Source of the DNA: Burkholderia diffusa | GTDB lineage: Bacteria; Pseudomonadota; Gammaproteobacteria; Burkholderiales; Burkholderiaceae | Length of the DNA stretch: 64,000 bases | Direction: 5' to 3' | Assembly (NCBI RefSeq): GCF_001718315.1 | Contig: NZ_CP013363.1 | Span: 868,001 to 932,000 of the forward strand | Part shown: one piece after another, positions 1 through 64,000 of the stretch | How positions within the stretch are numbered: position 1 is the stretch's first letter | Layout: each line of letters begins with the position of its first letter | Program-made: the position numbers and the translations under genes | Notes under the pieces: model-generated | The model's database searches: none | What the model was told of the DNA's origin: nothing | What the model saw: the letters and a program-made list of their open reading frames with translations, nothing else

Positions 1-969
1 AACGTGCTGCGTGCGGAGTTCGCGCGCACCGGCGGGATCGCACTGACGTCGTTCTACGTGCGCCGTGCGCTGCGGATCTGGCCGGCCTGCTACGTATATC
101 TCGCGACCGTCGGCGTGCTTGCCTTCACCGGCTGGCTCGATGTCGATCGCCGTCAGTGGCTGTATGCGGCGCTGCATCTGTGGAACTACTCGGCGTGGTT
201 CGGGCTGGCCGGCGACAACACGCTGCATCCGGCCGGCGCGTGGTATCTCGGCCATTTCTGGTCGCTCGCGCTCGAGGAGCAGTTCTACTGGTTCTGGCCG
301 CTGCTGTTCGTGTACGGCGCCCGACGTTGCGGCACGCGCTGGCTGGCCGCGCTGATCCTGGTCGTGCCGCTGGTGCGCGCGCTCACCTACGGCATTGCGC
401 CGGCGCTGCGCGGCCAGCTCGGGATGATGCTGCATACGGGCGTCGATCCGATCCTGATCGGCTGCTACGCGGCGCTCAACCGCGAACGGCTCGAAGCGTG
501 GATTCGCTCATGGCGCGCCGAGTCGCGCATCGTGACGGCGCTCGTCTTCATCGTGCTGTTCGCGATGCCCGTCGCCGAACATCGGCTCGGCGGCTTCTGG
601 AATGCGACGTACGGCGTGACGCTCGAGGCCGCGCTGATCGCGATTATGATCGTCGTGCTGAATTTCCGCAGCGAGTTCTGGTGCGCGCGGTGGCTGAGGG
701 CCGCGCCGGTGGTGTTCGTCGGCACCATCTCGTTCAGCCTGTATCTGTGGCAGCAGCCGTTCGCGAATCCCGATCTGGCAGTTCCGCATGCGTTCCCGCT
801 CGGTATCGTGTGGGCGCTGCTGGCCGCGACGGCCAGCTACTTCTTCGTCGAGAAGCCGTTCCTGCGGTTGAAGGAACGTTTTACGGCACGCGAGGCGCGA
901 CGTGTGCGGGATGATGCATTGCTCGGAGCGGTGCAGACGGATGCGATCGGGCCGAAGGTGGTGAAGTAG
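1..969 (+). CDS. Acyltransferase 3 (OafA/YrhL) family protein, 5' end outside window
   Basis: Integral membrane O-acyltransferase that would move an acyl group from acyl-CoA to a surface glycan such as O-antigen or exopolysaccharide. The frame is open at the window edge, so the N-terminus, with the family's first helices, is missing. Numbering from the GTG at position 4, the basic motif FYVRRALRIWP lies at residues 17-27 and the family signature WSLALEEQFYWFWP at 86-99. Alternating hydrophobic segments follow, then SFSLYLWQQP and a last helix with FFVEKPF before a charged tail. The acceptor cannot be told from sequence. It points toward the phosphonate operon but is separated from it by a terminator, so a shared role is possible but unsupported. 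Confidence 0.85.
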   Translation, partial: NVLRAEFARTGGIALTSFYVRRALRIWPACYVYLATVGVLAFTGWLDVDRRQWLYAALHLWNYSAWFGLAGDNTLHPAGAWYLGHFWSLALEEQFYWFWPLLFVYGARRCGTRWLAALILVVPLVRALTYGIAPALRGQLGMMLHTGVDPILIGCYAALNRERLEAWIRSWRAESRIVTALVFIVLFAMPVAEHRLGGFWNATYGVTLEAALIAIMIVVLNFRSEFWCARWLRAAPVVFVGTISFSLYLWQQPFANPDLAVPHAFPLGIVWALLAATASYFFVEKPFLRLKERFTAREARRVRDDALLGAVQTDAIGPKVVK

Positions 970-1015
970 GCGAGTGTGGTTCGCCCGCCGCCTCGCCGCA
1001 AAAGCGGCGCAAATG

Positions 1016-1070
1016 AAAAAGGCCCTTGCTGAACTGAACCCCGAGAATCGGACAGTTCATGCGGGCCTTT
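1016..1070 (-). terminator. Intrinsic terminator of the phosphonate operon
   Basis: Read on the minus strand, the arms AAGGCCC and GGGCCTT, with an inner pair TGAACTG/CAGTTCA, form a long stem followed by a T run (A run at 1016-1020 on the plus strand). It begins about 20 bases past the stop of the transaminase gene and closes the seven-gene operon. Confidence 0.75.
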
Positions 1071-1090
1071 CGTCGACCGGAAGCGGGTAT

Positions 1091-2155
1091 TTACCGCGTC
1101 AGTGCCGTAAAACCGTCCAGCAGCCGCTCGACGTCGGCCGCACCAATCGCGCCCATCGTCGAGATGCGGAACAGTTCCTTCGACAACCCGCCTTGCCCCG
1201 CATAGATCACGAAGCCGCGCGCCTTCAGGCCGTCGTGCAGCGTCTCGTACGTGACGCCCTGCGGCAGCCGGTACGCGCGCAGCACGACCGACGATGCGCC
1301 TTCGGGCAGCACGAGCGGCATCCCGCGCGCCGCGAGGCCGGCCTGCGCCTGATCGGCGAGCGCCTTGTAGTGCGCATGGCGCGCTCGCCAGCCACCGGCT
1401 TCATCGAACTCGCGCAGTGCCTCGACGAGCGCGTAATACGCGTGCACGGATGGCGTGAACGGCGTATTGCGCTGATCCTGCAGCTTCGCGAGACGGCCGA
1501 GGTCGAGGTAGTAGGTGCGGCTCGCGGCCTTTGCGAGTGCGCTGCGGCGCACGATCACGAACGCGGCGCCGGGCACGCCGTGCAGACACTTGTTCGCGGT
1601 CGCCGCGACCGCGTCGATCACGCCGCCGGCGAAGTCGATCGCTTCGGCGCCGAAGCTGCTGACGCCGTCGACGAGCATTTTGACGCCGCGCGCGCGGCAT
1701 ACGTCCGCGATCGCACCGAGGTTGTTCAGCCGGCCGGTCGTCGTTTCGTGATGAATCACCGCGACGTGCGAATAACCGCCCGCGTCGAGACGCGCGGCGA
1801 TCTGCGCGAGATCGGGCGCCTGCATCCACTCATGCTTGAGCACGTCATGCGCGATTCCGTACTGCGTGGCAATCTGCGTAATCCGTTCGCCGTACACGCC
1901 GTTCTCGATCACGAGCAGTTTGCCGTCCTGCGGCACGAGCGCCGCGATCATGCTTTCGACGGCGGCGGTACCCGAGCCGGTCATCAGCACGGCGGCCCAT
2001 TCGGCCGGATCGAGCTCGTACGCGGCAACGAGGCGCGCACGCGCTTCATCCTGAAGATCGAAGAATTCGCTTTCGCGATGGCACAGGTCAGGTTGCAGCA
2101 GGCTGCGGCGCACGCGTTCCGTCAGCGTTACCGGGCCGGGGTTCAGCAGCAGCAT
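1091..2155 (-). CDS. phnW: 2-aminoethylphosphonate-pyruvate transaminase (biosynthetic role)
   Basis: PLP-dependent class V aminotransferase that interconverts phosphonoacetaldehyde and 2-aminoethylphosphonate (2-AEP). The 354-residue protein begins [10 protein letters not shown], the family's usual N-terminus, has HHETTTG at 135-141, and carries the PLP lysine in TANKCLHGVPG (Lys189). The ATG at 2155 overlaps the TGA of the decarboxylase gene in a TGATG junction; a TTG one codon upstream is less likely. PhnW is best known from 2-AEP breakdown, but phosphonoacetaldehyde hydrolase (PhnX) is absent and the PEP mutase and decarboxylase are present. I therefore infer it runs toward 2-AEP, the AepZ role. 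Last gene of the operon. Confidence 0.9.
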   Translation of the reverse strand: MLLLNPGPVTLTERVRRSLLQPDLCHRESEFFDLQDEARARLVAAYELDPAEWAAVLMTGSGTAAVESMIAALVPQDGKLLVIENGVYGERITQIATQYGIAHDVLKHEWMQAPDLAQIAARLDAGGYSHVAVIHHETTTGRLNNLGAIADVCRARGVKMLVDGVSSFGAEAIDFAGGVIDAVAATANKCLHGVPGAAFVIVRRSALAKAASRTYYLDLGRLAKLQDQRNTPFTPSVHAYYALVEALREFDEAGGWRARHAHYKALADQAQAGLAARGMPLVLPEGASSVVLRAYRLPQGVTYETLHDGLKARGFVIYAGQGGLSKELFRISTMGAIGAADVERLLDGFTALTR

Positions 2156-3342
2156 CAATGGACTCCTTCAGCATGGGCTTCAGCCTGTGCGGCGCCGATA
2201 TGCCGCATCAGGCGGGTCTTGACCTCGACCGGCGTGACGGTCGGGCGGGGCAGGCCGTCGGGCACGCCCGTGCGGATGGCAAGCCGCACGAAGCGCGTAC
2301 CGTCTGCCGAATGCGCGGCGTCGAGCGCCGCATCGAGCACGTCGAGCGTGTCGCCTTCGATGGCCGACGCATAGCCGCAGGCGGCCGCGACGCCGGCGAA
2401 CGACACATGCCGTGACACGGTCGCCTGCCCGCCGGTCGATTCGTGTGCGCCGTTGTCGAGCAGCACGTGCACGAGGTTGGACGGACCGTAGGTGCCGAGC
2501 GTCGCGAACGCGCCCATGCGCATCAGCGCGGCGCCGTCGCCGTCGACGGCCACCACGCGCAGGTCGGGGCGCGCGAGCGCGAGACCCAGCGCGAGCGGCG
2601 TCACGCAGCCCATTGAGCCGACCATGTACAACTGGTTCGGGCGATCGTCGATGGCATAGAGTTCGCGGCCGCAGAAACCGGTCGATGCAAGCACGACGGT
2701 CGAATCGACCGGCGTATGCGCGATCACGCGCTGCAGCGCATCGTGGCGGGTCGGCCACGCGGCGGATGCGTCGGCGCGTGCCGCCGACTGCGCGGCGACA
2801 TGCGCGCGCGGTGCCGCCGCCGGGTTCGCCTTCAATTCATACGGCGCGACGCTGCCCTTCTGCATCACGAGCGCGTACGGGCGGCCCGTTGCGTCCATGT
2901 GCGCGATCGCGCGGTCAAGCGCCGCGCCGACCTGTTCGGGCTCGGTCGGGAACGTCTCCCACGGGATCTCCATCGTGTCGAGCATCGCCGGCGTGATCGG
3001 ACCCATCAGCGCGTGCTGCGGCTCGTCGGCCACGCCCGGCTGACCGCGCCACGTGACGATCAGCAACTGCGGCAGCCGGAACGTCCAGGTCAGCGAGGTG
3101 AGCGGGCTCACCGCGTTGCCGAGCCCCGAGTTCTGCATCATCGCGATCCCGCGCTTGCCGCCGAGCGTGGCGCCGGCGATCAACGCGACCGCGTCGCCTT
3201 CATTCGCGGCCGACAGGTAATGCAGCGTCGGATCCTGCAGCACGTAGTTGATGAACGGCGTCAGGTACGAACAGGGCACGCCCGCATACCAGTCGAAGCC
3301 GCGTTCGCGCGCGGCCTCGACGAACTGGGCCGCTTCGATCAT
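2155..3342 (-). CDS. aepY: Phosphonopyruvate decarboxylase
   Basis: Thiamine-diphosphate enzyme that decarboxylates phosphonopyruvate to phosphonoacetaldehyde, the irreversible step that pulls the unfavourable PEP mutase reaction forward. The 395 residues show the N-terminal pyrimidine-binding half ([32 protein letters not shown]) and the C-terminal ThDP-Mg motif starting [14 protein letters not shown], with the matching Asn in [13 protein letters not shown]. Length and motifs fit the family (typically near 380 residues). Its ATG overlaps the stop of the PEP mutase gene as ATGA (3339-3342), which suggests translational coupling. Its presence excludes a purely phosphonopyruvate-degrading role for the locus. 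Confidence 0.92.
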
Positions 3343-5024
3343 TGCGCGCCCCCGTTGCCGGCGCCCGGCTCGGACAGCGGCGTCTGGCCGTGCGCGAAGT
3401 CGCCCGCACGGCGGAAGTCTTCCAGATCGTTCACGCCACGCCAGTGGCCGTGCACGTACTGCACCTCGATCTTCTCGCCGGCGGCGATCAGTTCGTTGAG
3501 CAGCGACGGGATGTCGAGCGTGTCGAAATCGGGCCGCGCCTGCAGCGTCGCGAGCATCGCCTTCAGGCGGTCGACGCCCGCGCCGCGCACGTTCAGCAGA
3601 CCGATCCAGCGCCCGTGCGGCGTGCCTGCGGCGACGTCGCTCGATACACGTTGCAGATACGTTTTCTGACCGAACAGGCCGCGGTCGTCAGCGGCCGAGC
3701 ACTGCGCGAAGTCGCGCACGCTCTGGTTGGTCTCGGTGAGCGACGAATCGACGACGACGCTGAACTCGGCTTCGCTCTCCGCGAGGTCGCGCAGGATGTA
3801 GCTGCGGAACAGCAGGTCGCCGTACGAGATCACGGTGTCGCCGGTCAGGCGTTCGGCCGCGCATGCGAGCGACGCGAGTTCGCCCGTTTGCGCATGGCGC
3901 TCGTTGACGACGAGCTTGATGCCCGACGTGTCGATCGCGTCGGCGCGATAGCCGCCGACCACGGTGATGTCGTTCACGCCATGCTTCTTGAAGCCGTCGA
4001 CGAGCCAGCGCAGGAGCGGCTTGCCGGCGACCGGCAGCATGACCTTGGGCTTGTCCTCGGTGACGGCTTCCAGCCCCTTGCCGCGGCTGGCCGCGAGCAC
4101 GATCGCCGCGTTCGACGCGCGCGACGATGACGACAGGTAGATGCGCTCGGCTGCCGAGTATTCGTCGGCGTCCTGCAGGCGGAAGATTTCGTTGACCGAT
4201 GCGACGCGATCCTCGACGTTGATCAGCGTCTCGTTTTCGTGGATCTCGCGTGCGACGGACTGCATTGCCGATGCCGACGCGCGGATCAGGTGGTTCGCCC
4301 AGATCACGGTGCTGATGCCGGCCTGGCGGAACACGTCGGTCGGCGTGCTGTAGTACTTGGTCGGCACGATCACGAGCGGCGCGCGGCCGCTCCATTCGCG
4401 TGCGAACTGCAGGATCTCGTCCGGACGCGACAGCTTGCTGTGAATCAGGATCGCGTCGGCGCCGGCTTCCGCGTACGCGTTTGCGCGGCGCAGCGCCTCA
4501 TCCATTCCCCAACCGGCGATCAGCGCTTCGACGCGCGCGACGATCGAGAAATCGGGATCGCTCTGCGAATCCTTGCCGGCCTTGATCTTGCCGCAGAACT
4601 CGTCGATCTCGGCGAGCGGCTGGCGCTCGCCGTCGATGAAGCTGTTCGTCTTCGGGAACTGCTTGTCCTCGATGCACACGCCGGCGATGCCGCGCTGCTC
4701 GAGCTTCTTCACGAGGCGGCGCACGTTGTTGAAGTTGCCGTAGCCGGTGTCGCCGTCGAGCAGGATCGGCAGGTCGCTCGCGTCGGCCATGAACTCGAGC
4801 ACGTCGACGACCTGCGTCCAGCTCGCTTCGTTGTTGTCGCGCACGCCGAACTGCGCGGAGATCGCGAGGCCCGACGCCCAGATCCCCTTGAAGCCGGCTT
4901 CGCGGACGATCCGTGCCGACAGGCCGTTGTGCGCTTCCATCAGGAATTCGAGGTCGCTGCTGACGAGCATGCGGCGCAGGCGTGCGCTGCGCGATTCGGA
5001 GAAGTTGGGTTCGCGTGCGTTCAT
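3339..5024 (-). CDS. pepM: PEP mutase fused to a nucleotidyltransferase (probable 2-AEP cytidylyltransferase)
   Basis: Two-domain, 561-residue protein. Residues 15-300 are PEP mutase, which isomerises PEP to phosphonopyruvate. They show [10 protein letters not shown] (88-97) and the diagnostic [10 protein letters not shown] (119-128), which separates true mutases from isocitrate-lyase-like relatives. Residues 307-560 are an NTP-transferase fold with LAASRGKGL...[15 protein letters not shown], a variant of the usual GxGxR...PK signature. Such fusions are known in phosphonate clusters, where the second domain (PntC type) makes CMP-AEP from CTP and 2-AEP. An upstream in-frame extension over the preceding gene is open, but the ATG at 5024 overlaps that gene's stop as ATGA and leads straight into conserved sequence. 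Confidence 0.9.
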
Positions 5025-5788
5025 CGTGCGGCTCCTGCGGTCGTGCGTTGAATCAGGGGGAGAATTTCTTGCGTGGCGCGGGCGACGTCGTTCGGGAAGT
5101 CGATCTCGATCCACGGCGAGCCCGTGACGTCGGCGACGTCGAACGAATGGCCGCCTTCGAGCAGCAGGTCGCGCACGGCTTCCTCGTGCGGCATGTTCGC
5201 ACGGCCGCTGTCGACGTAGCCCGCGACGATCGTCGCGAGGCGGCGCGCGGTACCTTCGGTGAAGCGGAAGAAGCCGACCGACTCGCCGATCGTGTCGTAC
5301 TCGAGGTCGACCGCGAGCTGCTTGCGCAGCTCGACCGGCACGCCGTTCTTCAGGCACAGCTTGACGGGCTCGTCGCCGGCCTCGAAGTCGCGATCGATCA
5401 GCAGGCGGTCGACCGCCTTGTCGGAATCGGCCACCAGCGCGTGCAGGATGTTCTCGTCGTACAGCACGTCCGCGTCCATCAGCAGCACGTCGCCGCCGCG
5501 CGTCATCGCATCGGCGACGGTGTGCACGGTCAGCACGCTGCCGAGGTCGTAGCGCTCGTTGATCACGATCTCGGCGCGGCGGCCGAGGCGCTTCAGCTCC
5601 TGCTCGACCTTCTCGTGCTGGAAGCCGAGCCCGAGCACGATTTCATCGACACCCGCGGCGTCGAGCACGCGCAGATGGCGTTCGAGCAGCGATACGTCGT
5701 CGAAGCGCAGCAGGCACTTCGGGAATTGCGCCTCGGGCGGTTGTTGCAGGCGCAAGCCGAGGCCTGCCGCAAGAATGATGGCTCGCAT
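5021..5788 (-). CDS. Stand-alone nucleotidyltransferase of the phosphonate operon
   Basis: A 255-residue NTP-transferase with the family start [14 protein letters not shown], the basic PK of [11 protein letters not shown], and the metal-binding aspartate in [10 protein letters not shown]. It probably links a phosphate or phosphonate group to CMP or another NMP. Because the next gene already has such a domain, this one may activate a second building block, for example an alcohol phosphate or sugar phosphate, or may be the true 2-AEP cytidylyltransferase. The start at 5788 has GGAG upstream and is preferred over a GTG/ATG-like extension to 5803. The gene lies 36 bases after the flippase-like gene and overlaps the PEP mutase gene by four bases. 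Confidence 0.8.
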
Positions 5789-5824
5789 GGGTTCTCCAAC
5801 CAAAAAGCCGGCGGATCTGAACGA

Positions 5825-6826
5825 TCAGTCGGCGATGGGCTGCGGCGCGCGGCGCCGCTGCCAGTTTCTTTCACTGAAATGCAGATAGAGCAGTCCCGGC
5901 AGGCCCAGCGCGAGTTCGCGCGCGCGCTTCGCGAGCGATAGCGCGAGCGCCGCGTCGGGCGGCAGGCCGACCAGCGGGGCGAGCAACAGGTAACCGCCTT
6001 CCTGGGCGCCGAGCGAGCCGGGAATCGCGAATGCCGCACCGCGAATCGCCTGGCCGACGCTTTCGAGCAGCAGCGCGTCGAGCCAGCTGACCGGGTGCCC
6101 GAGGAAGTGCAGCGCGAGCCACACTTCGGCGGTGCCGACGATCCAGCCGACGAGGCTCAACGCGAAGGTCTTCGCGACCTTCGCGCGATCACGGTACAGC
6201 GCGCCGACGGCGTCGTCGATCGCGTCCGCGCGGGCCGCGAGCGACGACCAGTCGCGCGGGCCGAGCAACTTCGACGCGAGACGCAACCCGCGACCGAACA
6301 GCCCGCGCCGCTGCGCCACGTAGAACGCGACGGCGAGGGCGCCGAGCACGCCGGTGGCGATCAGCGCCGGCGTGCGCAGGTGAGCGACGGACTCGTGCGT
6401 TGCATACAGGCTGAACGTGGCGATGCCGATCAGCGCGAAAGCCATCTGGGCGAGCGCCTGCATCGTCGTGCTGACGGTGACCGCGGCGGCTGCATCGGCC
6501 ATCCGCGTGCCGCGCTGCGCGAGGTGACGCACCATCAGCACCGGGCCGCCGATCTGCCCGGCGGGCAGCAGGCTGTTCACCGATTCCCCGACCCAGCGCG
6601 CGCGCAGCGCGTCGCCGAGCTCCGCGCCCGGCTGGCCGCGGCGAAACATCGCCGAGATCGCCAGCGCGTCGATCACGAGCGGTACGACGTGGAATGCCGC
6701 GACGAGCGCGAGGCCCCAGCCGGCCGCGAGAAACGTCGACGCGACCGCGCCGACGCCCTGCCACGCGAGCAGGGCGACGAACAGTGCCGTTCCGAGGGAC
6801 AGCAGGATCAGGCCGGCGCGTGTCAT
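5825..6826 (-). CDS. Flippase-like / lysylphosphatidylglycerol-synthase-type membrane protein
   Basis: A 333-residue polytopic inner-membrane protein of the LPG-synthase transmembrane (UPF0104, HpnL-like) family. About eight hydrophobic helices are visible, beginning with GLILLSLGTALFVALLA after the initial MTRA. Family marks include the charged segment RWVGESVNSLLPAGQIGGP (residues 88-106) and GSLGAQEGGYLLLAPL near 270. Members occur in hopanoid, lipid and glycolipid loci and are proposed to move lipids across the membrane or act with lipid-modifying enzymes. No MprF-type aminoacyl-transferase domain is present. The ATG at 6826 overlaps the oxygenase stop as ATGA. In this operon I infer export or flipping of the finished phosphonolipid. 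Confidence 0.72.
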   Translation of the reverse strand: MTRAGLILLSLGTALFVALLAWQGVGAVASTFLAAGWGLALVAAFHVVPLVIDALAISAMFRRGQPGAELGDALRARWVGESVNSLLPAGQIGGPVLMVRHLAQRGTRMADAAAAVTVSTTMQALAQMAFALIGIATFSLYATHESVAHLRTPALIATGVLGALAVAFYVAQRRGLFGRGLRLASKLLGPRDWSSLAARADAIDDAVGALYRDRAKVAKTFALSLVGWIVGTAEVWLALHFLGHPVSWLDALLLESVGQAIRGAAFAIPGSLGAQEGGYLLLAPLVGLPPDAALALSLAKRARELALGLPGLLYLHFSERNWQRRRAPQPIAD

Positions 6827-7632
6827 GACCCGGTCGACCGTCGCGTGGCCAGCTGCTTGAACACCTGGCGGAAACCGAAATACGCGATCGCGTCCTTCAT
6901 GTTCGAGATGAAGCGCTTCCACGGCCGCATGCCGGGGTTGGTCACGTATTCGAAGGTGAGCGACACGCGCGTCTCGTTCTGGCCGAGCGGCGTGACGCGA
7001 TGGCGAAGCTTGTCGCCGTCGAACAGCACGATGCCGCCGTCAGCGATCTGCACGGAGCCCGGTTCGTCGGGCACGTCCGGATTGCGCGTATGCAGCTCGT
7101 AGTCGAGCCGGCACGACGACTCGTCGATCACGCCGATCAGCAGCGTATAGCGGCGGCCGTCGTAGTACGACGTGTCGTAGTGCCAGCCGATATGGTCGCC
7201 CGGCTTCGTGTAGTAGTACAGCGCGTACGCGTGCGGATCGTCGTCCGGCGACAGCATCAGCTTGTCGCCGGTGATCTTCTCGAGGAAGCCGATCAGCGCC
7301 TTCGACCGGTACAGCTCGGCGATGTATGGCGCCTGTTCGTCGATCGTGTGCCGGCTCACGCTGCCGCCCTGCTTGTGGCCGGGCAGGTAATTGCGGTTCA
7401 GGCCGGCCTGCATCGCGCGGGCGGCGGCCGCGAGCTTCGCGTGCGCGTCGGCCGGCAGGAAGGCGTCGAGGTACAGGAACGACCCTTGGCGCGTGTAGTC
7501 ACCGTGCAGGCGGTCGAGGTCGAGACGGCCGACGCAGTCTGCCACGGTGCGATCGGGATCGGCCGCTGCCGCGCGCACAGGCGCGGGGCGTGCCGGGCTC
7601 AGCACGGAGTCGTCGCGCGTGCTAGGAGTCAT
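6823..7632 (-). CDS. 2-oxoglutarate/Fe(II) oxygenase, probable phosphonolipid-tailoring hydroxylase
   Basis: A 269-residue double-stranded beta-helix oxygenase. The iron ligands are readable as His151-Tyr-Asp153 (GWHYDTSYYDG) and His211 (KLRHRVTP), with Arg222 (TRVSLTF) as the likely 2-oxoglutarate anchor. It resembles the group labelled HalD/BesD-like, but those halogenases have Gly in place of the Asp ligand. The Asp here predicts hydroxylation. Within this operon the substrate may be the C1 carbon of the 2-AEP headgroup or a fatty-acyl or alcohol part of the lipid; 1-hydroxy-2-AEP lipids are known from Acanthamoeba. Start overlaps the stop of the CDP-alcohol transferase gene by four bases. 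Confidence 0.8.
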   Translation of the reverse strand: MTPSTRDDSVLSPARPAPVRAAAADPDRTVADCVGRLDLDRLHGDYTRQGSFLYLDAFLPADAHAKLAAAARAMQAGLNRNYLPGHKQGGSVSRHTIDEQAPYIAELYRSKALIGFLEKITGDKLMLSPDDDPHAYALYYYTKPGDHIGWHYDTSYYDGRRYTLLIGVIDESSCRLDYELHTRNPDVPDEPGSVQIADGGIVLFDGDKLRHRVTPLGQNETRVSLTFEYVTNPGMRPWKRFISNMKDAIAYFGFRQVFKQLATRRSTGS

Positions 7633-8387
7633 TTGGAAGCCTGGATTTCGGTTGAACTTTGAGCGCCCCCGGACCTGTCGCTGCGCGCCAGGCCCGCCGA
7701 GGGGGACACGAAAACTTCGGGCGGCCCGGCGTTTTCATGCGCAACGCCGCTCCGGCGAACGATGCGCCACCAGTCGATCACGACCCACGCGGCGAACAGC
7801 GGGGCGCCGATCGATGCCGCGAGCAGGAACGGCTGGACGCCGTCGACGAGCGTCACGATCGGCAGCAGGTAGAGCACGTCTTCCGTCTCGAAGCCGCCGG
7901 CGAACGCCTGTTTGGTGCCGGCCTTGCCGGCGACCGATTCGATCCGCATGCGCAGGAAGAAGATCAGCGCGACGGCCGCGCCGGCCACCGCGCCAAGCAG
8001 CACCGGCGACGCGGCCATCTGGCCGCCCTGGGCGACGATGCCGACGCCCATGCTGACAAACAGCGCGACCGTCACAAGCGCGTCGGCCGCGAGGTCGTAA
8101 AAGTGACCGATCTTGCTGGACTTGCCGCTGATGCGCGCGAGTTCGCCGTCGGTGTGGTCGACGAAGTTCGACAGCACGATCAGGAATGCGCCGGCGTTGC
8201 TCCAGCCAAAGCCGCCTTGCGCGAGGCACCAGGCGCCGGCGAGGCCGATCAGCAGACGAAGGGTGGTGAGGTGATTCGGGGTAACGGGCGTGTCGATCAG
8301 CGGTCGGACGAGCGAGCGCGCGAGCCGCGCATCCCAGGTGCGTGGCAGGGGCGGTTCGGAACGTGTTGCGTTTTTTCTTTGGTCCAT
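7629..8387 (-). CDS. CDP-alcohol phosphatidyltransferase family membrane enzyme
   Basis: First gene of the phosphonate operon, 252 residues. It carries the complete family signature DGxxARx8GxxxDxxxD: Asp80-Gly81, Ala84-Arg85, Gly94, Asp98 and the catalytic Asp102, in SNFVDHTDGELAR...GHFYDLAAD. Several hydrophobic helices flank it. Enzymes of this family join a CMP-activated headgroup or lipid to an alcohol. Paired with a CMP-2-AEP-forming enzyme, the expected product is a 2-AEP lipid, a C-P analogue of phosphatidylethanolamine, but the acceptor is an inference. A much longer open frame runs upstream to 8657 without family similarity. The ATG at 8387 opens the conserved part, although no strong ribosome site precedes it. 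Confidence 0.85.
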   Translation of the reverse strand: MDQRKNATRSEPPLPRTWDARLARSLVRPLIDTPVTPNHLTTLRLLIGLAGAWCLAQGGFGWSNAGAFLIVLSNFVDHTDGELARISGKSSKIGHFYDLAADALVTVALFVSMGVGIVAQGGQMAASPVLLGAVAGAAVALIFFLRMRIESVAGKAGTKQAFAGGFETEDVLYLLPIVTLVDGVQPFLLAASIGAPLFAAWVVIDWWRIVRRSGVAHENAGPPEVFVSPSAGLARSDRSGGAQSSTEIQASK

Positions 8388-9030
8388 CGGCGAAATATAT
8401 ACGGAATTGTAATTTGTTGCTTTTTCTTCGACCAATGTCCTGACATACGGGAGTGTTACCGCGCATTCCGGGCATCGGCCGGTTGCAAACCGCCTGCGCG
8501 AAACGGCGTTCGCGCTGGCGGGCCTTACCTGATCCAGTGTGGTTCGCGGCACGCGGCTGTCAAGGGCGGACGGGCCTTGTACGCGGGCCTGGCGGCGATT
8601 CGCGCGTGTCGACGCATTGATGTGCATCAGGCTCGCAAAAGCCGGGGCGGGTGACAATCGGCCGCGGCGATCGCCGATCGGCCATCGCGTGCGGATTCTT
8701 CGCGTTCATGCGGTTAATCCGGGCATCTGTGGGCCGATTGACGGTCAGCCGTTCGTAATTTTCACGCGGAAAACTGGCAGTCAGCTTTCCCGCACCTTTC
8801 GGACGCATGCGTTTGAGGCTGCCGCGGCTGTCACAGAACTGTCGTTCGATACCCGGTGCATTCAGCAAGTGTCTTTTGCATCCGGCGGACATTTCGCGGC
8901 GATGGCCTCTGCGATACTCCGACCGTGCCCGTGGTGCCGGGCCGCCCCTCGCGGCCCCAAGGGCTTCGCGTCGCTCAGGAGACACCCCCCGCGACGTCAA
9001 CGACAGACCAAAAGCGTCAGATATACAGCC
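8388..9030. other. Divergent intergenic region between phosphonate operon and CoA-transferase gene
   Basis: 643 bases between two divergent genes, so it must hold promoters for both. The first ~60 bases beside the phosphonate operon are AT-rich (aatatatacg, aatttgttgcttttt), a likely promoter or leader for that operon. I found no gene with family similarity; the open frames present lack ribosome sites and look like GC-rich chance frames. No clear palindromic operator was seen. Confidence 0.5.
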
Positions 9031-10545
9031 ATGTCTTCTTCACGCATCCTCGCTCCCGCGCTGCGTTCCCTCGTCCGCACCGCCGACGAAGCCGCCGCGC
9101 TGATTCGTCCCGGCATGACCGTCGCCATGAGCGGCTTCACCGGCTCGGGCTACCCGAAGGCCGTGCCCGCCGCGCTCGCCGCCCACATCGAAGCGGCCCA
9201 CGCGCGCGGCGAGGACTTCCGGATCAACGTGCTGACGGGCGCATCGACGGCGCCCGAACTCGACGGCGCGCTCGCCCGCACCGACGGCATCTCGATGCGC
9301 TTGCCGTACCAGTCCGACCCGACGCTGCGCGACAAGATCAACGCCGGTGAAGTCGATTACCAGGACGTCCACCTGAGCCACGTCGCACAATACGCATGGT
9401 TCGGGCTGTACGGCGACCTCGACGTCGCGATCGTCGAAGTCGCGGGCATCCGCGAGGACGGGCGGCTGATTCCGTCCGCGTCGATCGGCAACAACAAGAC
9501 GTGGCTCGAGCAGGCGAAGCATGTGATCCTGGAAGTCAATTCGCGCCAGCCGCTCGGTCTCGACGGGATGCACGACGTCTATTACGGCACCGCGCTGCCG
9601 CCGCACCGCAAGCCGATTCCGTTGACGAAGAGCGATGACCGGATCGGCGAGCCGTACCTGCGCTGCCCGGCTGAGAAGATCGTCGCGATCGTCGAGACCG
9701 ACGCGCCGGACCGCAGCAACGCGTTCTCCGCGCCGGACGCCACGTCGAAGCAGATCGCGCTGCAACTGATCGACTTCCTGCGTCACGAAGTGAAGCGCGG
9801 CCGCCTGCCGGAAAACCTGCTGCCGCTGCAGTCGGGCGTCGGCAACATCACGAACGCGGTGCTCGCGGAACTGAGCTCGGCCGGCTTCTCGAACCTGACC
9901 GCGTACACCGAAGTGATCCAGGACGGCATGCTCGACCTGCTCGACGACGGCACGCTGAGCTTCGCGTCGGCCACGGCGCTGTCGCTGAGTCCGGCCGCCG
10001 TGCAGCGCTTCGCCGACGAGATCGCCACGTTCCGCGAAAAGATCCTGCTGCGCCCGCAGGAGATCAGCAACCACCCGGAACTCGTGCGCCGCCTCGGCTG
10101 CATCGCGATGAACGGGATGATCGAAGCCGACATCTACGGCAACGTGAATTCGACGCACGTGATGGGCACGAAGATCCAGAACGGTATCGGCGGCTCGGGC
10201 GATTTCGCGCGCAACGGCTACCTGTCGTGCTTCATGTCGGCCAGCACCGCGAAGGGCGGCGCGATCTCGAGGATCGTGCCGATGGCGAGCCACGTCGACC
10301 ATACCGAGCACGACGTCGCGGTGGTCGTCACCGAACAGGGGCTCGCCGACCTGCGTGGCCTGTCGCCGAAGCAGCGTGCGCGCAAGATCATCGCGACCTG
10401 CGCGCATCCCGACTACCGGCCGATGCTCGAGGACTACTTCGAGCGCGCGTCGCGCGAGAGCTTCGGCAAGCACACGCCGCACCTGCTCGCCGAGGCGCTG
10501 GCGTGGCACGAACGCTACGTGCGCACCGGGACGATGAAGGCCTGA
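9031..10545 (+). CDS. Succinate:acetate/propionate CoA-transferase (acetyl-CoA hydrolase family)
   Basis: A 504-residue class I CoA-transferase that moves CoA between acetyl- or propionyl-CoA and succinate, as in AarC, Cat1 and YgfH. SGFTGSGYPKAVP near residue 35, SGVGNITNAVLAEL at 268-281 and AYTEVIQDG at 291-299 are family landmarks. Glu294 sits exactly where AarC has its catalytic Glu294. GTKIQNGIGGSGDFARNG and the histidine-rich VDHTEHDVAV follow. An upstream in-frame extension to 8539 has no similarity, and ATG 9031 leads directly into the domain. The gene stands alone and probably balances acetyl-CoA and succinyl-CoA pools; nothing here ties it to the neighbouring operon. Confidence 0.9.
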   Translation: MSSSRILAPALRSLVRTADEAAALIRPGMTVAMSGFTGSGYPKAVPAALAAHIEAAHARGEDFRINVLTGASTAPELDGALARTDGISMRLPYQSDPTLRDKINAGEVDYQDVHLSHVAQYAWFGLYGDLDVAIVEVAGIREDGRLIPSASIGNNKTWLEQAKHVILEVNSRQPLGLDGMHDVYYGTALPPHRKPIPLTKSDDRIGEPYLRCPAEKIVAIVETDAPDRSNAFSAPDATSKQIALQLIDFLRHEVKRGRLPENLLPLQSGVGNITNAVLAELSSAGFSNLTAYTEVIQDGMLDLLDDGTLSFASATALSLSPAAVQRFADEIATFREKILLRPQEISNHPELVRRLGCIAMNGMIEADIYGNVNSTHVMGTKIQNGIGGSGDFARNGYLSCFMSASTAKGGAISRIVPMASHVDHTEHDVAVVVTEQGLADLRGLSPKQRARKIIATCAHPDYRPMLEDYFERASRESFGKHTPHLLAEALAWHERYVRTGTMKA

Positions 10546-10582
10546 CGTTGCGGCCCGCGGCGGGCACGCGCCCGTCGCATCG

Positions 10583-12115
10583 TCAATCCATCGCCGCATG
10601 TGCGACGTCCACGCTCGCCGTTTTCTGCGGCGGGCGGATCAGCAGCAACAGCGGAATCATCAGCAGCGTCGCCACGAACATCAGCTTGAAGTCGTTCAGG
10701 TAGGCGATCATCGCGGCCTGCTGGTTGATCGTGCGGTCGAGCAGCGCGATGTCGAGGTGACTGCCGGCCATCGCCTGCACGGCCGGGTCGAACGGCGTGA
10801 TGTGGGTCGCGAGGTCGGCATGCGCGACTTGCGTGTTGCGCGTCATCAGCGTCTGCACGATCGAGATGCCGATACTGCTGCCGATGTTGCGCATCAGGCT
10901 GTAGGTGGCCGTGCCGTCCGCGCGCAGCTCCGGCTGCAGCGTCGAGAACGACAGCGCGCTCAGCGGCACGAACACGAGCCCCAGCCCGAAGCCCTGGACC
11001 ACGCCGGGCCACACGATGTCCGCCTCGGACAGCACGATCGTGTACTGCATCATCTGCCACAGCGCGAGCGCGGAAATCGCCAGCCCGGCGAACAGCAATG
11101 CCCGCGCGTCCACGTATTTCAACAAGCGCCCGACGAACAGCATCGCGATCATCGTGCCGGCGCCGCTCGGCGCGGTGACGAGGCCCGTCGTCGCGACCGG
11201 ATAGCCCATCAGGTTCTGCAGCATCGGCGGCAACAGCGCGCGCGTCGCATACAGCACAGCGCCGACGACGAAGATGAACAGCGTGCCGGTTGCGAAGTTC
11301 GGGTCGCGCAGCAGCTCCGACTTGAAGAACGACGCCTTGCCGACGGTCGCGGTATGCACGAGGAAGAATGCGAAGCTCAGTGCGGCGACGAGCGCCTCGA
11401 TGCGGATTTCGTACGAGCCGAACCAGTCGAGCTGTTCGCCGCGGTCGAGCATCGCCTGGAATGCGCCGATCGCGAGCGCGAGCGTCGCGAAGCCGAACGC
11501 GTCGAATTTCACGTGCGGGCGTGGCGCGCGAGCGGGCAGGAATGTCAGCACGCCGGCCAGCGCGAACGCGCCGATCGGCACGTTGATGAAGAACACCCAG
11601 CGCCAGTTGTAGCTGTCGGTGAGCCAGCCGCCGAGCGTCGGGCCGAGGATCGGGCCGACCATCACCCCCATCCCCCAGATCGCCATTGCCTGGCCCTGTT
11701 TTTCGCGTGGGTTGATGTCGAGCAGGATCGACTGCGACAGCGGCACCAGCGCGGCGCCGAACACGCCCTGCAGCAGCCGCGCGCCGACGATCTGCACAAG
11801 CGACTCGGACAGCCCGCACAACGCGGACGCGATCGTGAAGCCCGCGATCGAGATCGTCAGCAGCCGCTTCATGCTGAGGCGGTCGGAGAGCCAGCCGGTC
11901 AGCGGCGTCGCGATCGCCGCGGCGACGATATAGGAAGTGAGAACCCAGGTGATTTCGTCTTGCGACGCGGACAGCGTGCCCTGCATGTGCGGCAGCGCGA
12001 CGTTCGCGATCGTGCTGTCGAGGGTCTGGATCAGCGTCGCGAGCATGATCGACAGGGTCAGCATCGGCCGGTTGAGGGCGAGCGGCGAGGCGGGGGCGTC
12101 GGCGGCGGGATTCAA
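10583..12115 (-). CDS. DHA2 (EmrB/QacA-type) multidrug efflux transporter
   Basis: A 510-residue, 14-helix major facilitator. Family motifs are LDSTIANVALPHMQ in helix 1, WLSDRLSMKRLL after helix 2, GARLLQGVFGAALVPLSQ, and WRWVFFINVPIG typical of DHA2 drug exporters. It would export toxic hydrophobic compounds by proton antiport. The best start is TTG at 12115, which has GGAG seven bases upstream; the next ATG would cut into helix 1. It is divergent from a MarR-type gene across 133 bases with a palindrome, the classic repressor/pump arrangement. No membrane-fusion (EmrA) or outer-membrane partner is adjacent, so it may work alone or with partners elsewhere. Confidence 0.88.
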   Translation of the reverse strand: MNPAADAPASPLALNRPMLTLSIMLATLIQTLDSTIANVALPHMQGTLSASQDEITWVLTSYIVAAAIATPLTGWLSDRLSMKRLLTISIAGFTIASALCGLSESLVQIVGARLLQGVFGAALVPLSQSILLDINPREKQGQAMAIWGMGVMVGPILGPTLGGWLTDSYNWRWVFFINVPIGAFALAGVLTFLPARAPRPHVKFDAFGFATLALAIGAFQAMLDRGEQLDWFGSYEIRIEALVAALSFAFFLVHTATVGKASFFKSELLRDPNFATGTLFIFVVGAVLYATRALLPPMLQNLMGYPVATTGLVTAPSGAGTMIAMLFVGRLLKYVDARALLFAGLAISALALWQMMQYTIVLSEADIVWPGVVQGFGLGLVFVPLSALSFSTLQPELRADGTATYSLMRNIGSSIGISIVQTLMTRNTQVAHADLATHITPFDPAVQAMAGSHLDIALLDRTINQQAAMIAYLNDFKLMFVATLLMIPLLLLIRPPQKTASVDVAHAAMD

Positions 12116-12167
12116 GCAGTGTCTCCGTGGGGCGGTCGCCGTGGGCGGCGATCCGGTATGGCTCGAA

Positions 12168-12187
12168 TTATAAGCACGCTTATTATA
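12168..12187. promoter_or_regulatory. Probable MarR operator between efflux pump and regulator
   Basis: Inverted repeat ATAAGC-AC-GCTTAT (12171-12184), extended by two further matching pairs outside one mismatch. It is AT-rich in a GC-rich context and lies between the divergent DHA2 pump and MarR genes. Its size and position fit MarR-family operators; binding itself is inferred. Confidence 0.65.
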
Positions 12188-12248
12188 TTCGTGCTCATCG
12201 CCTGGCCCGAGCCGCGGGCGATTCGCGGCCTGCCCCTATAATCGCCGC

Positions 12249-12689
12249 ATGGACAAGACTTACGAGAACCGGATCGGCTACCTGATTTCCGACGTGGCCC
12301 GCCTGCAAGGACGCCTGTTCGACCGGCGCGCGAAGCGCCTCGGACTGACGCGCGCGCAAAGCCGCGTGCTCGCGTACCTGACGTGGAAGGGCGAGATGAA
12401 TCAGGCGCGGCTCGCGGAATGGCTCGAGATCACGCCGATCTCGCTGACGCGGCTGCTCGACCGGATGGAAGGCTGCGGGTGGATCGAACGCATCGCGAAC
12501 GACGATGATCGCCGCGCGTTCGTGATCCGGCTGACCGACAAGTCGCGCGACATCTTTCCGCAGATGCTGGAAGTGGGCGACACCGTCACCGACGACGGGC
12601 TGCGCGGCTTCACGCGCGACGAGCGCGACACGCTCGTGCGCCTGCTCGGCCGCGTGCGCCACAACCTGATCGACAGCGGCGGCGAATGA
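12249..12689 (+). CDS. MarR family transcriptional regulator
   Basis: A 146-residue winged-helix regulator. The core spans residues 30-95: LGLTRAQSRVLAYL, then the recognition helix around AEWLEITPISLTRLLDRME and the wing NDDDRRAFVIRLTDK, the standard MarR DxRR wing signature. It should bind the palindrome in the divergent promoter region and repress itself and the DHA2 pump until a ligand, often an aromatic acid or drug, releases it. No cysteine of the oxidant-sensing OhrR type is seen near the N-terminus. The start is supported by the divergent spacing and by the MDKTYENR N-terminus. Confidence 0.9.
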   Translation: MDKTYENRIGYLISDVARLQGRLFDRRAKRLGLTRAQSRVLAYLTWKGEMNQARLAEWLEITPISLTRLLDRMEGCGWIERIANDDDRRAFVIRLTDKSRDIFPQMLEVGDTVTDDGLRGFTRDERDTLVRLLGRVRHNLIDSGGE

Positions 12690-12923
12690 CCGCGATGGGC
12701 GGTGAACGACCCGGCGCCGCCAGCCCGAACGCCATGCGACGCGGCAGCGCCCACGGGTCCGTCACGCGTGTCGCGCCCGCGCCGACCAGCAGGACGCGCG
12801 GCGCGCAATCGGGTGAGGTCGTCGTGGTCGCGGCGACGCGGCTTGTCGGGACATGATTCGGTTTCGGCGAATTCATGGCGGTCCAGGCTTGTGTCGAAGG
12901 AATCGAGCGATTACCTTGCAACT

Positions 12924-12937
12924 TCAAGTTCACTTGA
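12924..12937. promoter_or_regulatory. MerR-type operator upstream of the merR-like gene
   Basis: Perfect inverted repeat TCAAGT-TC-ACTTGA eight bases before the start codon of the MerR-family gene, with TTGCAA just upstream as a possible -35. The core resembles the SoxR-type box (CTCAAG...CTTGAG). It probably mediates autoregulation. Confidence 0.5.
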
Positions 12938-12945
12938 GATCGAGC

Positions 12946-13371
12946 ATGAGCCGTCTGGATATCGCCGAAGTCGCGCGCCGCTCGGGATTGCCCGCGTCGA
13001 CGCTGCGTTACTACGAGGAAAAGGGATTGATCGTGCCGAACGGCCGTCATGGGCTGCGGCGCCAGTACGACGAGTCGGTGCTGGAGCGTCTTGCGCTGAT
13101 CGCGCTCGGCCGCGAGGCCGGTTTTTCGCTGGACGACATCCTCGCGATGGTCGGCACGGACGGCCGGCCCGTGATCGATCGCGCGAAGCTCGACGACAAG
13201 GCCGACGAGCTCGACCGCACCATCCGACGTCTCGGCGCGGTGCGCGACGCGTTGCGGCATGCGGCCGCCTGCCCGGCTCCGAGTCATCTCGAGTGTCCGT
13301 CGTTCCGCAAGCTGCTGCGCATCGCGGCGCATCGTCATCCGGCGCGCCGCATGAAGACGGAAGGCGCGTAA
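12946..13371 (+). CDS. MerR family transcriptional regulator
   Basis: A 141-residue regulator with an N-terminal MerR helix-turn-helix: IAEVARRSGLPASTLRYYEEKGLI at residues 5-28, then the RRQYDESVLERLALI wing and GFSLDDILAMV. A dimerisation helix follows (KADELDRTIRRLGAVRDAL). The C-terminus has two cysteines, HAAACPAPSHLECPSF, not the four-cysteine CX2CXCX5C iron-sulfur motif of SoxR, so metal, thiol or small-molecule sensing are all open. ATG 12946 starts the domain; a longer frame from 12853 would run through the operator. No obvious target gene is adjacent other than itself. Confidence 0.85.
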   Translation: MSRLDIAEVARRSGLPASTLRYYEEKGLIVPNGRHGLRRQYDESVLERLALIALGREAGFSLDDILAMVGTDGRPVIDRAKLDDKADELDRTIRRLGAVRDALRHAAACPAPSHLECPSFRKLLRIAAHRHPARRMKTEGA

Positions 13372-13458
13372 AAGGTCAGGCCGTCCGGTTTGCCGAAGCG
13401 CGGGCGCTCGGGCGAGTCGCGCTGCGGCCGTACCGTGGCGGCTGGCGTCCTGGGCGCC

Positions 13459-14337
13459 TCATCCGGCGTAATACACGCGGCATTCCATCTCGCGTCCGCG
13501 CACGATGCGCTTGCCGACGAGCGCGCCGAGCGTTTCGGTGACGACGGTCCGCTGGTTCTCGCATTGCAACGCATCGTAGAAGTAGAGCGCGACCCAGTCC
13601 GCAGTGCGACCGGACTCCTGCGGGCGCACGGGATACGGGCACAGCGCGGTGAAATGCCAGCCGCCTTTCGTCATGTGCATCACGGGCGGCTGAATGCTCA
13701 CGTCCGCGTTCAGCCGACGTGAGACGAGCGTGGGCAGGATGCCGGCGGCGGCCTTGTTGCGGTACAGGCGGTCGATGTAAAGCAGCAGTTCGACCGGCGG
13801 CTCGGCGCCGAGGCTGGCGTCGCGCGCGTGGCCTTGCCAGCGCCGGCGCCGGCTCAGCACGTCGTCGAGCGCGGCGCGGATGCCTGCCGCGCGACGCGGG
13901 CCGACGCCCGGGATCGCTTCGAGCTGGCCGCTGCGGGCCGCGCGTTCGAGATCCTCGAGCGTATCGATGTGCAACTGATCGTGGATCCGCAGGGCGAGCG
14001 CGTGGCCGATGCCCGGCACCGCTTCGAATGCGGACGCGCGCTCCGCGTCGCCACGCAGCCGGTCGAGCAGGCGCCAGCGTCCGGTCACCAGAAGTTCGGC
14101 GATCGCCTGCGCGACGCCCGTGCCGACCTCCGGCAGTGCGCCGAGCGCATCGACGCCGCCCGCGTCGAACCGCGTGCGAATGCCGTCCGCGAGTGATTCG
14201 ATCGTATCGGCCGATGCGCGGTAGGCGGCAACCCGATAAGGATTCGCGCCCTGGTCGGCAAGCAACTGCGCGGCCTCGCGCAGGCAGGCCGCGATCTGCC
14301 GGTTTTCCTCGTGTGTCTGGCCGATGGTCGTTTGCAT
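13459..14337 (-). CDS. Helix-hairpin-helix DNA-binding protein (PolX N-terminal-like)
   Basis: A 292-residue protein resembling the N-terminal half of family X DNA polymerases without the polymerase palm. After an 8-kDa-domain-like helix region (ADQGANPYRVAAYRASADTI), three HhH-type loops are visible: LPEVGTGVAQAIAELL, VPGIGHALALRIHDQL and IPGVGPRRAAGIRAAL. The last ~110 residues (PPVELLLYIDRLYRN onward) form a separate domain I do not recognise. A role in DNA repair or structure-specific DNA binding is plausible but unproved. ATG 14337 is preferred over a GTG-led extension to 14394. It lies just upstream of, and co-oriented with, the sigma factor gene's stop side, with 181 bases between the genes. 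Confidence 0.7.
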   Translation of the reverse strand: MQTTIGQTHEENRQIAACLREAAQLLADQGANPYRVAAYRASADTIESLADGIRTRFDAGGVDALGALPEVGTGVAQAIAELLVTGRWRLLDRLRGDAERASAFEAVPGIGHALALRIHDQLHIDTLEDLERAARSGQLEAIPGVGPRRAAGIRAALDDVLSRRRRWQGHARDASLGAEPPVELLLYIDRLYRNKAAAGILPTLVSRRLNADVSIQPPVMHMTKGGWHFTALCPYPVRPQESGRTADWVALYFYDALQCENQRTVVTETLGALVGKRIVRGREMECRVYYAG

Positions 14338-14410
14338 GTGGGTCGCCTGGGGATGTGCAAACGGATGGACACCGTGCGCAGTGCGCCGGCCCAATTCTTA
14401 TTTCAACATA

Positions 14411-14422
14411 TTGTCATGACAA
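14411..14422. promoter_or_regulatory. Palindrome upstream of the HhH gene
   Basis: Perfect 12-base palindrome TTGTCATGACAA in an AT-rich patch 74 bases before the HhH gene start. Read on the minus strand, TTGTCA with a 16-base gap to TAAGAA could also serve as a promoter, so the palindrome may be an operator over the -35 element. The binding protein is unknown. Confidence 0.35.
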
Positions 14423-14518
14423 GCGACGAGCAAAACTTGATGTGCGTCAATGGCAAACGTTGCGCCGGCGGAACCGGGCGCGCGTGCATGCCGTGCCGCA
14501 GCATGAACGCGCGACCCG

Positions 14519-16081
14519 TTACGCGTCGAGGAACGACTGCGCGCCCTCGGCCTCCGCGGCCATGCGCAGCGTGGCGAGGGCGCGCTTCTCGATCTGCCGC
14601 ACGCGTTCGCGCGACATCCCCGCGTCCTGGGCGATCGCATCGTAGGTGTCGGGCTCGGCGCCGCCAAGGCCGAACCGCCGGCGCAGCACGTCGGCCTCGG
14701 CCGGCGTGACCGAGCGCAACAGCGACGTCACGCACTCGCGCATGCGCGTGTCCGCCAGCCGCTCGAACGGGCTCGCCGATGCCTGGTCCTCGATCAGATC
14801 GACGAGGCCGGTATCTGCATCGGGCAGCGGCGTGTCGAGCGACAGCGGCTCGGCAGGCAGCGCGAGCACTGCGCGCAGCTTGTCCTCGGCGAGTCCGGTC
14901 TCGGCCGCGAGTTCGGCCGGCGTCGCGCGGCGGCCCGTGCGCTGGCGAAAGCGCAGTGCATGGCGCTGCACGCGCTGGTGCTGGTCGCCGACGTGCACGG
15001 GCACGCGGATCGTGCGCGAGCGGTCGGCCACTGCGCGCGCGACCGCCTGCCGGATCCACCAGGTCGCGTAGGTCGAGAACTTGAAGCCGCGCCGGTATTC
15101 GAACTTCTCGATCGCACGCATCAGGCCGAGGCAGCCGTCCTGCACGAGATCGGGCAGGTCGACGCCGCGGTTCATGTACTTGCGCGCGATCGACAGCACG
15201 AGGCGCAGGTTCGCCTCGAGCATCGCGCGCGTGCCGTCGCGCACCTTTTGCTGACCGTCGCTCAGCGCGGCGCCGAGCGCGCGCCGCGCGACGAGGTCGA
15301 AGCACACGGCGTCGGTGCCCGCGATGGCGTTCGTCCCGGCGTCCACCGGTGCGGCGGCGAGCACGCGCACGACGCGGCTCGCTTCGTCGACGGCCGGTGC
15401 AACCCACGCGAGCGAACCGAGCAGCGCGGCCAGGCGGTTACGCGCGTCGCGATACTCGGCCGAGCGACAGCCCCGCGCATGCAACGCGTCCCGCACTGTC
15501 GCAACCGCGTCCTGCAGCGTGTCGTAGCGCGCGGGTGCCGGCGCGTCGCCTCCGCCGTCGTCGACGTCATCGCCTTCGTTGGCGGCCGTGCCGCTCGCAC
15601 GCGTTTCGGCATGGCGCGCGAGCAGCGCCTCGACGGCCGCCGGGCAGCCGGCGAGCGCGTGAAGGATCTGATGGCGGCCCGTCTCGATCTCGCGGGCAAG
15701 CACGATTTCGTCCTCGCGCTTGAGCAGCGGCACCGCGTGGATGCGGCGCATGTAGAGCGCGAGCGGATCGGTCGATGCACCGGTGCCACGGGCGAGATCG
15801 CCGAGCAGCGCGCGGCCCTCGTCGAGCGCGTCGCGATCGACGTCGGCCGGTGCCGCGCCCGCGAACGGCGCCGGCGCGGCGGGTTCGTCGAGCACTGCGA
15901 TGCCGATGTCGGCGAGCGCGGCGCGCACGACGTCCAGCGCGTCGGGGCTGTCGCTTTCCGGCGGCAGCGCGTCGACGAGGTCGGCGTGTGTCAGATAACC
16001 CTGTTCGCCGGCAAGCGCCAGCAGTTGGATGATCGGATCGAAGGGCGTGTCCGCCCGAAGCGTGGGGCGTGGCGTAGTCAT
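14519..16081 (-). CDS. RpoD-type (sigma-70) RNA polymerase sigma factor paralogue
   Basis: A 520-residue sigma factor with every group-1 region. Region 1.1-like is [21 protein letters not shown]; region 1.2 is [16 protein letters not shown]; region 2 includes [23 protein letters not shown] and [19 protein letters not shown]; region 3 follows; region 4.2 is [17 protein letters not shown]. It is much shorter than the housekeeping Burkholderia RpoD because the non-conserved insert after 1.2 is reduced. In region 2.4 the Gln that reads the -10 element is kept (WWIRQ), but the residue matching E. coli Thr440 is Ala, and the flanking residues differ from the usual RQAITRSI. A second, specialised RpoD with shifted promoter preference is the likely reading. 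What turns it on is not visible. Confidence 0.88.
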
Positions 16082-16392
16082 GTCGATGGCGGCGCGAGCC
16101 GCGTTCCTGTCTGGGCGGGCCGAAGTCCGCGGGTTTCAGGCTACCGGGGGACCGCGAACGCCCGTTCGCGCCGGCCAGCCTGACTCGATATTCAACTTGA
16201 GGGCATTTGCGCCAACTTCAACGCCGGCGCGGCTGACGCGCGAGCACGCGGCATGCCCGCGCTGCCGTGCCCGGTTCTGCACGGCGGCGAAACAAAAAGT
16301 AACTGATCAAACCCGCAGAAATATGCAACGGACGTAAGCTAGAGTCAGGCGCGCGCCACGCGGCGACGCGCCGATTCCCTGCGGAGCCTCGA
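16082..16392. other. Divergent intergenic region, sigma factor / lipoprotein genes
   Basis: 311 bases holding the divergent promoters of the sigma factor gene and the lipoprotein gene. The half next to the lipoprotein gene is the AT-richer side (acaaaaagtaactgatcaaa, then taagctagag as a possible -10). No gene and no strong inverted repeat were seen. Confidence 0.45.
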
Positions 16393-16818
16393 ATGAACGC
16401 GATTCCCGCCGCGCGGCCTGCCGTCATGGCGCTGGCCATGCTTGCGCTGAGCGGCTGTTATTACACCGGTCCATACGGCTATGCGCCGTATTACGCGCCT
16501 GTTCCCGCCACGGTGTCGCAGCGCGAGATCCCGGCGGCGCCGGCAACCGCCGGACCGGCCATGCCGTCGACGCCCGCGGTGCCACCGCGGGCAGACGATT
16601 ACGCTTACGTACCGGCTCCCGTGTATGTCGCGCCGGCCTACGTGCCTTACCCGGTCTACTATCCCGCGTACTACCCGGGCTGGTATGGGCCGCCCGTCGC
16701 GATCGGCCTCGGTTTCTGGGGGCATTGGGGCGGCGGCTACCGGGGCGGATACTGGCACCGTCCGTGGGGCGGCGGCCACTGGGGAGGCGGGCATTGGGGC
16801 GGGGGCCATCGACACTGA
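16393..16818 (+). CDS. Tyr/Gly/Pro-rich lipoprotein
   Basis: A 141-residue exported lipoprotein. A basic start and hydrophobic stretch end in the lipobox LALSGC (Cys near residue 23). The mature part is low complexity: YYTGPYGYAPYYAPV, a proline/alanine linker, then YVPYPVYYPAYYPGWYG, and a C-terminal run of GGGHWGG repeats ending HRH. The Gly-His-Trp tail could bind metal, but that is a guess from composition. Function unknown. It is co-directional with the SH3-domain gene 33 bases downstream and probably co-transcribed. Confidence 0.75.
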   Translation: MNAIPAARPAVMALAMLALSGCYYTGPYGYAPYYAPVPATVSQREIPAAPATAGPAMPSTPAVPPRADDYAYVPAPVYVAPAYVPYPVYYPAYYPGWYGPPVAIGLGFWGHWGGGYRGGYWHRPWGGGHWGGGHWGGGHRH

Positions 16819-16851
16819 CCGACGCGCGGTGGCGCCGCGCGGGAGAGCACC

Positions 16852-17685
16852 ATGAGCAACACGATCATCCGAAGTTTGTGCGTCGTTCTGTTCGGCATCG
16901 CCGCGGTGCCGGCCGTCGCCGACGCGCAAAGCAGTGCCTACACGAACTCGGCGGCTGAAATTTATGCGGGGCCGGCACCCGATTATCCGGTCGTAGCGCA
17001 GATTCCGCCCGGCACCGCGCTGGACGTGTTCGGTTGCCTGAGCGACTACTCGTGGTGCGATGTCGCACTGCCTGGCGTGCGTGGCTGGATCGACGCGGAG
17101 CAACTCGACTATCCATACCAGGGCAATTACGTGCCGTTGCTCGAATACGGCGCAATCATCGGTGTGCCGGTGACCGGCTTCGCGATCGGCGCGTACTGGG
17201 ATCGGTACTACCGCCATCGGCCGTGGTTTCACGATCGCGATCGCTGGGAGCGCCGTGCCGAGCCGCGCGTCGGCCCCGGCGGGATGCCGCCCGCCTACGG
17301 GCACCCGCAGCCGGGCGGACCGATCCAGCGCGCGCCGGGCGGTCAGCCGCCCGAGCGGCATGATGCACGGCCATCGGCCACGCGCGGTGGCTGGAATGGT
17401 CCGAACCGAGCGCCGGCGCCGCAGGCTGCACCTGCACCTGCACCCAGACCTGGCGCGGGCGCGGGCGCGGGCGGCGCCCGTCAGCCGGCGCCGCCACCAC
17501 CGTCCGCGCCTGGCGGTGGCGCGCCGCGAATGATGGCGCCGCCGACGTATCAGGGCGGCGGCGGTTTCGGCGCACGGCCGCAAGGCGGTGGAAACGGCGG
17601 CGGGAACCGCGGAGGCGGAGGCGGAGGCGGTGGCGGTGGCGGTGGCGGTGGCGGTGGGGGCGGCGCCGACGAATTCCGTCATTGA
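16852..17685 (+). CDS. Exported SH3-domain protein with glycine-rich tail
   Basis: A 277-residue secreted protein. A signal peptide ends near AVADAQS (about residue 26). A bacterial SH3 domain covers residues 30-85 (AEIYAGPAPDYPVVAQIPPGT, then CLSDYSWCDVALPGVRGWIDAEQL), a fold often used for cell-wall or protein contacts. A short hydrophobic patch (YGAIIGVPVTGFAIGAYW) precedes a basic Arg/His/Trp segment. The last 130 residues are Pro/Gly-rich and end in an uninterrupted poly-glycine run encoded by hexanucleotide repeats. The two cysteines in the SH3 part may pair. It probably acts in the periplasm with the adjacent lipoprotein; no specific function can be assigned. Confidence 0.75.
   Translation: MSNTIIRSLCVVLFGIAAVPAVADAQSSAYTNSAAEIYAGPAPDYPVVAQIPPGTALDVFGCLSDYSWCDVALPGVRGWIDAEQLDYPYQGNYVPLLEYGAIIGVPVTGFAIGAYWDRYYRHRPWFHDRDRWERRAEPRVGPGGMPPAYGHPQPGGPIQRAPGGQPPERHDARPSATRGGWNGPNRAPAPQAAPAPAPRPGAGAGAGGARQPAPPPPSAPGGGAPRMMAPPTYQGGGGFGARPQGGGNGGGNRGGGGGGGGGGGGGGGGGGADEFRH
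17611..17658 (+). repeat. Hexanucleotide tandem repeat in the SH3-protein gene
   Basis: Three GGAGGC units, four GGTGGC units and one GGTGGG unit in a row encode poly-glycine. Because the unit is six bases, slippage would change tail length without breaking the frame. Confidence 0.9.
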
Positions 17686-17723
17686 GCGCCGCCTCGGTGC
17701 GGTGGCTTCCGGCGGCGCAGGGT

Positions 17724-17751
17724 AAAAAAAAGCCGCTCCGAGGAGCGGCTT
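17724..17751 (-). terminator. Intrinsic terminator after ilvD
   Basis: On the minus strand the arms AGCCGCTCC and GGAGCGGCT pair perfectly across a two-base loop, followed by a run of seven or more T. It lies about 45 bases past the ilvD stop. The convergent SH3-protein gene ends just before it. Confidence 0.9.
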
Positions 17752-17795
17752 CCGGATGACGCAGGCGGGCCGTTCGCGCAGCCCGCCGCACTGCG

Positions 17796-19655
17796 TCAGT
17801 CGTCGAGCAGCGACAAATCGCGCACGGCACCCTTGTCGGCCGACATCACCAGCTTCGCATAGGCCTTCAGCGCAGCGGACACCTTGCGCGGGCGCGGTTG
17901 CGCCGGCTTCCAGCCCTTCGCGTTCTGCTCTTCGCGGCGACGCGCGAGTTCCTCGTCCGACACCAGCACGTCGATCGTGCGGTTCGGGATGTCGATGCGG
18001 ATCCGGTCGCCGTCGCGCACGAGGCCGATCGCGCCGCCCGCTGCCGCTTCCGGCGAGCAGTGGCCGATCGACAGGCCCGACGTGCCGCCCGAGAAGCGGC
18101 CGTCCGTCAGCAGCGCGCATGCCTTGCCGAGGCCCTTCGACTTGATGTAGCTGGTCGGGTACAGCATTTCCTGCATGCCGGGGCCGCCCTTCGGGCCTTC
18201 GTAGCGCACGATCACCACGTCGCCGGCCTTGACCTTGTCGTTCAGGATGTTCTCGACCGCTTCGTCCTGCGATTCGGTCACGTGGGCCGAGCCCTCGAAC
18301 ACGAGGATGCTTTCGTCGACGCCGGCCGTCTTCACCACGCAGCCATCGAGTGCGATGTTGCCGGTCAGCACCGCGAGGCCGCCTTCCTTCGAGAACGCAT
18401 GCTCGTACGAACGGATGCAGCCTTCGGCGCGGTCGAGGTCGAGGCTCGGCCAGCGCGTGTCCTGGCTGAACGCGACCTGCGTCGGGATCCCGGCCGGGCC
18501 GGCCAGGTAGAACGTGCGGACCGCTTCGTCTTCGGTGCGGACGATGTCCCACTGGTCGAGCGCATCCTTCAGCGTCGGCGCGTGCACGGTCGGCACGTCG
18601 GTGTGCAGCTTGCCGGCGCGGTCCAGCTCGCCGAGGATCGCCATGATGCCGCCCGCGCGGTGCACGTCCTCGATGTGATACTTGTTCGTGTTCGGTGCGA
18701 CCTTGCACAGCTGCGGCACGACGCGCGACAGGCGATCGATGTCCTTCATCGTGAAGTCGATGCCGGCTTCCTGCGCGATCGCCAGCAGATGCAGGATCGT
18801 GTTGGTCGAACCGCCCATCGCGATGTCGAGCGTCATCGCGTTCTCGAACGCCTTGAAGCCGACCGAGCGCGGCAGCACGCGCATGTCGTCCTGCTCGTAG
18901 TGCTGGCGGGTCAGCTCGACGATGCGGCGGCCGGCGCGCTTGAACAACTGCTCACGATCCGCGTGCGTCGCGACGACTGTGCCGTTGCCGGGCAGCGACA
19001 GGCCGAGCGCCTCGGTCAGGCAGTTCATCGAGTTCGCGGTGAACATGCCCGAGCACGAACCGCAGGTCGGGCAGGCCGAGCGCTCGACTTCGGCGACGTC
19101 GGCATCCGAATACGACTGGTCGGCCGCGATCACCATCGCGTCGACGAGGTCGAGCTTCTTCAGTTCGACGGTCTTGGTGACCGGGTTCGCGAGGCGCGTC
19201 TTGCCCGCTTCCATCGGGCCGCCCGACACGAAGATCACCGGAATGTTGAGGCGCATCGCGGCCATCAGCATCCCCGGCGTGATCTTGTCGCAGTTCGAGA
19301 TGCATACCATCGCGTCCGCGCAGTGCGCGTTCACCATGTACTCGACCGAGTCGGCGATGATGTCGCGGCTCGGCAGCGAATAGAGCATGCCGTCATGGCC
19401 CATCGCGATGCCGTCGTCGACCGCGATCGTGTTGAATTCCTTCGCGACGCCGCCGGCGGCCTCGATCTCGCGCGCGACGAGCTGGCCGAGATCCTTCAGG
19501 TGCACGTGCCCGGGCACGAACTGCGTGAACGAGTTGACGACCGCAATGATCGGTTTCGAGAAATCGTCGTCTTTCATGCCGGTGGCGCGCCACAGCGAGC
19601 GCGCACCTGCCATGTTGCGACCGGCGGTGGAGGTTTTGGAACGGTATGTGGGCAT
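17796..19655 (-). CDS. ilvD: Dihydroxy-acid dehydratase
   Basis: A 619-residue iron-sulfur dehydratase that converts 2,3-dihydroxy-isovalerate and its methyl homologue to 2-keto acids in valine and isoleucine synthesis. The N-terminus [19 protein letters not shown], the cluster-binding [12 protein letters not shown] and [33 protein letters not shown] and the C-terminal GRFSGGTSG are family signatures. Length matches the enterobacterial type. An in-frame extension upstream to 19877 is dissimilar; ATG 19655 is the family start. A possible -10 (GATAAT on the minus strand) lies at 19764-19769, giving a leader of about 100 bases. The gene follows the hydroxyproline operon on the same strand but after a 256-base gap, so it is probably separate. 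Confidence 0.96.
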
Positions 19656-19911
19656 GGTGATGGCTGAAGAAATATCGCGGAAATGGGTGGAGGCACGGGA
19701 ATGGAGGCCTCTCGCGCGCCCGTGCGAACAACCTCTTGAGCTGCGCCCTGGGCAAACTCGTCGATTATCCCACAGCCGCCGGGCATGCGGCCGCCGCGGG
19801 AGCGGGCGGCGCGCCACGTGGGGCGCCGGGACACGGGCGCGGGACACTACAGTCGAATCGGGCGGCTTCATCGCCATTCTGCCGGCGATGAAGCCGCGCG
19901 TCGCGATCGCG

Positions 19912-20934
19912 TCAGTCGAGCAGCGTCAGGATTTCGTCGTACAGTGCCTTCGGAATCCGCACGCCGTGCGCGATGCTGCGCGCGCGGGCGTCGAAGCGCC
20001 GCTGCGACGGCAGCCGCGCGCCTTGCCCGGTGATCGACGCGAACATCCGCTCGCCGCGCGCGAGGCCCGCGTCGAGATCGTCGCCGAGGAATACCTTCGG
20101 GTCGAACGCGATCACGAGCTCGCCATGGCACGGTGTCGCGCCGACACCTTCGTCGAAGTCCATCGACTCCTGGCTCGTCATGTCGCCGATCAGTGCGCCG
20201 CCGAGCAGTTCGACCATCGCCGCGAGCGCCGAGCCCTTGTGGCCGCCGAAGGTGCGCATCGCGCCCTGCAGCGCGGCCTTCGGATCGGTGGTCGGCTGGC
20301 CGTCGGCGTCGATTGCCCAGTGCGGCGGGATCGCTTTGCCCTGTTTCGCGTGCAGCTCGATGTCGCCGCGCGCGATCGCGCTCGTCGCGAAATCGAACAC
20401 GAACGGCACGCCGTCCGGGCGCGGCCATGCGAACGCGATCGGGTTCGTGCCGAACACCGGCTCGCGGCCGCCTTCCGGCGCGACCCAGCTATGGCTCGGG
20501 TTCATCGCGATGCCGACCAGTCCCTCGGCGGCAATCGCCTCGACCTCGGGCCACAGCGCCGAGAAGTGGTAGCAGTGGTTGATCGCCATGGCGGCGATCC
20601 CGTGCTGCTTCGCCATCTCGACGAGCACCGGCAGGCCGGTTTCGAAGCTCAGCAGCGAGAAGCCGCGATGGGCGTCGACCGCGACGATCGACGACGACAA
20701 CCGGCGCAGCGTCGGCACGGCCTGCGGATCGACCTTGCCCTTCTTCAGCGAGCGCACGCACACGAGCAGCCGGTACACGCCGTGCGAGTGGCACTCGTCG
20801 CGCTGGCCCTGCGTGATCACGCGGGCGATCGCCTGCGCGTGCGCATCGGACATCCCGTGGTGCGTCAGCACCCGCAACGCGAGTGCGTGCACGTCATCGA
20901 GCGACAGGACGACTTCGGCAAGCGGTTCAGACAT
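19912..20934 (-). CDS. Ldh-family NAD(P)H oxidoreductase, probable delta1-pyrroline-2-carboxylate reductase
   Basis: A 340-residue member of the malate/lactate/ureidoglycolate dehydrogenase superfamily, unrelated to the usual Rossmann LDH. The catalytic-His region [14 protein letters not shown] lies at 52-65, with [17 protein letters not shown] and NPIAFAWPR in the middle. Members in proline and hydroxyproline loci reduce delta1-pyrroline-2-carboxylate or delta1-piperideine-2-carboxylate (LhpD/DpkA type). The gene starts eight bases inside the end of the semialdehyde dehydrogenase gene, so it belongs to the leftward arm of the hydroxyproline locus. It may rescue pyrroline carboxylate formed from 3-hydroxyproline or D-proline. 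Substrate is inferred from context. Confidence 0.78.
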
Positions 20935-22519
20935 CGTGCGCCTCCCGCGGCGCGGGCACGCCGTCGATGCGCTGCGGCACGTTCAGCGGATTGCCGTTGC
21001 GGATCGCGTCGGGCAGCAGCGCGTCCGGTACGTCCTGGTACGACACGGGGCGCAGGAAACGCTCGATCGCGCGCGCGCCGACCGACGTCGTGCGCGTGTC
21101 GGACGTGGCCGGGAACGGGCCGCCGTGCACCATCGCATGACCGACCTCGACGCCCGTGCCAAAGCCGTTGACGAGAATGCGGCCAGCCTTGCGCTCGAGC
21201 GTCGGGCGCAGCGCGGCGAACAGCGCGGCGTCGCCGTCGGCGAGGTGCGCGGCGATCGTCAACTGGCCCTCGAGCGACTTCAGCACGCGGTGCAGCGTGT
21301 CGGCATCCGGGCAGCGCACGATGAGCGACGCGGGGCCGAACACTTCGTCACGCAGTTCGGGATGGGCGATGAACGCGTCCGCCGACGTCGCGAACAGCGC
21401 CGCGCGCGCCTGGTAGCGGCCGCCTTCCACGCCTTGCGCCAGCAGTTCGACCGCGCCGTGTGCGCGCAGGGCGGCCACGCCTTGCGCATAGCTCGCGTGG
21501 ATGTGCGGCGTCAGCATGGTTTGCGCGGCGGTCGCCTGCACGGCGGTGGCCGCCGCGGCTTCGAACGCGCGCAGCGCGGGGCCGTCGACGGCGAGCACGA
21601 GGCCCGGGTTGGTGCAGAACTGGCCGGCGCCCAACGCGAGCGATGCGACGAACTGCGGCGCGATCGCGTCGTGGCGCGCGTTGAGCGCCGCCGGGAACAA
21701 CAGCACCGGGTTGATCGAACTCATTTCCGCATAGACCGGAATCGGCTCGTGGCGCGCGGCCGCGATGTTCATCAGCGCGACGCCGCCGCGGCGCGAGCCG
21801 GTGAAGCCGACAGCCTTGATGCGCGGATCGGCGACCAGCGCCTGGCCGATTTCGCGCGACGCGTCGAACAGCAGCGAGAACACGCCGGCCGGCAGCCCGC
21901 ATTCGCGCACGGCCTGCTGGATCGCGCGGCCGACGAGCTCGGACGTGCCCGGATGCGCGGAGTGCGCCTTGACGATCACGGGGCAGCCGGCCGCGAGTGC
22001 CGACGCGGTATCGCCGCCCGCGACCGAGAACGCGAGCGGAAAGTTCGACGCGCCGAACACGGCGACCGGCCCGATCGCGACGTTGCGCAGGCGCAGGTCG
22101 ACGCGGGGCAGCGGCTTGCGGTCCGGGCGGGCCGGATCGATGCGCGCATCGACGTAACCGCCGTCGCGCACGAGCGACGCAAACAGCGCGAGCTGGCCGA
22201 CCGTGCGGCCGCGTTCGCCTTCGATGCGTGCGCGCGGCAGGCCGGTTTCGCTGACGCAGCGCTCGATCAGGTCGTCGCCGAGCGCCATGATGTTGCGGCC
22301 GATCGCATCGAGAAACGCGGCGCGTTGCTCGAGGCTCGTTTCGCGATACGTGTCGAATGCCTCGTCGGCGAGCGCGCAGGCGGTCTCCAGGTCGTGCAGG
22401 CTCGCGCCGCCGAACGCGGGCTCGAGCGGTTCGCCGGTCGCGGCGGCGATCGCGTGAAGGGTGCCGTTCTGTCCGGCGATGGCCGACTGGCCGATCAGGA
22501 GCTGACCTGTGAGTTGCAT
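20927..22519 (-). CDS. 2,5-dioxovalerate (alpha-ketoglutarate semialdehyde) dehydrogenase
   Basis: A 530-residue aldehyde dehydrogenase of the type that oxidises alpha-ketoglutarate semialdehyde to 2-oxoglutarate, the last step of hydroxyproline breakdown. It shows the NAD-binding [21 protein letters not shown], the base AEMSSINPV and the catalytic cysteine in [10 protein letters not shown]. The GQFCTNPG form and length above 520 residues are characteristic of this subgroup, compared with about 480 for ordinary aldehyde dehydrogenases. ATG 22519 has GAGGAAA upstream. A longer in-frame extension to 22705 runs through the permease gene's end and is not real. It sits 70 bases after the permease and overlaps the reductase gene. 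Confidence 0.88.
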
Positions 22520-22589
22520 GGTTTTTCCTCGGAAAATGCGGGGCCGGGCGTGGTGCGCCCGGCCGGAGTGGAAAGGGGAAGCGGGTGCG

Positions 22590-24215
22590 TCAGCCTTCGT
22601 CGTCGTCGAGCTGCAGCTTGTCGGAACGGATGCCGGTGTTGGCGCCCCAGTAGTAGATGACGAGCGCGACGGCCGCGACGACCACCGTGTCGTACGGATG
22701 CGCAAGCTGGCCGGTGCCGCCGAAGCCGCCGAAGTACGACAGCACGATCATGGCCGCATAGAACGCGATCAGCCACGCGGACGAACGCACCTGCTCGGCG
22801 AGGCTCAGGTGCGCGGTCGGCACCCAGCGGCGGCATGCGAGGTAGATCACGAACATCACGATCTGCAGGCCGAGCAGCCAGGACACCGTGCCCCAGCCCG
22901 ACCAATAGACGATCAGCGCGGCGATCACGAACGACGCGGGGCCGGTGACGCCGAACGCCACCGCGCGGAACGGCCGCGGCAGGTCGGGCGCGGTGCGGCG
23001 CAGCGCGGCGACCGACACGGGCGCGACCGCATAGCTCAGCACCAGGGCAGCCGACACGATGTTGATCAGCGCTTCCCACGACGGGAACGGCATGGTCCAG
23101 AAGATCGCGAGGCCGAACGTGAGCCATAGGCCCGCACGCGGGATGCCCGATGCCTCGTCGACACGCGTGAAGACCTTGAAGAACGTGCCCGTCTTCGCCC
23201 AGCCGTAGACGACGCGTGGTGTCGCGTTCATGTAGATGTTGCCGCAGCCGCTCGGCGAGATCATCGCGTCGGCGACCACCATCACCGCGAGCCAGCCCAC
23301 GCCGAGCGCGAGCGCGATGTCGCGGTACGGCAGCGAGAAAGCCTTGCTCACGTCGTGCCAGCCGGTGGCCAGCATGTCGGTCGGGATGCTGCCGATGAAC
23401 GCGAGCTGCAGCAGCACGTAGATCAGTGTGGACAGCAGGATCGACAGGATCAGCGCGATCGGGATCGTGCGCTGCGGATTGCGCACTTCGCTCGCGACCG
23501 ACACGATCGGCGTGAGGCCGAGATACGCGAAGATGATGCCGCCGGCCGACACGGCCATCTCGATGCCCGGCATGCCGAACGGCGCGAAACCGTGCACGGT
23601 CAGATTGGCGGGCTTGAAGAACGTGAACAGCACCGCGATCACCGACAGTGGCACGATGAACTTGAAGATGCTGATGATGTTGTTCGCCTTCGCGAACGTC
23701 TTCACGCTCGAATAGTTCAGGTAAAAGAAGAAGCACAGCAGCGCCGCCTGCACGAGCCAGCCGATCGTCGTCGGGTCGCTCGATCCGGCCTTCGTCAGAC
23801 CGGGGAACCACGCGGCCGCATACTGGCGCGCCGCGACCACTTCGATCGCGATCAGGCTCGAGAACGCGATCAGCGTGATGAAGCCCATCAGGTAGCCGAG
23901 CAGCGGACCGTGCGAGAACACCGGGTAGCGCACCACGCCGCCCGCGCGTGGCAGCGCGGCGCCGAGCTCGCAGTAGACGATGCCGAGCAGCAGCACTGCG
24001 AAGCCGCCGAGCAGCCAAGAGAAGATGCCGGCCGGGCCGGCGATCGTCGACACGTGACTCGCGGCGAACAGCCACCCCGAACCGAAGATCGCACCGAGGC
24101 CGATGAAAGTGAGGTCGGTCAGCGACAGCTGCTTCTTGAACTTGCCGTGCCCGCCATCGGCGGGCACGGAATGGGAAAGCGGGACGGACGGGTGGGTGTT
24201 GCCTTGACCTGGCAT
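22590..24215 (-). CDS. APC family amino acid permease of the hydroxyproline locus
   Basis: A 541-residue amino acid-polyamine-cation permease with about 12-14 helices. The first helix carries the family's substrate-site sequence [16 protein letters not shown] (residues 33-48), with [15 protein letters not shown] after helix 6. A 25-residue polar N-terminus precedes the membrane part, and the C-terminus is acidic (KLQLDDDEG). ATG 24215 has AGGAGA ten bases upstream. It leads the leftward arm whose next genes are the semialdehyde dehydrogenase and the reductase, so hydroxyproline or proline is the likely cargo. This differs from the ABC or MFS importers often seen in hydroxyproline loci. Confidence 0.82.
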
Positions 24216-24821
24216 GGGTTTGTCTCCTGGGAAATATCGGGGCAGGTGCGGCATGCGCCGCGCTCCGACGGAGCAGCGGCGCAACACCTGCCGGCCGGCG
24301 GGCGACCGGTTCGATCGACCGGGCGGGCCGCGGGGCCGTTCTAACGCGGCGCGGGCAGGCGCCACGGCGAACGGGCCCGTGCCGGCCATGCCGGACACGG
24401 AAGTGGCGATGCGACGGGGGGAGGCCGTTGCACCGCCGGGGGGAAATCGATCAGCGGTTCGCGTCGTTGCGTTCGACGCGGCGCGCGGCGTCGAATGCGA
24501 TGGGAGCGCCCGGTACGAACCGGCTGCTGAGGGCGGGGAAAACTCCGGTCCGCTGGATGGCGTTTCGGCTCACTGCAATCTCCTGCTTCGTATCGGCCGA
24601 CGACGGACGCGTCGACGTGCAACCAGTATCGCCGTGCAAACACGCATCACGCTTGAGCCGTATCGCGGAGCAAAATGACGAAATCGGCACAGTGGCCGGA
24701 AGGGCCGCGAAACGCGTTCCGCACTATGCCGATTTCGTCGCCGTCCTCATCGAAAAGCCACAAGCGGACGGACGCGCGACGGAGGAAGCTATGCTCCTTT
24801 CCCCACTTCGGACGGCTCATG
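24216..24821. other. 606-base divergent control region of the hydroxyproline locus
   Basis: Separates the leftward permease arm from the rightward epimerase arm and so should hold both promoters. Nothing protein-coding with family similarity was found; small open frames lack ribosome sites. The notable feature is a long imperfect inverted repeat at 24677-24739. No regulator gene lies inside, and the nearest LysR gene (28417-29361) seems to belong to the gentisate cluster. Confidence 0.55.
24677..24739. promoter_or_regulatory. Long inverted repeat upstream of hydroxyproline epimerase
   Basis: The 18-base arms at 24677-24694 (GACGAAATCGGCACAGTG) and 24722-24739 pair with one mismatch. After a two-base bulge the stem continues as CGGAA/TTCCG, leaving a 15-base GC-rich loop. 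It ends 83 bases before the epimerase start and is not followed by a T run, so it is not a standard terminator. Operator pair, attenuator-like leader or mRNA structure are possible. Confidence 0.6.
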
Positions 24822-25754
24822 ATGAAGCGCATCCAGATCATCGATTCGCACACGGGCGGCGAACCCACGCGGCTCGTCGTGTCCGGCTTCCCCTCGCTCG
24901 GCAATGGCACGATGGCCGAGCGCCGCGACGTGCTCGCGCGCGAGCACGATCGCTATCGCACCGCGTGCATTCTCGAGCCGCGCGGCAGCGATGTGCTGGT
25001 CGGCGCGCTGCTGTGCGAGCCCGTGTCGCCGGAGGCGGCGGCCGGCGTGATCTTCTTCAACAACAGCGGTTACCTCGGGATGTGCGGGCACGGCACGATC
25101 GGCGTCGTGCGCACGCTGCATCACATGGGCCGCATCGAGCCGGGCGTGCATCGGATCGAAACGCCGGTCGGCACCGTCGAGGCGACGCTGCACGATGATC
25201 TGTCGGTCAGCGTGCGCAACGTGCTCGCGTACCGCCATGCGAAGGCCGTCGACGTCGATGTACCCGGTTACGGTCCCGTGAAGGGCGACATCGCGTGGGG
25301 CGGCAACTGGTTCTTCCTGATCAGCGATCACGGCCAGCGCGTGGCCGGCGACAACGTGGCGGCGCTGACCGCTTATTCGTCCGCGGTGCGCGCAGGGCTC
25401 GAGCGCGCGGGCATCACCGGCGCGAACGGCGGCGAGATCGACCATATCGAACTGTTCGCGGACGATCCGGAGCACGACAGCCGCAGCTTCGTGCTGTGCC
25501 CGGGCCATGCGTACGACCGTTCCCCGTGCGGCACCGGCACGAGCGCGAAGCTCGCGTGCCTCGCGGCCGACGGCAAGCTCGAACCGGGCGTCGTGTGGCG
25601 GCAGGCGAGCGTGATCGGCAGCGTGTTCCACGCGAGCTATGCGCGCGCCGATGGCGGCATCGTGCCGACGATTCGCGGCAACGCGCACCTGAGCGCGGAA
25701 GCGACGCTGCTGATCGAGGAAGACGATCCGTTCGGCTGGGGCATCGTGTCGTGA
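24822..25754 (+). CDS. lhpA: 4-hydroxyproline 2-epimerase
   Basis: A 310-residue proline-racemase-family enzyme that converts trans-4-hydroxy-L-proline to cis-4-hydroxy-D-proline. Both catalytic cysteines are present, one in [12 protein letters not shown] and one in [12 protein letters not shown]. This Cys/Cys pair marks racemases and epimerases rather than trans-3-hydroxyproline dehydratases, which carry Thr at the second site. The N-terminus [17 protein letters not shown] is characteristic. Two ATG codons stand in tandem; the second (24822) is chosen. The downstream dehydrogenase gene starts inside its stop codon (GTGA), so the two are translationally coupled. Confidence 0.93.
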
Positions 25755-26881
25755 GCGAGACCGGGACCGACGTCGTCGTGATCGGCGCCGGCATCGTCGG
25801 CGCGGCGTGTGCGCATGAACTCGCGCAGCGCGGGCTGCGCGTGTTCGTCGTCGACGACGCGAGCGGCGGTGCGACCGGCGCCGGCATGGGGCACCTCGTC
25901 GCGATGGACGACAACGCGGCGGAGCTCGCGCTGAGCCATTACTCGATCGAATTGTGGCGCGCGCTCGCCGGCGAGATGCCGGAAGGCTGTGCGTACCGCA
26001 ACTGCGGCACGTTATGGCTCGCGGCCGATGCGCATGAAATGGACCTCGCGCGCACCAAGCAGGCGACGCTCGCCGCGCATGGCGTGGCGGGCGAGCTGAT
26101 CGACGCGGCGACGCTCGCGCGGCTGGAGCCGATGCTGCGCGCGGGCCTCGGCGGCGCGCTGAAGATCCCCGGCGATGCGATTCTCTATGCGCCCGTCGCC
26201 GCGAGCTGGCTGTTGCAGCGCGCGCCGGGCATCACGTTGCGGCGCGATCGCGCGGTGGCGGTCGACGGCCCGAGCGTGACGCTCGCGAGCGGCGGCACGC
26301 TGCGTGCAGAACGTGTCGTCGTTGCGAACGGTGTCGCCGCGCGCGCGCTGTTGCCCGAATTGCCGCTGCGCCCGAAGAAGGGGCATCTGCTGATCACCGA
26401 TCGTTATCCGGGCCAGGTGTCGCACCAGCTCGTCGAACTCGGCTATGCGGCGAGCGCGCATGCGAGCGACGGCACGTCGGTCGCGTTCAACGTGCAGCCC
26501 AGGCCCACCGGCCAGCTGCTGATCGGCTCGTCGCGTCAGTTCGACACCGAGGACGCGCGCATCGAGCCGCTGGTCCTCGCGCGCATGCTGCGCCGCGCGG
26601 CTGGCTACCTGCCGGATCTGGCCGACCTGAACGGGATTCGCGCATGGACGGGCTTCCGTTCCGCGAGCCCCGACGGTCTGCCGCTGCTCGGCGAGCATCC
26701 GGCGCGGCCGGGCGTGTGGCTCGCGGTCGGGCACGAAGGGCTCGGCGTGACGACCGCGCCGGGCAGTGCGCGGCTCGTTGCCGCGCTGATGACCGGCGAA
26801 CGGCCGCCCATCGACATCGAACCGTATTTGCCGGGACGTTTCCTGACGACGTCCCCCGTAGCCGGAGCGCTTTCTTCATGA
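25751..26881 (+). CDS. lhpB: D-hydroxyproline dehydrogenase, FAD subunit (LhpB type)
   Basis: A 376-residue FAD-dependent amine oxidase (DAO/sarcosine oxidase beta type) that oxidises cis-4-hydroxy-D-proline to delta1-pyrroline-4-hydroxy-2-carboxylate. The Rossmann FAD motif is [17 protein letters not shown] at the N-terminus; [15 protein letters not shown] and the C-terminal [29 protein letters not shown] are typical. The start is GTG 25751, overlapping the epimerase stop; the open frame upstream of it belongs to chance coding. The stop overlaps the next ATG. With the following two genes it forms the three-subunit dehydrogenase known from Pseudomonas. Confidence 0.9.
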
Positions 26882-27111
26882 TCATTCATCTGGACGGCCG
26901 CGCGCTGACGGTGGCCGACGGCGCGACCGTCGCGGCCGCCGTCGCGGCGAGCGGCGACGACACGACGCGCGTGTCATGCACGGGCGCGGCGCGCGCGCCG
27001 TTTTGCGGTATGGGCATCTGCCAGGAGTGCAGGATGACGATCGACGGCCGTCGCCGTCTCGCTTGCCAGACGCTGTGCCGCGACGGGATGCGGGTGGAGC
27101 GCACGCGATGA
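26878..27111 (+). CDS. lhpF: D-hydroxyproline dehydrogenase, small [2Fe-2S] subunit
   Basis: A 77-residue ferredoxin-like subunit. Four cysteines suited to a [2Fe-2S] cluster occur in FCGMGICQECRMTI and, 12 residues on, LACQTLC. The first half ([20 protein letters not shown]) is the beta-grasp start of the Fer2_4 family. It passes electrons between the two flavoprotein subunits. Both ends overlap neighbours by four bases (ATGA at 26878 and 27108), so the three subunits are made in step. Confidence 0.88.
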   Translation: MIIHLDGRALTVADGATVAAAVAASGDDTTRVSCTGAARAPFCGMGICQECRMTIDGRRRLACQTLCRDGMRVERTR

Positions 27112-28376
27112 AACACGAACGACTGAGTGTCGACGTCGCCATCGTCGGCGCGGGCCCGGCCGGATTGTCGGCCGCGCGGGCCGCCGCACGAAGCGGCGCG
27201 ACGATCGCGATCGTCGACGACAACCCGCGCGCGGGCGGGCAGATCTGGCGTCAGGCGGCGGCCGCGACGCCGGTGCCGGCCGCGGCGGAACGCCTTGCCG
27301 TGCTGCGTCAGCCGAACGTCACGCATCTGGCGGCCACGCGCATCGTCGCGGAGACGCAGCAGGGCACACTGCTGCTGGAGGACGACGAACGCGGATTCCT
27401 CCTCGAATTCCGCACGCTGATCGTGTGCTGCGGCGCACGCGAGCTGTTGCTGCCGTTTCCCGGCTGGACGCTGCCGGGCGTCACCGGCGCGGGTGGCCTG
27501 CAGGCGCTGATCAAGTACGGCCTCGACGTGCGCGGGCAGCGCATCGTCATCGCCGGCAGCGGCCCGCTGCTGCTCGCGAGCGCGGCGACGGCACGTCAGG
27601 CCGGCGCGCAGGTGTCGCACGTGCTCGAACAGGCTGCGTGGAGCGATGTTGCCGGCTTCGGCGCGGGGCTGTGGCGCTGGCCGTCGAAACTCGCGCAGGC
27701 CGCGAAGCTCGTCACGGCCGCCTACCGGCCCGGCGCACATGTCGTCGAGGCGTTCGGCGACAAGCGGCTCGAACGCGTGCGGATCCGGCAGGCCGAACGC
27801 GAGTTCGAGGTCGATTGCGACCGGCTCGCGTGCGGCTTCGGCCTCGTGCCGAACACCGTGCTGCTGAGTCATCTCGGCTGCCGGATCGAGAACGGCGCGG
27901 TCGCGGTCGACGCGCACCAGCGCACGAGCCGCGACGGCTGTTTCGCGGCGGGCGAATGCACGGGCGTTGGCGGCAGCGAACTGGCGATGGTCGAAGGCGA
28001 GATTGCCGGCTGTGCGGCCACCGGGCAGTCGGCGCCGCTGGCCGGGCTGATGGCCCAGCGCGCGCGCTGGCAGGCGTTCGCGGATGCGGTGCGCGAACGC
28101 TTCGCGATCGGCGAGCCGATTCGCCGGCTCGCGCGGCCCGATACGCTACTGTGCCGTTGCGAGGACGTGCGCTTCGACGCGGTCGCGCCAGCGCCGGGCT
28201 GGACGGCCGCGAAGCTGCTGACGCGCTGCGGAATGGGCCCATGCCAGGGGCGTGTGTGCGGCGCGGCCGCGCAAGCGTTGTTCGGCTGGACACCGCCGGT
28301 GCCGCGCACGCCGCTCGTGCCCGCGCGGGTCGGCACGCTGATGCTGGACGACACGGCCTCCTGCGACGGCGCCTGA
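27108..28376 (+). CDS. lhpE: D-hydroxyproline dehydrogenase, large FAD/NAD-type subunit
   Basis: A 422-residue flavoprotein related to the alpha chain of heterotetrameric sarcosine oxidase and to NirB/Fer2_BFD proteins. It has an N-terminal FAD motif (VAIVGAGPAGLSAARAAA), a second dinucleotide site (IVIAGSGPLLLASAATA) and GCFAAGECTGVGGSELAMVEG near 300. The C-terminus has a BFD-like cysteine set: CRCEDV, then CGMGPCQGRVCG. It completes the alpha-beta-gamma dehydrogenase encoded with the two genes before it. The operon ends here, 40 bases before the convergent LysR gene. Confidence 0.88.
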   Translation: MKHERLSVDVAIVGAGPAGLSAARAAARSGATIAIVDDNPRAGGQIWRQAAAATPVPAAAERLAVLRQPNVTHLAATRIVAETQQGTLLLEDDERGFLLEFRTLIVCCGARELLLPFPGWTLPGVTGAGGLQALIKYGLDVRGQRIVIAGSGPLLLASAATARQAGAQVSHVLEQAAWSDVAGFGAGLWRWPSKLAQAAKLVTAAYRPGAHVVEAFGDKRLERVRIRQAEREFEVDCDRLACGFGLVPNTVLLSHLGCRIENGAVAVDAHQRTSRDGCFAAGECTGVGGSELAMVEGEIAGCAATGQSAPLAGLMAQRARWQAFADAVRERFAIGEPIRRLARPDTLLCRCEDVRFDAVAPAPGWTAAKLLTRCGMGPCQGRVCGAAAQALFGWTPPVPRTPLVPARVGTLMLDDTASCDGA

Positions 28377-28416
28377 TGCGCCCGGGCGAGGCGGTCCGGT
28401 TCGGGCCGCGTCGCCG

Positions 28417-29361
28417 CTATTCCACCTTCACTTTCTCCCATCCGCCTACCTGCGGCGCCGCACACGCACGCAGGCACTCGATCGCGGCGGCCACGGCTGC
28501 GCGATTCGCGCTGTCGGGATGCCAGTACATCGATACCGCGCCCTGGCCCTCGAGCCGCATCGGCAGGATGCGGATCGCGTTCAACTGCTCGAAGCGCCGC
28601 GCGGCGCGATGCGACGCGACGCCCAGCAGGTCGGTGTTGTTCAGCAGCGTGAGGTTCAGGATCGACGAATTCGATTCGACGCAATGCGGCGGCTGCACGC
28701 GGCCGGCGGCCGTCAGCGCGACCTGCAGCGCGTTGTGCACGGGCGTGCCCGACGGCCAGACGATCCATGAGTAGGCCAGCACCTCGTCCCAGCCGACGGA
28801 GGTCGCGCCGACGAGCGGGTGATCCGGCCGTGCGACGAACACCACCGGATCGACGTACAGCGCTTCGGCGTGCAGGTGCGGATCGACGGACGCGGAGCCC
28901 GAGCGGCCGACGACGATGTCCAGTTCGCCGCGCGCGAGCTGCGGCATCAGCTGGTTCATCGTGCTCTCCGCGAGACGGACTTGCGCGCGCGGCATTCGCT
29001 TCAGCAACTGCGACACCGCGAGCGGCACCGTATCGGCGGCCGCGACGCCCGACGTGCCGATCATGACCAGGCCGCTGCCGCCTTCGCGCAGCGCGGCCAT
29101 GTCGTCGCGCGCGACGTCGAGCTGCGCCTCCACGCGGCGCGCGTGCTCGATCAGCGCGTCGCCGTAGGGCGTCGGCCGCAGCCCGCGCGCGTGCCGCTCG
29201 AACAGCGGCAGCCCGACATCCTCTTCCAGTTCCTTCAGCCATTTCGACAGCGCGGGCTGGGTCGTCGCGAGCGCCGCCGCCGACTGGCTCAGGTTGCCCG
29301 TGCTGGCCAGGCTCAGCAGTACCTGGAGGTGCCGCAATCGCAGCCGGTAGGTCCAGTCCAT
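28417..29361 (-). CDS. LysR family regulator of the gentisate cluster
   Basis: A 314-residue LysR regulator. The winged helix-turn-helix occupies residues 5-65 (LRLRHLQVLLSLASTGNLSQSAAALATTQPALSKWLKELE), and the effector-binding domain begins near VMIGTSGVAAADT. It is divergent from gentisate dioxygenase, the standard place for an activator responding to 3-hydroxybenzoate or gentisate. ATG 29361 has GGAG eight bases upstream. A further ATG at 29397 lies inside the inverted repeat that is probably its binding site, so the shorter start is preferred. It is convergent with the hydroxyproline operon and could in principle sense that substrate instead. Confidence 0.85.
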   Translation of the reverse strand: MDWTYRLRLRHLQVLLSLASTGNLSQSAAALATTQPALSKWLKELEEDVGLPLFERHARGLRPTPYGDALIEHARRVEAQLDVARDDMAALREGGSGLVMIGTSGVAAADTVPLAVSQLLKRMPRAQVRLAESTMNQLMPQLARGELDIVVGRSGSASVDPHLHAEALYVDPVVFVARPDHPLVGATSVGWDEVLAYSWIVWPSGTPVHNALQVALTAAGRVQPPHCVESNSSILNLTLLNNTDLLGVASHRAARRFEQLNAIRILPMRLEGQGAVSMYWHPDSANRAAVAAAIECLRACAAPQVGGWEKVKVE

Positions 29362-29388
29362 CGTGTGCTCCGCGTCGGATGGTATATC

Positions 29389-29415
29389 CGAAATCATATG
29401 GATTAGATGATTTCG
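29389..29415. promoter_or_regulatory. LysR binding site between regulator and gentisate dioxygenase genes
   Basis: Perfect nine-base arms CGAAATCAT and ATGATTTCG separated by nine bases, centred 124 bases before the gentisate dioxygenase start and 41 before the LysR start. Length and position fit a LysR recognition site. Confidence 0.65.
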
Positions 29416-29525
29416 CCATTTTACCGGGTATGTCTGCGTCGAATATAAATGGGCTAACGGACTGAAGCACGCGGTCCCCGACCCGACACAGCGCCGACCG
29501 CGATCGGCCGCCCCAAGGAGACATC

Positions 29526-30572
29526 ATGACCAGCCGACACCCGGATACGTCGCGCGCCGACTACTACGCACGGATCGCAGAACAGCGCCTCGCGCCATTG
29601 TGGGAGTCGCTGCACAACCTCGTGCCGAAGACGCCGCAACCGGCCGCACAGGCCGCGATCTGGAAGTACGCGCAGGTGCGTGACCTGGTGATGCAAGCCG
29701 GCGGCGTGATCAGCGCGGAAGAAGCCGTGCGCCGCGTGCTGGTGCTGGAGAACCCCGGGCTGCCCGGCAAGTCGAGCATGACGCCAAGCCTGTACGCGGG
29801 CCTGCAGTTGATCCTGCCGGGCGAGATCGCGCCGAGCCACCGGCATACGCAGTCGGCGTTGCGCTTCATCGTCGAGGGCAAGGGCGCGTGGACCGCGGTG
29901 AACGGCGAGCGCGCGACGATGCATCCGGGCGACTTCATCATCACGCCATCGTGGGCGTGGCACGACCACGGCAACCCGTCTGCGGAAGACGGCGGCGAGG
30001 CGGTCGTGTGGCTCGACGGGCTCGACATTCCGCTCGTCGGGAGCCTCGATGCGGGCTTCGCGGAGAATTATCCGGAGGCCGAGCAGCCCGTCAGCCGCGC
30101 GGAAGGCGACAGCTTCGCACGCTTCGGCCACAACATGGTGCCGGTGCGCCATCGCGCGAGCGATCCGACGTCGCCGGTGTTCAGCTATCCGTACGCACGC
30201 ACCCGCGAGGCTCTCGACACGCTGTACCGCAACGGTGAACTCGACGCGTGGGACGGCGTGAAGCTGCGCTACGTGAATCCCGCGACGGGCGGCTGGCCGA
30301 TGCCGACGATCGCAACCTTCATGCAGTTCCTGCCGGCCGGCTTCGACGGCCGCACGTATCGCAGCACCGACGCGACGATTTACTGCGTCGTCGAAGGTAG
30401 CGGCATCGCGCGCATCGGCGGCGACGCGTTCGCATTCGAGCCGCACGACATCTTCGTCGCGCCGTCGTGGGCGCCGGTGCGGCTGGCGGCCTCGTCCGAC
30501 TCCGTGTTGTTCAGCTATTCAGACCGACCTGTGTTGTCCGCGCTGAACCTCCTGCGCGAAGCGCGCGAGTGA
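29526..30572 (+). CDS. Gentisate 1,2-dioxygenase
   Basis: A 348-residue bicupin Fe(II) ring-cleavage enzyme that opens gentisate to maleylpyruvate. The iron ligands are His105 and His107 in [13 protein letters not shown] and His146 in WAWHDHGN, matching the known His104/106/145 set. A second cupin without the full ligand set occupies the C-terminal half ([17 protein letters not shown]...[12 protein letters not shown]). GGAG precedes the ATG. First gene of the five-gene 3-hydroxybenzoate operon, divergent from the LysR gene. Confidence 0.95.
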
Positions 30573-30671
30573 CGCCGCCGGTCCCCCCGATTTTTCCGAT
30601 ATCCCCGATTCGTCCGATGCGCCGCCAAGGCGGCGCGCGTTCATTCCTTCTTGTCTACGCTGGAGCCGTTC

Positions 30672-31370
30672 ATGACATACGTTTTCCCGCCTGAAGCGCC
30701 GGTGGCGCTTCCCGTCGCCGGCAGCGACGCCCGCTTCGCGGTCCGCCGCGTGTACTGCGTCGGCCGCAACTACGCGGCCCACGCGCGCGAAATGGGCTTC
30801 GATCCCGATCGCGAACCGCCGTTCTTCTTCTGCAAACCGGCCGACTCGATCGTGCCGGTCGCCTACGGCGAAACGCTCGATCTGGCGTATCCGTCGCAGA
30901 CGCGGAACTACCACTACGAAGCCGAACTTGTCGCGATGATTGGCAAGGGCGGCTCCGACATTCCGCTCGAACGCGCGCTCGAGCACGTGTGGGGGTATGC
31001 CGTCGGACTCGACATGACGCGCCGCGACCTGCAGATGAAGATGCGCGAGATGGGCCGGCCGTGGGAAATCGGCAAGGCGTTCGATCGTTCCGCGCCGATC
31101 GGCCCCGTGCATCCGGCGAGCGAGGTCGGTCACTTCGAGCAGGCCGGCCTGTGGCTGACGGTCAACGGCGCGACGAAGCAGAAGAGCGACGTGTCGCACC
31201 TGATCTGGTCGGTTGCCGAAACCGTGGCCGACCTGTCGAAGTTCTTCCGCCTCGAACCGGGCGACGTGATCTTCACCGGCACGCCGGAAGGCGTCGGCGC
31301 GGTGGTCAAGGGCGACGTGATGAAGGTCGGCGTCGAGCGTCTCGGCGAGCTGGCCGTTCGTGTGGTCTGA
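30672..31370 (+). CDS. nagK: Fumarylpyruvate hydrolase (FAH family)
   Basis: A 232-residue fumarylacetoacetate-hydrolase-family enzyme that splits fumarylpyruvate into fumarate and pyruvate. Family marks are VYCVGRNYAAHAREMG, FFCKPADSIVP, the metal-binding YHYEAELVAMIG with its two Glu, and GDVIFTGTPEGVGAV. ATG 30672 has GGAG seven bases upstream; an upstream TTG at 30651 is less likely. It follows gentisate dioxygenase by 99 bases and precedes the isomerase, which makes gentisate catabolism rather than tyrosine catabolism the role. Confidence 0.92.
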   Translation: MTYVFPPEAPVALPVAGSDARFAVRRVYCVGRNYAAHAREMGFDPDREPPFFFCKPADSIVPVAYGETLDLAYPSQTRNYHYEAELVAMIGKGGSDIPLERALEHVWGYAVGLDMTRRDLQMKMREMGRPWEIGKAFDRSAPIGPVHPASEVGHFEQAGLWLTVNGATKQKSDVSHLIWSVAETVADLSKFFRLEPGDVIFTGTPEGVGAVVKGDVMKVGVERLGELAVRVV

Positions 31371-31404
31371 CGCGCGTTTCTCGATTTCCTCGAAAGGTCA
31401 CATC

Positions 31405-32046
31405 GTGCAACTGCATAGCTTCTTCAACAGTTCGACCTCCTATCGGGTGCGCATCGCGCTCGCGCTGAAAGGACTGCCGTACGACACGCTGCCCGTGAAC
31501 ATCCGCACGGGCGAGCATCGCGAGGCCGACTACGTCGCGCGGGTGAACCCGTCGGCGTCGGTGCCGGCGCTGGTCGACGGCGATTTCCGTCTCGGGCAGT
31601 CGCTGGCGATCATCGACTACCTCGATCAGATTCATCCGGTACCGCGGCTGATTCCGCTGGAGCCTCGGCGGCGCGCTCGCGTGCTGGAACTCGCGATGCT
31701 GATCGCGTGCGACATCCATCCGGTCAACAACCTGCGCGTGCTGCGCTACCTCGACAGCGAGCTGCAGGTCACACCGCAGCAGAAGACGGCCTGGTACCGG
31801 CACTGGATCGCGGAAGGCATGGCTGGCGTCGAGCGCCTGCTCGCTCGCGCGGACACGGGCCCGTGGTGTTTCGGCGATGCGCCGACGCTCGCCGACGTCT
31901 GCCTGGTGCCGCAGGTCGCGAACGCGCTGCGGATGGATTGCGACCTGAGCGCGTATCCGCGCAGCCTCGCGGTTCATGAACACGCGCGGCGCGATCCGGC
32001 GTTCGATGCGGCGCAGCCGCGGCGGCAACCGGACTACGTCGCGTAA
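31405..32046 (+). CDS. nagL: Maleylpyruvate isomerase (zeta-class GST)
   Basis: A 213-residue glutathione-S-transferase-fold enzyme that isomerises maleylpyruvate to fumarylpyruvate. The active-site loop FFNSSTSYRVRIALALKGL (residues 5-23) is the zeta-class motif, with Thr where maleylacetoacetate isomerases usually have Cys (SSCS). NPSASVPALVDGDFRLGQSLAIIDYL follows. Start is GTG 31405 with AAAGG upstream; a frame open to 31360 overlaps the hydrolase gene. Glutathione-dependent by homology. Fits between the dioxygenase and hydrolase steps. Confidence 0.88.
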   Translation: MQLHSFFNSSTSYRVRIALALKGLPYDTLPVNIRTGEHREADYVARVNPSASVPALVDGDFRLGQSLAIIDYLDQIHPVPRLIPLEPRRRARVLELAMLIACDIHPVNNLRVLRYLDSELQVTPQQKTAWYRHWIAEGMAGVERLLARADTGPWCFGDAPTLADVCLVPQVANALRMDCDLSAYPRSLAVHEHARRDPAFDAAQPRRQPDYVA

Positions 32047-32065
32047 CACGAAGCAGGAGACAGAC

Positions 32066-33274
32066 ATGGGCGAGACAAACAATATGGGCCGACGCGTACT
32101 CGTGATCGGCGGCGGCATCGGCGGGCTCGCGACGGCGCTGGCGCTCGCGCGCCAGGGCATTCGCGTGAGGCTGCTCGAGCAAGCCGCGCAAATCGGCGAG
32201 ATCGGCGCGGGCATCCAGCTCGCCGCGAATGCGTTCAATGCGCTCGACGCACTGGGCGTAGGCGAGGCCGCGCGCGGCCGCGCGGTGTTCACCGACCGGC
32301 TGCAACTGATGGATGCGGTCGATGCGCGGGAAGTCGCGTGCATCGATACGGGCGCCGCATATCGCGAACGCTTCGGCAACCCGTATGCGGTGATCCATCG
32401 CGCGGACATCCACCTGTCGATCTACGAGGCGGTCAAGGATCATCCGCTGATCGAATTCCGGACCAGCACGCAGGTGTGCGGGTTCGAGCAGGACGGCAAC
32501 GGCGTGACCGTGATCGACCAGCACGGCGAGCGTTATCGCGCGGACGCGGTGATCGGCTGCGACGGCGTGAAGTCCGCGATCCGGCAGACGCTGATCGGCG
32601 ATGCGCATCGCGTGACGGGACACGTCGTGTACCGCGCGGTCGTCGACGTCGACAACATGCCGACGGATCTGCAGATCAATGCGCCGGTCGTCTGGGCCGG
32701 CCCGCATTGCCATCTCGTCCACTACCCGCTGCGCGGCGGACGGCAATACAACCTGGTCGTCACGTTCCACAGCCGCGAGCAGGAAACCTGGGGCGTGCGC
32801 GACGGCAGCAAGGATGAGGTGCTGTCGTACTTCGACGGCATTCACCCGCTGCCGAAGCAGATGCTCGACCGGCCGACGTCGTGGAAGCGCTGGGCGACCG
32901 CCGATCGCGACTCGGTCGACCGCTGGAGCGCGGGCCGCGCGACGGTGCTCGGCGACGCCGCCCATCCGATGACGCAATACATCGCGCAGGGCGCGTGCCA
33001 GGCGCTCGAGGATGCGGTGACGCTCGGCGCGGCCGTCGCGCAGCACGACGGCGACTTCGAGGCCGCGTTCGCGCTGTACGAACGCGTGCGGATTCCGCGC
33101 ACCGCGCGCGTGCTGTATTCGGCGCGCGAGATGGGGCGGATCTATCACGCGAAGGGCGTCGAGCGGCAGGTGCGCAATGCGCTTTGGGTCGGACGCACGC
33201 AGGCGCAGTTCTACGACGCGCTCGAGTGGCTGCACGGCTGGCGTGCGGAGGATTGCCTGAAGACCGTCGCCTGA
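32066..33274 (+). CDS. 3-hydroxybenzoate 6-hydroxylase (FAD monooxygenase)
   Basis: A 402-residue group A flavoprotein monooxygenase that makes gentisate from 3-hydroxybenzoate. The FAD dinucleotide site is VLVIGGGIGGLATALAL; the NADPH/FAD DG motif is AVIGCDGVKSAIR; the ribityl-binding motif is TVLGDAAHPMTQYIAQGAC. The family also includes salicylate hydroxylases, but the gentisate ring-cleavage and AAHS transporter neighbours favour 3-hydroxybenzoate. ATG 32066 has GGAGA seven bases upstream, 20 bases after the isomerase stop. Confidence 0.88.
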   Translation: MGETNNMGRRVLVIGGGIGGLATALALARQGIRVRLLEQAAQIGEIGAGIQLAANAFNALDALGVGEAARGRAVFTDRLQLMDAVDAREVACIDTGAAYRERFGNPYAVIHRADIHLSIYEAVKDHPLIEFRTSTQVCGFEQDGNGVTVIDQHGERYRADAVIGCDGVKSAIRQTLIGDAHRVTGHVVYRAVVDVDNMPTDLQINAPVVWAGPHCHLVHYPLRGGRQYNLVVTFHSREQETWGVRDGSKDEVLSYFDGIHPLPKQMLDRPTSWKRWATADRDSVDRWSAGRATVLGDAAHPMTQYIAQGACQALEDAVTLGAAVAQHDGDFEAAFALYERVRIPRTARVLYSAREMGRIYHAKGVERQVRNALWVGRTQAQFYDALEWLHGWRAEDCLKTVA

Positions 33275-33350
33275 CGCGCTTCAGCCCGGATCCGGCGGCG
33301 CGCCTTCCAACGACATCGCGCGCGACCGCCTTCATGGAGGAGACATCATC

Positions 33351-34712
33351 ATGGCCGATACGCTGTCCATCGACGTCAGCGAATGGATCGACCGGCATCG
33401 CGTTGCGCCGTTTCAGGCCGCGATCGTCATGCTGTGCTTCCTGATCGTCGCAATCGACGGTTTCGACACGGCATCGATCGGGTTCATCGCTCCCGTCATT
33501 CGCTCGGAATGGGGCCTGTCGCCCGCACAGCTCGCGCCGGTATTCGGCGCGGGGCTCGCCGGGCTGATGGCCGGCGAGCTCGTGTTCGGGCCGTTCGGCG
33601 ACCGGTTCGGCCGCAAGCGCCTGTTGCTCGCCTGTGTCGCGTGCTTCGGTATCGCGAGTGCGGCGTCGGCCAGCGCGGGCGGCTTGACCGAACTGATCGC
33701 ATGGCGCTTCGTGACCGGCCTCGGGCTCGGCGGCGCGATGCCGAACGCGATCACGCTGACGTCCGAGTATTGCCCCGCGCGGCGGCGCTCGCTGCTCGTG
33801 ACGACGATGTTCTGCGGCTTCACGATCGGCTCCGCGCTTGGCGGGCTCGCGGCCGCGTCGCTGATCGAACGCGACGGCTGGCGCGCGGTGCTCGTCGTCG
33901 GCGGTGTCGCGCCGCTGCTGCTTCTGCCGATGCTCGCGTGGCGACTGCCGGAGTCGGTGCGCTACCTCGTCAACACCGGCGCGCCGCGCGAGCGGATCGC
34001 GGCGATGCTCGCGCGCATCGCACCGGACCCGCATCTCGCGCACGCGTCGTTCGTCGCGCCGCGCGGCAAGCCGGCCGGGTCGCCGCTCGGCCGACTGTTC
34101 GCCGCCGACCTGCTGCGCGGCACGCTGCTGCTATGGCTGACCTTCTTCATGAGCCTGCTCGTCATCTACCTGCTGTCGAGCTGGCTGCCGACGTTGTTGC
34201 GCACGACCGGCGCGACGCTGCAGACGGCCGCGCGCGTGACCGCGATGTTCCAGGTCGGCGGCACGCTCGGCGCGATCGTGCTCGGCTGGCTGATGGACCG
34301 CTTCGATCCGCAGCGCGTGCTCGCGTGCAGCTATGCGGCGGCGGGTGTGTTCGTCGCGGCCATCGGGGTGCTGGCCGCATCGCCGGTGGGCGCGGCACTG
34401 GCCGTGTTCGCGGCCGGGTTCTGCGTGTCGGGCTCGCAGGTCGGCGCGAACGCGCTGTCGGCCGCGTTCTATCCGACCGAATGCCGAACCACGGGCGTGA
34501 GCTGGGCGAACGGGATCGGCCGGGGCGGGTCCGTCGTCGGCTCGATGGCGGGCGGCGCGATGCTAGCGATGGGGCTGCCGTTGTCGACGGCATTCGCATT
34601 CGTCGCGGTGCCGTGCGTGATTGCCGGGATCGCGGTGCTGGTGCTCGGCGCGGTGCGGGCCGGCGCGAAGCGTACGGCGGCAGCCGACGCGATTGCCGGC
34701 GAGCAGGCATAG
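33351..34712 (+). CDS. AAHS family aromatic acid:H+ symporter (3-hydroxybenzoate uptake)
   Basis: A 453-residue, 12-helix major facilitator of the aromatic acid symporter group (PcaK, BenK, MhbT). The helix-1 motif AIDGFDTASIGFIAP carries the conserved Asp, and the loop 2-3 motif GPFGDRFGRKRLLL the family's DR-RK pattern. It ends the 3-hydroxybenzoate operon, making uptake of 3-hydroxybenzoate (or gentisate) the likely role. The gap of 76 bases to the hydroxylase holds GGAGGAG as ribosome site. Confidence 0.9.
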   Translation: MADTLSIDVSEWIDRHRVAPFQAAIVMLCFLIVAIDGFDTASIGFIAPVIRSEWGLSPAQLAPVFGAGLAGLMAGELVFGPFGDRFGRKRLLLACVACFGIASAASASAGGLTELIAWRFVTGLGLGGAMPNAITLTSEYCPARRRSLLVTTMFCGFTIGSALGGLAAASLIERDGWRAVLVVGGVAPLLLLPMLAWRLPESVRYLVNTGAPRERIAAMLARIAPDPHLAHASFVAPRGKPAGSPLGRLFAADLLRGTLLLWLTFFMSLLVIYLLSSWLPTLLRTTGATLQTAARVTAMFQVGGTLGAIVLGWLMDRFDPQRVLACSYAAAGVFVAAIGVLAASPVGAALAVFAAGFCVSGSQVGANALSAAFYPTECRTTGVSWANGIGRGGSVVGSMAGGAMLAMGLPLSTAFAFVAVPCVIAGIAVLVLGAVRAGAKRTAAADAIAGEQA

Positions 34713-34780
34713 CGTGGGCAGGGGGCGGCCATTGCCGATGGTGCCGTCTTTCGACGAAACCGAACGAAAGTATGCATCAA

Positions 34781-34805
34781 CGATATATAAATGTATATAA
34801 TATCG
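34781..34805. promoter_or_regulatory. AT-rich palindrome, probable ArsR/BigR operator
   Basis: CGATAT...ATATCG around a TATA-rich core, 28 bases before the ArsR-type gene, in an otherwise GC-rich sequence. AT-rich palindromes of this kind are bound by BigR/YgaV regulators; it also overlaps the only good -10-like sequences. Confidence 0.6.
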
Positions 34806-34832
34806 TTTCGTTAATCGAATGCCGTTACCCTC

Positions 34833-35183
34833 ATGAACGCCGACTCTTCCACCGGGCTGCCCGAGCCCGACCAGATGCGCGCCGCTGCCGAATCGGCGTG
34901 CGCGCTGCTCAAGGTGCTGTCCAATCCTGACCGGTTGCTGCTGCTGTGCGAGCTGTCGCAGGGCGAACGCTGCGTGAGCGATCTCGAGGCGCGCCTGGAT
35001 ATCCGCCAGCCGACGCTGTCGCAGCAGCTCGGCGTGTTGCGGGACAACGCATTGGTCCGCACGCGCCGTGAAGGCAAGAACATCCACTATTCGCTCGACA
35101 GCCCGGCCGTGATCGCGGTGATGGGCGTGCTGTACGAGCAGTTCTGCGGCGCGGCCGCGAAGGGGGCGCGCCATGCAGCTTGA
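34833..35183 (+). CDS. ArsR family persulfide-sensing regulator (BigR/SqrR-like)
   Basis: A 116-residue ArsR winged-helix protein. The recognition helix lies around DIRQPTLSQQLGVLRDNALV (residues 56-75), followed by the wing TRREGKNIHYSL. Cys47 (GERCVSDLE) and Cys105 (YEQFCG) sit at the places of the two cysteines that form a disulfide or polysulfide bridge in BigR and SqrR; the metal-binding CxC motif of ArsR/SmtB is absent. The downstream YeeE/YedE genes strengthen a sulfur role: it would repress them until sulfide or persulfide builds up. Its 3' end overlaps the next gene by 11 bases. Confidence 0.85.
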   Translation: MNADSSTGLPEPDQMRAAAESACALLKVLSNPDRLLLLCELSQGERCVSDLEARLDIRQPTLSQQLGVLRDNALVRTRREGKNIHYSLDSPAVIAVMGVLYEQFCGAAAKGARHAA

Positions 35184-35607
35184 CGTGCTTCATTTCACGC
35201 CGTGGCTGTCGCTTGCAGGCGGTGTGCTGATCGGGCTTGCGGCTGCGTGGCTCGTTGCGTTCAACGGGCGGATCGCCGGGATCAGCGGCATCGTCGGCGG
35301 CTTGCTGACGGCCGGTGCAACCGAGCGCGACTGGCGTGCCGCATTCGTCGCCGGGCTGATCGCCGCGCCGCTGATGATGCGTATCGCCGGCGCCGCCGCG
35401 GCGCCGCAGGTCGATGCGGGCTGGGGCGAGCTGCTGGCGGCCGGCCTGCTGGTCGGGATCGGCACGCGCTATGCGGGCGGATGCACGAGCGGTCACGGCG
35501 TCTGCGGTCTGTCGCGCGGTGCGGGGAGATCGATCGTCGCGACGGCGGTGTTCATGGTCGCGGGTTTTGCGACAGTATTCGTGCGACGTCACGTGATCGG
35601 AGGCTGA
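35173..35607 (+). CDS. pmpA: YeeE/YedE family sulfur-compound transport protein, first half
   Basis: A 144-residue membrane protein with about four helices. The family motif GIGTRYAGGCTSGHGVCGLSRG (residues 96-117; two conserved Cys) lies before the last helix. YeeE/YedE proteins such as TsuA move thiosulfate or other sulfur species via cysteine contacts. Here, as in PmpA/PmpB systems, the fold is split over two genes, and this is the N-terminal-type half. Start at 35173 overlaps the regulator gene's end. Symbol given by family and arrangement only. Confidence 0.8.
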   Translation: MQLDVLHFTPWLSLAGGVLIGLAAAWLVAFNGRIAGISGIVGGLLTAGATERDWRAAFVAGLIAAPLMMRIAGAAAAPQVDAGWGELLAAGLLVGIGTRYAGGCTSGHGVCGLSRGAGRSIVATAVFMVAGFATVFVRRHVIGG

Positions 35608-35608
35608 C

Positions 35609-36031
35609 ATGCAGGCAGGATTCGCGTTTCTGGCGGGGCTGCTGTTCGGCGCCGGCCTCATCGTGTCGGGGTTGGCCAACCCGCAGAAGGTACTCGGTTT
35701 TCTCGACCTGGCAGGCCGCTGGGATCCGTCACTTGCATTCGTGATGGCCGGCGCGATCGGCGTTGCCGGGTTCGCGTTTGCTTGGGCGAAGCGTCGGACG
35801 AGGTCGTTGCTCGGTCTGCCGATCCATTGGCCGGCCGCGCGGACGATTACCGTGCGCCTCGTCGCCGGGAGCGCCGTGTTCGGCATCGGCTGGGGGCTTG
35901 CCGGGTTCTGCCCTGGGCCGGCAATCGTGTCGATCGGACTCGGGTCGGTCAAGGGCATCGCTTTCGTCGTCGCGATGCTGATCGGAATGGCGTTGTTCGA
36001 GTGGATCGAGCGGGCGCGGCAGGGGCGGTAG
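35609..36031 (+). CDS. pmpB: YeeE/YedE family (DUF6691) protein, second half
   Basis: A 140-residue membrane protein with about four helices, starting one base after the first half's stop. LFGAGLIVSGLANPQKVLGFLD at 12-33 and GLAGFCPGPAIVSIG near 100, with its Cys, are the DUF6691 signatures. It would pair with the preceding protein to make the complete pore. The three-gene unit (regulator plus two halves) is compact and looks like a sulfide-responsive import or detoxification system; no sulfur dioxygenase or rhodanese gene is next to it. Confidence 0.8.
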   Translation: MQAGFAFLAGLLFGAGLIVSGLANPQKVLGFLDLAGRWDPSLAFVMAGAIGVAGFAFAWAKRRTRSLLGLPIHWPAARTITVRLVAGSAVFGIGWGLAGFCPGPAIVSIGLGSVKGIAFVVAMLIGMALFEWIERARQGR

Positions 36032-36176
36032 CTCGGTGGAGTTGTCGCGATCGAAATTGTCGACCCGACCGAGTCGATCCGGCGCGGTGCCGGGGCCGGG
36101 GCAAGATCGCGCTCGTTGCCCAGGCGGGTAACGCGCCGATCACATGACGACACCGGCGGCGGTGCGAGCCGCCGCG

Positions 36177-36527
36177 TCAGGGTTGCTCGCGCACATGCCG
36201 CTCGCCGAGCAATTGCGCGCACACCCGGCGCAGCCGTGCGCGCCACGTCGCGAACACGCTGGACCGGGCAGCGGGTTCCGCGACGGTCGCGGCGACTGGC
36301 CTGCCACCCCCTGCGGACAATGCCACGTGACCGGCCGTCTCGATCGTCACGCATTCGCCTTCGTCGAGCATGCGGCGAACGTAATGCGGCGTATCGGGCA
36401 GCCAGTCGAGCCCGCCGTGACGCAACGTGACCGCGAGCGCGCCGTCGAGCACGACGATCTGGCTACCCTTGTCGAACCACGCAAAGTGGCTTTGCCCGGC
36501 GTCGAGCCGGATGTCTTGCGTCCGCAT
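36177..36527 (-). CDS. DUF2917 domain protein
   Basis: A 116-residue protein matching the DUF2917 pattern common in Burkholderia: an N-terminal beta-rich part (DIRLDAGQSHFAWFDKGSQIVVLDGALAVTLRH) resembling a small cupin-like sandwich, followed by LDEGECVTIETAGHVALSAG and a basic tail. Function is not known. ATG 36527 has AAGGAC upstream and begins just before the conserved part; an upstream frame to 36581 adds no similarity. It is divergent from the MocR-type gene across 193 bases containing repeated half-sites, so it could be a target of that regulator. Confidence 0.7.
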   Translation of the reverse strand: MRTQDIRLDAGQSHFAWFDKGSQIVVLDGALAVTLRHGGLDWLPDTPHYVRRMLDEGECVTIETAGHVALSAGGGRPVAATVAEPAARSSVFATWRARLRRVCAQLLGERHVREQP

Positions 36528-36609
36528 GGCGAGTCCTTTTCCCGGTTGCGAGGCCCGGCGATGGCGGGCAACAGCGTGCAATCAGATTAGGGAAACAGGT
36601 GCGGGCAGG

Positions 36610-36690
36610 ACAGATTCAGGGGACGGGAATCTGTTGCGGTGCAGGCGACGATTTCGGTCATCTGTATCGGTGGGTTTCCCCTGAATCTGT
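36610..36690. promoter_or_regulatory. Three half-sites in front of the MocR-type gene
   Basis: ACAGATTC (36610-36617) faces GAATCTGT (36627-36634) across nine bases, and a second GAATCTGT lies at 36683-36690. The first and last also form a perfect 14-base inverted repeat (36610-36623 with 36677-36690). MocR regulators typically bind repeated half-sites upstream of themselves and a divergent target. Confidence 0.65.
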
Positions 36691-36720
36691 ATCTGGCGTG
36701 CGCTGGGGCGCGCGGGCACG

Positions 36721-38214
36721 ATGACTCGCATGATGCCCATCACCGATTCGTTCCGAACACCTTTGCCGATGGCCGGCGAGCCGCTGTACGAACGACTTGC
36801 CGAGCATTACCGCCGCATCATCGCGGCGGGTACCCTGTCGCCCGGCGACCGGATGCCGTCCGTGCGTGCATTCATGGCACAGCACGGCGTTAGCCTGTCG
36901 ACCGCGATCCAGGCATTTCGGCGGCTCGAGGATACGGGCTGGTGCGAAGCCAGGCCGCGTTCCGGCTATTTCGTGCGGCGGCGCGCGGCCGCCGCGCTCG
37001 ATACGTTGCCGGAAAGCGGCGGGCCGCCGCTGAGCGTCGAGCCGCCGTTCGCGGGACTGCATGAACGGGTGTCGCGCGTGATCGATCGCGCGAATGCGAT
37101 GCCCGATGCGCTGAATCTCGGCGGCGCGTCCGCGCTGGCGACGCTGTATCCGGCCGAGCGCCTGCAGACGCTGGCGATTCGGTTGCTGCGGCGCAAGCCG
37201 ACGCTGCTGACCGACGCGGGGCCGGTTGGCGGATCGCTCGAGTTCCGGCAGACGATGGCAAAGCGTGCGCTGACGTACGGCGTGGCCGTGTCGCCCGACG
37301 ACGTGATGTCGACCAGCGGCGGCGTCGATGCCGTGAATCTCGCGCTTCGCGCGGTGGCGCCCCCCGGCGACACGGTCGCGATCGAATCGCCGGCCTTTTT
37401 CGGCTTGATCCAGCTGCTCGAAAGCCTCGGCCTGCGTGCGCTGGAGATCCCGGCCAGCCCGACGACCGGGCTGTCGATCGAAGCGCTCGAAGTAGCGCTG
37501 ACCGCGTACCCGGACATTCGGGCCGTGGTTGTCGTGCCGAATCTGCAGAACCCGCTCGGCAGCGTGATGCCCGACGAGCGCAAGGCCGCGCTGGTCGCGC
37601 TGTGCTCGCGCCACGGCGTGGCCGTGATCGAGGACGAACCGTATCGCGAGCTCGTGGAAGCGCCGCACATAGTGAAGCCCGTGAAGGCATGGGACCGTGA
37701 CGGCACGGTGATCTATTGCCCGTCGTTCAACAAGGTGCTGGCGCCCGGGATGCGGCTCGGCTGGATGAGCGCGGGCCGCTGGCACGCGCGCGTGAAGATG
37801 CTCAAGTTCGCGCACAGCCGGCACAACGCCGCGTTGCTGCAGGCCGTCGCGGCCGAATTCGTCGGCTCGGGTGCGTTCGATCGCCACCTGCACCGGTTTC
37901 GCGAGCAACTGCGCGTGCAGCGCGATGTGACGATCGATGCGATCGCGCGCCATTTTCCGGCCGGCACGCGGATGAATCGGCCGCCCGGCGGCATGCTGCT
38001 TTGGATCGCGTTGCCGGACGGCGTGCGTTCCGAAGCATTGTTCGATGCCGCGCTGGCACGCGGGGTAAGGATCGCGCCAGGCGCGATCTTTTCGAACTCC
38101 GACCGCTATGACGCATACATCCGACTTGCCTGCACGCGGGTGTTCGACACGGCACATGAAGCGGCGATCGAAACACTCGGGCAACTGATACGCGACGCGG
38201 CGGCCGCTGCGTAA
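36721..38214 (+). CDS. MocR-type regulator (GntR DNA-binding domain plus aminotransferase fold)
   Basis: A 497-residue fusion. Residues 20-85 are a GntR winged helix (LYERLAEHYRRIIAAGTLSPGDRMPSVR, then HGVSLSTAIQAFRRLEDTGW). Residues 110-490 are a fold-type I aminotransferase with the PLP lysine in SFNKVLAPGMRLGW and NLQNPLGSVM upstream of DEPYRELV. MocR proteins use PLP or an amine as signal rather than doing catalysis. This one differs from PdxR in lacking pdxST neighbours. The only nearby candidate target is the divergent DUF2917 gene. An alternative Met a few codons in is possible. Confidence 0.88.
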   Translation: MTRMMPITDSFRTPLPMAGEPLYERLAEHYRRIIAAGTLSPGDRMPSVRAFMAQHGVSLSTAIQAFRRLEDTGWCEARPRSGYFVRRRAAAALDTLPESGGPPLSVEPPFAGLHERVSRVIDRANAMPDALNLGGASALATLYPAERLQTLAIRLLRRKPTLLTDAGPVGGSLEFRQTMAKRALTYGVAVSPDDVMSTSGGVDAVNLALRAVAPPGDTVAIESPAFFGLIQLLESLGLRALEIPASPTTGLSIEALEVALTAYPDIRAVVVVPNLQNPLGSVMPDERKAALVALCSRHGVAVIEDEPYRELVEAPHIVKPVKAWDRDGTVIYCPSFNKVLAPGMRLGWMSAGRWHARVKMLKFAHSRHNAALLQAVAAEFVGSGAFDRHLHRFREQLRVQRDVTIDAIARHFPAGTRMNRPPGGMLLWIALPDGVRSEALFDAALARGVRIAPGAIFSNSDRYDAYIRLACTRVFDTAHEAAIETLGQLIRDAAAAA

Positions 38215-38358
38215 GCAGGACAGGTGTGGGCCGGGCCGGCGCGTTGACCACCGGGCTCGGAGGGCGTGACGGCGGCACGGGGCGGCTGATCCGGCACACC
38301 GCGTTCACCCCGGACGGCCGCCGCGCGGCGACGCGCCGACGATGCGATTTCGGCGATT

Positions 38359-38634
38359 TCATCGGCTGACCGCATGCGCGGCGAGGTGCTGACGGATCAG
38401 CGACAGGTAGCGATCGCCGACCGAGAAGTCGCGCGCCGCACGCGGCCGCTCGGCTTGGCGCAGCGTGGCTGGCGCGCTCATGCCCAGGTACCGGCATACC
38501 GCCGACGGGAAGGGCTTGCGCGTATGCCCGAGCTGGCGCGCCGCGCGCTCGACGCGGGCGTCGCCGACCTGCGCACGCAACCATGCCAGCACTTGGCGAT
38601 CGGTGTCGTTGACGATACGGACCAGATGTTCCAT
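38359..38634 (-). CDS. Small protein of unknown function with own promoter and operator
   Basis: I do not recognise this 91-residue protein. It is basic, with no signal peptide or membrane helix. The first half (MEHLVRIVNDTDRQVLAWLRAQVGDARVERAARQLG) looks helical and could form a helix-turn-helix; the middle KPFPSAVCRYLGM has a single Cys. That the gene is real is supported by GAGGT four bases before the ATG, a near-consensus promoter and a perfect palindrome at the expected transcription start. A small DNA-binding autoregulator is my best guess; plasmid- or island-derived origin is possible. Confidence 0.65.
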   Translation of the reverse strand: MEHLVRIVNDTDRQVLAWLRAQVGDARVERAARQLGHTRKPFPSAVCRYLGMSAPATLRQAERPRAARDFSVGDRYLSLIRQHLAAHAVSR

Positions 38635-38656
38635 CGCGCACCTCACTGTTCATAAA

Positions 38657-38668
38657 TACAGTACTGTA
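38657..38668. promoter_or_regulatory. Perfect palindrome over the start region of the small orphan gene
   Basis: TACAGTACTGTA, flanked by AAA and AAT, lies directly downstream of the -10 element and 23 bases before the ATG. A repressor here would block the promoter; autoregulation by the small protein is the simplest idea. Confidence 0.6.
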
Positions 38669-38697
38669 AATATAACCAGTATATGAGGCGATCGCAA
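38669..38697 (-). promoter_or_regulatory. Sigma-70 promoter of the small orphan gene
   Basis: Minus strand: TTGCGA (-35, at 38697-38692), a 17-base spacer, then TATATT (-10, at 38674-38669). This is one of the clearest consensus promoters in the window. Confidence 0.7.
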
Positions 38698-38720
38698 GCG
38701 CCTGGCCGTTCGGCCAGGGC

Positions 38721-40202
38721 TCAGCGCACCGGCGCAGGTGTGCCGGCGGTCGGCGATCCCGCCATCCGGGCGGCAGGCGTGGCAGGCGCGGCGGGCGGGA
38801 CGAGATTCGCGTAGCGCGCGTCGGTCAGCGTGCCGAGAAACGCGACGATATCGTCGATTTCCGCGTCGGTCAGCGCGGGCGGCGTGCCCGGCCGGCGGTT
38901 CATCGGCGTCGAATTGACGTTGATGTTGCCGCGATAGGCGGCCGGCACGTCGTCGAACGTCCTGGCGCCGTGATACCAGTAGCCCGGGTCGGTCGAGCGC
39001 GTGTTGTAGAACGCGACCGCGTCGCGCAGCGTCGTGAACACGCCGTTGTGCATGAACGTCTGCTTGATCGCGACGTTGCGCAGCCCCGGCGTGCGCAGGT
39101 AGCCGCACCATTGCGTCGGCTCGGGCCAGCGCAGCCGCGCAGCCGTATCGCACAGACCATTGTCGAAATGGCGCGGATCGCGATTCGCGGGCAGCGCCCG
39201 GTTGCGCGGCACAGCGATCGCGTCGTAGCCGAAATCGGTGAAGAGCGAGCGCTCCGGCCGGCTCGACGTCTCCGACAGCGTATGGCAACTCATGCAGTTG
39301 CCCTTGTCGGGATTGCGGAACAACGCCAGGCCGCGCATCTCGGCCGGCGCGAGCGGCTTGCGCGCGCGCAGGTACGCGTCGAAGCGCGACGTGAACGGCG
39401 CCATGTCGTCGCTCTGCAGATAGGCTTCGACGGCCGAGCCCAGCGCGTGCACCAGTTGCTCCGGGTCGCGCCGCACCGATGCGCCGAAGCGCGCGGCGAG
39501 AGCGTCCGCCAGTTCGGTGCCGTTCACCTTGCGCAGCAGCGCGGCCGGCGCGAGGTTGTTCATCTCGTTCGGGTCGAACAACGGACCGCGGATCTGTTCG
39601 GCGAGCGTGTCCGCGCGGCCGTCGCTGAAGAGGCCGCCGAACGGCGATGGCGCGGGAGCGTCGTCGTCCTGGTAGAAGTGGCGGCGCGGCACGTAGCGCA
39701 CGTAGAGCAGCGACGGCGCGTTGCGCTGGCTGAAGCGCCCGTGGCGGCTGCCTTCCGGCACGCCCGGCCCTGCGAGCGAAGCGGCCGACAATGTCGGCGC
39801 GAACGCGCGCCCCGGATCGTGGCAGCCCGCGCACGACATGCCGCGCGGCTCGGACAGCCGCAGATCGAAGAAGATCCGGCGGCCCAACGCGACCAGCGTC
39901 GGGTCGGGCGCGAAACGGGCGGCCGCCGCGTCGACTTTGCCGGTCACCTGCGGCGTCCCGTTGCCGATCGTGCCGACGACGCGCGACGGCGGCGCACCGG
40001 GAAGCAGGATCGTCTCTGACGGCGCGGCATGGCCCACGAGCGCCGCGCCGCCGAGCAGGGCGACGGCAAGTACGCGTATCGTCCGGCTGCCGCTGCCGCT
40101 GCCGCTGCCGCTGCCGCTGCCGTCGCCGACCGTAATCGAAGGGGAAGTCAGAGGCCCGGCAGCGGTCGCCGACGAAACCGTCCGCCACCGCGATCCGGCC
40201 AT
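38721..40202 (-). CDS. Di-haem cytochrome c peroxidase (MauG/CcpA family)
   Basis: A 493-residue exported di-haem protein with two CxxCH sites, CAGCH in EPRGMSCAGCHDPGRAF and CMSCH in DKGNCMSCHTLSE. MHNGVFTTLRDAVAFYN and ALTDAEIDDIVAFLGTL are the usual C-terminal family features. It reduces peroxide or oxidises a protein partner in the periplasm. The signal sequence (IRVLAVALLGGAALVGHA) is preceded by about 40 residues with a Gly-Ser repeat. ATG 40202 has AGGAAA upstream; a GTG at 40262 overlapping the phosphoesterase stop is an alternative. The frame remains open far upstream through the phosphoesterase gene, but that part is antisense-frame noise. Confidence 0.85.
   Translation of the reverse strand: MAGSRWRTVSSATAAGPLTSPSITVGDGSGSGSGSGSGSRTIRVLAVALLGGAALVGHAAPSETILLPGAPPSRVVGTIGNGTPQVTGKVDAAAARFAPDPTLVALGRRIFFDLRLSEPRGMSCAGCHDPGRAFAPTLSAASLAGPGVPEGSRHGRFSQRNAPSLLYVRYVPRRHFYQDDDAPAPSPFGGLFSDGRADTLAEQIRGPLFDPNEMNNLAPAALLRKVNGTELADALAARFGASVRRDPEQLVHALGSAVEAYLQSDDMAPFTSRFDAYLRARKPLAPAEMRGLALFRNPDKGNCMSCHTLSETSSRPERSLFTDFGYDAIAVPRNRALPANRDPRHFDNGLCDTAARLRWPEPTQWCGYLRTPGLRNVAIKQTFMHNGVFTTLRDAVAFYNTRSTDPGYWYHGARTFDDVPAAYRGNINVNSTPMNRRPGTPPALTDAEIDDIVAFLGTLTDARYANLVPPAAPATPAARMAGSPTAGTPAPVR
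40090..40119. repeat. Hexanucleotide repeat in the peroxidase leader
   Basis: Five perfect CCGCTG units (plus-strand reading), followed by one diverged unit, encode the Gly-Ser run ahead of the signal sequence. Unit length preserves the frame on slippage. Confidence 0.9.
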
Positions 40203-40258
40203 CCGTTTCCTGCTGCTGGTCGGATCCGCCGGATCCTCCTGCAATTGAACTTCGTCGC

Positions 40259-41722
40259 TCACGGTGCGATGAACCCCGTCTTGTCGCATGCGAGCGTGTT
40301 GCCCGACTGGTCGCACGACGCGAGCAGCTTGCCGGCCGCCGAATATGCATGGAACACCCAGCCCGTCGCCGGTGCCGCGCGCCGCTCCATGATCAGGAAA
40401 CCAAAGCTGTTGTTGTGCGATAGCCGTTCGATCACGGCGCCCGGCGCGGGTGTCAGACCGGCCGGGAACGGATCGGGCAGTGCGACGTCGAGGTTGTCGC
40501 CGCCGTTGCCGGACACGATCGTCGCCGGATGCCCGGACGAGAAGTTGATCGCCTGGAAGTCGTGCACGTGCCCGTGCAGCGCGACGTTGACGCCGGGCGG
40601 GTAGTACGCCTGCGCGTTCAGGCTCGCCATCACCGACTGCAGCGCCAGGTTTCCCGGCGCGGGCGTGCTGCCGGCGATCGGCGCGAACGCGAGGATCGGG
40701 TGGTGGTTCGTGAAGATCGTCGTCGAGATGCCGGCTTTCGACGCAAGCGACGCGACCGTCTGAAACTGCTTCTGATAGATGCGGAACTGCGCGTCGGTTG
40801 TCTTCAGCGGATTGCGTCCGACCTTCGCAGTGTCGAACACGATCACCTGCGTGCCGCCGCCGAGCGATACCGCATAGGGATCCGAATAGTTCGCGTCGTC
40901 GTCGTTGGCCGGATCGTCGCACGAACGGGCCGCCGAATACGGGCGCGGATCGAGGAAGCGGTACCAGCCCTGGCCGGCCCGCGCGCATTCCTCGTGGTTG
41001 CCGCGCACGACGATCCACGGCGCCTTCGCGAACAGCGGTGCGGCGGGGCGGAACAGGTCGGCCTGCCACGTATCCCAGCCGTAGCCCCACGGGCTGTCCT
41101 TGCAGCCGGCGATGTCGGGCGGGCACGCGTTTTCGCGGTAGTGATAGTCGCCGACGTGCAGCACGAGGTCCGGCGACAGCTTCGCGACGCTCGCCGCGAT
41201 CGTGTCGAACGGCCAGACCGTCGCGTCGTTGCATGCCTGCCATGCGTTGTCGGCCTTCTTCATCCGGCAGCCGGTGTCGGCGATGATCGCGATGCGCTGC
41301 GGCTGCGCTTTCGGCAGCGGCAGCGCGCGGCCCGCGACGCTCGCCGTCCGGGCATCGGTCGGCAGCGTCGCTTCGCAGACCGACACCGGGAAGCTCGACG
41401 GTTTCGAGTCGGCCGGGGCGCTCGCCGTCGGCCGTTGCGCGACGGTCGCGGCGCCGGCGCGCAGCGTCATGCGCGACAGCTTGCCGTCGACGGACAGTTG
41501 CGGACACACCGGATCGCTCGCGGACGCGGGGCTGTAGTTCGTGACCACGCGCGCGACCGCCTGGTTCGCATCGCCGATCTCGACCCACGCGGCCTGAACG
41601 TTGATCGCGGCACTGGCCGGGTCGGCGGGCGTATCGATGTGATTCGAACACGCGGACAGCGCCGCGAGAGCAACAAGCGGAGCGCAGCGCACGAGCCGCG
41701 CGCGGGAGAGGAGTCGTCGCAT
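40259..41722 (-). CDS. Exported metallophosphoesterase (lipoprotein)
   Basis: A 487-residue calcineurin-like phosphoesterase. The N-terminus has a signal with lipobox LAALSAC. Metal-binding motifs appear in order: IIADTG, VGDYHY, RGNHEEC, TNHHPI and the GHVHDF pair. About 140 residues before the first motif form a separate N-terminal domain with paired cysteines, resembling purple acid phosphatase architecture. It would hydrolyse phosphomonoesters in the periplasm or at the cell surface. ATG 41722 is preferred over a GTG three codons upstream. It lies directly upstream of the di-haem peroxidase on the same strand, an unusual pairing that appears co-transcribed. Confidence 0.83.
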   Translation of the reverse strand: MRRLLSRARLVRCAPLVALAALSACSNHIDTPADPASAAINVQAAWVEIGDANQAVARVVTNYSPASASDPVCPQLSVDGKLSRMTLRAGAATVAQRPTASAPADSKPSSFPVSVCEATLPTDARTASVAGRALPLPKAQPQRIAIIADTGCRMKKADNAWQACNDATVWPFDTIAASVAKLSPDLVLHVGDYHYRENACPPDIAGCKDSPWGYGWDTWQADLFRPAAPLFAKAPWIVVRGNHEECARAGQGWYRFLDPRPYSAARSCDDPANDDDANYSDPYAVSLGGGTQVIVFDTAKVGRNPLKTTDAQFRIYQKQFQTVASLASKAGISTTIFTNHHPILAFAPIAGSTPAPGNLALQSVMASLNAQAYYPPGVNVALHGHVHDFQAINFSSGHPATIVSGNGGDNLDVALPDPFPAGLTPAPGAVIERLSHNNSFGFLIMERRAAPATGWVFHAYSAAGKLLASCDQSGNTLACDKTGFIAP

Positions 41723-41899
41723 GGGAGGCACCGTAGGAAAGCCGTCAACGATACGGAACGTGAATGTAAGAAATGTGAAGGGCAGGTGCGATGGCCAGCG
41801 CGCGCGAGTCGTGCCGCGTTCGCGGCCTTGACCTCAAGCCGGCTTGAAGCAGCATAGTCCGGTTCACGTTCAACCACGCGGACAAAAGGAGCATCGACG

Positions 41900-42748
<849 letters not shown>

Positions 42749-42838
42749 TGCATCAGGAAAAGGGCCGCAGCCCGTTGTTGTGCATGTGCGTTGCCGTTCA
42801 TGCATGACAAGGCAGCGGCATCGTGCACAAGGCAGGCA

Positions 42839-43150
42839 TCAGTCGCGCCTCGCTCGCAACATCAGCCAGGCGCAGCCGGCCGCCACGAGCACGAGCCCGA
42901 GCAGCACCGCCTCGGCGCCGAGTGCGAAACCGGGCGGCATCTCGCCGCTGTTCGGCATGGGCGACAGGTTGGCGGCGATTGCGATCGCGCCGCCGGCCAG
43001 CAGCGCGATGCAGACGATCCAGTAGAGCTTGCCGCGCGGGGCGGCGGTGCGGATCCGCCACAGCGCGAGGCCGACGCCGCCGAGGTAAAGCACCGCGAGC
43101 GTTGCGAGCGCGATGAAGTCGCCGGTGCGATCGTTCAGGAGGCTGCTCAT
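42839..43150 (-). CDS. Small three-helix membrane protein next to BetT
   Basis: A 103-residue protein with three predicted membrane helices: FIALATLAVLYLGGVGLALW, YWIVCIALLAGGAIAIAA and AVLLGLVLVAAGCAWLML. GGAGG precedes ATG 43150. It starts 58 bases after the BetT transporter's stop on the same strand, so it is probably co-transcribed. I recognise no family; an accessory to the transporter is possible but unproved. Confidence 0.65.
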   Translation of the reverse strand: MSSLLNDRTGDFIALATLAVLYLGGVGLALWRIRTAAPRGKLYWIVCIALLAGGAIAIAANLSPMPNSGEMPPGFALGAEAVLLGLVLVAAGCAWLMLRARRD

Positions 43151-43208
43151 GGCACGCCTCCGTCGGGTGCCGCGTGTCGGCTCGACGCAATGCACGCAGC
43201 GGACGGGT

Positions 43209-45239
43209 TCATTCGGCCTCCGTTGCGTGTCCCGGCGCGCGGCTCAGCAGATGCGTACGCTGGTCGGCCGCGAGCGATACATAACGTTCGTATTGACGCA
43301 GTACATCGGCGATCAGTTCGTCGCCGCGCAGGTATTCGACGTCGTAGCCGAGCCGGCCGTCCTCGAAGAACGTGACGATGCCGTACACGTGCGGACGCTC
43401 GGACTCCGGCTCGGCCGCTTCGCGTACCAGGAAGGCTGCCGCGGACTTCGCCGTCACGCGCGCGCCGTAGACGAAATCGCGGTGTTCCGCGGTCGGCACG
43501 GTCAGGCGTACCGCATCGTCGCTGTCGCGCTGCACGTGCGCGTCGACACCGCCCGCCCGCAGTTCGTCCGCGACCTTGCGCAGCGCGGGCTCGACGGTTT
43601 CCGCGACGAACTGGCGAGCGTCGGCCTCGGTCGTTTGCCGCAGGATGTGGGTCAGGCGATGGCGCCAGTGCTGACCGGTCCAGAAGCTCGTCGCGGGCGC
43701 GACGTCCTGCGAATAGTGCGCGCGATCTGCCGCGAGCCCGCGCCACAGCCCGTAGCAGAGCGCGAGCATGATCAACGCGACCGGCAGTGCGGCAATCAAC
43801 GTCATCGCCTGCAGCGCGCCGAGCCCGCCCGCGACCAGCAGCACGGCTGCCGTCACGCCCAGCAGCGCAGCCCAGAACAGCCGCTGCCAGACCGGCGAAT
43901 GCGCGGTGCCGCGCGTCGCGATCTGGTCGATCACGAATGCGCCGGAATCGGCGGACGTGACGAAGAACACCGCGATCAGCACGATCGCGACGATCGACAG
44001 CAACTGGGGCAGCGGCAGGAAATCGAAGAAACGGAACAGCAACGCATCGACACTGCCGGCCGTTTGCGCGAGCGCGCCGGCCGCGCCGTGCGTGTCGAGC
44101 CAGATCGCGCTGTTGCCGAACACGGTCATCCACACGAGATTGAATGCGGTCGGCACGAGCAACACGCCGATCACGAACTGGCGGATCGTTCGGCCGCGCG
44201 AGATGCGTGCGATGAACATGCCGACGAATGGCGACCACGATACCCACCATGCCCAGTAGAGGATCGTCCAGCCGCCGAACCAGCCTTCCTCGCGCGGCGG
44301 CGCATACGCATAGGTGCGGAACGACAGGTCGACGAGATTCGACAGGTACTGGCCGATGTTGTCGCCGAGCGCGCGCAGCAGGAACGACGTCGGGCCCGCG
44401 ACGACCACGAACGCGAGCAACAGGAACGCCAGCAGCAGGTTCAGCTCGGACAGTCGCCGCACGCCCTTGTCGAGACCGCTCGCGGCCGATGCGCCGGCCA
44501 GGATCACGACGATCACGACGAGCCCGATGCGGAACGCGTTGCCGCTCGTATCCCAGCCGGCGACCGTATGCAGGCCCGCGCTCAACTGCATCACGCCGTA
44601 GCCGAGCGTCGTGGCGATGCCCGCAACCGTGCCGACCAGCGCGAACGCGTCGACCGCGTGGCCGATCCAGCCGTTCACGCGCTCGCGCAACACCGGGTAC
44701 AGCCCGGAGCGCAGCGTCAACGGCAGGTTGTAGCGGAATCCGAAGTATGCGAGCACGAGCCCCATCAGCCCGTAGATCGCCCACGCATGAAAGCCCCAGT
44801 GGAAGAAGGTCATCAGCATCGCCTCGCGTGCGGCGGCGGGCGTGCCGGGGTCGACGGTCGGCGGCTTCAGGAAGTGCTGCATCGGCTCGCCGACGCCGAA
44901 GTACATGAGGCCGATGCCCATGCCCGCCGCGAACAGCATGGCCGTCCACGACAGGAAGCTGAACTCGGGCTCGGCGTCGTCGGGGCCGAGCCGGATGTTG
45001 CCGAAGTCGCTCGCCGCGATCAGCACGAGAAACACGAGGAACGTGGTGACGGCGAGCACGTAGAACCAGTCGAAGCGAGCGACGACCCATTGCTGGCCGG
45101 AGGAGAAGAGTGCGCCTGCTTCGTTCGGGTGCAGCGCGCACACGACGAGCAGTGCACCGATGACCGCAAGCGCGGGCAGCACGACCTGCGGCTTGAATGT
45201 CGTGCGGGGCGAGGAACGGGAATCCGGCATGGCTGGCAT
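43209..45239 (-). CDS. betT: BCCT family choline/betaine transporter
   Basis: A 676-residue BCCT transporter with 12 helices over the first ~500 residues. The glycine-rich helix AAGMGIGLMYFGVGEP, the tryptophan-rich substrate/coupling segment ILYWAWWVSWSPFVGMFIARISRGRTIRQF, and the ~170-residue hydrophilic C-terminal domain are typical of BetT, the high-affinity proton-coupled choline importer whose tail senses osmotic strength. The bet genes for choline oxidation are not in the window. Two close ATG codons (45239, 45230) are possible starts; neither has a strong ribosome site. Confidence 0.9.
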   Translation of the reverse strand: MPAMPDSRSSPRTTFKPQVVLPALAVIGALLVVCALHPNEAGALFSSGQQWVVARFDWFYVLAVTTFLVFLVLIAASDFGNIRLGPDDAEPEFSFLSWTAMLFAAGMGIGLMYFGVGEPMQHFLKPPTVDPGTPAAAREAMLMTFFHWGFHAWAIYGLMGLVLAYFGFRYNLPLTLRSGLYPVLRERVNGWIGHAVDAFALVGTVAGIATTLGYGVMQLSAGLHTVAGWDTSGNAFRIGLVVIVVILAGASAASGLDKGVRRLSELNLLLAFLLLAFVVVAGPTSFLLRALGDNIGQYLSNLVDLSFRTYAYAPPREEGWFGGWTILYWAWWVSWSPFVGMFIARISRGRTIRQFVIGVLLVPTAFNLVWMTVFGNSAIWLDTHGAAGALAQTAGSVDALLFRFFDFLPLPQLLSIVAIVLIAVFFVTSADSGAFVIDQIATRGTAHSPVWQRLFWAALLGVTAAVLLVAGGLGALQAMTLIAALPVALIMLALCYGLWRGLAADRAHYSQDVAPATSFWTGQHWRHRLTHILRQTTEADARQFVAETVEPALRKVADELRAGGVDAHVQRDSDDAVRLTVPTAEHRDFVYGARVTAKSAAAFLVREAAEPESERPHVYGIVTFFEDGRLGYDVEYLRGDELIADVLRQYERYVSLAADQRTHLLSRAPGHATEAE

Positions 45240-45445
45240 CCAGTTGTGGGCGCAACGAGGCGCGACGCCGCCCGGCGCGCGTGTCGCGCGTCGGACCCTG
45301 ATACGGCGTGCGTCGAGTGTACCGCGGTGTCAGGACTGCAAGAAGGGATATGCAGCAGGGATAAACCTGACGAATTGTAAGGTATTGGGGCGATCACGAA
45401 AACCCGCACGCTGCGCGCTGCGTGCGAGAGAGCGGCACGTCGAAC

Positions 45446-45480
45446 GTAAAACGCCCCCGACGATGCCGGATCGTCCGGGG
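45446..45480 (-). terminator. Terminator after the porin gene
   Basis: Minus-strand stem of 11 pairs with one mismatch (CCCCGGACGAT facing ATCGTCGGGGG), followed by a short T-rich tail, about 30 bases past the porin stop. The tail is weak. Confidence 0.55.
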
Positions 45481-45510
45481 CTCAGGCAGGCGATGCGCAG
45501 CCGTGCGGGT

Positions 45511-46698
45511 TCAGAACGTCACGGCGATCCCGGCCATGCCGACGAACTGCCCGTGCGTCGTCGAAGGGGTGAGTTGCTGCGAATCGCCGACGATCGGCGC
45601 CGCGTCGACGATATGGCCGGCTCCCAGCGCGCCGAGCGTCCGCCCGCTCGAATGCGTGTACGCCTGCAGCACATAGAGCGTCGTGCGCTTAGACAGGCTG
45701 TACGACTCCTTCAGCGAATACTGCTGATAACGGGCCGCGTCCGACACACCGTTCGCCTTCGACGCGAGCGTGTACGCGAACGCGCCGGCCACCGAGAAGG
45801 TCGGCGTGAAGCGATACGCGGCGAGCGCGCCGTAGGTGTTGAACACGGCCGTGTCCGTGAACGCGGAGCCGTTGCCGGGCAAATACTTCACGTTCGAGTA
45901 GTTGAGGCCCATCGTCAGGTTGCCGAGCGTGTAGTTGCCGGCGGCCGCGACCTGTTCGATGGCCTTCGCGGTCAGGTAGCCCTGGTTCAGCACGGACACC
46001 GCGAAGCTGCCCGACGCCGCGGTCGCCGGATTCAGGAAGCCTGCCGACGAGCCCGAGCTGTTGATGCGCAGGTAGCCTGCCGCGATCCCGACCGGCCCGT
46101 TCGCATAGCGCAGCGCGGCGCTGAACGTGTTGCCCTTGCCGGTCGCGCCCGCGATGCCGCCGAACGCGTACATTGCGCTCGCGGTCAGCCCGGAGAATGT
46201 CGGCGACGTATAGGTGACGGAATTGTTGACGCGGATCGTCGTGTCGAGCCCGTCGATGTCGCCCGGATGCGCGCCCGTCGCGCCGGTCAGCCAGCTGCTC
46301 GACGCGTACGGGCCGACCAGCAGGAAGTACGGCGTGTACTGGCGGCCGGCCGTCACCGTGCCGTAATGATCGTTGCGCAGCCCGACGAAGGCCTGGCGGT
46401 TGAAGATCGTGCCGGCGGAGGCTTGCGCGCCGGTGTTCAGGTTGAAGCCGGATTGCAGGTCGAAGATCGCGTGCGTGCCGCCGCCGAGATCCTCGTCGCC
46501 GCGCAGCCCGAACTTCGACGCATACAGGTTGCCGTCGCGCATGTACACGTTCGAGTGACCTTGCTGGTTGTTCACGTACGCGATCGAATCGTCGACCACG
46601 CCGTACAGCGTCACGCTGCTCTGCGCATGGGCGGCGGAAGCGCCGAGCGACGCGACCGATAAAATTAGGATTGCAGAGTAGTGATGCGATGCCTTCAT
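45511..46698 (-). CDS. Gram-negative trimeric porin
   Basis: A 395-residue outer-membrane porin of the Burkholderiales type. A signal peptide ends at AHAQSSVTLYG; the first strand SSVTLYGVVDD, the FGLRGDEDLGGG strand-turn, RQAFVGLRNDHYGTVTAGRQYTP, and the terminal Phe (GIAVTF) are standard. It should form a 16-strand general or sugar-linked pore. GGAG stands eight bases before ATG 46698. It follows the GH31 and ACS permease genes by 117 bases on the same strand, which suggests uptake of the same carbohydrate. A small GGAGGC/GCCTCC hairpin lies in that gap. Confidence 0.93.
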   Translation of the reverse strand: MKASHHYSAILILSVASLGASAAHAQSSVTLYGVVDDSIAYVNNQQGHSNVYMRDGNLYASKFGLRGDEDLGGGTHAIFDLQSGFNLNTGAQASAGTIFNRQAFVGLRNDHYGTVTAGRQYTPYFLLVGPYASSSWLTGATGAHPGDIDGLDTTIRVNNSVTYTSPTFSGLTASAMYAFGGIAGATGKGNTFSAALRYANGPVGIAAGYLRINSSGSSAGFLNPATAASGSFAVSVLNQGYLTAKAIEQVAAAGNYTLGNLTMGLNYSNVKYLPGNGSAFTDTAVFNTYGALAAYRFTPTFSVAGAFAYTLASKANGVSDAARYQQYSLKESYSLSKRTTLYVLQAYTHSSGRTLGALGAGHIVDAAPIVGDSQQLTPSTTHGQFVGMAGIAVTF

Positions 46699-46815
46699 TG
46701 ACGATCTCCAAGTCTCAAGGGGCGGGAGGCTGATCGGCCTCCTCTTTGGCGAAGGGCGAGTCGTGTGCGCGGCCCGCCCGATCCGAGGGTTCGGTGTTTT
46801 CTCGTGTTTGCGCGG

Positions 46816-49236
46816 TCAGTCGCCGAGTGCCACGACGATGCGGCGCCATGCACCGTCCCGCGCATCGTGTTCGATACGCGCACCGCGCACGGCAAGCGTG
46901 CCTTGCAGCGACGCCGGCAGCAGGATCTCGACGCGCTCGGCAGGGCGGTTCATGCGGCCGTCCCAGCGGACCGACACGCCGAGTTCGCCCGACGCCGCGC
47001 GCCCGGTCTCGATGCGCCACAGCCCGTATTCGCCGTCGCGCCACGCTTCCGTTTCGCCGTCGTCCTCAACGCACTCGCCGTACGCAACGCCGTCCTCGAT
47101 GCGCGGCGCGACGAGGAAGCCGCGCATGTCCGCACGTGCGCCGAACCGCTGTTCGGCCACGTTCAGCGGCAGCACGCGGCCCTCGCGCAACAGCATCACC
47201 GGCGTGTCGAGCGGCGCGGGCAGCGTCACGTTCGCGCCGCCGTCGAACGACCGCGCGCTCGTGCAGCACAGCCAGCGCGCGCCGGACGGCAAGTAGACCG
47301 CGCGCTCCGTGCGGCCGGGCTCGACGACCGGCGCGACCAGCAGCGCGTCGCCGAGCATCATGTCGTCGCATTCGTCGTAGCAGCGCGGGTCGCCGGGGAA
47401 GTCGCCGAAGGTCGGCCGCAGCACGGGCTCGTAGCGCGTGGTCGACAGCCACAGCAGGTGATAGAGGTAAGGCAGCAGCCGGTAACGCTGCTTGATCAGC
47501 GACGCGATTCGCGCGGTGATCTCCGGATACATCCACGGTTCGTTGACGGTGCCGTCGTCATTCCACGAATGGATGCTGAAGCGCGGCATGAAGATGCCGA
47601 ACTGCACCCAGCGCAGCAGCAGTTCGGGCGACGGCGCGGGGCCGGAGAAGCCGCCGATGTCGTGACCGATGTTCGACACGCCCGACAACGCGAGCCCGAG
47701 GCCCATCCTGAGGTTGTAGCGCAGCGTTTCCCACGACGTGTAGTTGTCGCCGGACCAGGTCTGCACGTAACGCTGCATGCCGGCGCCGCCGGAGCGCGAC
47801 ACGAGGAATGGCCGCCGTGCAGGCGCATGCGCGCGCTGCGCGTCGCGCGACGCGCGCATCATCAACATCGTCTGCAGCACCTTCGCGTCGCGTGCGGGAA
47901 ACGGCTGGCCGAAGCCGTGCGCGATCGCGTCGGGCGACCAGATTTCGTATTCGTTGTTGTCGTTCCACGTCGACTCGATTCCATAGTCGAGCAGCGCCGA
48001 CGTGACCTGCTCGCGCCACCAGCGGTACGTGTCCGGTTGAGTGAAGTCGAGATACGCGCCGACCTCGTCCCAGAACTGCACCCATGCCGGTTCGCCGGAC
48101 GCCGAACGGATCAGCAGCCCGCGCCGCGCGGCGTCGTCGAACGCCGGGTGGTCGCGCAGCAGGCATGGCTTGATGTTCGCGCACAGGCGGATGCCGTGGT
48201 CGCGGTAGTGCTTCACGAAACCCTTCGCATCGGGAAACTTCTCGCGGTTCCAGTTGAACACGTAGCGCTTCGCGCCGATCGACGTATAGCCCGACGACAG
48301 GTGAAACGAATCGCACAGAATGTCGTGCGATTCGCACTGCTCGACGAACTGGTTCATCTGCCGCTGCGCGTCCGGCGCGTCGGTGTAGCTCATCGTCGAG
48401 CCCGAATAGCCGAGTCCCCATTTCGGCGTGCGGGCCGGGCGCCCGGTAAGCCACGTGAAGCGCCGCGCCGCCGCGAGCGGCGTGTCGGGCGACGCGATGA
48501 AGTAGTAGTCGAGGTCGCCGTGCTCGGCGACGAAGTAGCGGTACAGCCCGTGGTAGTTGTCGAGTTCGCGGCCCATGTCGAACGCGCAATCCGACAGCGT
48601 GTCATAGAACAGCCCGAAGCCCTGGCATGTGTCCGGCGACCACGTGACGTAGAACGGAATGTGTTTGTAGAGCGGGTCCGTGTGCTTCGCGCTGTAACCC
48701 ATCGCGTCGATGTTGCGCATCTCGAAGCGCGCGCCGGTGCGGTCGAGGTCGCCCGCGCGTTCGCCGAGGCCGAACACCTTGTCGCCGCGCTCGCGCGCGA
48801 CGTAGTGATAGGCGCGATCGTCCCACCAACCGAAGTTGTACGCCTGCGTCGCACGGTCGGCGAGCACGACGCGCCACGTGTCGTCGGCGCCGCGCATCGA
48901 CCACGTGCAGTGGCCGCCTTGCCGGTTTACCGTGAGGCGGATCCGCTCGGTTTCGATGCGCACGCCGCCCCCGTCTTCGACAAAGTCGTAGGCCGGCAGC
49001 GCGAAGCCGCTCAGGTCGAGCCGGTCGCGCCCTTCGAGCGGCACGTCGTCGAGGCCCGGCGCGATCGTCCAGGTGCGAAGGTTGCGCGGCGTCGCGTCGG
49101 GCAGCACGCGCACGCGCACGATGTCGTCCTCGAGCACGAAGATCTCGAGGGTCGCGCCCGCGTCGGACGCGAGCAGCACGCGGTTCGCCTGCCGGTCGGC
49201 GACGCGGAACACGGGCGGATGAAGAAGCGAGGTCAT
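46816..49236 (-). CDS. Glycoside hydrolase family 31 alpha-glycosidase
   Basis: An 806-residue GH31 enzyme. The catalytic nucleophile is Asp426 in STWNDNNEYE and the acid/base Asp497 in QTWSGDNYT. TPKWGLGYSGSTMSY at the barrel start, PFLVSRSGGAGMQRY, the beta-sandwich N-terminal domain and the C-terminal beta domains are in the usual order. There is no signal peptide, so it acts in the cytoplasm on an imported alpha-glycoside. The family covers glucosides, xylosides and sulfoquinovosides, and I cannot choose from sequence; the sulfoquinovose pathway genes are absent. It starts 27 bases after the ACS permease and forms a unit with it. Confidence 0.9.
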   Translation of the reverse strand: MTSLLHPPVFRVADRQANRVLLASDAGATLEIFVLEDDIVRVRVLPDATPRNLRTWTIAPGLDDVPLEGRDRLDLSGFALPAYDFVEDGGGVRIETERIRLTVNRQGGHCTWSMRGADDTWRVVLADRATQAYNFGWWDDRAYHYVARERGDKVFGLGERAGDLDRTGARFEMRNIDAMGYSAKHTDPLYKHIPFYVTWSPDTCQGFGLFYDTLSDCAFDMGRELDNYHGLYRYFVAEHGDLDYYFIASPDTPLAAARRFTWLTGRPARTPKWGLGYSGSTMSYTDAPDAQRQMNQFVEQCESHDILCDSFHLSSGYTSIGAKRYVFNWNREKFPDAKGFVKHYRDHGIRLCANIKPCLLRDHPAFDDAARRGLLIRSASGEPAWVQFWDEVGAYLDFTQPDTYRWWREQVTSALLDYGIESTWNDNNEYEIWSPDAIAHGFGQPFPARDAKVLQTMLMMRASRDAQRAHAPARRPFLVSRSGGAGMQRYVQTWSGDNYTSWETLRYNLRMGLGLALSGVSNIGHDIGGFSGPAPSPELLLRWVQFGIFMPRFSIHSWNDDGTVNEPWMYPEITARIASLIKQRYRLLPYLYHLLWLSTTRYEPVLRPTFGDFPGDPRCYDECDDMMLGDALLVAPVVEPGRTERAVYLPSGARWLCCTSARSFDGGANVTLPAPLDTPVMLLREGRVLPLNVAEQRFGARADMRGFLVAPRIEDGVAYGECVEDDGETEAWRDGEYGLWRIETGRAASGELGVSVRWDGRMNRPAERVEILLPASLQGTLAVRGARIEHDARDGAWRRIVVALGD

Positions 49237-49263
49237 GAAGGCGATTCCTGGTGAAAACGGCGG

Positions 49264-50535
49264 TCAGGCGTGTTGCGCGAGCAGGCGTTCCTGCTTCGAC
49301 TGTCCGCGGATCAGCACCGCGAGCAACGTGACGCCGATGATGTCGAACAGGCCGAGGCACGCGAACAGCGGTGCGTAGCCGATCTTGTCGGCGAGCGCGC
49401 CGACCAGCAGCGAGAAGCCGAGCCCGCCGATCCATGCGGCCATCCCCGCGAAGCCGCTGGCGGTGCCGACTTCCTCGGGATCGAACACGTCGGCCGACAG
49501 CGTGTTGACGAGCGCGGAGATCATCTGGTGCGCGAAGCCGCCGACGCAGAACAGGCCGATGGCCGTGTACGGCGACGACACGAGCCCGATCATCGCCGGC
49601 CCCAGCATCAGCACTGCGCCAAGCGCGACGCCGGCGACACGCGACCACACGAGCGGCAGCTTGAACCGTTTCGCGAGGTAGGGCGACAGGTAGCCGCCGG
49701 CAATGCCGCCGAGGTCGGCCGCGAGAAACGGCATCCACGCGAACACGGCGATCTGCGCGAGCGCCATGTGGCGTTCGGTCGCGAGGTACAGCGGGATCCA
49801 GAAACTGAAGGTCTGCCACGCGGGTTCCGCGAAGAAGCGCGGCAGCGCGATCGCCCAGAAGCGGCGCGCGGTAACGACGTCGCGAATCCGGCGCTTCGAC
49901 ACGGCCGGCATCGTGGCCTGGCCGTCGCGGATCAGCGTGCGCTCCTGCGACGTGATGCGCGGATGATCGGCCGGCGACCGGTACTGCGTGTACCACAGCG
50001 CGGCCCACGCGAAGCCGAGCGCGCCGGTGACCATGAATGCGGACTGCCAGCCGAACCGCATCGACAGGAACACGACCAACGGCGGTGCGATCGCGGCGCC
50101 GAGCGATGTTCCCGCATTGAAGTAGCCGACCGCGACGGATTTCTCTCGATCCGGAAACCATTCGGCGACGGCCTTCATCCCTGACGGAATCGCGGCGGCC
50201 TCGAACAGCCCGAGCAAGCCGCGCAGGATGCCGAGCGACAGCCAGCCCGATGCGAAGCCGTGCGCGACGCCGACTACCGACCACAGCATCGCGAACAGCG
50301 CGAATCCGAGCCGCAGGCCGATCAGGTCCACGATGAACCCGCAGACCGGCTGCATGATCGTATAGCCGATCTGGAACGCCCCGACGATGTAAGAGTACTG
50401 CTGCGTCGAGATCGCGAACACGTGCTTCAGCTCCGGTGCGAGCACCGCGAGGGAATTTCGCGCGAGGTAGTTGAGAATCGTGCCGAGACATACCAGCACG
50501 ATGATCCACCAGCGCAACGCCTTGACTGTTTTCAC
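49264..50535 (-). CDS. ACS-family MFS transporter (hexuronate/sugar-acid permease-like)
   Basis: A 12-helix anion:cation symporter relative (ExuT/GarP group), 423 residues from GTG 50535. Features are LGTILNYLARNSLAVLAPEL in helix 1, LFEAAAIPSGMKAVAEWFPDREKSVAVGYF around helices 4-5, and GTASGFAGMAAWIGGLGFS in the second half. The GTG is preceded by AGGAG at six bases. The more upstream ATG at 50553 has no ribosome site and encloses this one, so the shorter start is chosen. It imports the GH31 substrate, perhaps an acidic glycoside. Its upstream region has three DeoR-like operator copies. Confidence 0.85.
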   Translation of the reverse strand: MKTVKALRWWIIVLVCLGTILNYLARNSLAVLAPELKHVFAISTQQYSYIVGAFQIGYTIMQPVCGFIVDLIGLRLGFALFAMLWSVVGVAHGFASGWLSLGILRGLLGLFEAAAIPSGMKAVAEWFPDREKSVAVGYFNAGTSLGAAIAPPLVVFLSMRFGWQSAFMVTGALGFAWAALWYTQYRSPADHPRITSQERTLIRDGQATMPAVSKRRIRDVVTARRFWAIALPRFFAEPAWQTFSFWIPLYLATERHMALAQIAVFAWMPFLAADLGGIAGGYLSPYLAKRFKLPLVWSRVAGVALGAVLMLGPAMIGLVSSPYTAIGLFCVGGFAHQMISALVNTLSADVFDPEEVGTASGFAGMAAWIGGLGFSLLVGALADKIGYAPLFACLGLFDIIGVTLLAVLIRGQSKQERLLAQHA

Positions 50536-50650
50536 TGCTGTCTCCTGATCCATGCAAGTCGCCCGGCCGGGGCGGCTTATGCGGTCATGTTTGTACGATG
50601 TCCGATCTTGACGGGCGGCTGTTTCACCTGATTTCTACCAGAGCGTCTGC

Positions 50651-50770
50651 ATTCGATCGAACATTCAGTCGCCGTCGAAGCTCAATGTTATCTGACGACT
50701 GATCATTTTCGAGCATCCTATGTTCGAATTCGAATCCGGTCAACGCGAATCTGCATTCGAACGAACATCC
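50651..50770. promoter_or_regulatory. Triple DeoR/GlpR-like operator for the permease-GH31-porin unit
   Basis: Three related palindromic elements: CATTCGATCGAACATTC (50651-50667), ATGTTCGAATTCGAAT (50721-50736, opposite orientation) and CATTCGAACGAACATC (50755-50770). They resemble the ATGTTCG...CGAACAT operators of DeoR-family sugar repressors such as GlpR. No DeoR gene lies in this window. Confidence 0.6.
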
Positions 50771-50863
50771 TTGGGGTATTCCCGATAAGTCTGCGGACAG
50801 GGGGCCGATGCGTTGTGCGACGCGACTGCATCAGGCGGGCCCGGCAGGGGGCGTGACAACCCT

Positions 50864-50915
50864 GATGAAAATTTATTTTTTTCCTCTCGGTAGATTGTGT
50901 AAATTGATTTTCATC
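50864..50915. promoter_or_regulatory. Inverted repeat upstream of the RpiR gene
   Basis: GATGAAAAT at 50864-50872 faces ATTTTCATC at 50907-50915, perfect over nine bases and 12 of 14 when extended, around an AT-rich stretch. It ends 20 bases before the RpiR start. Probable RpiR binding site for autoregulation and control of the peptide operon. Confidence 0.55.
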
Positions 50916-50935
50916 TACCTTGCAAAACCATTCGC

Positions 50936-51892
50936 ATGACGCCTCTCGTTCCGCACGATGCCAGTCAGGACGAATCCGCGATCGCGGAGCGCATCGCCTC
51001 GGCCATGCCGCGGATGACACCGATTCATCGCAGGATGGGCGAATTCGTGCTCGCGAATCCGTTTCGCGCCGCGACGATGCGGATCGACGAGCTCGCGCAG
51101 GCCGTGAATGCGTCGATCGCGACCGCGAACCGCTTCGCCAGGGCCCTCGGGTTCGACGGCTATCCGGCGATGCGCGCGGCGCTCGTGCGCGGCTTCGAGG
51201 CGACGCTCGGGCCGGTCGAGCGGCTGCGTTCGGCGCAGGAGCAGGAACAGGAGCACGAGCAGGGCGTGCGCGGCGCCGCATGGATCGACGCAGTCTTCGA
51301 CCAGGCCGTCGCGAACATCGAGAACACGCGTGCGCAGCTGGATGCGGCCGACGTCGAGGCGGCCGTCGAAGCGATTGTCGGTGCGCGGCGCGTGCTGATC
51401 CTCGGCGCCGGTTCGAGCGCGTTCCTGACCGGGCTGATGGAACACGGATTGTCGGTGTGTCACGACAACGTGCAGTCCCTCGCGCTGCTCGGCGGCCCGT
51501 CGCACGCGGCGCGGCGCCTGTACACGGCCGACTCGCGCGATCTCGTGATCGCGCTCGCGTTTCCGCGCTACGTCAAGGACACGATCGAGCTGGCCCGCCG
51601 CGCGGCCGCGCGTGGCGCGCGCGTGCTCGGCATCTCCGACGGGCCCGGTTCGCCGCTTGCACCGATCGCGACGCTGAATCTGTATGTCAAGGCCGAACGG
51701 CGTTTCGCGGCCACGTCGGAAGCGGCCGTGCTGACGATGATCGAGGCGCTGATCGACGCGGTGGCGCTGCGCACGCACCGCTCCGCGAAGTCCGCCGCCG
51801 AAATGACCGAATTCCTGTTGCCGTGGCTGGTCCACCCGCAAGCGGCGCTGCCCGCCGTCAACCCCTCTCCCTCCGGTCCGAAAAAATCATGA
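50936..51892 (+). CDS. MurR/RpiR family regulator of the peptide operon
   Basis: A 318-residue regulator with an N-terminal HTH_6 domain (MTPIHRRMGEFVLANPFRAATMRIDELAQAVNASIATANRFARALGF, about residues 26-75) and a C-terminal SIS domain that normally binds a phosphosugar (VLILGAGSSAFLTGLMEHGL, then DLVIALAFPRYVKDTIELARRA). A Glu/Gln-rich linker (EQEQEHEQ) separates them. It overlaps the isoaspartyl peptidase start by four bases, so it is the first gene of the operon. Many RpiR proteins sense sugar phosphates; here the ligand may be a peptidoglycan-derived amino sugar or a peptide, which is an inference. Confidence 0.88.
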   Translation: MTPLVPHDASQDESAIAERIASAMPRMTPIHRRMGEFVLANPFRAATMRIDELAQAVNASIATANRFARALGFDGYPAMRAALVRGFEATLGPVERLRSAQEQEQEHEQGVRGAAWIDAVFDQAVANIENTRAQLDAADVEAAVEAIVGARRVLILGAGSSAFLTGLMEHGLSVCHDNVQSLALLGGPSHAARRLYTADSRDLVIALAFPRYVKDTIELARRAAARGARVLGISDGPGSPLAPIATLNLYVKAERRFAATSEAAVLTMIEALIDAVALRTHRSAKSAAEMTEFLLPWLVHPQAALPAVNPSPSGPKKS

Positions 51893-52875
51893 CTTCAACC
51901 GCGATCGTCGCGATTCATGGCGGTGCAGGCACGATCCTGCGCGATGCGATGGACACCGACACCGAACGCCAGTACCGCGCCGAACTCACCGCGATCCTGC
52001 GGGCCGCGCAACAGGTGCTCGCCGATGGCGGCAGCGCGCTCGACGCCGTCACCGTTGCGGTGCGGCTGCTCGAGGACTGTCCGCTGTTCAACGCCGGGCG
52101 CGGCGCCGTCTATACGGCCGAAGGCAAGCACGAACTCGACGCGGCGGTGATGGACGGCACGACGCTCGCGGCCGGCGCGATCTGCTGCGCGACCCGCGTG
52201 CGCAATCCAGTGCTCGCCGCACGGCGCGTGATGGAAGCGAGCGAGCACGTGCTGTTGGCCGGCGCGGGCGCCGACGCTTTCGCGGCCGCACAGGGCCTCG
52301 AGCTCGCCGAGCCCGGCTACTTCGACACCGAAGCGCGTCATGCGCAGTGGGTCAAGGCGCGCGCGGCGGCCGGCACGATGCTCGATCACGATGCGGCGAC
52401 CTTCGCGTTCGGCGCCGGGCAGCCGGCCGAGCCGCTCGATCCCGATCGCAAGCACGGCACGGTCGGCGCGGTCGCGTGCGACGTGCACGGCCATATCGCG
52501 GCGGCGACGTCGACCGGCGGCATCACGAACAAGCAGCCCGGTCGCGTCGGCGATTCGCCGATCATCGGCGCTGGCTGCTACGCCGACGATGCGACCTGCG
52601 CGGTATCCGCGACGGGCACCGGCGAGATGTTCATCCGGCTCGCGACCGCGCATGACGTGGCCGCGCAGATGGCCTATCGCGGCGCATCGCTCGCCGATGC
52701 CGCGCACGACGCGGTGATGAACAAGCTGCCGCGCCTGGCCGGGCGCGGCGGGATCGTCGCGGTCGACGCGCACGGCAACGTCGCGATGCCGTTCAACACG
52801 GAAGGGATGTATCGCGGTTACGCACGCGTCGGCCAGACGCCCGTGGTCGGCATCTATCGCGACGATGCGGCCTGA
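51889..52875 (+). CDS. iaaA: Isoaspartyl peptidase / L-asparaginase
   Basis: A 328-residue Ntn-hydrolase of the plant-type asparaginase group. Autocleavage before Thr191 in KHGTVGAVA creates the active beta subunit; TSTGGITNKQPGRVGDSPIIGAG and SATGTGEMFIR complete the substrate pocket. It cleaves beta-aspartyl dipeptides (isoaspartyl bonds). The gene order iaaA-gsiABCD is the same as in E. coli, which supports the assignment. Start overlaps the RpiR gene stop as ATGA. Confidence 0.93.
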   Translation: MTSTAIVAIHGGAGTILRDAMDTDTERQYRAELTAILRAAQQVLADGGSALDAVTVAVRLLEDCPLFNAGRGAVYTAEGKHELDAAVMDGTTLAAGAICCATRVRNPVLAARRVMEASEHVLLAGAGADAFAAAQGLELAEPGYFDTEARHAQWVKARAAAGTMLDHDAATFAFGAGQPAEPLDPDRKHGTVGAVACDVHGHIAAATSTGGITNKQPGRVGDSPIIGAGCYADDATCAVSATGTGEMFIRLATAHDVAAQMAYRGASLADAAHDAVMNKLPRLAGRGGIVAVDAHGNVAMPFNTEGMYRGYARVGQTPVVGIYRDDAA

Positions 52876-52902
52876 TTCCGGATCGTACGAGGAGACCTTC
52901 GC

Positions 52903-54813
52903 ATGACTTCGAGCCGAACCCCGTCCGCGCTGGTGCTGCCGGAACAGCGCGTCGTCGCCGTCGACGATCTCTCGGTCATATTTCGCCGCGAAAACGCGAC
53001 GTTCGATGCGGTGCGCAACATGTCGTTTCACGTCGATCGCGGCGAGACGCTCGCGATCGTCGGCGAGTCCGGTTCCGGCAAGTCGGTCACGTCGCTCGCG
53101 CTGATGCGGCTCGTCGAGCATGGCGGCGGCGAAATCACGAGCGGCCGGATCGTGTTGCGGCGTCGCGGCGGCGCGCTCGTCGACCTCGCGCAGGCCAGCG
53201 CGGTGACGATGCGCGGGATCCGCGGCGCGGACATCGCGATGATCTTCCAGGAGCCGATGACGTCGCTGAACCCGGTGTTTACGGTCGGCGACCAGATCAG
53301 CGAGGCCATCGCGCTGCACCAGTCGAAAAGCACGACCGAAGCCCGCGCGGAAGCGTTGCGGCTGCTCGATCTCGTGCGCATTCCCGAGGCGCGCCGCGTG
53401 TTCGCGCGCTATCCGCACCAGTTGTCCGGCGGGATGCGGCAGCGCGTGATGATAGCGATGGCGCTGTCGTGCCGGCCCGCGCTCCTGATCGCCGACGAAC
53501 CGACGACCGCGCTCGACGTGACGATCCAGGCGCAGATCCTGCAGCTGATCCGCGGCCTGCAGGACGAAATGAACATGGGCGTGATCTTCATCACGCACGA
53601 CATGGGCGTGGTCGCCGAAGTGGCCGATCGCGTGCTCGTGATGTATCGCGGCGAGAAGGTCGAGGAGGGCGAGTCCGAGCGCATTTTCGCGACGCCCGCG
53701 CATCGCTACACGCGTGCGCTGCTCGCGGCCGTGCCGCGGCTCGGCTCGATGCAGGGCACCGACCGCCCCGAAAAATTCCCGCTGCTGAAGGTGGACGGCG
53801 CAAGCGCGGCTGCGGCGAACGATGCGAGCAACGCGGGCGCGGCTCCCGCCGCCGGGCAGCCGCCCGTCGATCCGGCGGCACCGCCGATCCTGCGTGTGCG
53901 CGATCTCGTCACGCGGTTTCCGGTGAAAAGCGGCGTGTTCGGCCGCGTGTCGCAATACGTGCATGCAGTCGAGCGCGTGAGCTTCGAGCTGCGCGCGGGC
54001 GAGACGCTCGCGCTGGTCGGTGAATCCGGCTGCGGCAAGTCGACCACCGGCCGCTCGCTGCTGCGCCTCGTCGAATCGCAGAGCGGTTCGATCGAATTCG
54101 ACGGCCGCGACATCAGTGCGATGAAGGGCCACGACCTGCAGGCGCTGCGCCGCAACATCCAGTTCATCTTCCAGGATCCGTTCGCGTCGCTGAACCCGCG
54201 CCTGACGGTCGGTTTCTCGATCATGGAGCCGTTGCTCGTGCACGGCGTCGCGAGCGGCCGCGAAGCGCAGGCGCGCGTCGACTGGCTGCTCGACAAGGTC
54301 GGCCTGCCGCCGGAGGCCGCGCGCCGCTATCCGCACGAATTCTCGGGCGGCCAGCGCCAGCGGATCGCCATCGCACGCGCGCTCGCGCTGAATCCGAAGG
54401 TCGTGATCGCCGATGAATCGGTGTCCGCGCTCGACGTGTCCGTGCAGGCGCAGATCGTGAACCTGATGCTCGACCTGCAGCGCGAGCTGGGCGTCGCGTA
54501 TCTGTTCATCTCGCACGACATGGCTGTCGTCGAGCGCGTCAGCCATCGGGTCGCGGTGATGTATCTCGGTCAGATCGTCGAGATCGGTCCGCGCCGCGCG
54601 GTGTTCGAGGCGCCTCGGCATCCGTACACGAAGAAGCTGATGAGCGCGGTGCCGGTGGCCGATCCGGCGCGCCGGCATGCGCCGCGCCAGCTCGCGGCGG
54701 ACGAGATTCCGAGCCCGATCCGCGCGGTCGGCGACGAGCCGCTCGTCGCGCCGCTCGTGGCAGTCGGCCCCGATCATTACGTCGCGACGCATCGCGTCGG
54801 CGGCGCGTATTGA
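52903..54813 (+). CDS. gsiA: Glutathione/peptide ABC transporter, fused dual ATPase
   Basis: A 636-residue protein with two ABC ATPase domains in one chain, as in GsiA. First half: Walker A GESGSGKS near residue 52, signature LSGGMRQRV, Walker [13 protein letters not shown]. Second half: GESGCGKS near 374, [21 protein letters not shown], where Ser replaces the usual Pro-Thr. A Pro/Ala-rich linker joins them. It powers the GsiBCD importer encoded next. Twenty-seven bases separate it from iaaA, with GGAG as ribosome site. Confidence 0.93.
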
Positions 54814-54941
54814 TGCACGGCGAGTTGCAGATGGACCGCAGCTGCGCACGTGCCAGGCAACGGCGTCATTTTCCCGAGCGGATGCAGTCACGCCGCGATT
54901 TTCACCACGCGTTACCGAATCATCCACAGGAGCCAGACAAA

Positions 54942-56504
54942 ATGAACAAGCCGCATTCGTTCCCGATGTTCCGTCCGCGAGCGTTGTTCGCCGCGGGGGC
55001 AGGCGCGCTCGCGCTGACGGTCGCCGTGCCCGCGTTCGCGCAACAGAACGTCGTGGTCGCCGTGTACTCGACGTTCACGACGATGGACCCGTACGACGCG
55101 AACGATACGGTGTCGCAAGCTGTCGTCAAGTCGTTCTACGAAGGGCTGTTCGGTTTCGACAAGGACATGAAGCTCATCAACGTGCTGGCGACGAGCTACC
55201 AGGCGTCGCCCGATGCGAAGGTCTACACGGTCAAGCTGCGCCCGGGCGTGAAGTTCCATGACGGCACCGAATTCAACGCCGACGCGGTGAAGGCGAACTT
55301 CGACCGCGTGACCGATCCGGCGAACAAGCTGAAGCGTTACGGGCTGTTCCGCGTGATCGAGAAGACCGAGGTGGTCGATCCGATGACGGTGCGCTTCACG
55401 CTGCGCGAGCCGTTCTCCGCGTTCATCAACACGCTTGCGCACCCGTCGGCGGTGATGATCTCGCCGGCCGCGCTGAAGAAGTGGGGACGCGACGTGTCGC
55501 TGCATCCGGTCGGCACGGGCCCGTTCGAGTTCGTCGAATGGAAGCAGACCGACGACATGAAGGTGAAGAAGTTTGCCGGCTACTGGAAGAAGGGCTATCC
55601 GAAGGTCGATTCGATCGACTGGAAGCCGGTGGTCGACAACAATACGCGCGCCGCACTGCTCAAGACCGGCGAGGCGGATTTCGCGTTCACGATCCCGTTC
55701 GAGCAGGCGGCCGACCTGAAGAGCAATCCGAAGGTCGAGCTGATCGAGCGGCCGTCGATCATCCAGCGCTACATCTCGCTGAACACGCAGAAGAAGCCGT
55801 TCGACAATCCGAAGGTGCGTGAAGCGCTGAACTACGCGGTCAACAAGGAAGCGCTCGCGAAGGTCGTGTTCGCCGGCTACGCAACGCCGCAAACGGGTGT
55901 CGCGCCGGTGGGCGTCGAATACGCGACCAAGCTCGGACCCTGGCCGTACGATCCGGCGAAGGCGCGCGCACTGCTGAAGGAAGCCGGATATCCGAACGGC
56001 TTCGAGTCGACGCTCTGGTCAGCGTACAACCATTCGACGGCGCAGAAGCTGATCCAGTTCGTCCAGCAGCAGCTCGCGCAGGTCGGCGTGAAGGTGCAGG
56101 TGCAGGCACTCGAGGCCGGCGAGCGGGTCGCGAAGGTCGAGAGCGCGCAGGACCCGGCGACGGCACCGGTGCGGATGTACTACAGCGGCTGGTCGGCCTC
56201 GACGGGCGAGGCGAACTGGGCGCTGTCGCCGCTGCTCGCGTCCACGTCGGCGCCGCCGAAGCTCTACAACACCGCGTACTACAAGAACGGTGCCGTCGAC
56301 GACGATCTCGCGAAGGCGCTCGAGACGACCGACCAGGCGAAGAAGGCCGCCCTGTATGCCGACGCGCAGAAGCAGGTGTGGGCCGACGCGCCATGGATCT
56401 TCCTGGTGCAGGAGAAGATCGTCTATGCGCGCAGCAAGCGGCTGCACGGCATGTACGTGATGCCGGACGGTTCGTTCAACTTCGACGAAATCTCGGTGAA
56501 ATGA
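54942..56504 (+). CDS. gsiB: Glutathione/peptide ABC transporter, periplasmic binding protein
   Basis: A 520-residue solute-binding protein (SBP_bac_5). The signal peptide ends at [12 protein letters not shown]. The sequence [20 protein letters not shown] and [18 protein letters not shown] follow E. coli GsiB closely, as does [15 protein letters not shown]. It captures glutathione or related gamma- or iso-linked peptides for GsiCD. AGGAG stands ten bases before ATG 54942. The 128-base gap after gsiA contains no gene. Confidence 0.93.
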
Positions 56505-56571
56505 CGGCGATTCGCTCGCTGTGCGGCGCCGGCGACGCAAGCTGCCGGCGCGCTGATTCGATCGGTGTCCC

Positions 56572-57492
56572 ATGCTGAATTTTCTCGTCAAGCGCCTGTT
56601 CGGCCTGCTGCCCACGCTCGCGATCGTCGCGGTGCTGGTGTTCCTGTTCGTGCACCTGCTGCCGGGCGATCCCGCGCGGCTCGCGGCCGGGCCCGAAGCC
56701 GACGACGCGACGGTCGCGCTCGTGCGAGCCGATCTCGGCCTCGACCGGCCGCTGCCGGCGCAGTTCGCGAACTTCTTCGTGAAGATCGCGCACGGCGATT
56801 TCGGCACGTCGACGCGCAGCAAGCGGCCGGTGTCGACCGAGATCGGCGAGCGCTTCATGCCGACGCTGCTGCTGACGCTCGTCAGCATGGTATGGGCGAC
56901 GGTGTTCGGGATGGCGATCGGCATCGCGTCGGCGGTATGGCGCAACCGCTGGCCCGACCGCCTCGGGATGACGATCGCGGTGTCGGGCATTTCGTTTCCC
57001 GCGTTCGCGCTCGGCATGCTGCTGATGGAGATCTTCTCGGTGAAGCTCGGCTGGCTGCCCGTCGTGCCGGACGGCACGTGGAAGAGCTACGTGCTGCCGT
57101 CGCTCACGCTCGGCGCCGCGGTCGCGGCCGTGATGGCACGCTTCACGCGCGCGTCGTTCGTCGAGGTGCTCAACGAGGACTACGTGCGCACCGCGCGTGC
57201 GAAGGGCGTGCACGAGCCGATGGTCGTGCTCAAGCATTGCCTGCGCAACGCGATGATCCCGGTCGTCACGATGATGGGGCTGCAGTTCGGTTTCCTGCTC
57301 GGCGGCTCGATCGTCGTCGAGGCCGTGTTCAACTGGCCGGGGCTCGGGCGCTTGCTGGTCGACGCGGTGACGATGCGCGACTACCCGGTGATCCAGGCGA
57401 TCGTGCTGCTGTTCTCGCTCGAATTCATCCTGATCAACCTGACCGTCGACGTGCTGTACGCGGTCATCAACCCGACCATCCGGTTCAAGTGA
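56572..57492 (+). CDS. gsiC: Glutathione/peptide ABC transporter, permease 1
   Basis: A 306-residue inner-membrane permease of the DppB type with six helices. [23 protein letters not shown] is the usual first helix; the ATPase-coupling EAA loop is [29 protein letters not shown]. It pairs with GsiD. The start lies 67 bases after gsiB. Confidence 0.93.
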
Positions 57493-57505
57493 GAGTGAGG
57501 CGAGC

Positions 57506-58399
57506 ATGAACGCGACTGTCCAGCCCGCGGCGTCGGCCGCATCGAGCGCGATCCGAACGCCGTGGCGCGAATTCTGGCGCAAGTTCCGCAAGCAGACCGT
57601 TGCGCTGGTCGCCGGCGGTTTCGTGCTGGCGCTCGTCGTGCTCGCATTTGTCGGCCCGCACATCGTGCCGTTCGATCCCGAAAACTATTTCGACTACGAC
57701 GCACTGAACGCGGGGCCATCGGCCGTGCACTGGTTCGGCGTCGACTCGCTCGGCCGCGACATCTTCAGCCGGATCGTCACCGGCACGCGAATCTCGCTCG
57801 CCGCCGGTTTCTTCTCCGTCGCGCTCGGCGCGCTCGTCGGCACGTTCTTCGGACTGCTCGCCGGCTACTACGAAGGCTGGTGGGACCGCATCACGATGCG
57901 CGTGGCCGACGTGCTGTTTGCGTTCCCGGGGATCCTGCTCGCGATCGGCGTCGTCGCGATCCTCGGCAACGGGATGATCAACGTGATCTGCGCGGTCGCG
58001 ATTTTCAGCATTCCGGCGTTCGCGCGGCTCGTGCGCGGCAACACGCTGATGCTCAAACACATGACCTACGTGGAAGCCGCGCGCAGCATCGGCGCGTCCG
58101 ACTGGACGATCATCATGCGACACATCCTGCCCGGCACCGTGTCGTCGGTCGTCGTCTACTTCACGATGCGGATCGGCACGTCGATCATCACGGCCGCGAG
58201 CCTGTCGTTCCTCGGGCTCGGCGCGCAGCCGCCGACACCGGAGTGGGGCGCGATGCTCAACGAGGCGCGCGCGGACATGGTGACCGCGCCGCACGTTGCG
58301 ATCTTCCCGAGCCTCGCGATCTTCCTGACGGTGCTCGCGTTCAACCTGCTCGGCGACGGGCTGCGCGACGCGCTCGACCCGAAGCTGGAGCGGCGCTGA
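57506..58399 (+). CDS. gsiD: Glutathione/peptide ABC transporter, permease 2
   Basis: A 297-residue permease of the DppC type. The hydrophilic N-terminus with [18 protein letters not shown] leads to the first helix; [19 protein letters not shown] is the family's periplasmic signature; the EAA loop reads [22 protein letters not shown]. Its stop codon overlaps the next gene's ATG by one base (TGATG), which ties the following peptidase to the transporter operon. Confidence 0.93.
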
Positions 58400-59478
58400 T
58401 GGGTGCGGTTCCGATGTGGAGCTCGACGCTGCCGGCCGGGCCGCGCGGCACGATCGCCGACGTGCCGGGCGTGAGCGTCGGCCATGCGACGCTCGATGCC
58501 GGCGACGTGCAGACGGGCGTCACCGTCGTCAAGCCGCATCCGGGCGACCTTTACCGCAGCAAGGTGCCGGCCGGCGCGGCCGTCATCAACGGCTTCGGCA
58601 AGAGCGTCGGGCTCGTGCAGGTCGACGAACTCGGCATGCTCGACACGCCGATCGCGCTGACCAACACGTTCGGCGTCGGCGCGGTTGCACAGGCGCAGAT
58701 CCGCGCGGCGATCGCGACGAATCCGCGGGTGGGCCGCGACTGGCCGACCGTCAACCCGCTCGTGTTCGAATGCAACGACGGTTATCTGAACGACATCCAG
58801 GCGTTCGCGGTGACGGCTGCGCATTACGACGAAGCCTGCAATACCTCGGCGCGAGATTTCGCGCGTGGCGCGGTGGGCGCCGGGCGCGGGATGTCGTGTT
58901 TCGACCTGAAGGGCGGGATCGGCTCCGCGTCGCGCGTGGCCGTTGCCGTCGGCAGGCCGTACACGGTCGGCGCGCTGGTGCTCGCGAACTTCGGCCGGCT
59001 GCCGATGCTGACGCTCGGTGGCGTGCCGCTCGGACGCATCGTCGCGCAGCGGCATGCCGCCGAGCACGCGCAGTCGATGCCCGAGCAAGGCTCGATCATC
59101 CTGCTGCTGGCGACCGATGCGCCGCTCGACGCGCGGCAACTGTCGCGGCTCGCCCGCCGCGCGGGCGCGGGGCTCGCCCGGACCGGTTCGGTCTACGGGC
59201 ACGGCAGCGGCGACATCGCGCTCGCGTTTTCCACCGCTTACACGATCGCGCACGATGCATCGACCGTCGCGCTGCCGGCGCTCGTGGCCGATGCGGCGCT
59301 CGATCCGCTGTTCATGGCCGCGGCCGAAAGCGTCGAGCATGCGATCGCCGATGCACTGCTCCAGGCCGTGACCGTGACCGGGCGCGATGGCCACGTGCGG
59401 CAATCGCTGCGGGACGCGGTGCCCGATCTCGATCGGTTACTCAACGAAGGCAACGAAGGACATCCGATCCATTCATGA
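58399..59478 (+). CDS. P1 family (DmpA/BapA-type) aminopeptidase, self-processing
   Basis: A 359-residue Ntn-type hydrolase of the DmpA/beta-aminopeptidase family. The expected autocleavage site is Gly231-Ser232 in EQGSIILLLATDAPL, making Ser232 the nucleophile; GMSCFDLKGGIGSASR and TVGALVLANFGRLPML precede it, and GSVYGHGSGDIALAFSTAY follows. Family members remove beta-amino acids, D-amino acids or glycine from peptide N-termini. There is no signal peptide, so it works on imported peptides in the cytoplasm. It is linked to gsiD by a TGATG overlap and to the DppA-type gene by ATGA. Confidence 0.87.
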   Translation: MGAVPMWSSTLPAGPRGTIADVPGVSVGHATLDAGDVQTGVTVVKPHPGDLYRSKVPAGAAVINGFGKSVGLVQVDELGMLDTPIALTNTFGVGAVAQAQIRAAIATNPRVGRDWPTVNPLVFECNDGYLNDIQAFAVTAAHYDEACNTSARDFARGAVGAGRGMSCFDLKGGIGSASRVAVAVGRPYTVGALVLANFGRLPMLTLGGVPLGRIVAQRHAAEHAQSMPEQGSIILLLATDAPLDARQLSRLARRAGAGLARTGSVYGHGSGDIALAFSTAYTIAHDASTVALPALVADAALDPLFMAAAESVEHAIADALLQAVTVTGRDGHVRQSLRDAVPDLDRLLNEGNEGHPIHS

Positions 59479-60302
59479 AGATCCTGATCTCGACCGACAT
59501 CGAGGGTGTCGCCGGCGTGTTTGCCATCGAGCAGACGCGAGCCGGTAACCCGGAATACGAACGCGCGCGCCGCTGGATGACCGCCGAGGCGAACGCGGCG
59601 ATCGAAGGCGCATTCGCCGGTGGCGCGCAAGCCGTATGGGTCAACGATTCGCATGGCGGCTTCCGCAATCTGCTGCCCGACGGGCTCGATGCCCGTGCCC
59701 GTGTCGTGCTCGGCAAGCCGCGCACGCTGGGGATGATGGCGGGCCTCGAGCAGCAGCCCGACCTCGTGTTCATGATCGGCTTTCACGCGAAATCGCAGAC
59801 GCGCGGCGTGCTTGCGCACACCATCAACAACTTCGCGTTCACGCAGGTATGGCTGAACGGCGTCGAGCTCGGCGAGGCCGGGCTATACGGCGCGCTGGCG
59901 CGCGAATACGGCGCACACGTCGCGCTGGCGTCGGGCGACGACGTGTTCGCCGAGGAAACCCGGCCGCTGTTTCCGGACGCGCGTTTCGAGACGGTCAAGA
60001 CGGCCGGCGGCGCATCGAGCGGCGACACGCTCACGCCGGCAGCGTCCTGCGGGCGCATCGCGGCCGCCGCACGCGAAACGGTCGCGCACGCGCTGTCGTC
60101 GGGCTGGCGCGCGGGCGCGCATCGGCCCGCGCCGGCCGCTTGCACGCTGCGCGTGCAGACGGCCGCGCTCGCCGATCTGTTCTGCGTGCTGCCGTCGCTC
60201 GAGCGGGTCGATGCGGTGACGCTGCGCTTCGACGGGCCGTCGGTGGAGCACGTGGTGCGCACGCTGAACAGCCTGTCGGCGATGTCGTTCATGCTGCGGT
60301 GA
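59475..60302 (+). CDS. dppA: DppA-type D-aminopeptidase (M55 zinc peptidase)
   Basis: A 275-residue M55 metallopeptidase. Metal ligands are seen in ISTDIEGVAGV (Asp8, Glu10), in NDSHGG, and in MIGFHAKS; LAHTINNFAF completes the family core. Bacillus DppA releases D-Ala from D-Ala peptides, in keeping with peptidoglycan-derived substrates. This last gene of the operon overlaps the P1 peptidase stop by four bases. Together they give the cell three peptidases for bonds that ordinary peptidases do not cut. Confidence 0.9.
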   Translation: MKILISTDIEGVAGVFAIEQTRAGNPEYERARRWMTAEANAAIEGAFAGGAQAVWVNDSHGGFRNLLPDGLDARARVVLGKPRTLGMMAGLEQQPDLVFMIGFHAKSQTRGVLAHTINNFAFTQVWLNGVELGEAGLYGALAREYGAHVALASGDDVFAEETRPLFPDARFETVKTAGGASSGDTLTPAASCGRIAAAARETVAHALSSGWRAGAHRPAPAACTLRVQTAALADLFCVLPSLERVDAVTLRFDGPSVEHVVRTLNSLSAMSFMLR

Positions 60303-60475
60303 TGCGTGGTGACCGGATGCCGGCCCGCGATCTCATCGCTGAAATCCGTGTCGGCGCGCGTCCCGCGAGATGAAACGTATTGGATATCTCCGTTTCGATG
60401 AAGTCGCTATCCGGCCAATGGGCCGTAGGGTCCTGCGGCCGTCCGGTCGCGCAGCATGGAGCGGATCGTAGACCG

Positions 60476-60498
60476 ATCGAAGGTGACCTACCTTCGAT
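60476..60498. promoter_or_regulatory. Inverted repeat upstream of the AraC-type gene
   Basis: Perfect arms ATCGAAGGT and ACCTTCGAT around five bases, 28 bases before the TTG proposed as start. A site this symmetrical is more likely regulatory than coding, which supports the short start for the gene. Confidence 0.6.
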
Positions 60499-60526
60499 AT
60501 CGTGCATTCATGATGGAATTCGGGCC

Positions 60527-61306
60527 TTGAGAAATACGCAACTGGATCCCAACGAACACATTCCGCGCAGCGTCGTGGCGAGCGCCAACGACTACGCGGC
60601 CGGCACGACGTTTCCTGCGCGCGCGCACCGGCGCGGGCAGTTCTCGATCGCGTCGCGCGGCACGATCAGCGTGTCGACGCCGCACGGCCGCTGGCTCGTG
60701 CCGCCGCAGCGCGCGTGCTGGGTGCCGGCCGGCGTGAGGCACGAAATGACGATGACCGGTCCGGTCACGATGCTCAACGCGTTCGTATCCGAAGACATGG
60801 CGCGGGCTGCCGGACTACCGGACCAGTGCGGCGTATATGGCGTATCGCCGCTCTTGCGGCAACTCATCGACGAAGCGATCGACCTGCCGGCGATGTACGA
60901 CGTCGATGGCCGGGCAGGCAAGCTGATGGCGCTGCTGATCGCGGAAATCGCGACGATGCCGCGGCTGTCGCTGCACGCGCCGCTGCCGACCGATGCGCGC
61001 CTCGCGAAGATCTGCCGCCATCTGTTCGCGTCGCCGTCGATCGCGGCGGATCTCGATCTGGTGGCGACCGATGCGGGCGTGAGCCGACGCACGTTTACGC
61101 GGCTGTTCCGCGCGCAGACGGGCGTGAGTTTCGCCGCGTGGCGTCAGCAGGTCTGCATGCTGGCGGCGATCACGCGACTGAGCGACGGGCAGCCGGTGAC
61201 GCGTGTCGCGTTCGAGCTCGGATATGCGAGCTCGAGCGCCTTTACGTCGGCGTTTCGCCGCATCCTCGGCGAAACGCCGAGCCGGTATCTGGAGGCGCGT
61301 CGCTAA
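60527..61306 (+). CDS. AraC family transcriptional regulator
   Basis: About 259 residues. An N-terminal cupin-like sensor (FPARAHRRGQFSIASRGTISV, then WVPAGVRHEM) is followed by two helix-turn-helix motifs: LVATDAGVSRRTFTRLFRAQTGVSF and VTRVAFELGYASSSAFTSAFRRILGETPSRY. The layout matches the AraC group with a RmlC-like N-terminus, as in regulators of efflux or small-molecule responses. In-frame starts run up to 60380, but the palindrome at 60476-60498 and the conserved region favour a TTG at 60527 (RNTQLDPNEHIPRS follows); this start is uncertain. No target gene is evident. Confidence 0.82.
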   Translation: MRNTQLDPNEHIPRSVVASANDYAAGTTFPARAHRRGQFSIASRGTISVSTPHGRWLVPPQRACWVPAGVRHEMTMTGPVTMLNAFVSEDMARAAGLPDQCGVYGVSPLLRQLIDEAIDLPAMYDVDGRAGKLMALLIAEIATMPRLSLHAPLPTDARLAKICRHLFASPSIAADLDLVATDAGVSRRTFTRLFRAQTGVSFAAWRQQVCMLAAITRLSDGQPVTRVAFELGYASSSAFTSAFRRILGETPSRYLEARR

Positions 61307-61768
61307 TCGGAACGGATACGGCGGCCGACGCGGTGCCGTGCTTCGTCACGGGCGAAAAAAACGCGCCTGCCAGGTTTCGGTCAGACGCGCTTAAAGGCAC
61401 TCGGTCAGAAAAAAATGCGCGACAGCCAGCGGGGCAGTGTTCGCGCATCGTGTCGTGAAATTGTTGCTTGTTCCGATTCAATGGCCTCGGTTGGGTGCGG
61501 ATAGCAAAGCATACGCCGCATAACGCCCAAACGATATCGCGCAGCGCCAACGATTCATGTGCAAACGCAGCATGCGTTTTAATCGCGCGTTCGATTTCGG
61601 GGTCCGAAGCAGCCAGCTACGGGCGTCGGCAATGCTGGCGGTGCGTGCTGCGGTACGGCATCGAATGTTGGCGCTCGAAAACGGAAACCGCCACGCGACG
61701 CGATGCCTGCTGGTATCGCGCTACGCGGCGGTTCGGTGCGGGCAGCCGGCAGGCTGCCGGCTCGTGCG
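61307..61768. other. 462-base gap between AraC gene and pcaG
   Basis: Convergent gap. It contains one strong minus-strand terminator (61355-61391). Between that and the pcaG stop no gene with recognisable similarity or ribosome site is seen. Composition is less GC-rich than its surroundings in places (61440-61570). Confidence 0.5.
61355..61391 (-). terminator. Intrinsic terminator on the pca strand
   Basis: Minus strand: a stem of about ten pairs (CGCGTCTG-CC facing GGCAGGCGCG, one bulge), GAAA-containing loop, then seven T. It lies nearly 380 bases past the pcaG stop, so a pcaHG transcript would carry a long untranslated tail, or another short transcript ends here. Confidence 0.75.
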
Positions 61769-62362
61769 TCACACGTCGAAGAACACGGTCTCGTCCTGCC
61801 CTTGCATATGGATGTCGAAGCGGTACACGACGGGCCGGCCCGGTTGTGCGTTGCGTTTCGCGACGAGCGTCGCGCGGCGTTCGGCCGGCACCAGGTTCAG
61901 CACCGGATCGGCCGCGTTCGCGGCAGCTTCGTCATCGAAATATACGCGGGTGAATGCGTGGGTCAGGATCCCGCGCATCATTACGGTCACGTTGATGTGC
62001 GGCGCTTCGTCGGCGGCGATGCGGCCCGGCTTCACCGTCGGTACGACGAAGCGGTGCTGCGCATCGGTGCCCGTCCCGACCCGTGCGAAACCCGTGAAAC
62101 CGGACTTCGCGATGTCGCCCCGCGAGGTGGGATAGCGGCCCGCCGCGTCCACCTGCGTGAATTCGAGCACTGCGTCGCTGACGACGTTGCCATCGCCGTC
62201 GAACACCTGTCCGACCAGCAGCATATGTTCGCCTTCGGCGTCCGGCGTGGCGATCGTCGGCGTGAACAGGCTCTTCAGATCGTAGTGGTACTGCTGCGGG
62301 CACAGGCCGTAAGCGAAGTACGGGCCGACCGTTTGCGAAGGGGTTTGCTTCAGCGTCGTCAT
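61769..62362 (-). CDS. pcaG: Protocatechuate 3,4-dioxygenase, alpha subunit
   Basis: A 197-residue alpha chain of the intradiol Fe(III) dioxygenase that opens protocatechuate to beta-carboxy-cis,cis-muconate. QTVGPYFAYGL at the N-terminus and APHINVTVMMRGILTHAFTRVYF are typical. As in other alpha chains, the iron ligands are lost and the active-site iron is in the beta chain. It follows pcaH by two bases. Confidence 0.95.
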   Translation of the reverse strand: MTTLKQTPSQTVGPYFAYGLCPQQYHYDLKSLFTPTIATPDAEGEHMLLVGQVFDGDGNVVSDAVLEFTQVDAAGRYPTSRGDIAKSGFTGFARVGTGTDAQHRFVVPTVKPGRIAADEAPHINVTVMMRGILTHAFTRVYFDDEAAANAADPVLNLVPAERRATLVAKRNAQPGRPVVYRFDIHMQGQDETVFFDV

Positions 62363-62365
62363 GGT

Positions 62366-63073
62366 TCAGCGCTCCATCGGGGTAGCGTCGCGGCCGCGCA
62401 GCACGATGTCGAATTCGTAGCCGAGCGCATAGCCTTCTTCGGTGATGTCCATCGAGAAGCGCGAGATCAGGCGATCGCGCGCTGCTTCCGGTGTGCCCTG
62501 GAAGATCGGGTCGTACGCGAGCAGCGGGTCGCCAGGGAAGTACATCTGCGTGACGAGGCGCGAGCCGAAGTAGTCGCCGAACAGCGAGAAATGGATGTGA
62601 TTCGGGCGCCACGCGTTCGGATGGTTGCCCCACGGATAGGCGCCGGGCTTGATCGTCAGGAAGCGGTAGCGGCCTTCGGCGTCGGTCAGGCAGCGGCCGG
62701 CGCCGAGGAAGTTCGGGTCGAGCGGCGCGTCGTGCTGGTCGACCTTGTGCACGTAGCGGCCGGCCGCGTTCGCCTGCCATACCTCGACGAGCGTGTTGCG
62801 CACGGGCTTGCCGCCTTCGTCGAGCACGCGGCCGGTGACGACGATGCGCTCGCCGAGCGGCTCGCCGTTCTTCACGGCGTTCTTCGTCAGGTCGTGGTCG
62901 AGCGCACCGAGATCCTCGGTGCCGTAGACAGGAGCGAACTGGTCGCGCAGCTTTTCCTTCAACGGGATCATCGGGCGCGTCGGGCCGCGCTTCACCGACG
63001 AACGGTACTCGGGGTGGACATACGCGGGATGCGACGGCCAGTCGCGCGGTGTGAGGATCGTGGGGGAATCCAT
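62366..63073 (-). CDS. pcaH: Protocatechuate 3,4-dioxygenase, beta subunit
   Basis: A 235-residue catalytic chain. The Fe(III) ligands are the two Tyr in AAGRYVHKVD and KPGAYPWGN and the two His in RPNHIHFSLFG. AGGAGA stands before ATG 63073. First gene of pcaHG; its promoter region has one of two copies of a pca control block. Other beta-ketoadipate pathway genes are not in the window. Confidence 0.96.
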   Translation of the reverse strand: MDSPTILTPRDWPSHPAYVHPEYRSSVKRGPTRPMIPLKEKLRDQFAPVYGTEDLGALDHDLTKNAVKNGEPLGERIVVTGRVLDEGGKPVRNTLVEVWQANAAGRYVHKVDQHDAPLDPNFLGAGRCLTDAEGRYRFLTIKPGAYPWGNHPNAWRPNHIHFSLFGDYFGSRLVTQMYFPGDPLLAYDPIFQGTPEAARDRLISRFSMDITEEGYALGYEFDIVLRGRDATPMER

Positions 63074-63393
63074 CGGGCGTCTCCTGATAGGTATTTCGCG
63101 AAGTGGATGGCAAGACTTTAGCCAAGCCGGAAAGTTATGAAAAATGACCTTTTTTCGCGAATTGCATAACTATTCGTTATGTTTTGCGGCGCTGCATGCG
63201 GTGTCGTCGTCGGCACCGCTCGGCCAGAAGCGCGGCACCGCGTTGCCGATCACGAAATGGATCCGGGAACTGACCGGATTGTGACCGGATTCCACGCGCC
63301 GCGGCGTCATGCGTGCCATCGTGCCGAGTGCTTGGGCCTTTCCGGAAAGTTATGCAAAATGGCATTTCATCACCACTCGCATAACTGCTCGTT
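63074..63393. other. Divergent pcaH / pcaQ control region
   Basis: 320 bases containing two diverged copies of a 55-base block (63127-63181 and 63342-63396) and, between them, about 160 bases with no recognised function. A short open frame starts at the ATG ending the first copy (63179) but lacks family similarity. Confidence 0.65.
63127..63181. repeat. pca control block, copy A (near pcaH)
   Basis: Starts CCGGAAAGTTATG and ends CATAAC-TATTC-GTTATG. It matches copy B at 44 of 55 positions without gaps. The terminal CATAAC-N5-GTTATG is an inverted repeat of LysR type, close to the known PcaQ site (ATAACC-N4-GGTTAA). Lies 54 bases upstream of pcaH, over its probable promoter. Confidence 0.8.
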
Positions 63394-63396
63394 ATG
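63342..63396. repeat. pca control block, copy B (at the pcaQ start)
   Basis: Same orientation as copy A, 215 bases away. Ends CATAAC-TGCTC-GTTATG, where the final ATG is the pcaQ start codon. A bound regulator would therefore cover the translation start and block its own expression. Confidence 0.8.
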
Positions 63397-64000
63397 AATA
63401 ACCGTATTGCCGACGGCCGCGTCAAGTTCAGGCACCTGCAGTGTTTTCTCGCGGTCGCACAACTGGGCGGTGTGCAGAAGGCGGCCGAAAGCCTGTCGAT
63501 TACGCAGCCGGCCGTGTCCAAGACGATCGCCGAACTCGAGTCGATCCTCGGCGTGAAGTTGTTCGAACGGGGGCGGCACGGCGCGCAGCCGACGCGCGAA
63601 GCGCAACTGTTCATCCCGCATGCGAACGCGTGCGTGCTGGCGCTGCGGCAGGGCGTCGGTCTGCTCGCGCGCGAGGGCGGCGCGGCTGCGGCGACGCTCG
63701 AAATCGGCATGCTGCCGACGGTTGCGGCATCGCTTGCGCCCGCGCTGATGAAGGCTTTGACCGCACGCTGGCCGCGCATCGTGGTGCGGATCGCGACGGC
63801 CGCGAATGCCGAGCTGCTGGAGCGTCTGAAGGCCGGGGCGATCGAATGCGCGATCGGGCGTCTGTCGGAGCCGGAGCGGATGATCGGGCTCGCGTTCGAG
63901 CAGCTGTACAACGAACCGCTCGTCGCGGTCGTGCGCGCCGGACATCCGCTGCTGGCGAGCGCCGCGCCGGCTGCCGAACTTGCGCGCTACCCGGTCGTGC
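63394..64000 (+). CDS. pcaQ: LysR regulator PcaQ, 3' end outside window
   Basis: The first 202 residues of a LysR regulator are present. The helix-turn-helix region VKFRHLQCFLAVAQLGGVQKAAESL, then ITQPAVSKTIAELESILGVKLFERG, and the effector domain starting LEIGMLPTVAAS match PcaQ, the activator of protocatechuate genes that responds to beta-carboxymuconate or related intermediates. It is divergent from pcaHG. The ATG at 63394 is part of the inverted repeat of copy B. The frame is open at the window end. Confidence 0.87.
   Translation, partial: MNNRIADGRVKFRHLQCFLAVAQLGGVQKAAESLSITQPAVSKTIAELESILGVKLFERGRHGAQPTREAQLFIPHANACVLALRQGVGLLAREGGAAAATLEIGMLPTVAASLAPALMKALTARWPRIVVRIATAANAELLERLKAGAIECAIGRLSEPERMIGLAFEQLYNEPLVAVVRAGHPLLASAAPAAELARYPVV

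Follow-up and report, generated by a model that had tools for sequence, protein, structure and literature searches.

What does a bacterium build from an operon in which genes for making a phosphonate stand beside a gene for a CDP-alcohol phosphotransferase? The window analyzed here, 64,000 nucleotides of the Burkholderia diffusa contig NZ_CP013363.1, carries seven such genes, and we consider it rather probable that they make and export a phosphonolipid, with 2-aminoethylphosphonate (AEP) or 1-hydroxy-AEP as head group attached by the transferase CDPAP and with flipping by a protein of the HpnL family. The gene cluster and the prediction of a phosphonolipid are already known and were published in 2018 for lichen Nostoc, with a Burkholderia homologue alongside (Gagunashvili and Andresson, 2018; PMC5987646, Fig. 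7, with a pathway after Yu et al., 2013; the abbreviations of that article include HAEP, DAG and AAG). The legend of the figure lists a CDP-alcohol phosphatidyltransferase, a 2OG oxygenase, hpnL, an NTP transferase, pepM, ppd and AEPT, that is, all seven genes found here. The likeness is drawn from this gene list, and the text passages of the article available to us do not mention a split operon, a fusion of transferase and oxygenase or a replacement of the oxygenase of the PhnY* type. What is added here is support from co-occurrence with PepM, from split halves of the operon, from the transferase-oxygenase fusion and from the oxygenase replacement. Isolation of a phosphonolipid from these bacteria has apparently never been reported.

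Organization of the operon

In the open reading frame list and family profile searches of the 64-kb window, seven overlapping genes with intact motifs lie on one strand at 1091–8387 (Table 1). Four junctions are 4-bp ATGA overlaps, PPD and AEPT overlap by 1 bp, and the sole intergenic gap, of 36 bp, precedes the NTP gene; start sites were corrected for FLIP (6826), NTP (5788), PEPM (5024) and AEPT (2155). The arrangement is not due to chance, as the gene order is kept in Burkholderia, Cupriavidus, Trinickia and others. Downstream lies a hairpin followed by a U tract, which a pattern scan overlooked because its loop is long. An earlier note, made from the letters alone, had described a one-strand operon of seven genes ending at a terminator, and its coordinates, all the families it named and the hairpin are borne out.

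Table 1. Features of the operon (positions within the window).
Feature	Position	Strand	Assignment	Basis
Terminator	1016..1070 (approx.)	-	intrinsic-terminator-like hairpin and U tract	sequence; fold -29.9 kcal/mol
AEPT	1091..2155	-	2-AEP aminotransferase (PhnW-AepZ)	TIGR03301
PPD	2155..3342	-	phosphonopyruvate decarboxylase	TIGR03297
PEPM	3339..5024	-	PEP mutase with fused second nucleotidyltransferase domain (NTP_transf_3)	TIGR02320
NTP	5021..5788	-	probable CTP:AEP cytidylyltransferase, PntC-like	MobA-like NTP transferase, 2.4e-13
FLIP	5825..6826	-	HpnL-family membrane protein, proposed product flippase	LPG_synthase_TM, 3.9e-27; TIGR03476
OG2	6823..7632	-	2OG/Fe(II) hydroxylase, HalD-like fold, 269 aa; proposed AEP C1 hydroxylation	PF23169, 1.8e-13
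CDPAP	7629..8387	-	CDP-alcohol phosphotransferase, membrane protein, 252 aa	PF01066 (CDP-OH_P_transf), 2.5e-14
-10-like element	8394..8402	-	conserved GTATATATT	6-8 bases ahead of the CDPAP start

Of 129 loci, 107 carry the octamer GTATATAT ahead of CDPAP, and just 114 copies occur in the 2.49 Mb of DNA surveyed. The position of the -10-like element so near the start codon suggests a leaderless CDPAP transcript. Shared control of the halves of split operons through GTATATAT is unsupported, the PepM half being devoid of the element, and regulation by a Pho box was likewise rejected, a single site with two mismatches (8828–8845) being the number expected by chance.

Proposed synthesis and activation of AEP

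How would the head group be supplied? The three genes at the downstream end of the operon were said in the earlier note to convert phosphoenolpyruvate to AEP, and all three products score above the curated cut-offs of their families: PEPM with 407 bits (cut-off 319.55), PPD with 489 bits (312.5) and AEPT with 393 bits (360.8). PEPM moreover contains the PEP mutase motif EDKxxxxxNS, and AEPT would run in the AEP-forming direction, as the pathway needs. A further PepM cluster was not found in the genome, since among its six PF13714 matches there is no other protein with EDKxxxxxNS. The claim that the locus serves for making and not for eating phosphonate also stands, and the absence of breakdown enzymes on which it was founded extends to the whole genome, in which searches found no PhnJ of the C-P lyase and no phosphonatase over the cut-off (best score 54.5 against 220 bits); phosphonate catabolism is thus rejected.

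The best PDB match of NTP is PntC of T. denticola (6pd1, 1.3e-11, residues 7–251), and R18, K29 and K161 of NTP align to R15, K25 and K153 of that enzyme, residues with described catalytic roles (Rice et al., 2019; PMC6697681). At the position of PntC Glu104, which bears on a preference for AEP over phosphocholine, stands an Asp (D110), as in LicC. In the domain fused to PepM, ASRGKGL stands in place of the AGLGTRL of LicC, so that the equivalent of PntC R15 is Gly and the PK is retained; measured against the signature GxG(T/S)R...PK, the Arg has moved and the Lys is kept. Judged from these residues, the separate NTP gene is a better candidate for the AEP cytidylyltransferase than the fused domain. 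Of the earlier proposal that PntC-type domains make CMP-AEP, the route is retained, with the fused domain now the less likely catalyst. Phosphonyl tailoring pathways of the PntC type, for which the chemistry of CMP-AEP has been described (Rice et al., 2019), share with the present operon the PepM-nucleotidyltransferase fusion and a second nucleotidyltransferase nearby, an arrangement found in A. rimae and O. uli, and their activated form, CMP-AEP, is also the one proposed here.

The transferase, its probable acceptor and the proposed flippase

The motif DxxDGxxAR(x8-9)GxxxDxxxD is complete in CDPAP (D77, D80, G81, A84, R85, G94, D98 and D102), and its residues are kept in all or nearly all of 110 homologues. 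Elsewhere in the genome there are separate housekeeping PgsA, PssA and Psd, so CDPAP is not a housekeeping lipid synthase, and its scores against the pgsA and pssA models are far under the cut-offs. An ordinary phospholipid synthase, which the earlier note had named as an outcome that would overturn its proposal, is thereby rejected as far as the housekeeping enzyme is concerned. That CDPAP moves 2-AEP onto a lipid holds insofar as a dedicated transferase is concerned; for the head group, 1-hydroxy-2-AEP is the likelier form, as discussed below. Judged from the families, the acceptor of CDPAP is most likely diacylglycerol.

The AlphaFold model of CDPAP (pLDDT 81.6) is nearest in the PDB to the folds of AF2299 and PIP synthases; IPCT-DIPPS is also among the relatives, with cholinephosphotransferases placed lower. 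PIP synthases use CDP-diacylglycerol, and the product of IPCT-DIPPS is not a lipid, both points that weigh against the proposed pathway. Could the activated phosphonate instead be passed to a glycan, either non-lipid or lipid-linked, to decorate a phosphonoglycan or LPS, while the HpnL-type protein transports an intermediate that is lipid-linked? Besides the structural closeness to IPCT-DIPPS, a plasmid of Rhizobium rhizogenes, which in the vicinity of Ppd combines LicD and a PhnY*-like oxygenase with a gene of the phosphocholine cytidylyltransferase family, would fit such a role, as would the glycan-directed PntC clusters (Rice et al., 2019; PMC6697681). However, LicD or glycosyltransferases are part of these PntC clusters, whereas the seven genes here include neither and a CDP-alcohol phosphotransferase takes their place; CDPAP, a member of the CDP-alcohol family, is a membrane protein with multiple helices, and a flippase-like gene belongs to the operon. 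A glycan acceptor thus appears distinctly unlikely.

FLIP scores 375.6 bits against the HpnL model TIGR03476 (cut-off 195.65) and hence belongs to the same subfamily as HpnL of hopanoid clusters. It is, however, a paralogue inside a phosphonate operon, and the HpnL that lies near HpnJ is found on another replicon, C1, so that a hopanoid link was rejected. From its family, FLIP probably flips the phosphonolipid product.

The oxygenase and the head group

What does the oxygenase add? In OG2 the HxD motif (H151, D153), the distal H211 and R222 are conserved, and the nearest folds are HalD, HalB, HalA, BesD and the lysine 'Hydrox', that is, enzymes acting on small or free amino acids. In halogenases such as HalD and BesD the metal-binding Asp is replaced by Gly or Ala (HWG in HalD); OG2 keeps HxD (HYD) and is therefore a hydroxylase of the HalD fold and not a halogenase. 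Two observations make OG2 a member of the pathway. First, CDPAP and OG2 are a single fused protein of 496–509 aa at four loci of one genus (g11). Second, at three loci of two other Burkholderiales families (L181–L183) its slot is taken by an unrelated PhyH oxygenase, with the methylphosphonate hydroxylase PhnY* as best match (192–200 bits for the two proteins scanned, below the equivalog cut-off of 500) and the next family at just 35–43 bits; this likeness was scored by family model, PhnY* itself being absent among the PDB matches. PhnY* hydroxylates the alpha carbon of AEP or methylphosphonate, the reaction proposed here for OG2, yet OG2 belongs to the HalD group (PF23169/PF13640) and lacks the PhyH fold, and no PhnZ follows it.

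Because of the fusion and the PhnY*-like replacement, the head group is probably 1-hydroxy-2-AEP rather than plain AEP. HAEP head groups have precedent in lipids of Bdellovibrio stolpii (Watanabe, 2001, cited in PMC8154272), the sphingophosphonolipids of which, as that article presents them, have a ceramide backbone. The earlier note favored a plain AEP lipid, a phosphonate analogue of phosphatidylethanolamine, in which case OG2 would hydroxylate a fatty acyl chain. The fusion would fit an oxygenase acting on the finished lipid as well, and 2-hydroxy acyl lipids occur in Burkholderia, but the oxygenase slot of two other families is taken by a PhnY*-like phosphonate hydroxylase, and the fold of OG2 is nearest to oxygenases of free amino acids; we regard a plain AEP lipid with acyl hydroxylation as unlikely.

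Distribution in Burkholderiaceae

Among the Burkholderiaceae genomes, 175 of the 179 with CDPAP also have the PepM fusion, and 4 have CDPAP only; of the remaining genomes, 120 lack both and 1 has just a match to the PepM fusion (Fisher p ~5e-78, kinship ignored). As a case of PepM without CDPAP, the protein of genome G190 was rejected, at 275 bits under the PepM cut-off. The association of PepM with CDP-alcohol transferases, for which a neighborhood search had been suggested, is therefore found, in Paraburkholderia even for unlinked genes: in the genus g20, to which Paraburkholderia sartisoli belongs, the two halves of the operon are not linked to each other, yet 30 of the 33 genomes with CDPAP have both. 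The other three g20 genomes (species) have an intact CDPAP-OG2-FLIP-NTP half and no PepM whatever, and the lipid half may therefore accept further head groups, scavenged or of another kind. Taken further, these four genes could be a general head-group module, acting also on scavenged phosphonate or phosphoethanolamine, with PepM, Ppd and AEPT as an optional supply. The unlinked halves would agree with this, but PepM is kept in nearly all genomes with CDPAP and NTP keeps its PntC-type residues, so that we find a general module very improbable.

Proposed pathway and implications

Read from the gene families, a (1-hydroxy-)AEP lipid would arise as follows. PepM, Ppd and AEPT would convert phosphoenolpyruvate to AEP, which the PntC-like NTP would turn into its CMP ester. 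OG2 would hydroxylate the carbon adjacent to phosphorus, on AEP, the CMP ester or the finished lipid. Much as in the Kennedy pathway, CDPAP would pass (1-hydroxy-)AEP from CMP on to a lipid alcohol of the membrane, and FLIP would flip the product over the membrane. To the fuller proposition, that the HalD-like OG2 is a second, unrelated biosynthetic hydroxylase of the AEP alpha carbon working with CDPAP toward a 1-hydroxy-AEP glycerolipid, that the HpnL-family protein of the operon flips this lipid and that its production extends to most of the larger genera of Burkholderiaceae, we give an even chance. Clear, testable predictions follow from the split of the operon, the fusion and the exchange of the oxygenase, both for the assignment of enzymes to steps and for the 1-hydroxy-AEP head group. 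If the proposal is true, most of the larger genera of Burkholderiaceae would contain a membrane lipid with a C-P bond that seems to have escaped standard lipid analyses, and such a phosphonolipid could have consequences for resistance to phospholipases, for surface charge and for the cycling of phosphorus in soil.

Operon architecture

The seven genes that the earlier note had placed on one strand were recovered exactly there, on the minus strand from 8387 to 1091, with 4-bp overlaps at most junctions, and the terminator proposed at the operon's end corresponds to a hairpin of -29.9 kcal/mol with a U tract after AEPT. By anatomy the genes form a single transcription unit. The PepM (PEP mutase), Ppd (phosphonopyruvate decarboxylase), AEPT and HpnL matches passed the NCBI curated cut-offs. 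The upstream element precedes CDPAP in 107 of 129 loci, and within the fetched DNA its octamer is almost restricted to this site; the PEPM-PPD-AEPT genes of Paraburkholderia do not carry the octamer. Its proximity to the CDPAP start, together with the lack of a Shine-Dalgarno sequence, suggests that the transcript may be leaderless.

Genes of the operon and the element upstream of it
Feature	Window position	Description	Basis
CDPAP		CDP-alcohol phosphotransferase	domain search
OG2		2OG/Fe(II) oxygenase	domain search
FLIP		HpnL-family membrane protein	domain search
NTP		MobA-like nucleotidyltransferase	domain search
PEPM		PEP mutase fused to second nucleotidyltransferase	domain search
PPD		phosphonopyruvate decarboxylase	domain search
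AEPT		AEP (2-aminoethylphosphonate) aminotransferase	domain search
GTATATAT(T)	8394-8402	6-8 bases before CDPAP start	sequence

Distribution in Burkholderiaceae

The sample comprised 300 Burkholderiaceae genomes; a CDPAP match occurs in 186 of them and a strong PEPM match in 176. With seven weak CDPAP matches left out and counts uncorrected for relatedness, both occur in 175 genomes, CDPAP only in 4, PEPM only in 1 (G190, its match lying under the PepM cut-off in the family search) and neither in 120. Burkholderia, Cupriavidus, Trinickia and others share the seven-gene order. Paraburkholderia has a divided operon, with CDPAP-OG2-FLIP-NTP at one site and PEPM-PPD-AEPT elsewhere, often on a different contig; by coordinates the halves are unlinked in all 30 genomes of this genus that have both. 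Such co-retention of separated halves is stronger evidence for joint function than adjacency. Three Paraburkholderia genomes are exceptions: their CDPAP-OG2-FLIP-NTP genes are intact, but they lack PepM genome-wide (L191 in G065, L192 in G219, L193 in G243). G223, from the window's own genus, has neither CDPAP nor the PepM fusion and is a natural comparison strain.

Transferase and putative flippase

CDPAP carries the complete CDP-alcohol motif, and its model (pLDDT 81.6) is closest to AF2299 and PIP synthases, a fold that does not determine the acceptor. Since PgsA, PssA and Psd are encoded elsewhere in the genome, CDPAP is dedicated. An additional CDP-alcohol phosphotransferase, which falls in no known NCBIfam family (G000:C1:1344812-1345264, L163), adjoins an acyltransferase-like and a hydrolase/methyltransferase-like ORF. 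Locus L182 holds two closely spaced CDPAP-family genes (8606-9283 and 10895-11797), separated by a 359-aa gene that lacks a family assignment; the second CDPAP-family gene may use another head group.

FLIP is one of three HpnL-family genes in the genome; as another lies near HpnJ, the phosphonate operon seems to have co-opted FLIP. The third (G000:C2:2130589-2131530; L159, L165) has sugar epimerase and carbohydrate genes around it rather than hopanoid genes.

The oxygenase step

OG2 retains an intact HxD...H iron site, where HalD has HxG, and the 2OG-binding Arg. The closest structures to the OG2 model (pLDDT 76) are HalD, HalB, HalA, BesD and the lysine hydroxylase 'Hydrox', enzymes with small amino acids as substrates. 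In one Burkholderiaceae genus (g11) CDPAP and OG2 are fused into one protein of 496-509 aa in 4 of 4 loci read (L117-L120). Outside Burkholderiaceae, L180 retains an OG2 homologue, and three loci belonging to two further families (L181, L182, L183) carry a PhyH-type oxygenase in the OG2 slot between CDPAP and NTP. The top NCBIfam match of the L182 and L183 enzymes is methylphosphonate hydroxylase PhnY* (192-200 bits, under the equivalog cut-off of 500; next match 35-43). The reaction of PhnY* is hydroxylation of AEP at the alpha carbon (PMC10574752). In this pathway, we infer, the oxygenase likewise hydroxylates the AEP unit at its alpha carbon. On Rhizobium rhizogenes plasmid pC5.7d (L187, 8163-10424), a phosphocholine cytidylyltransferase-family gene, a PhnY*-like oxygenase and LicD adjoin one another near Ppd, perhaps the same logic aimed at a glycan.

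Nucleotidyltransferases

PntC enzymes produce CMP-AEP, most PepM enzymes carry a nucleotidyltransferase fusion, and some clusters have both fused and separate forms (Rice et al., 2019, PMC6697681). NTP and Treponema denticola PntC align over their full length; R15, K25 and K153 are kept as R18, K29 and K161, and NTP has Asp at the PntC Glu104 position. In the PepM-fused domain the PK lysine is retained, but ASRGKGL stands where the signature Arg is expected. NTP is the likelier cytidylyltransferase; the domain fused to PepM could be weak, altered or have a regulatory role.

Precedent and implications

For a phosphonolipid cluster of lichen Nostoc, Gagunashvili and Andresson (2018, PMC5987646) name all seven of these gene types; they draw a homologous Burkholderia cluster beside it, adapt the pathway from Yu et al. 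(2013) and include 1-hydroxy-2-aminoethylphosphonate (HAEP) among the abbreviations. The earlier note's observation was sound, and its 2-AEP lipid, partly supported here, was already a published prediction. The favoured reading is that the operon produces a hydroxylated aminoethylphosphonate lipid, which, taking the whole scheme together, is moderately probable. New support comes from unlinked co-retention, the CDPAP-OG2 fusion and oxygenase replacement; these do not define a new kind of system, they sharpen a testable prediction.
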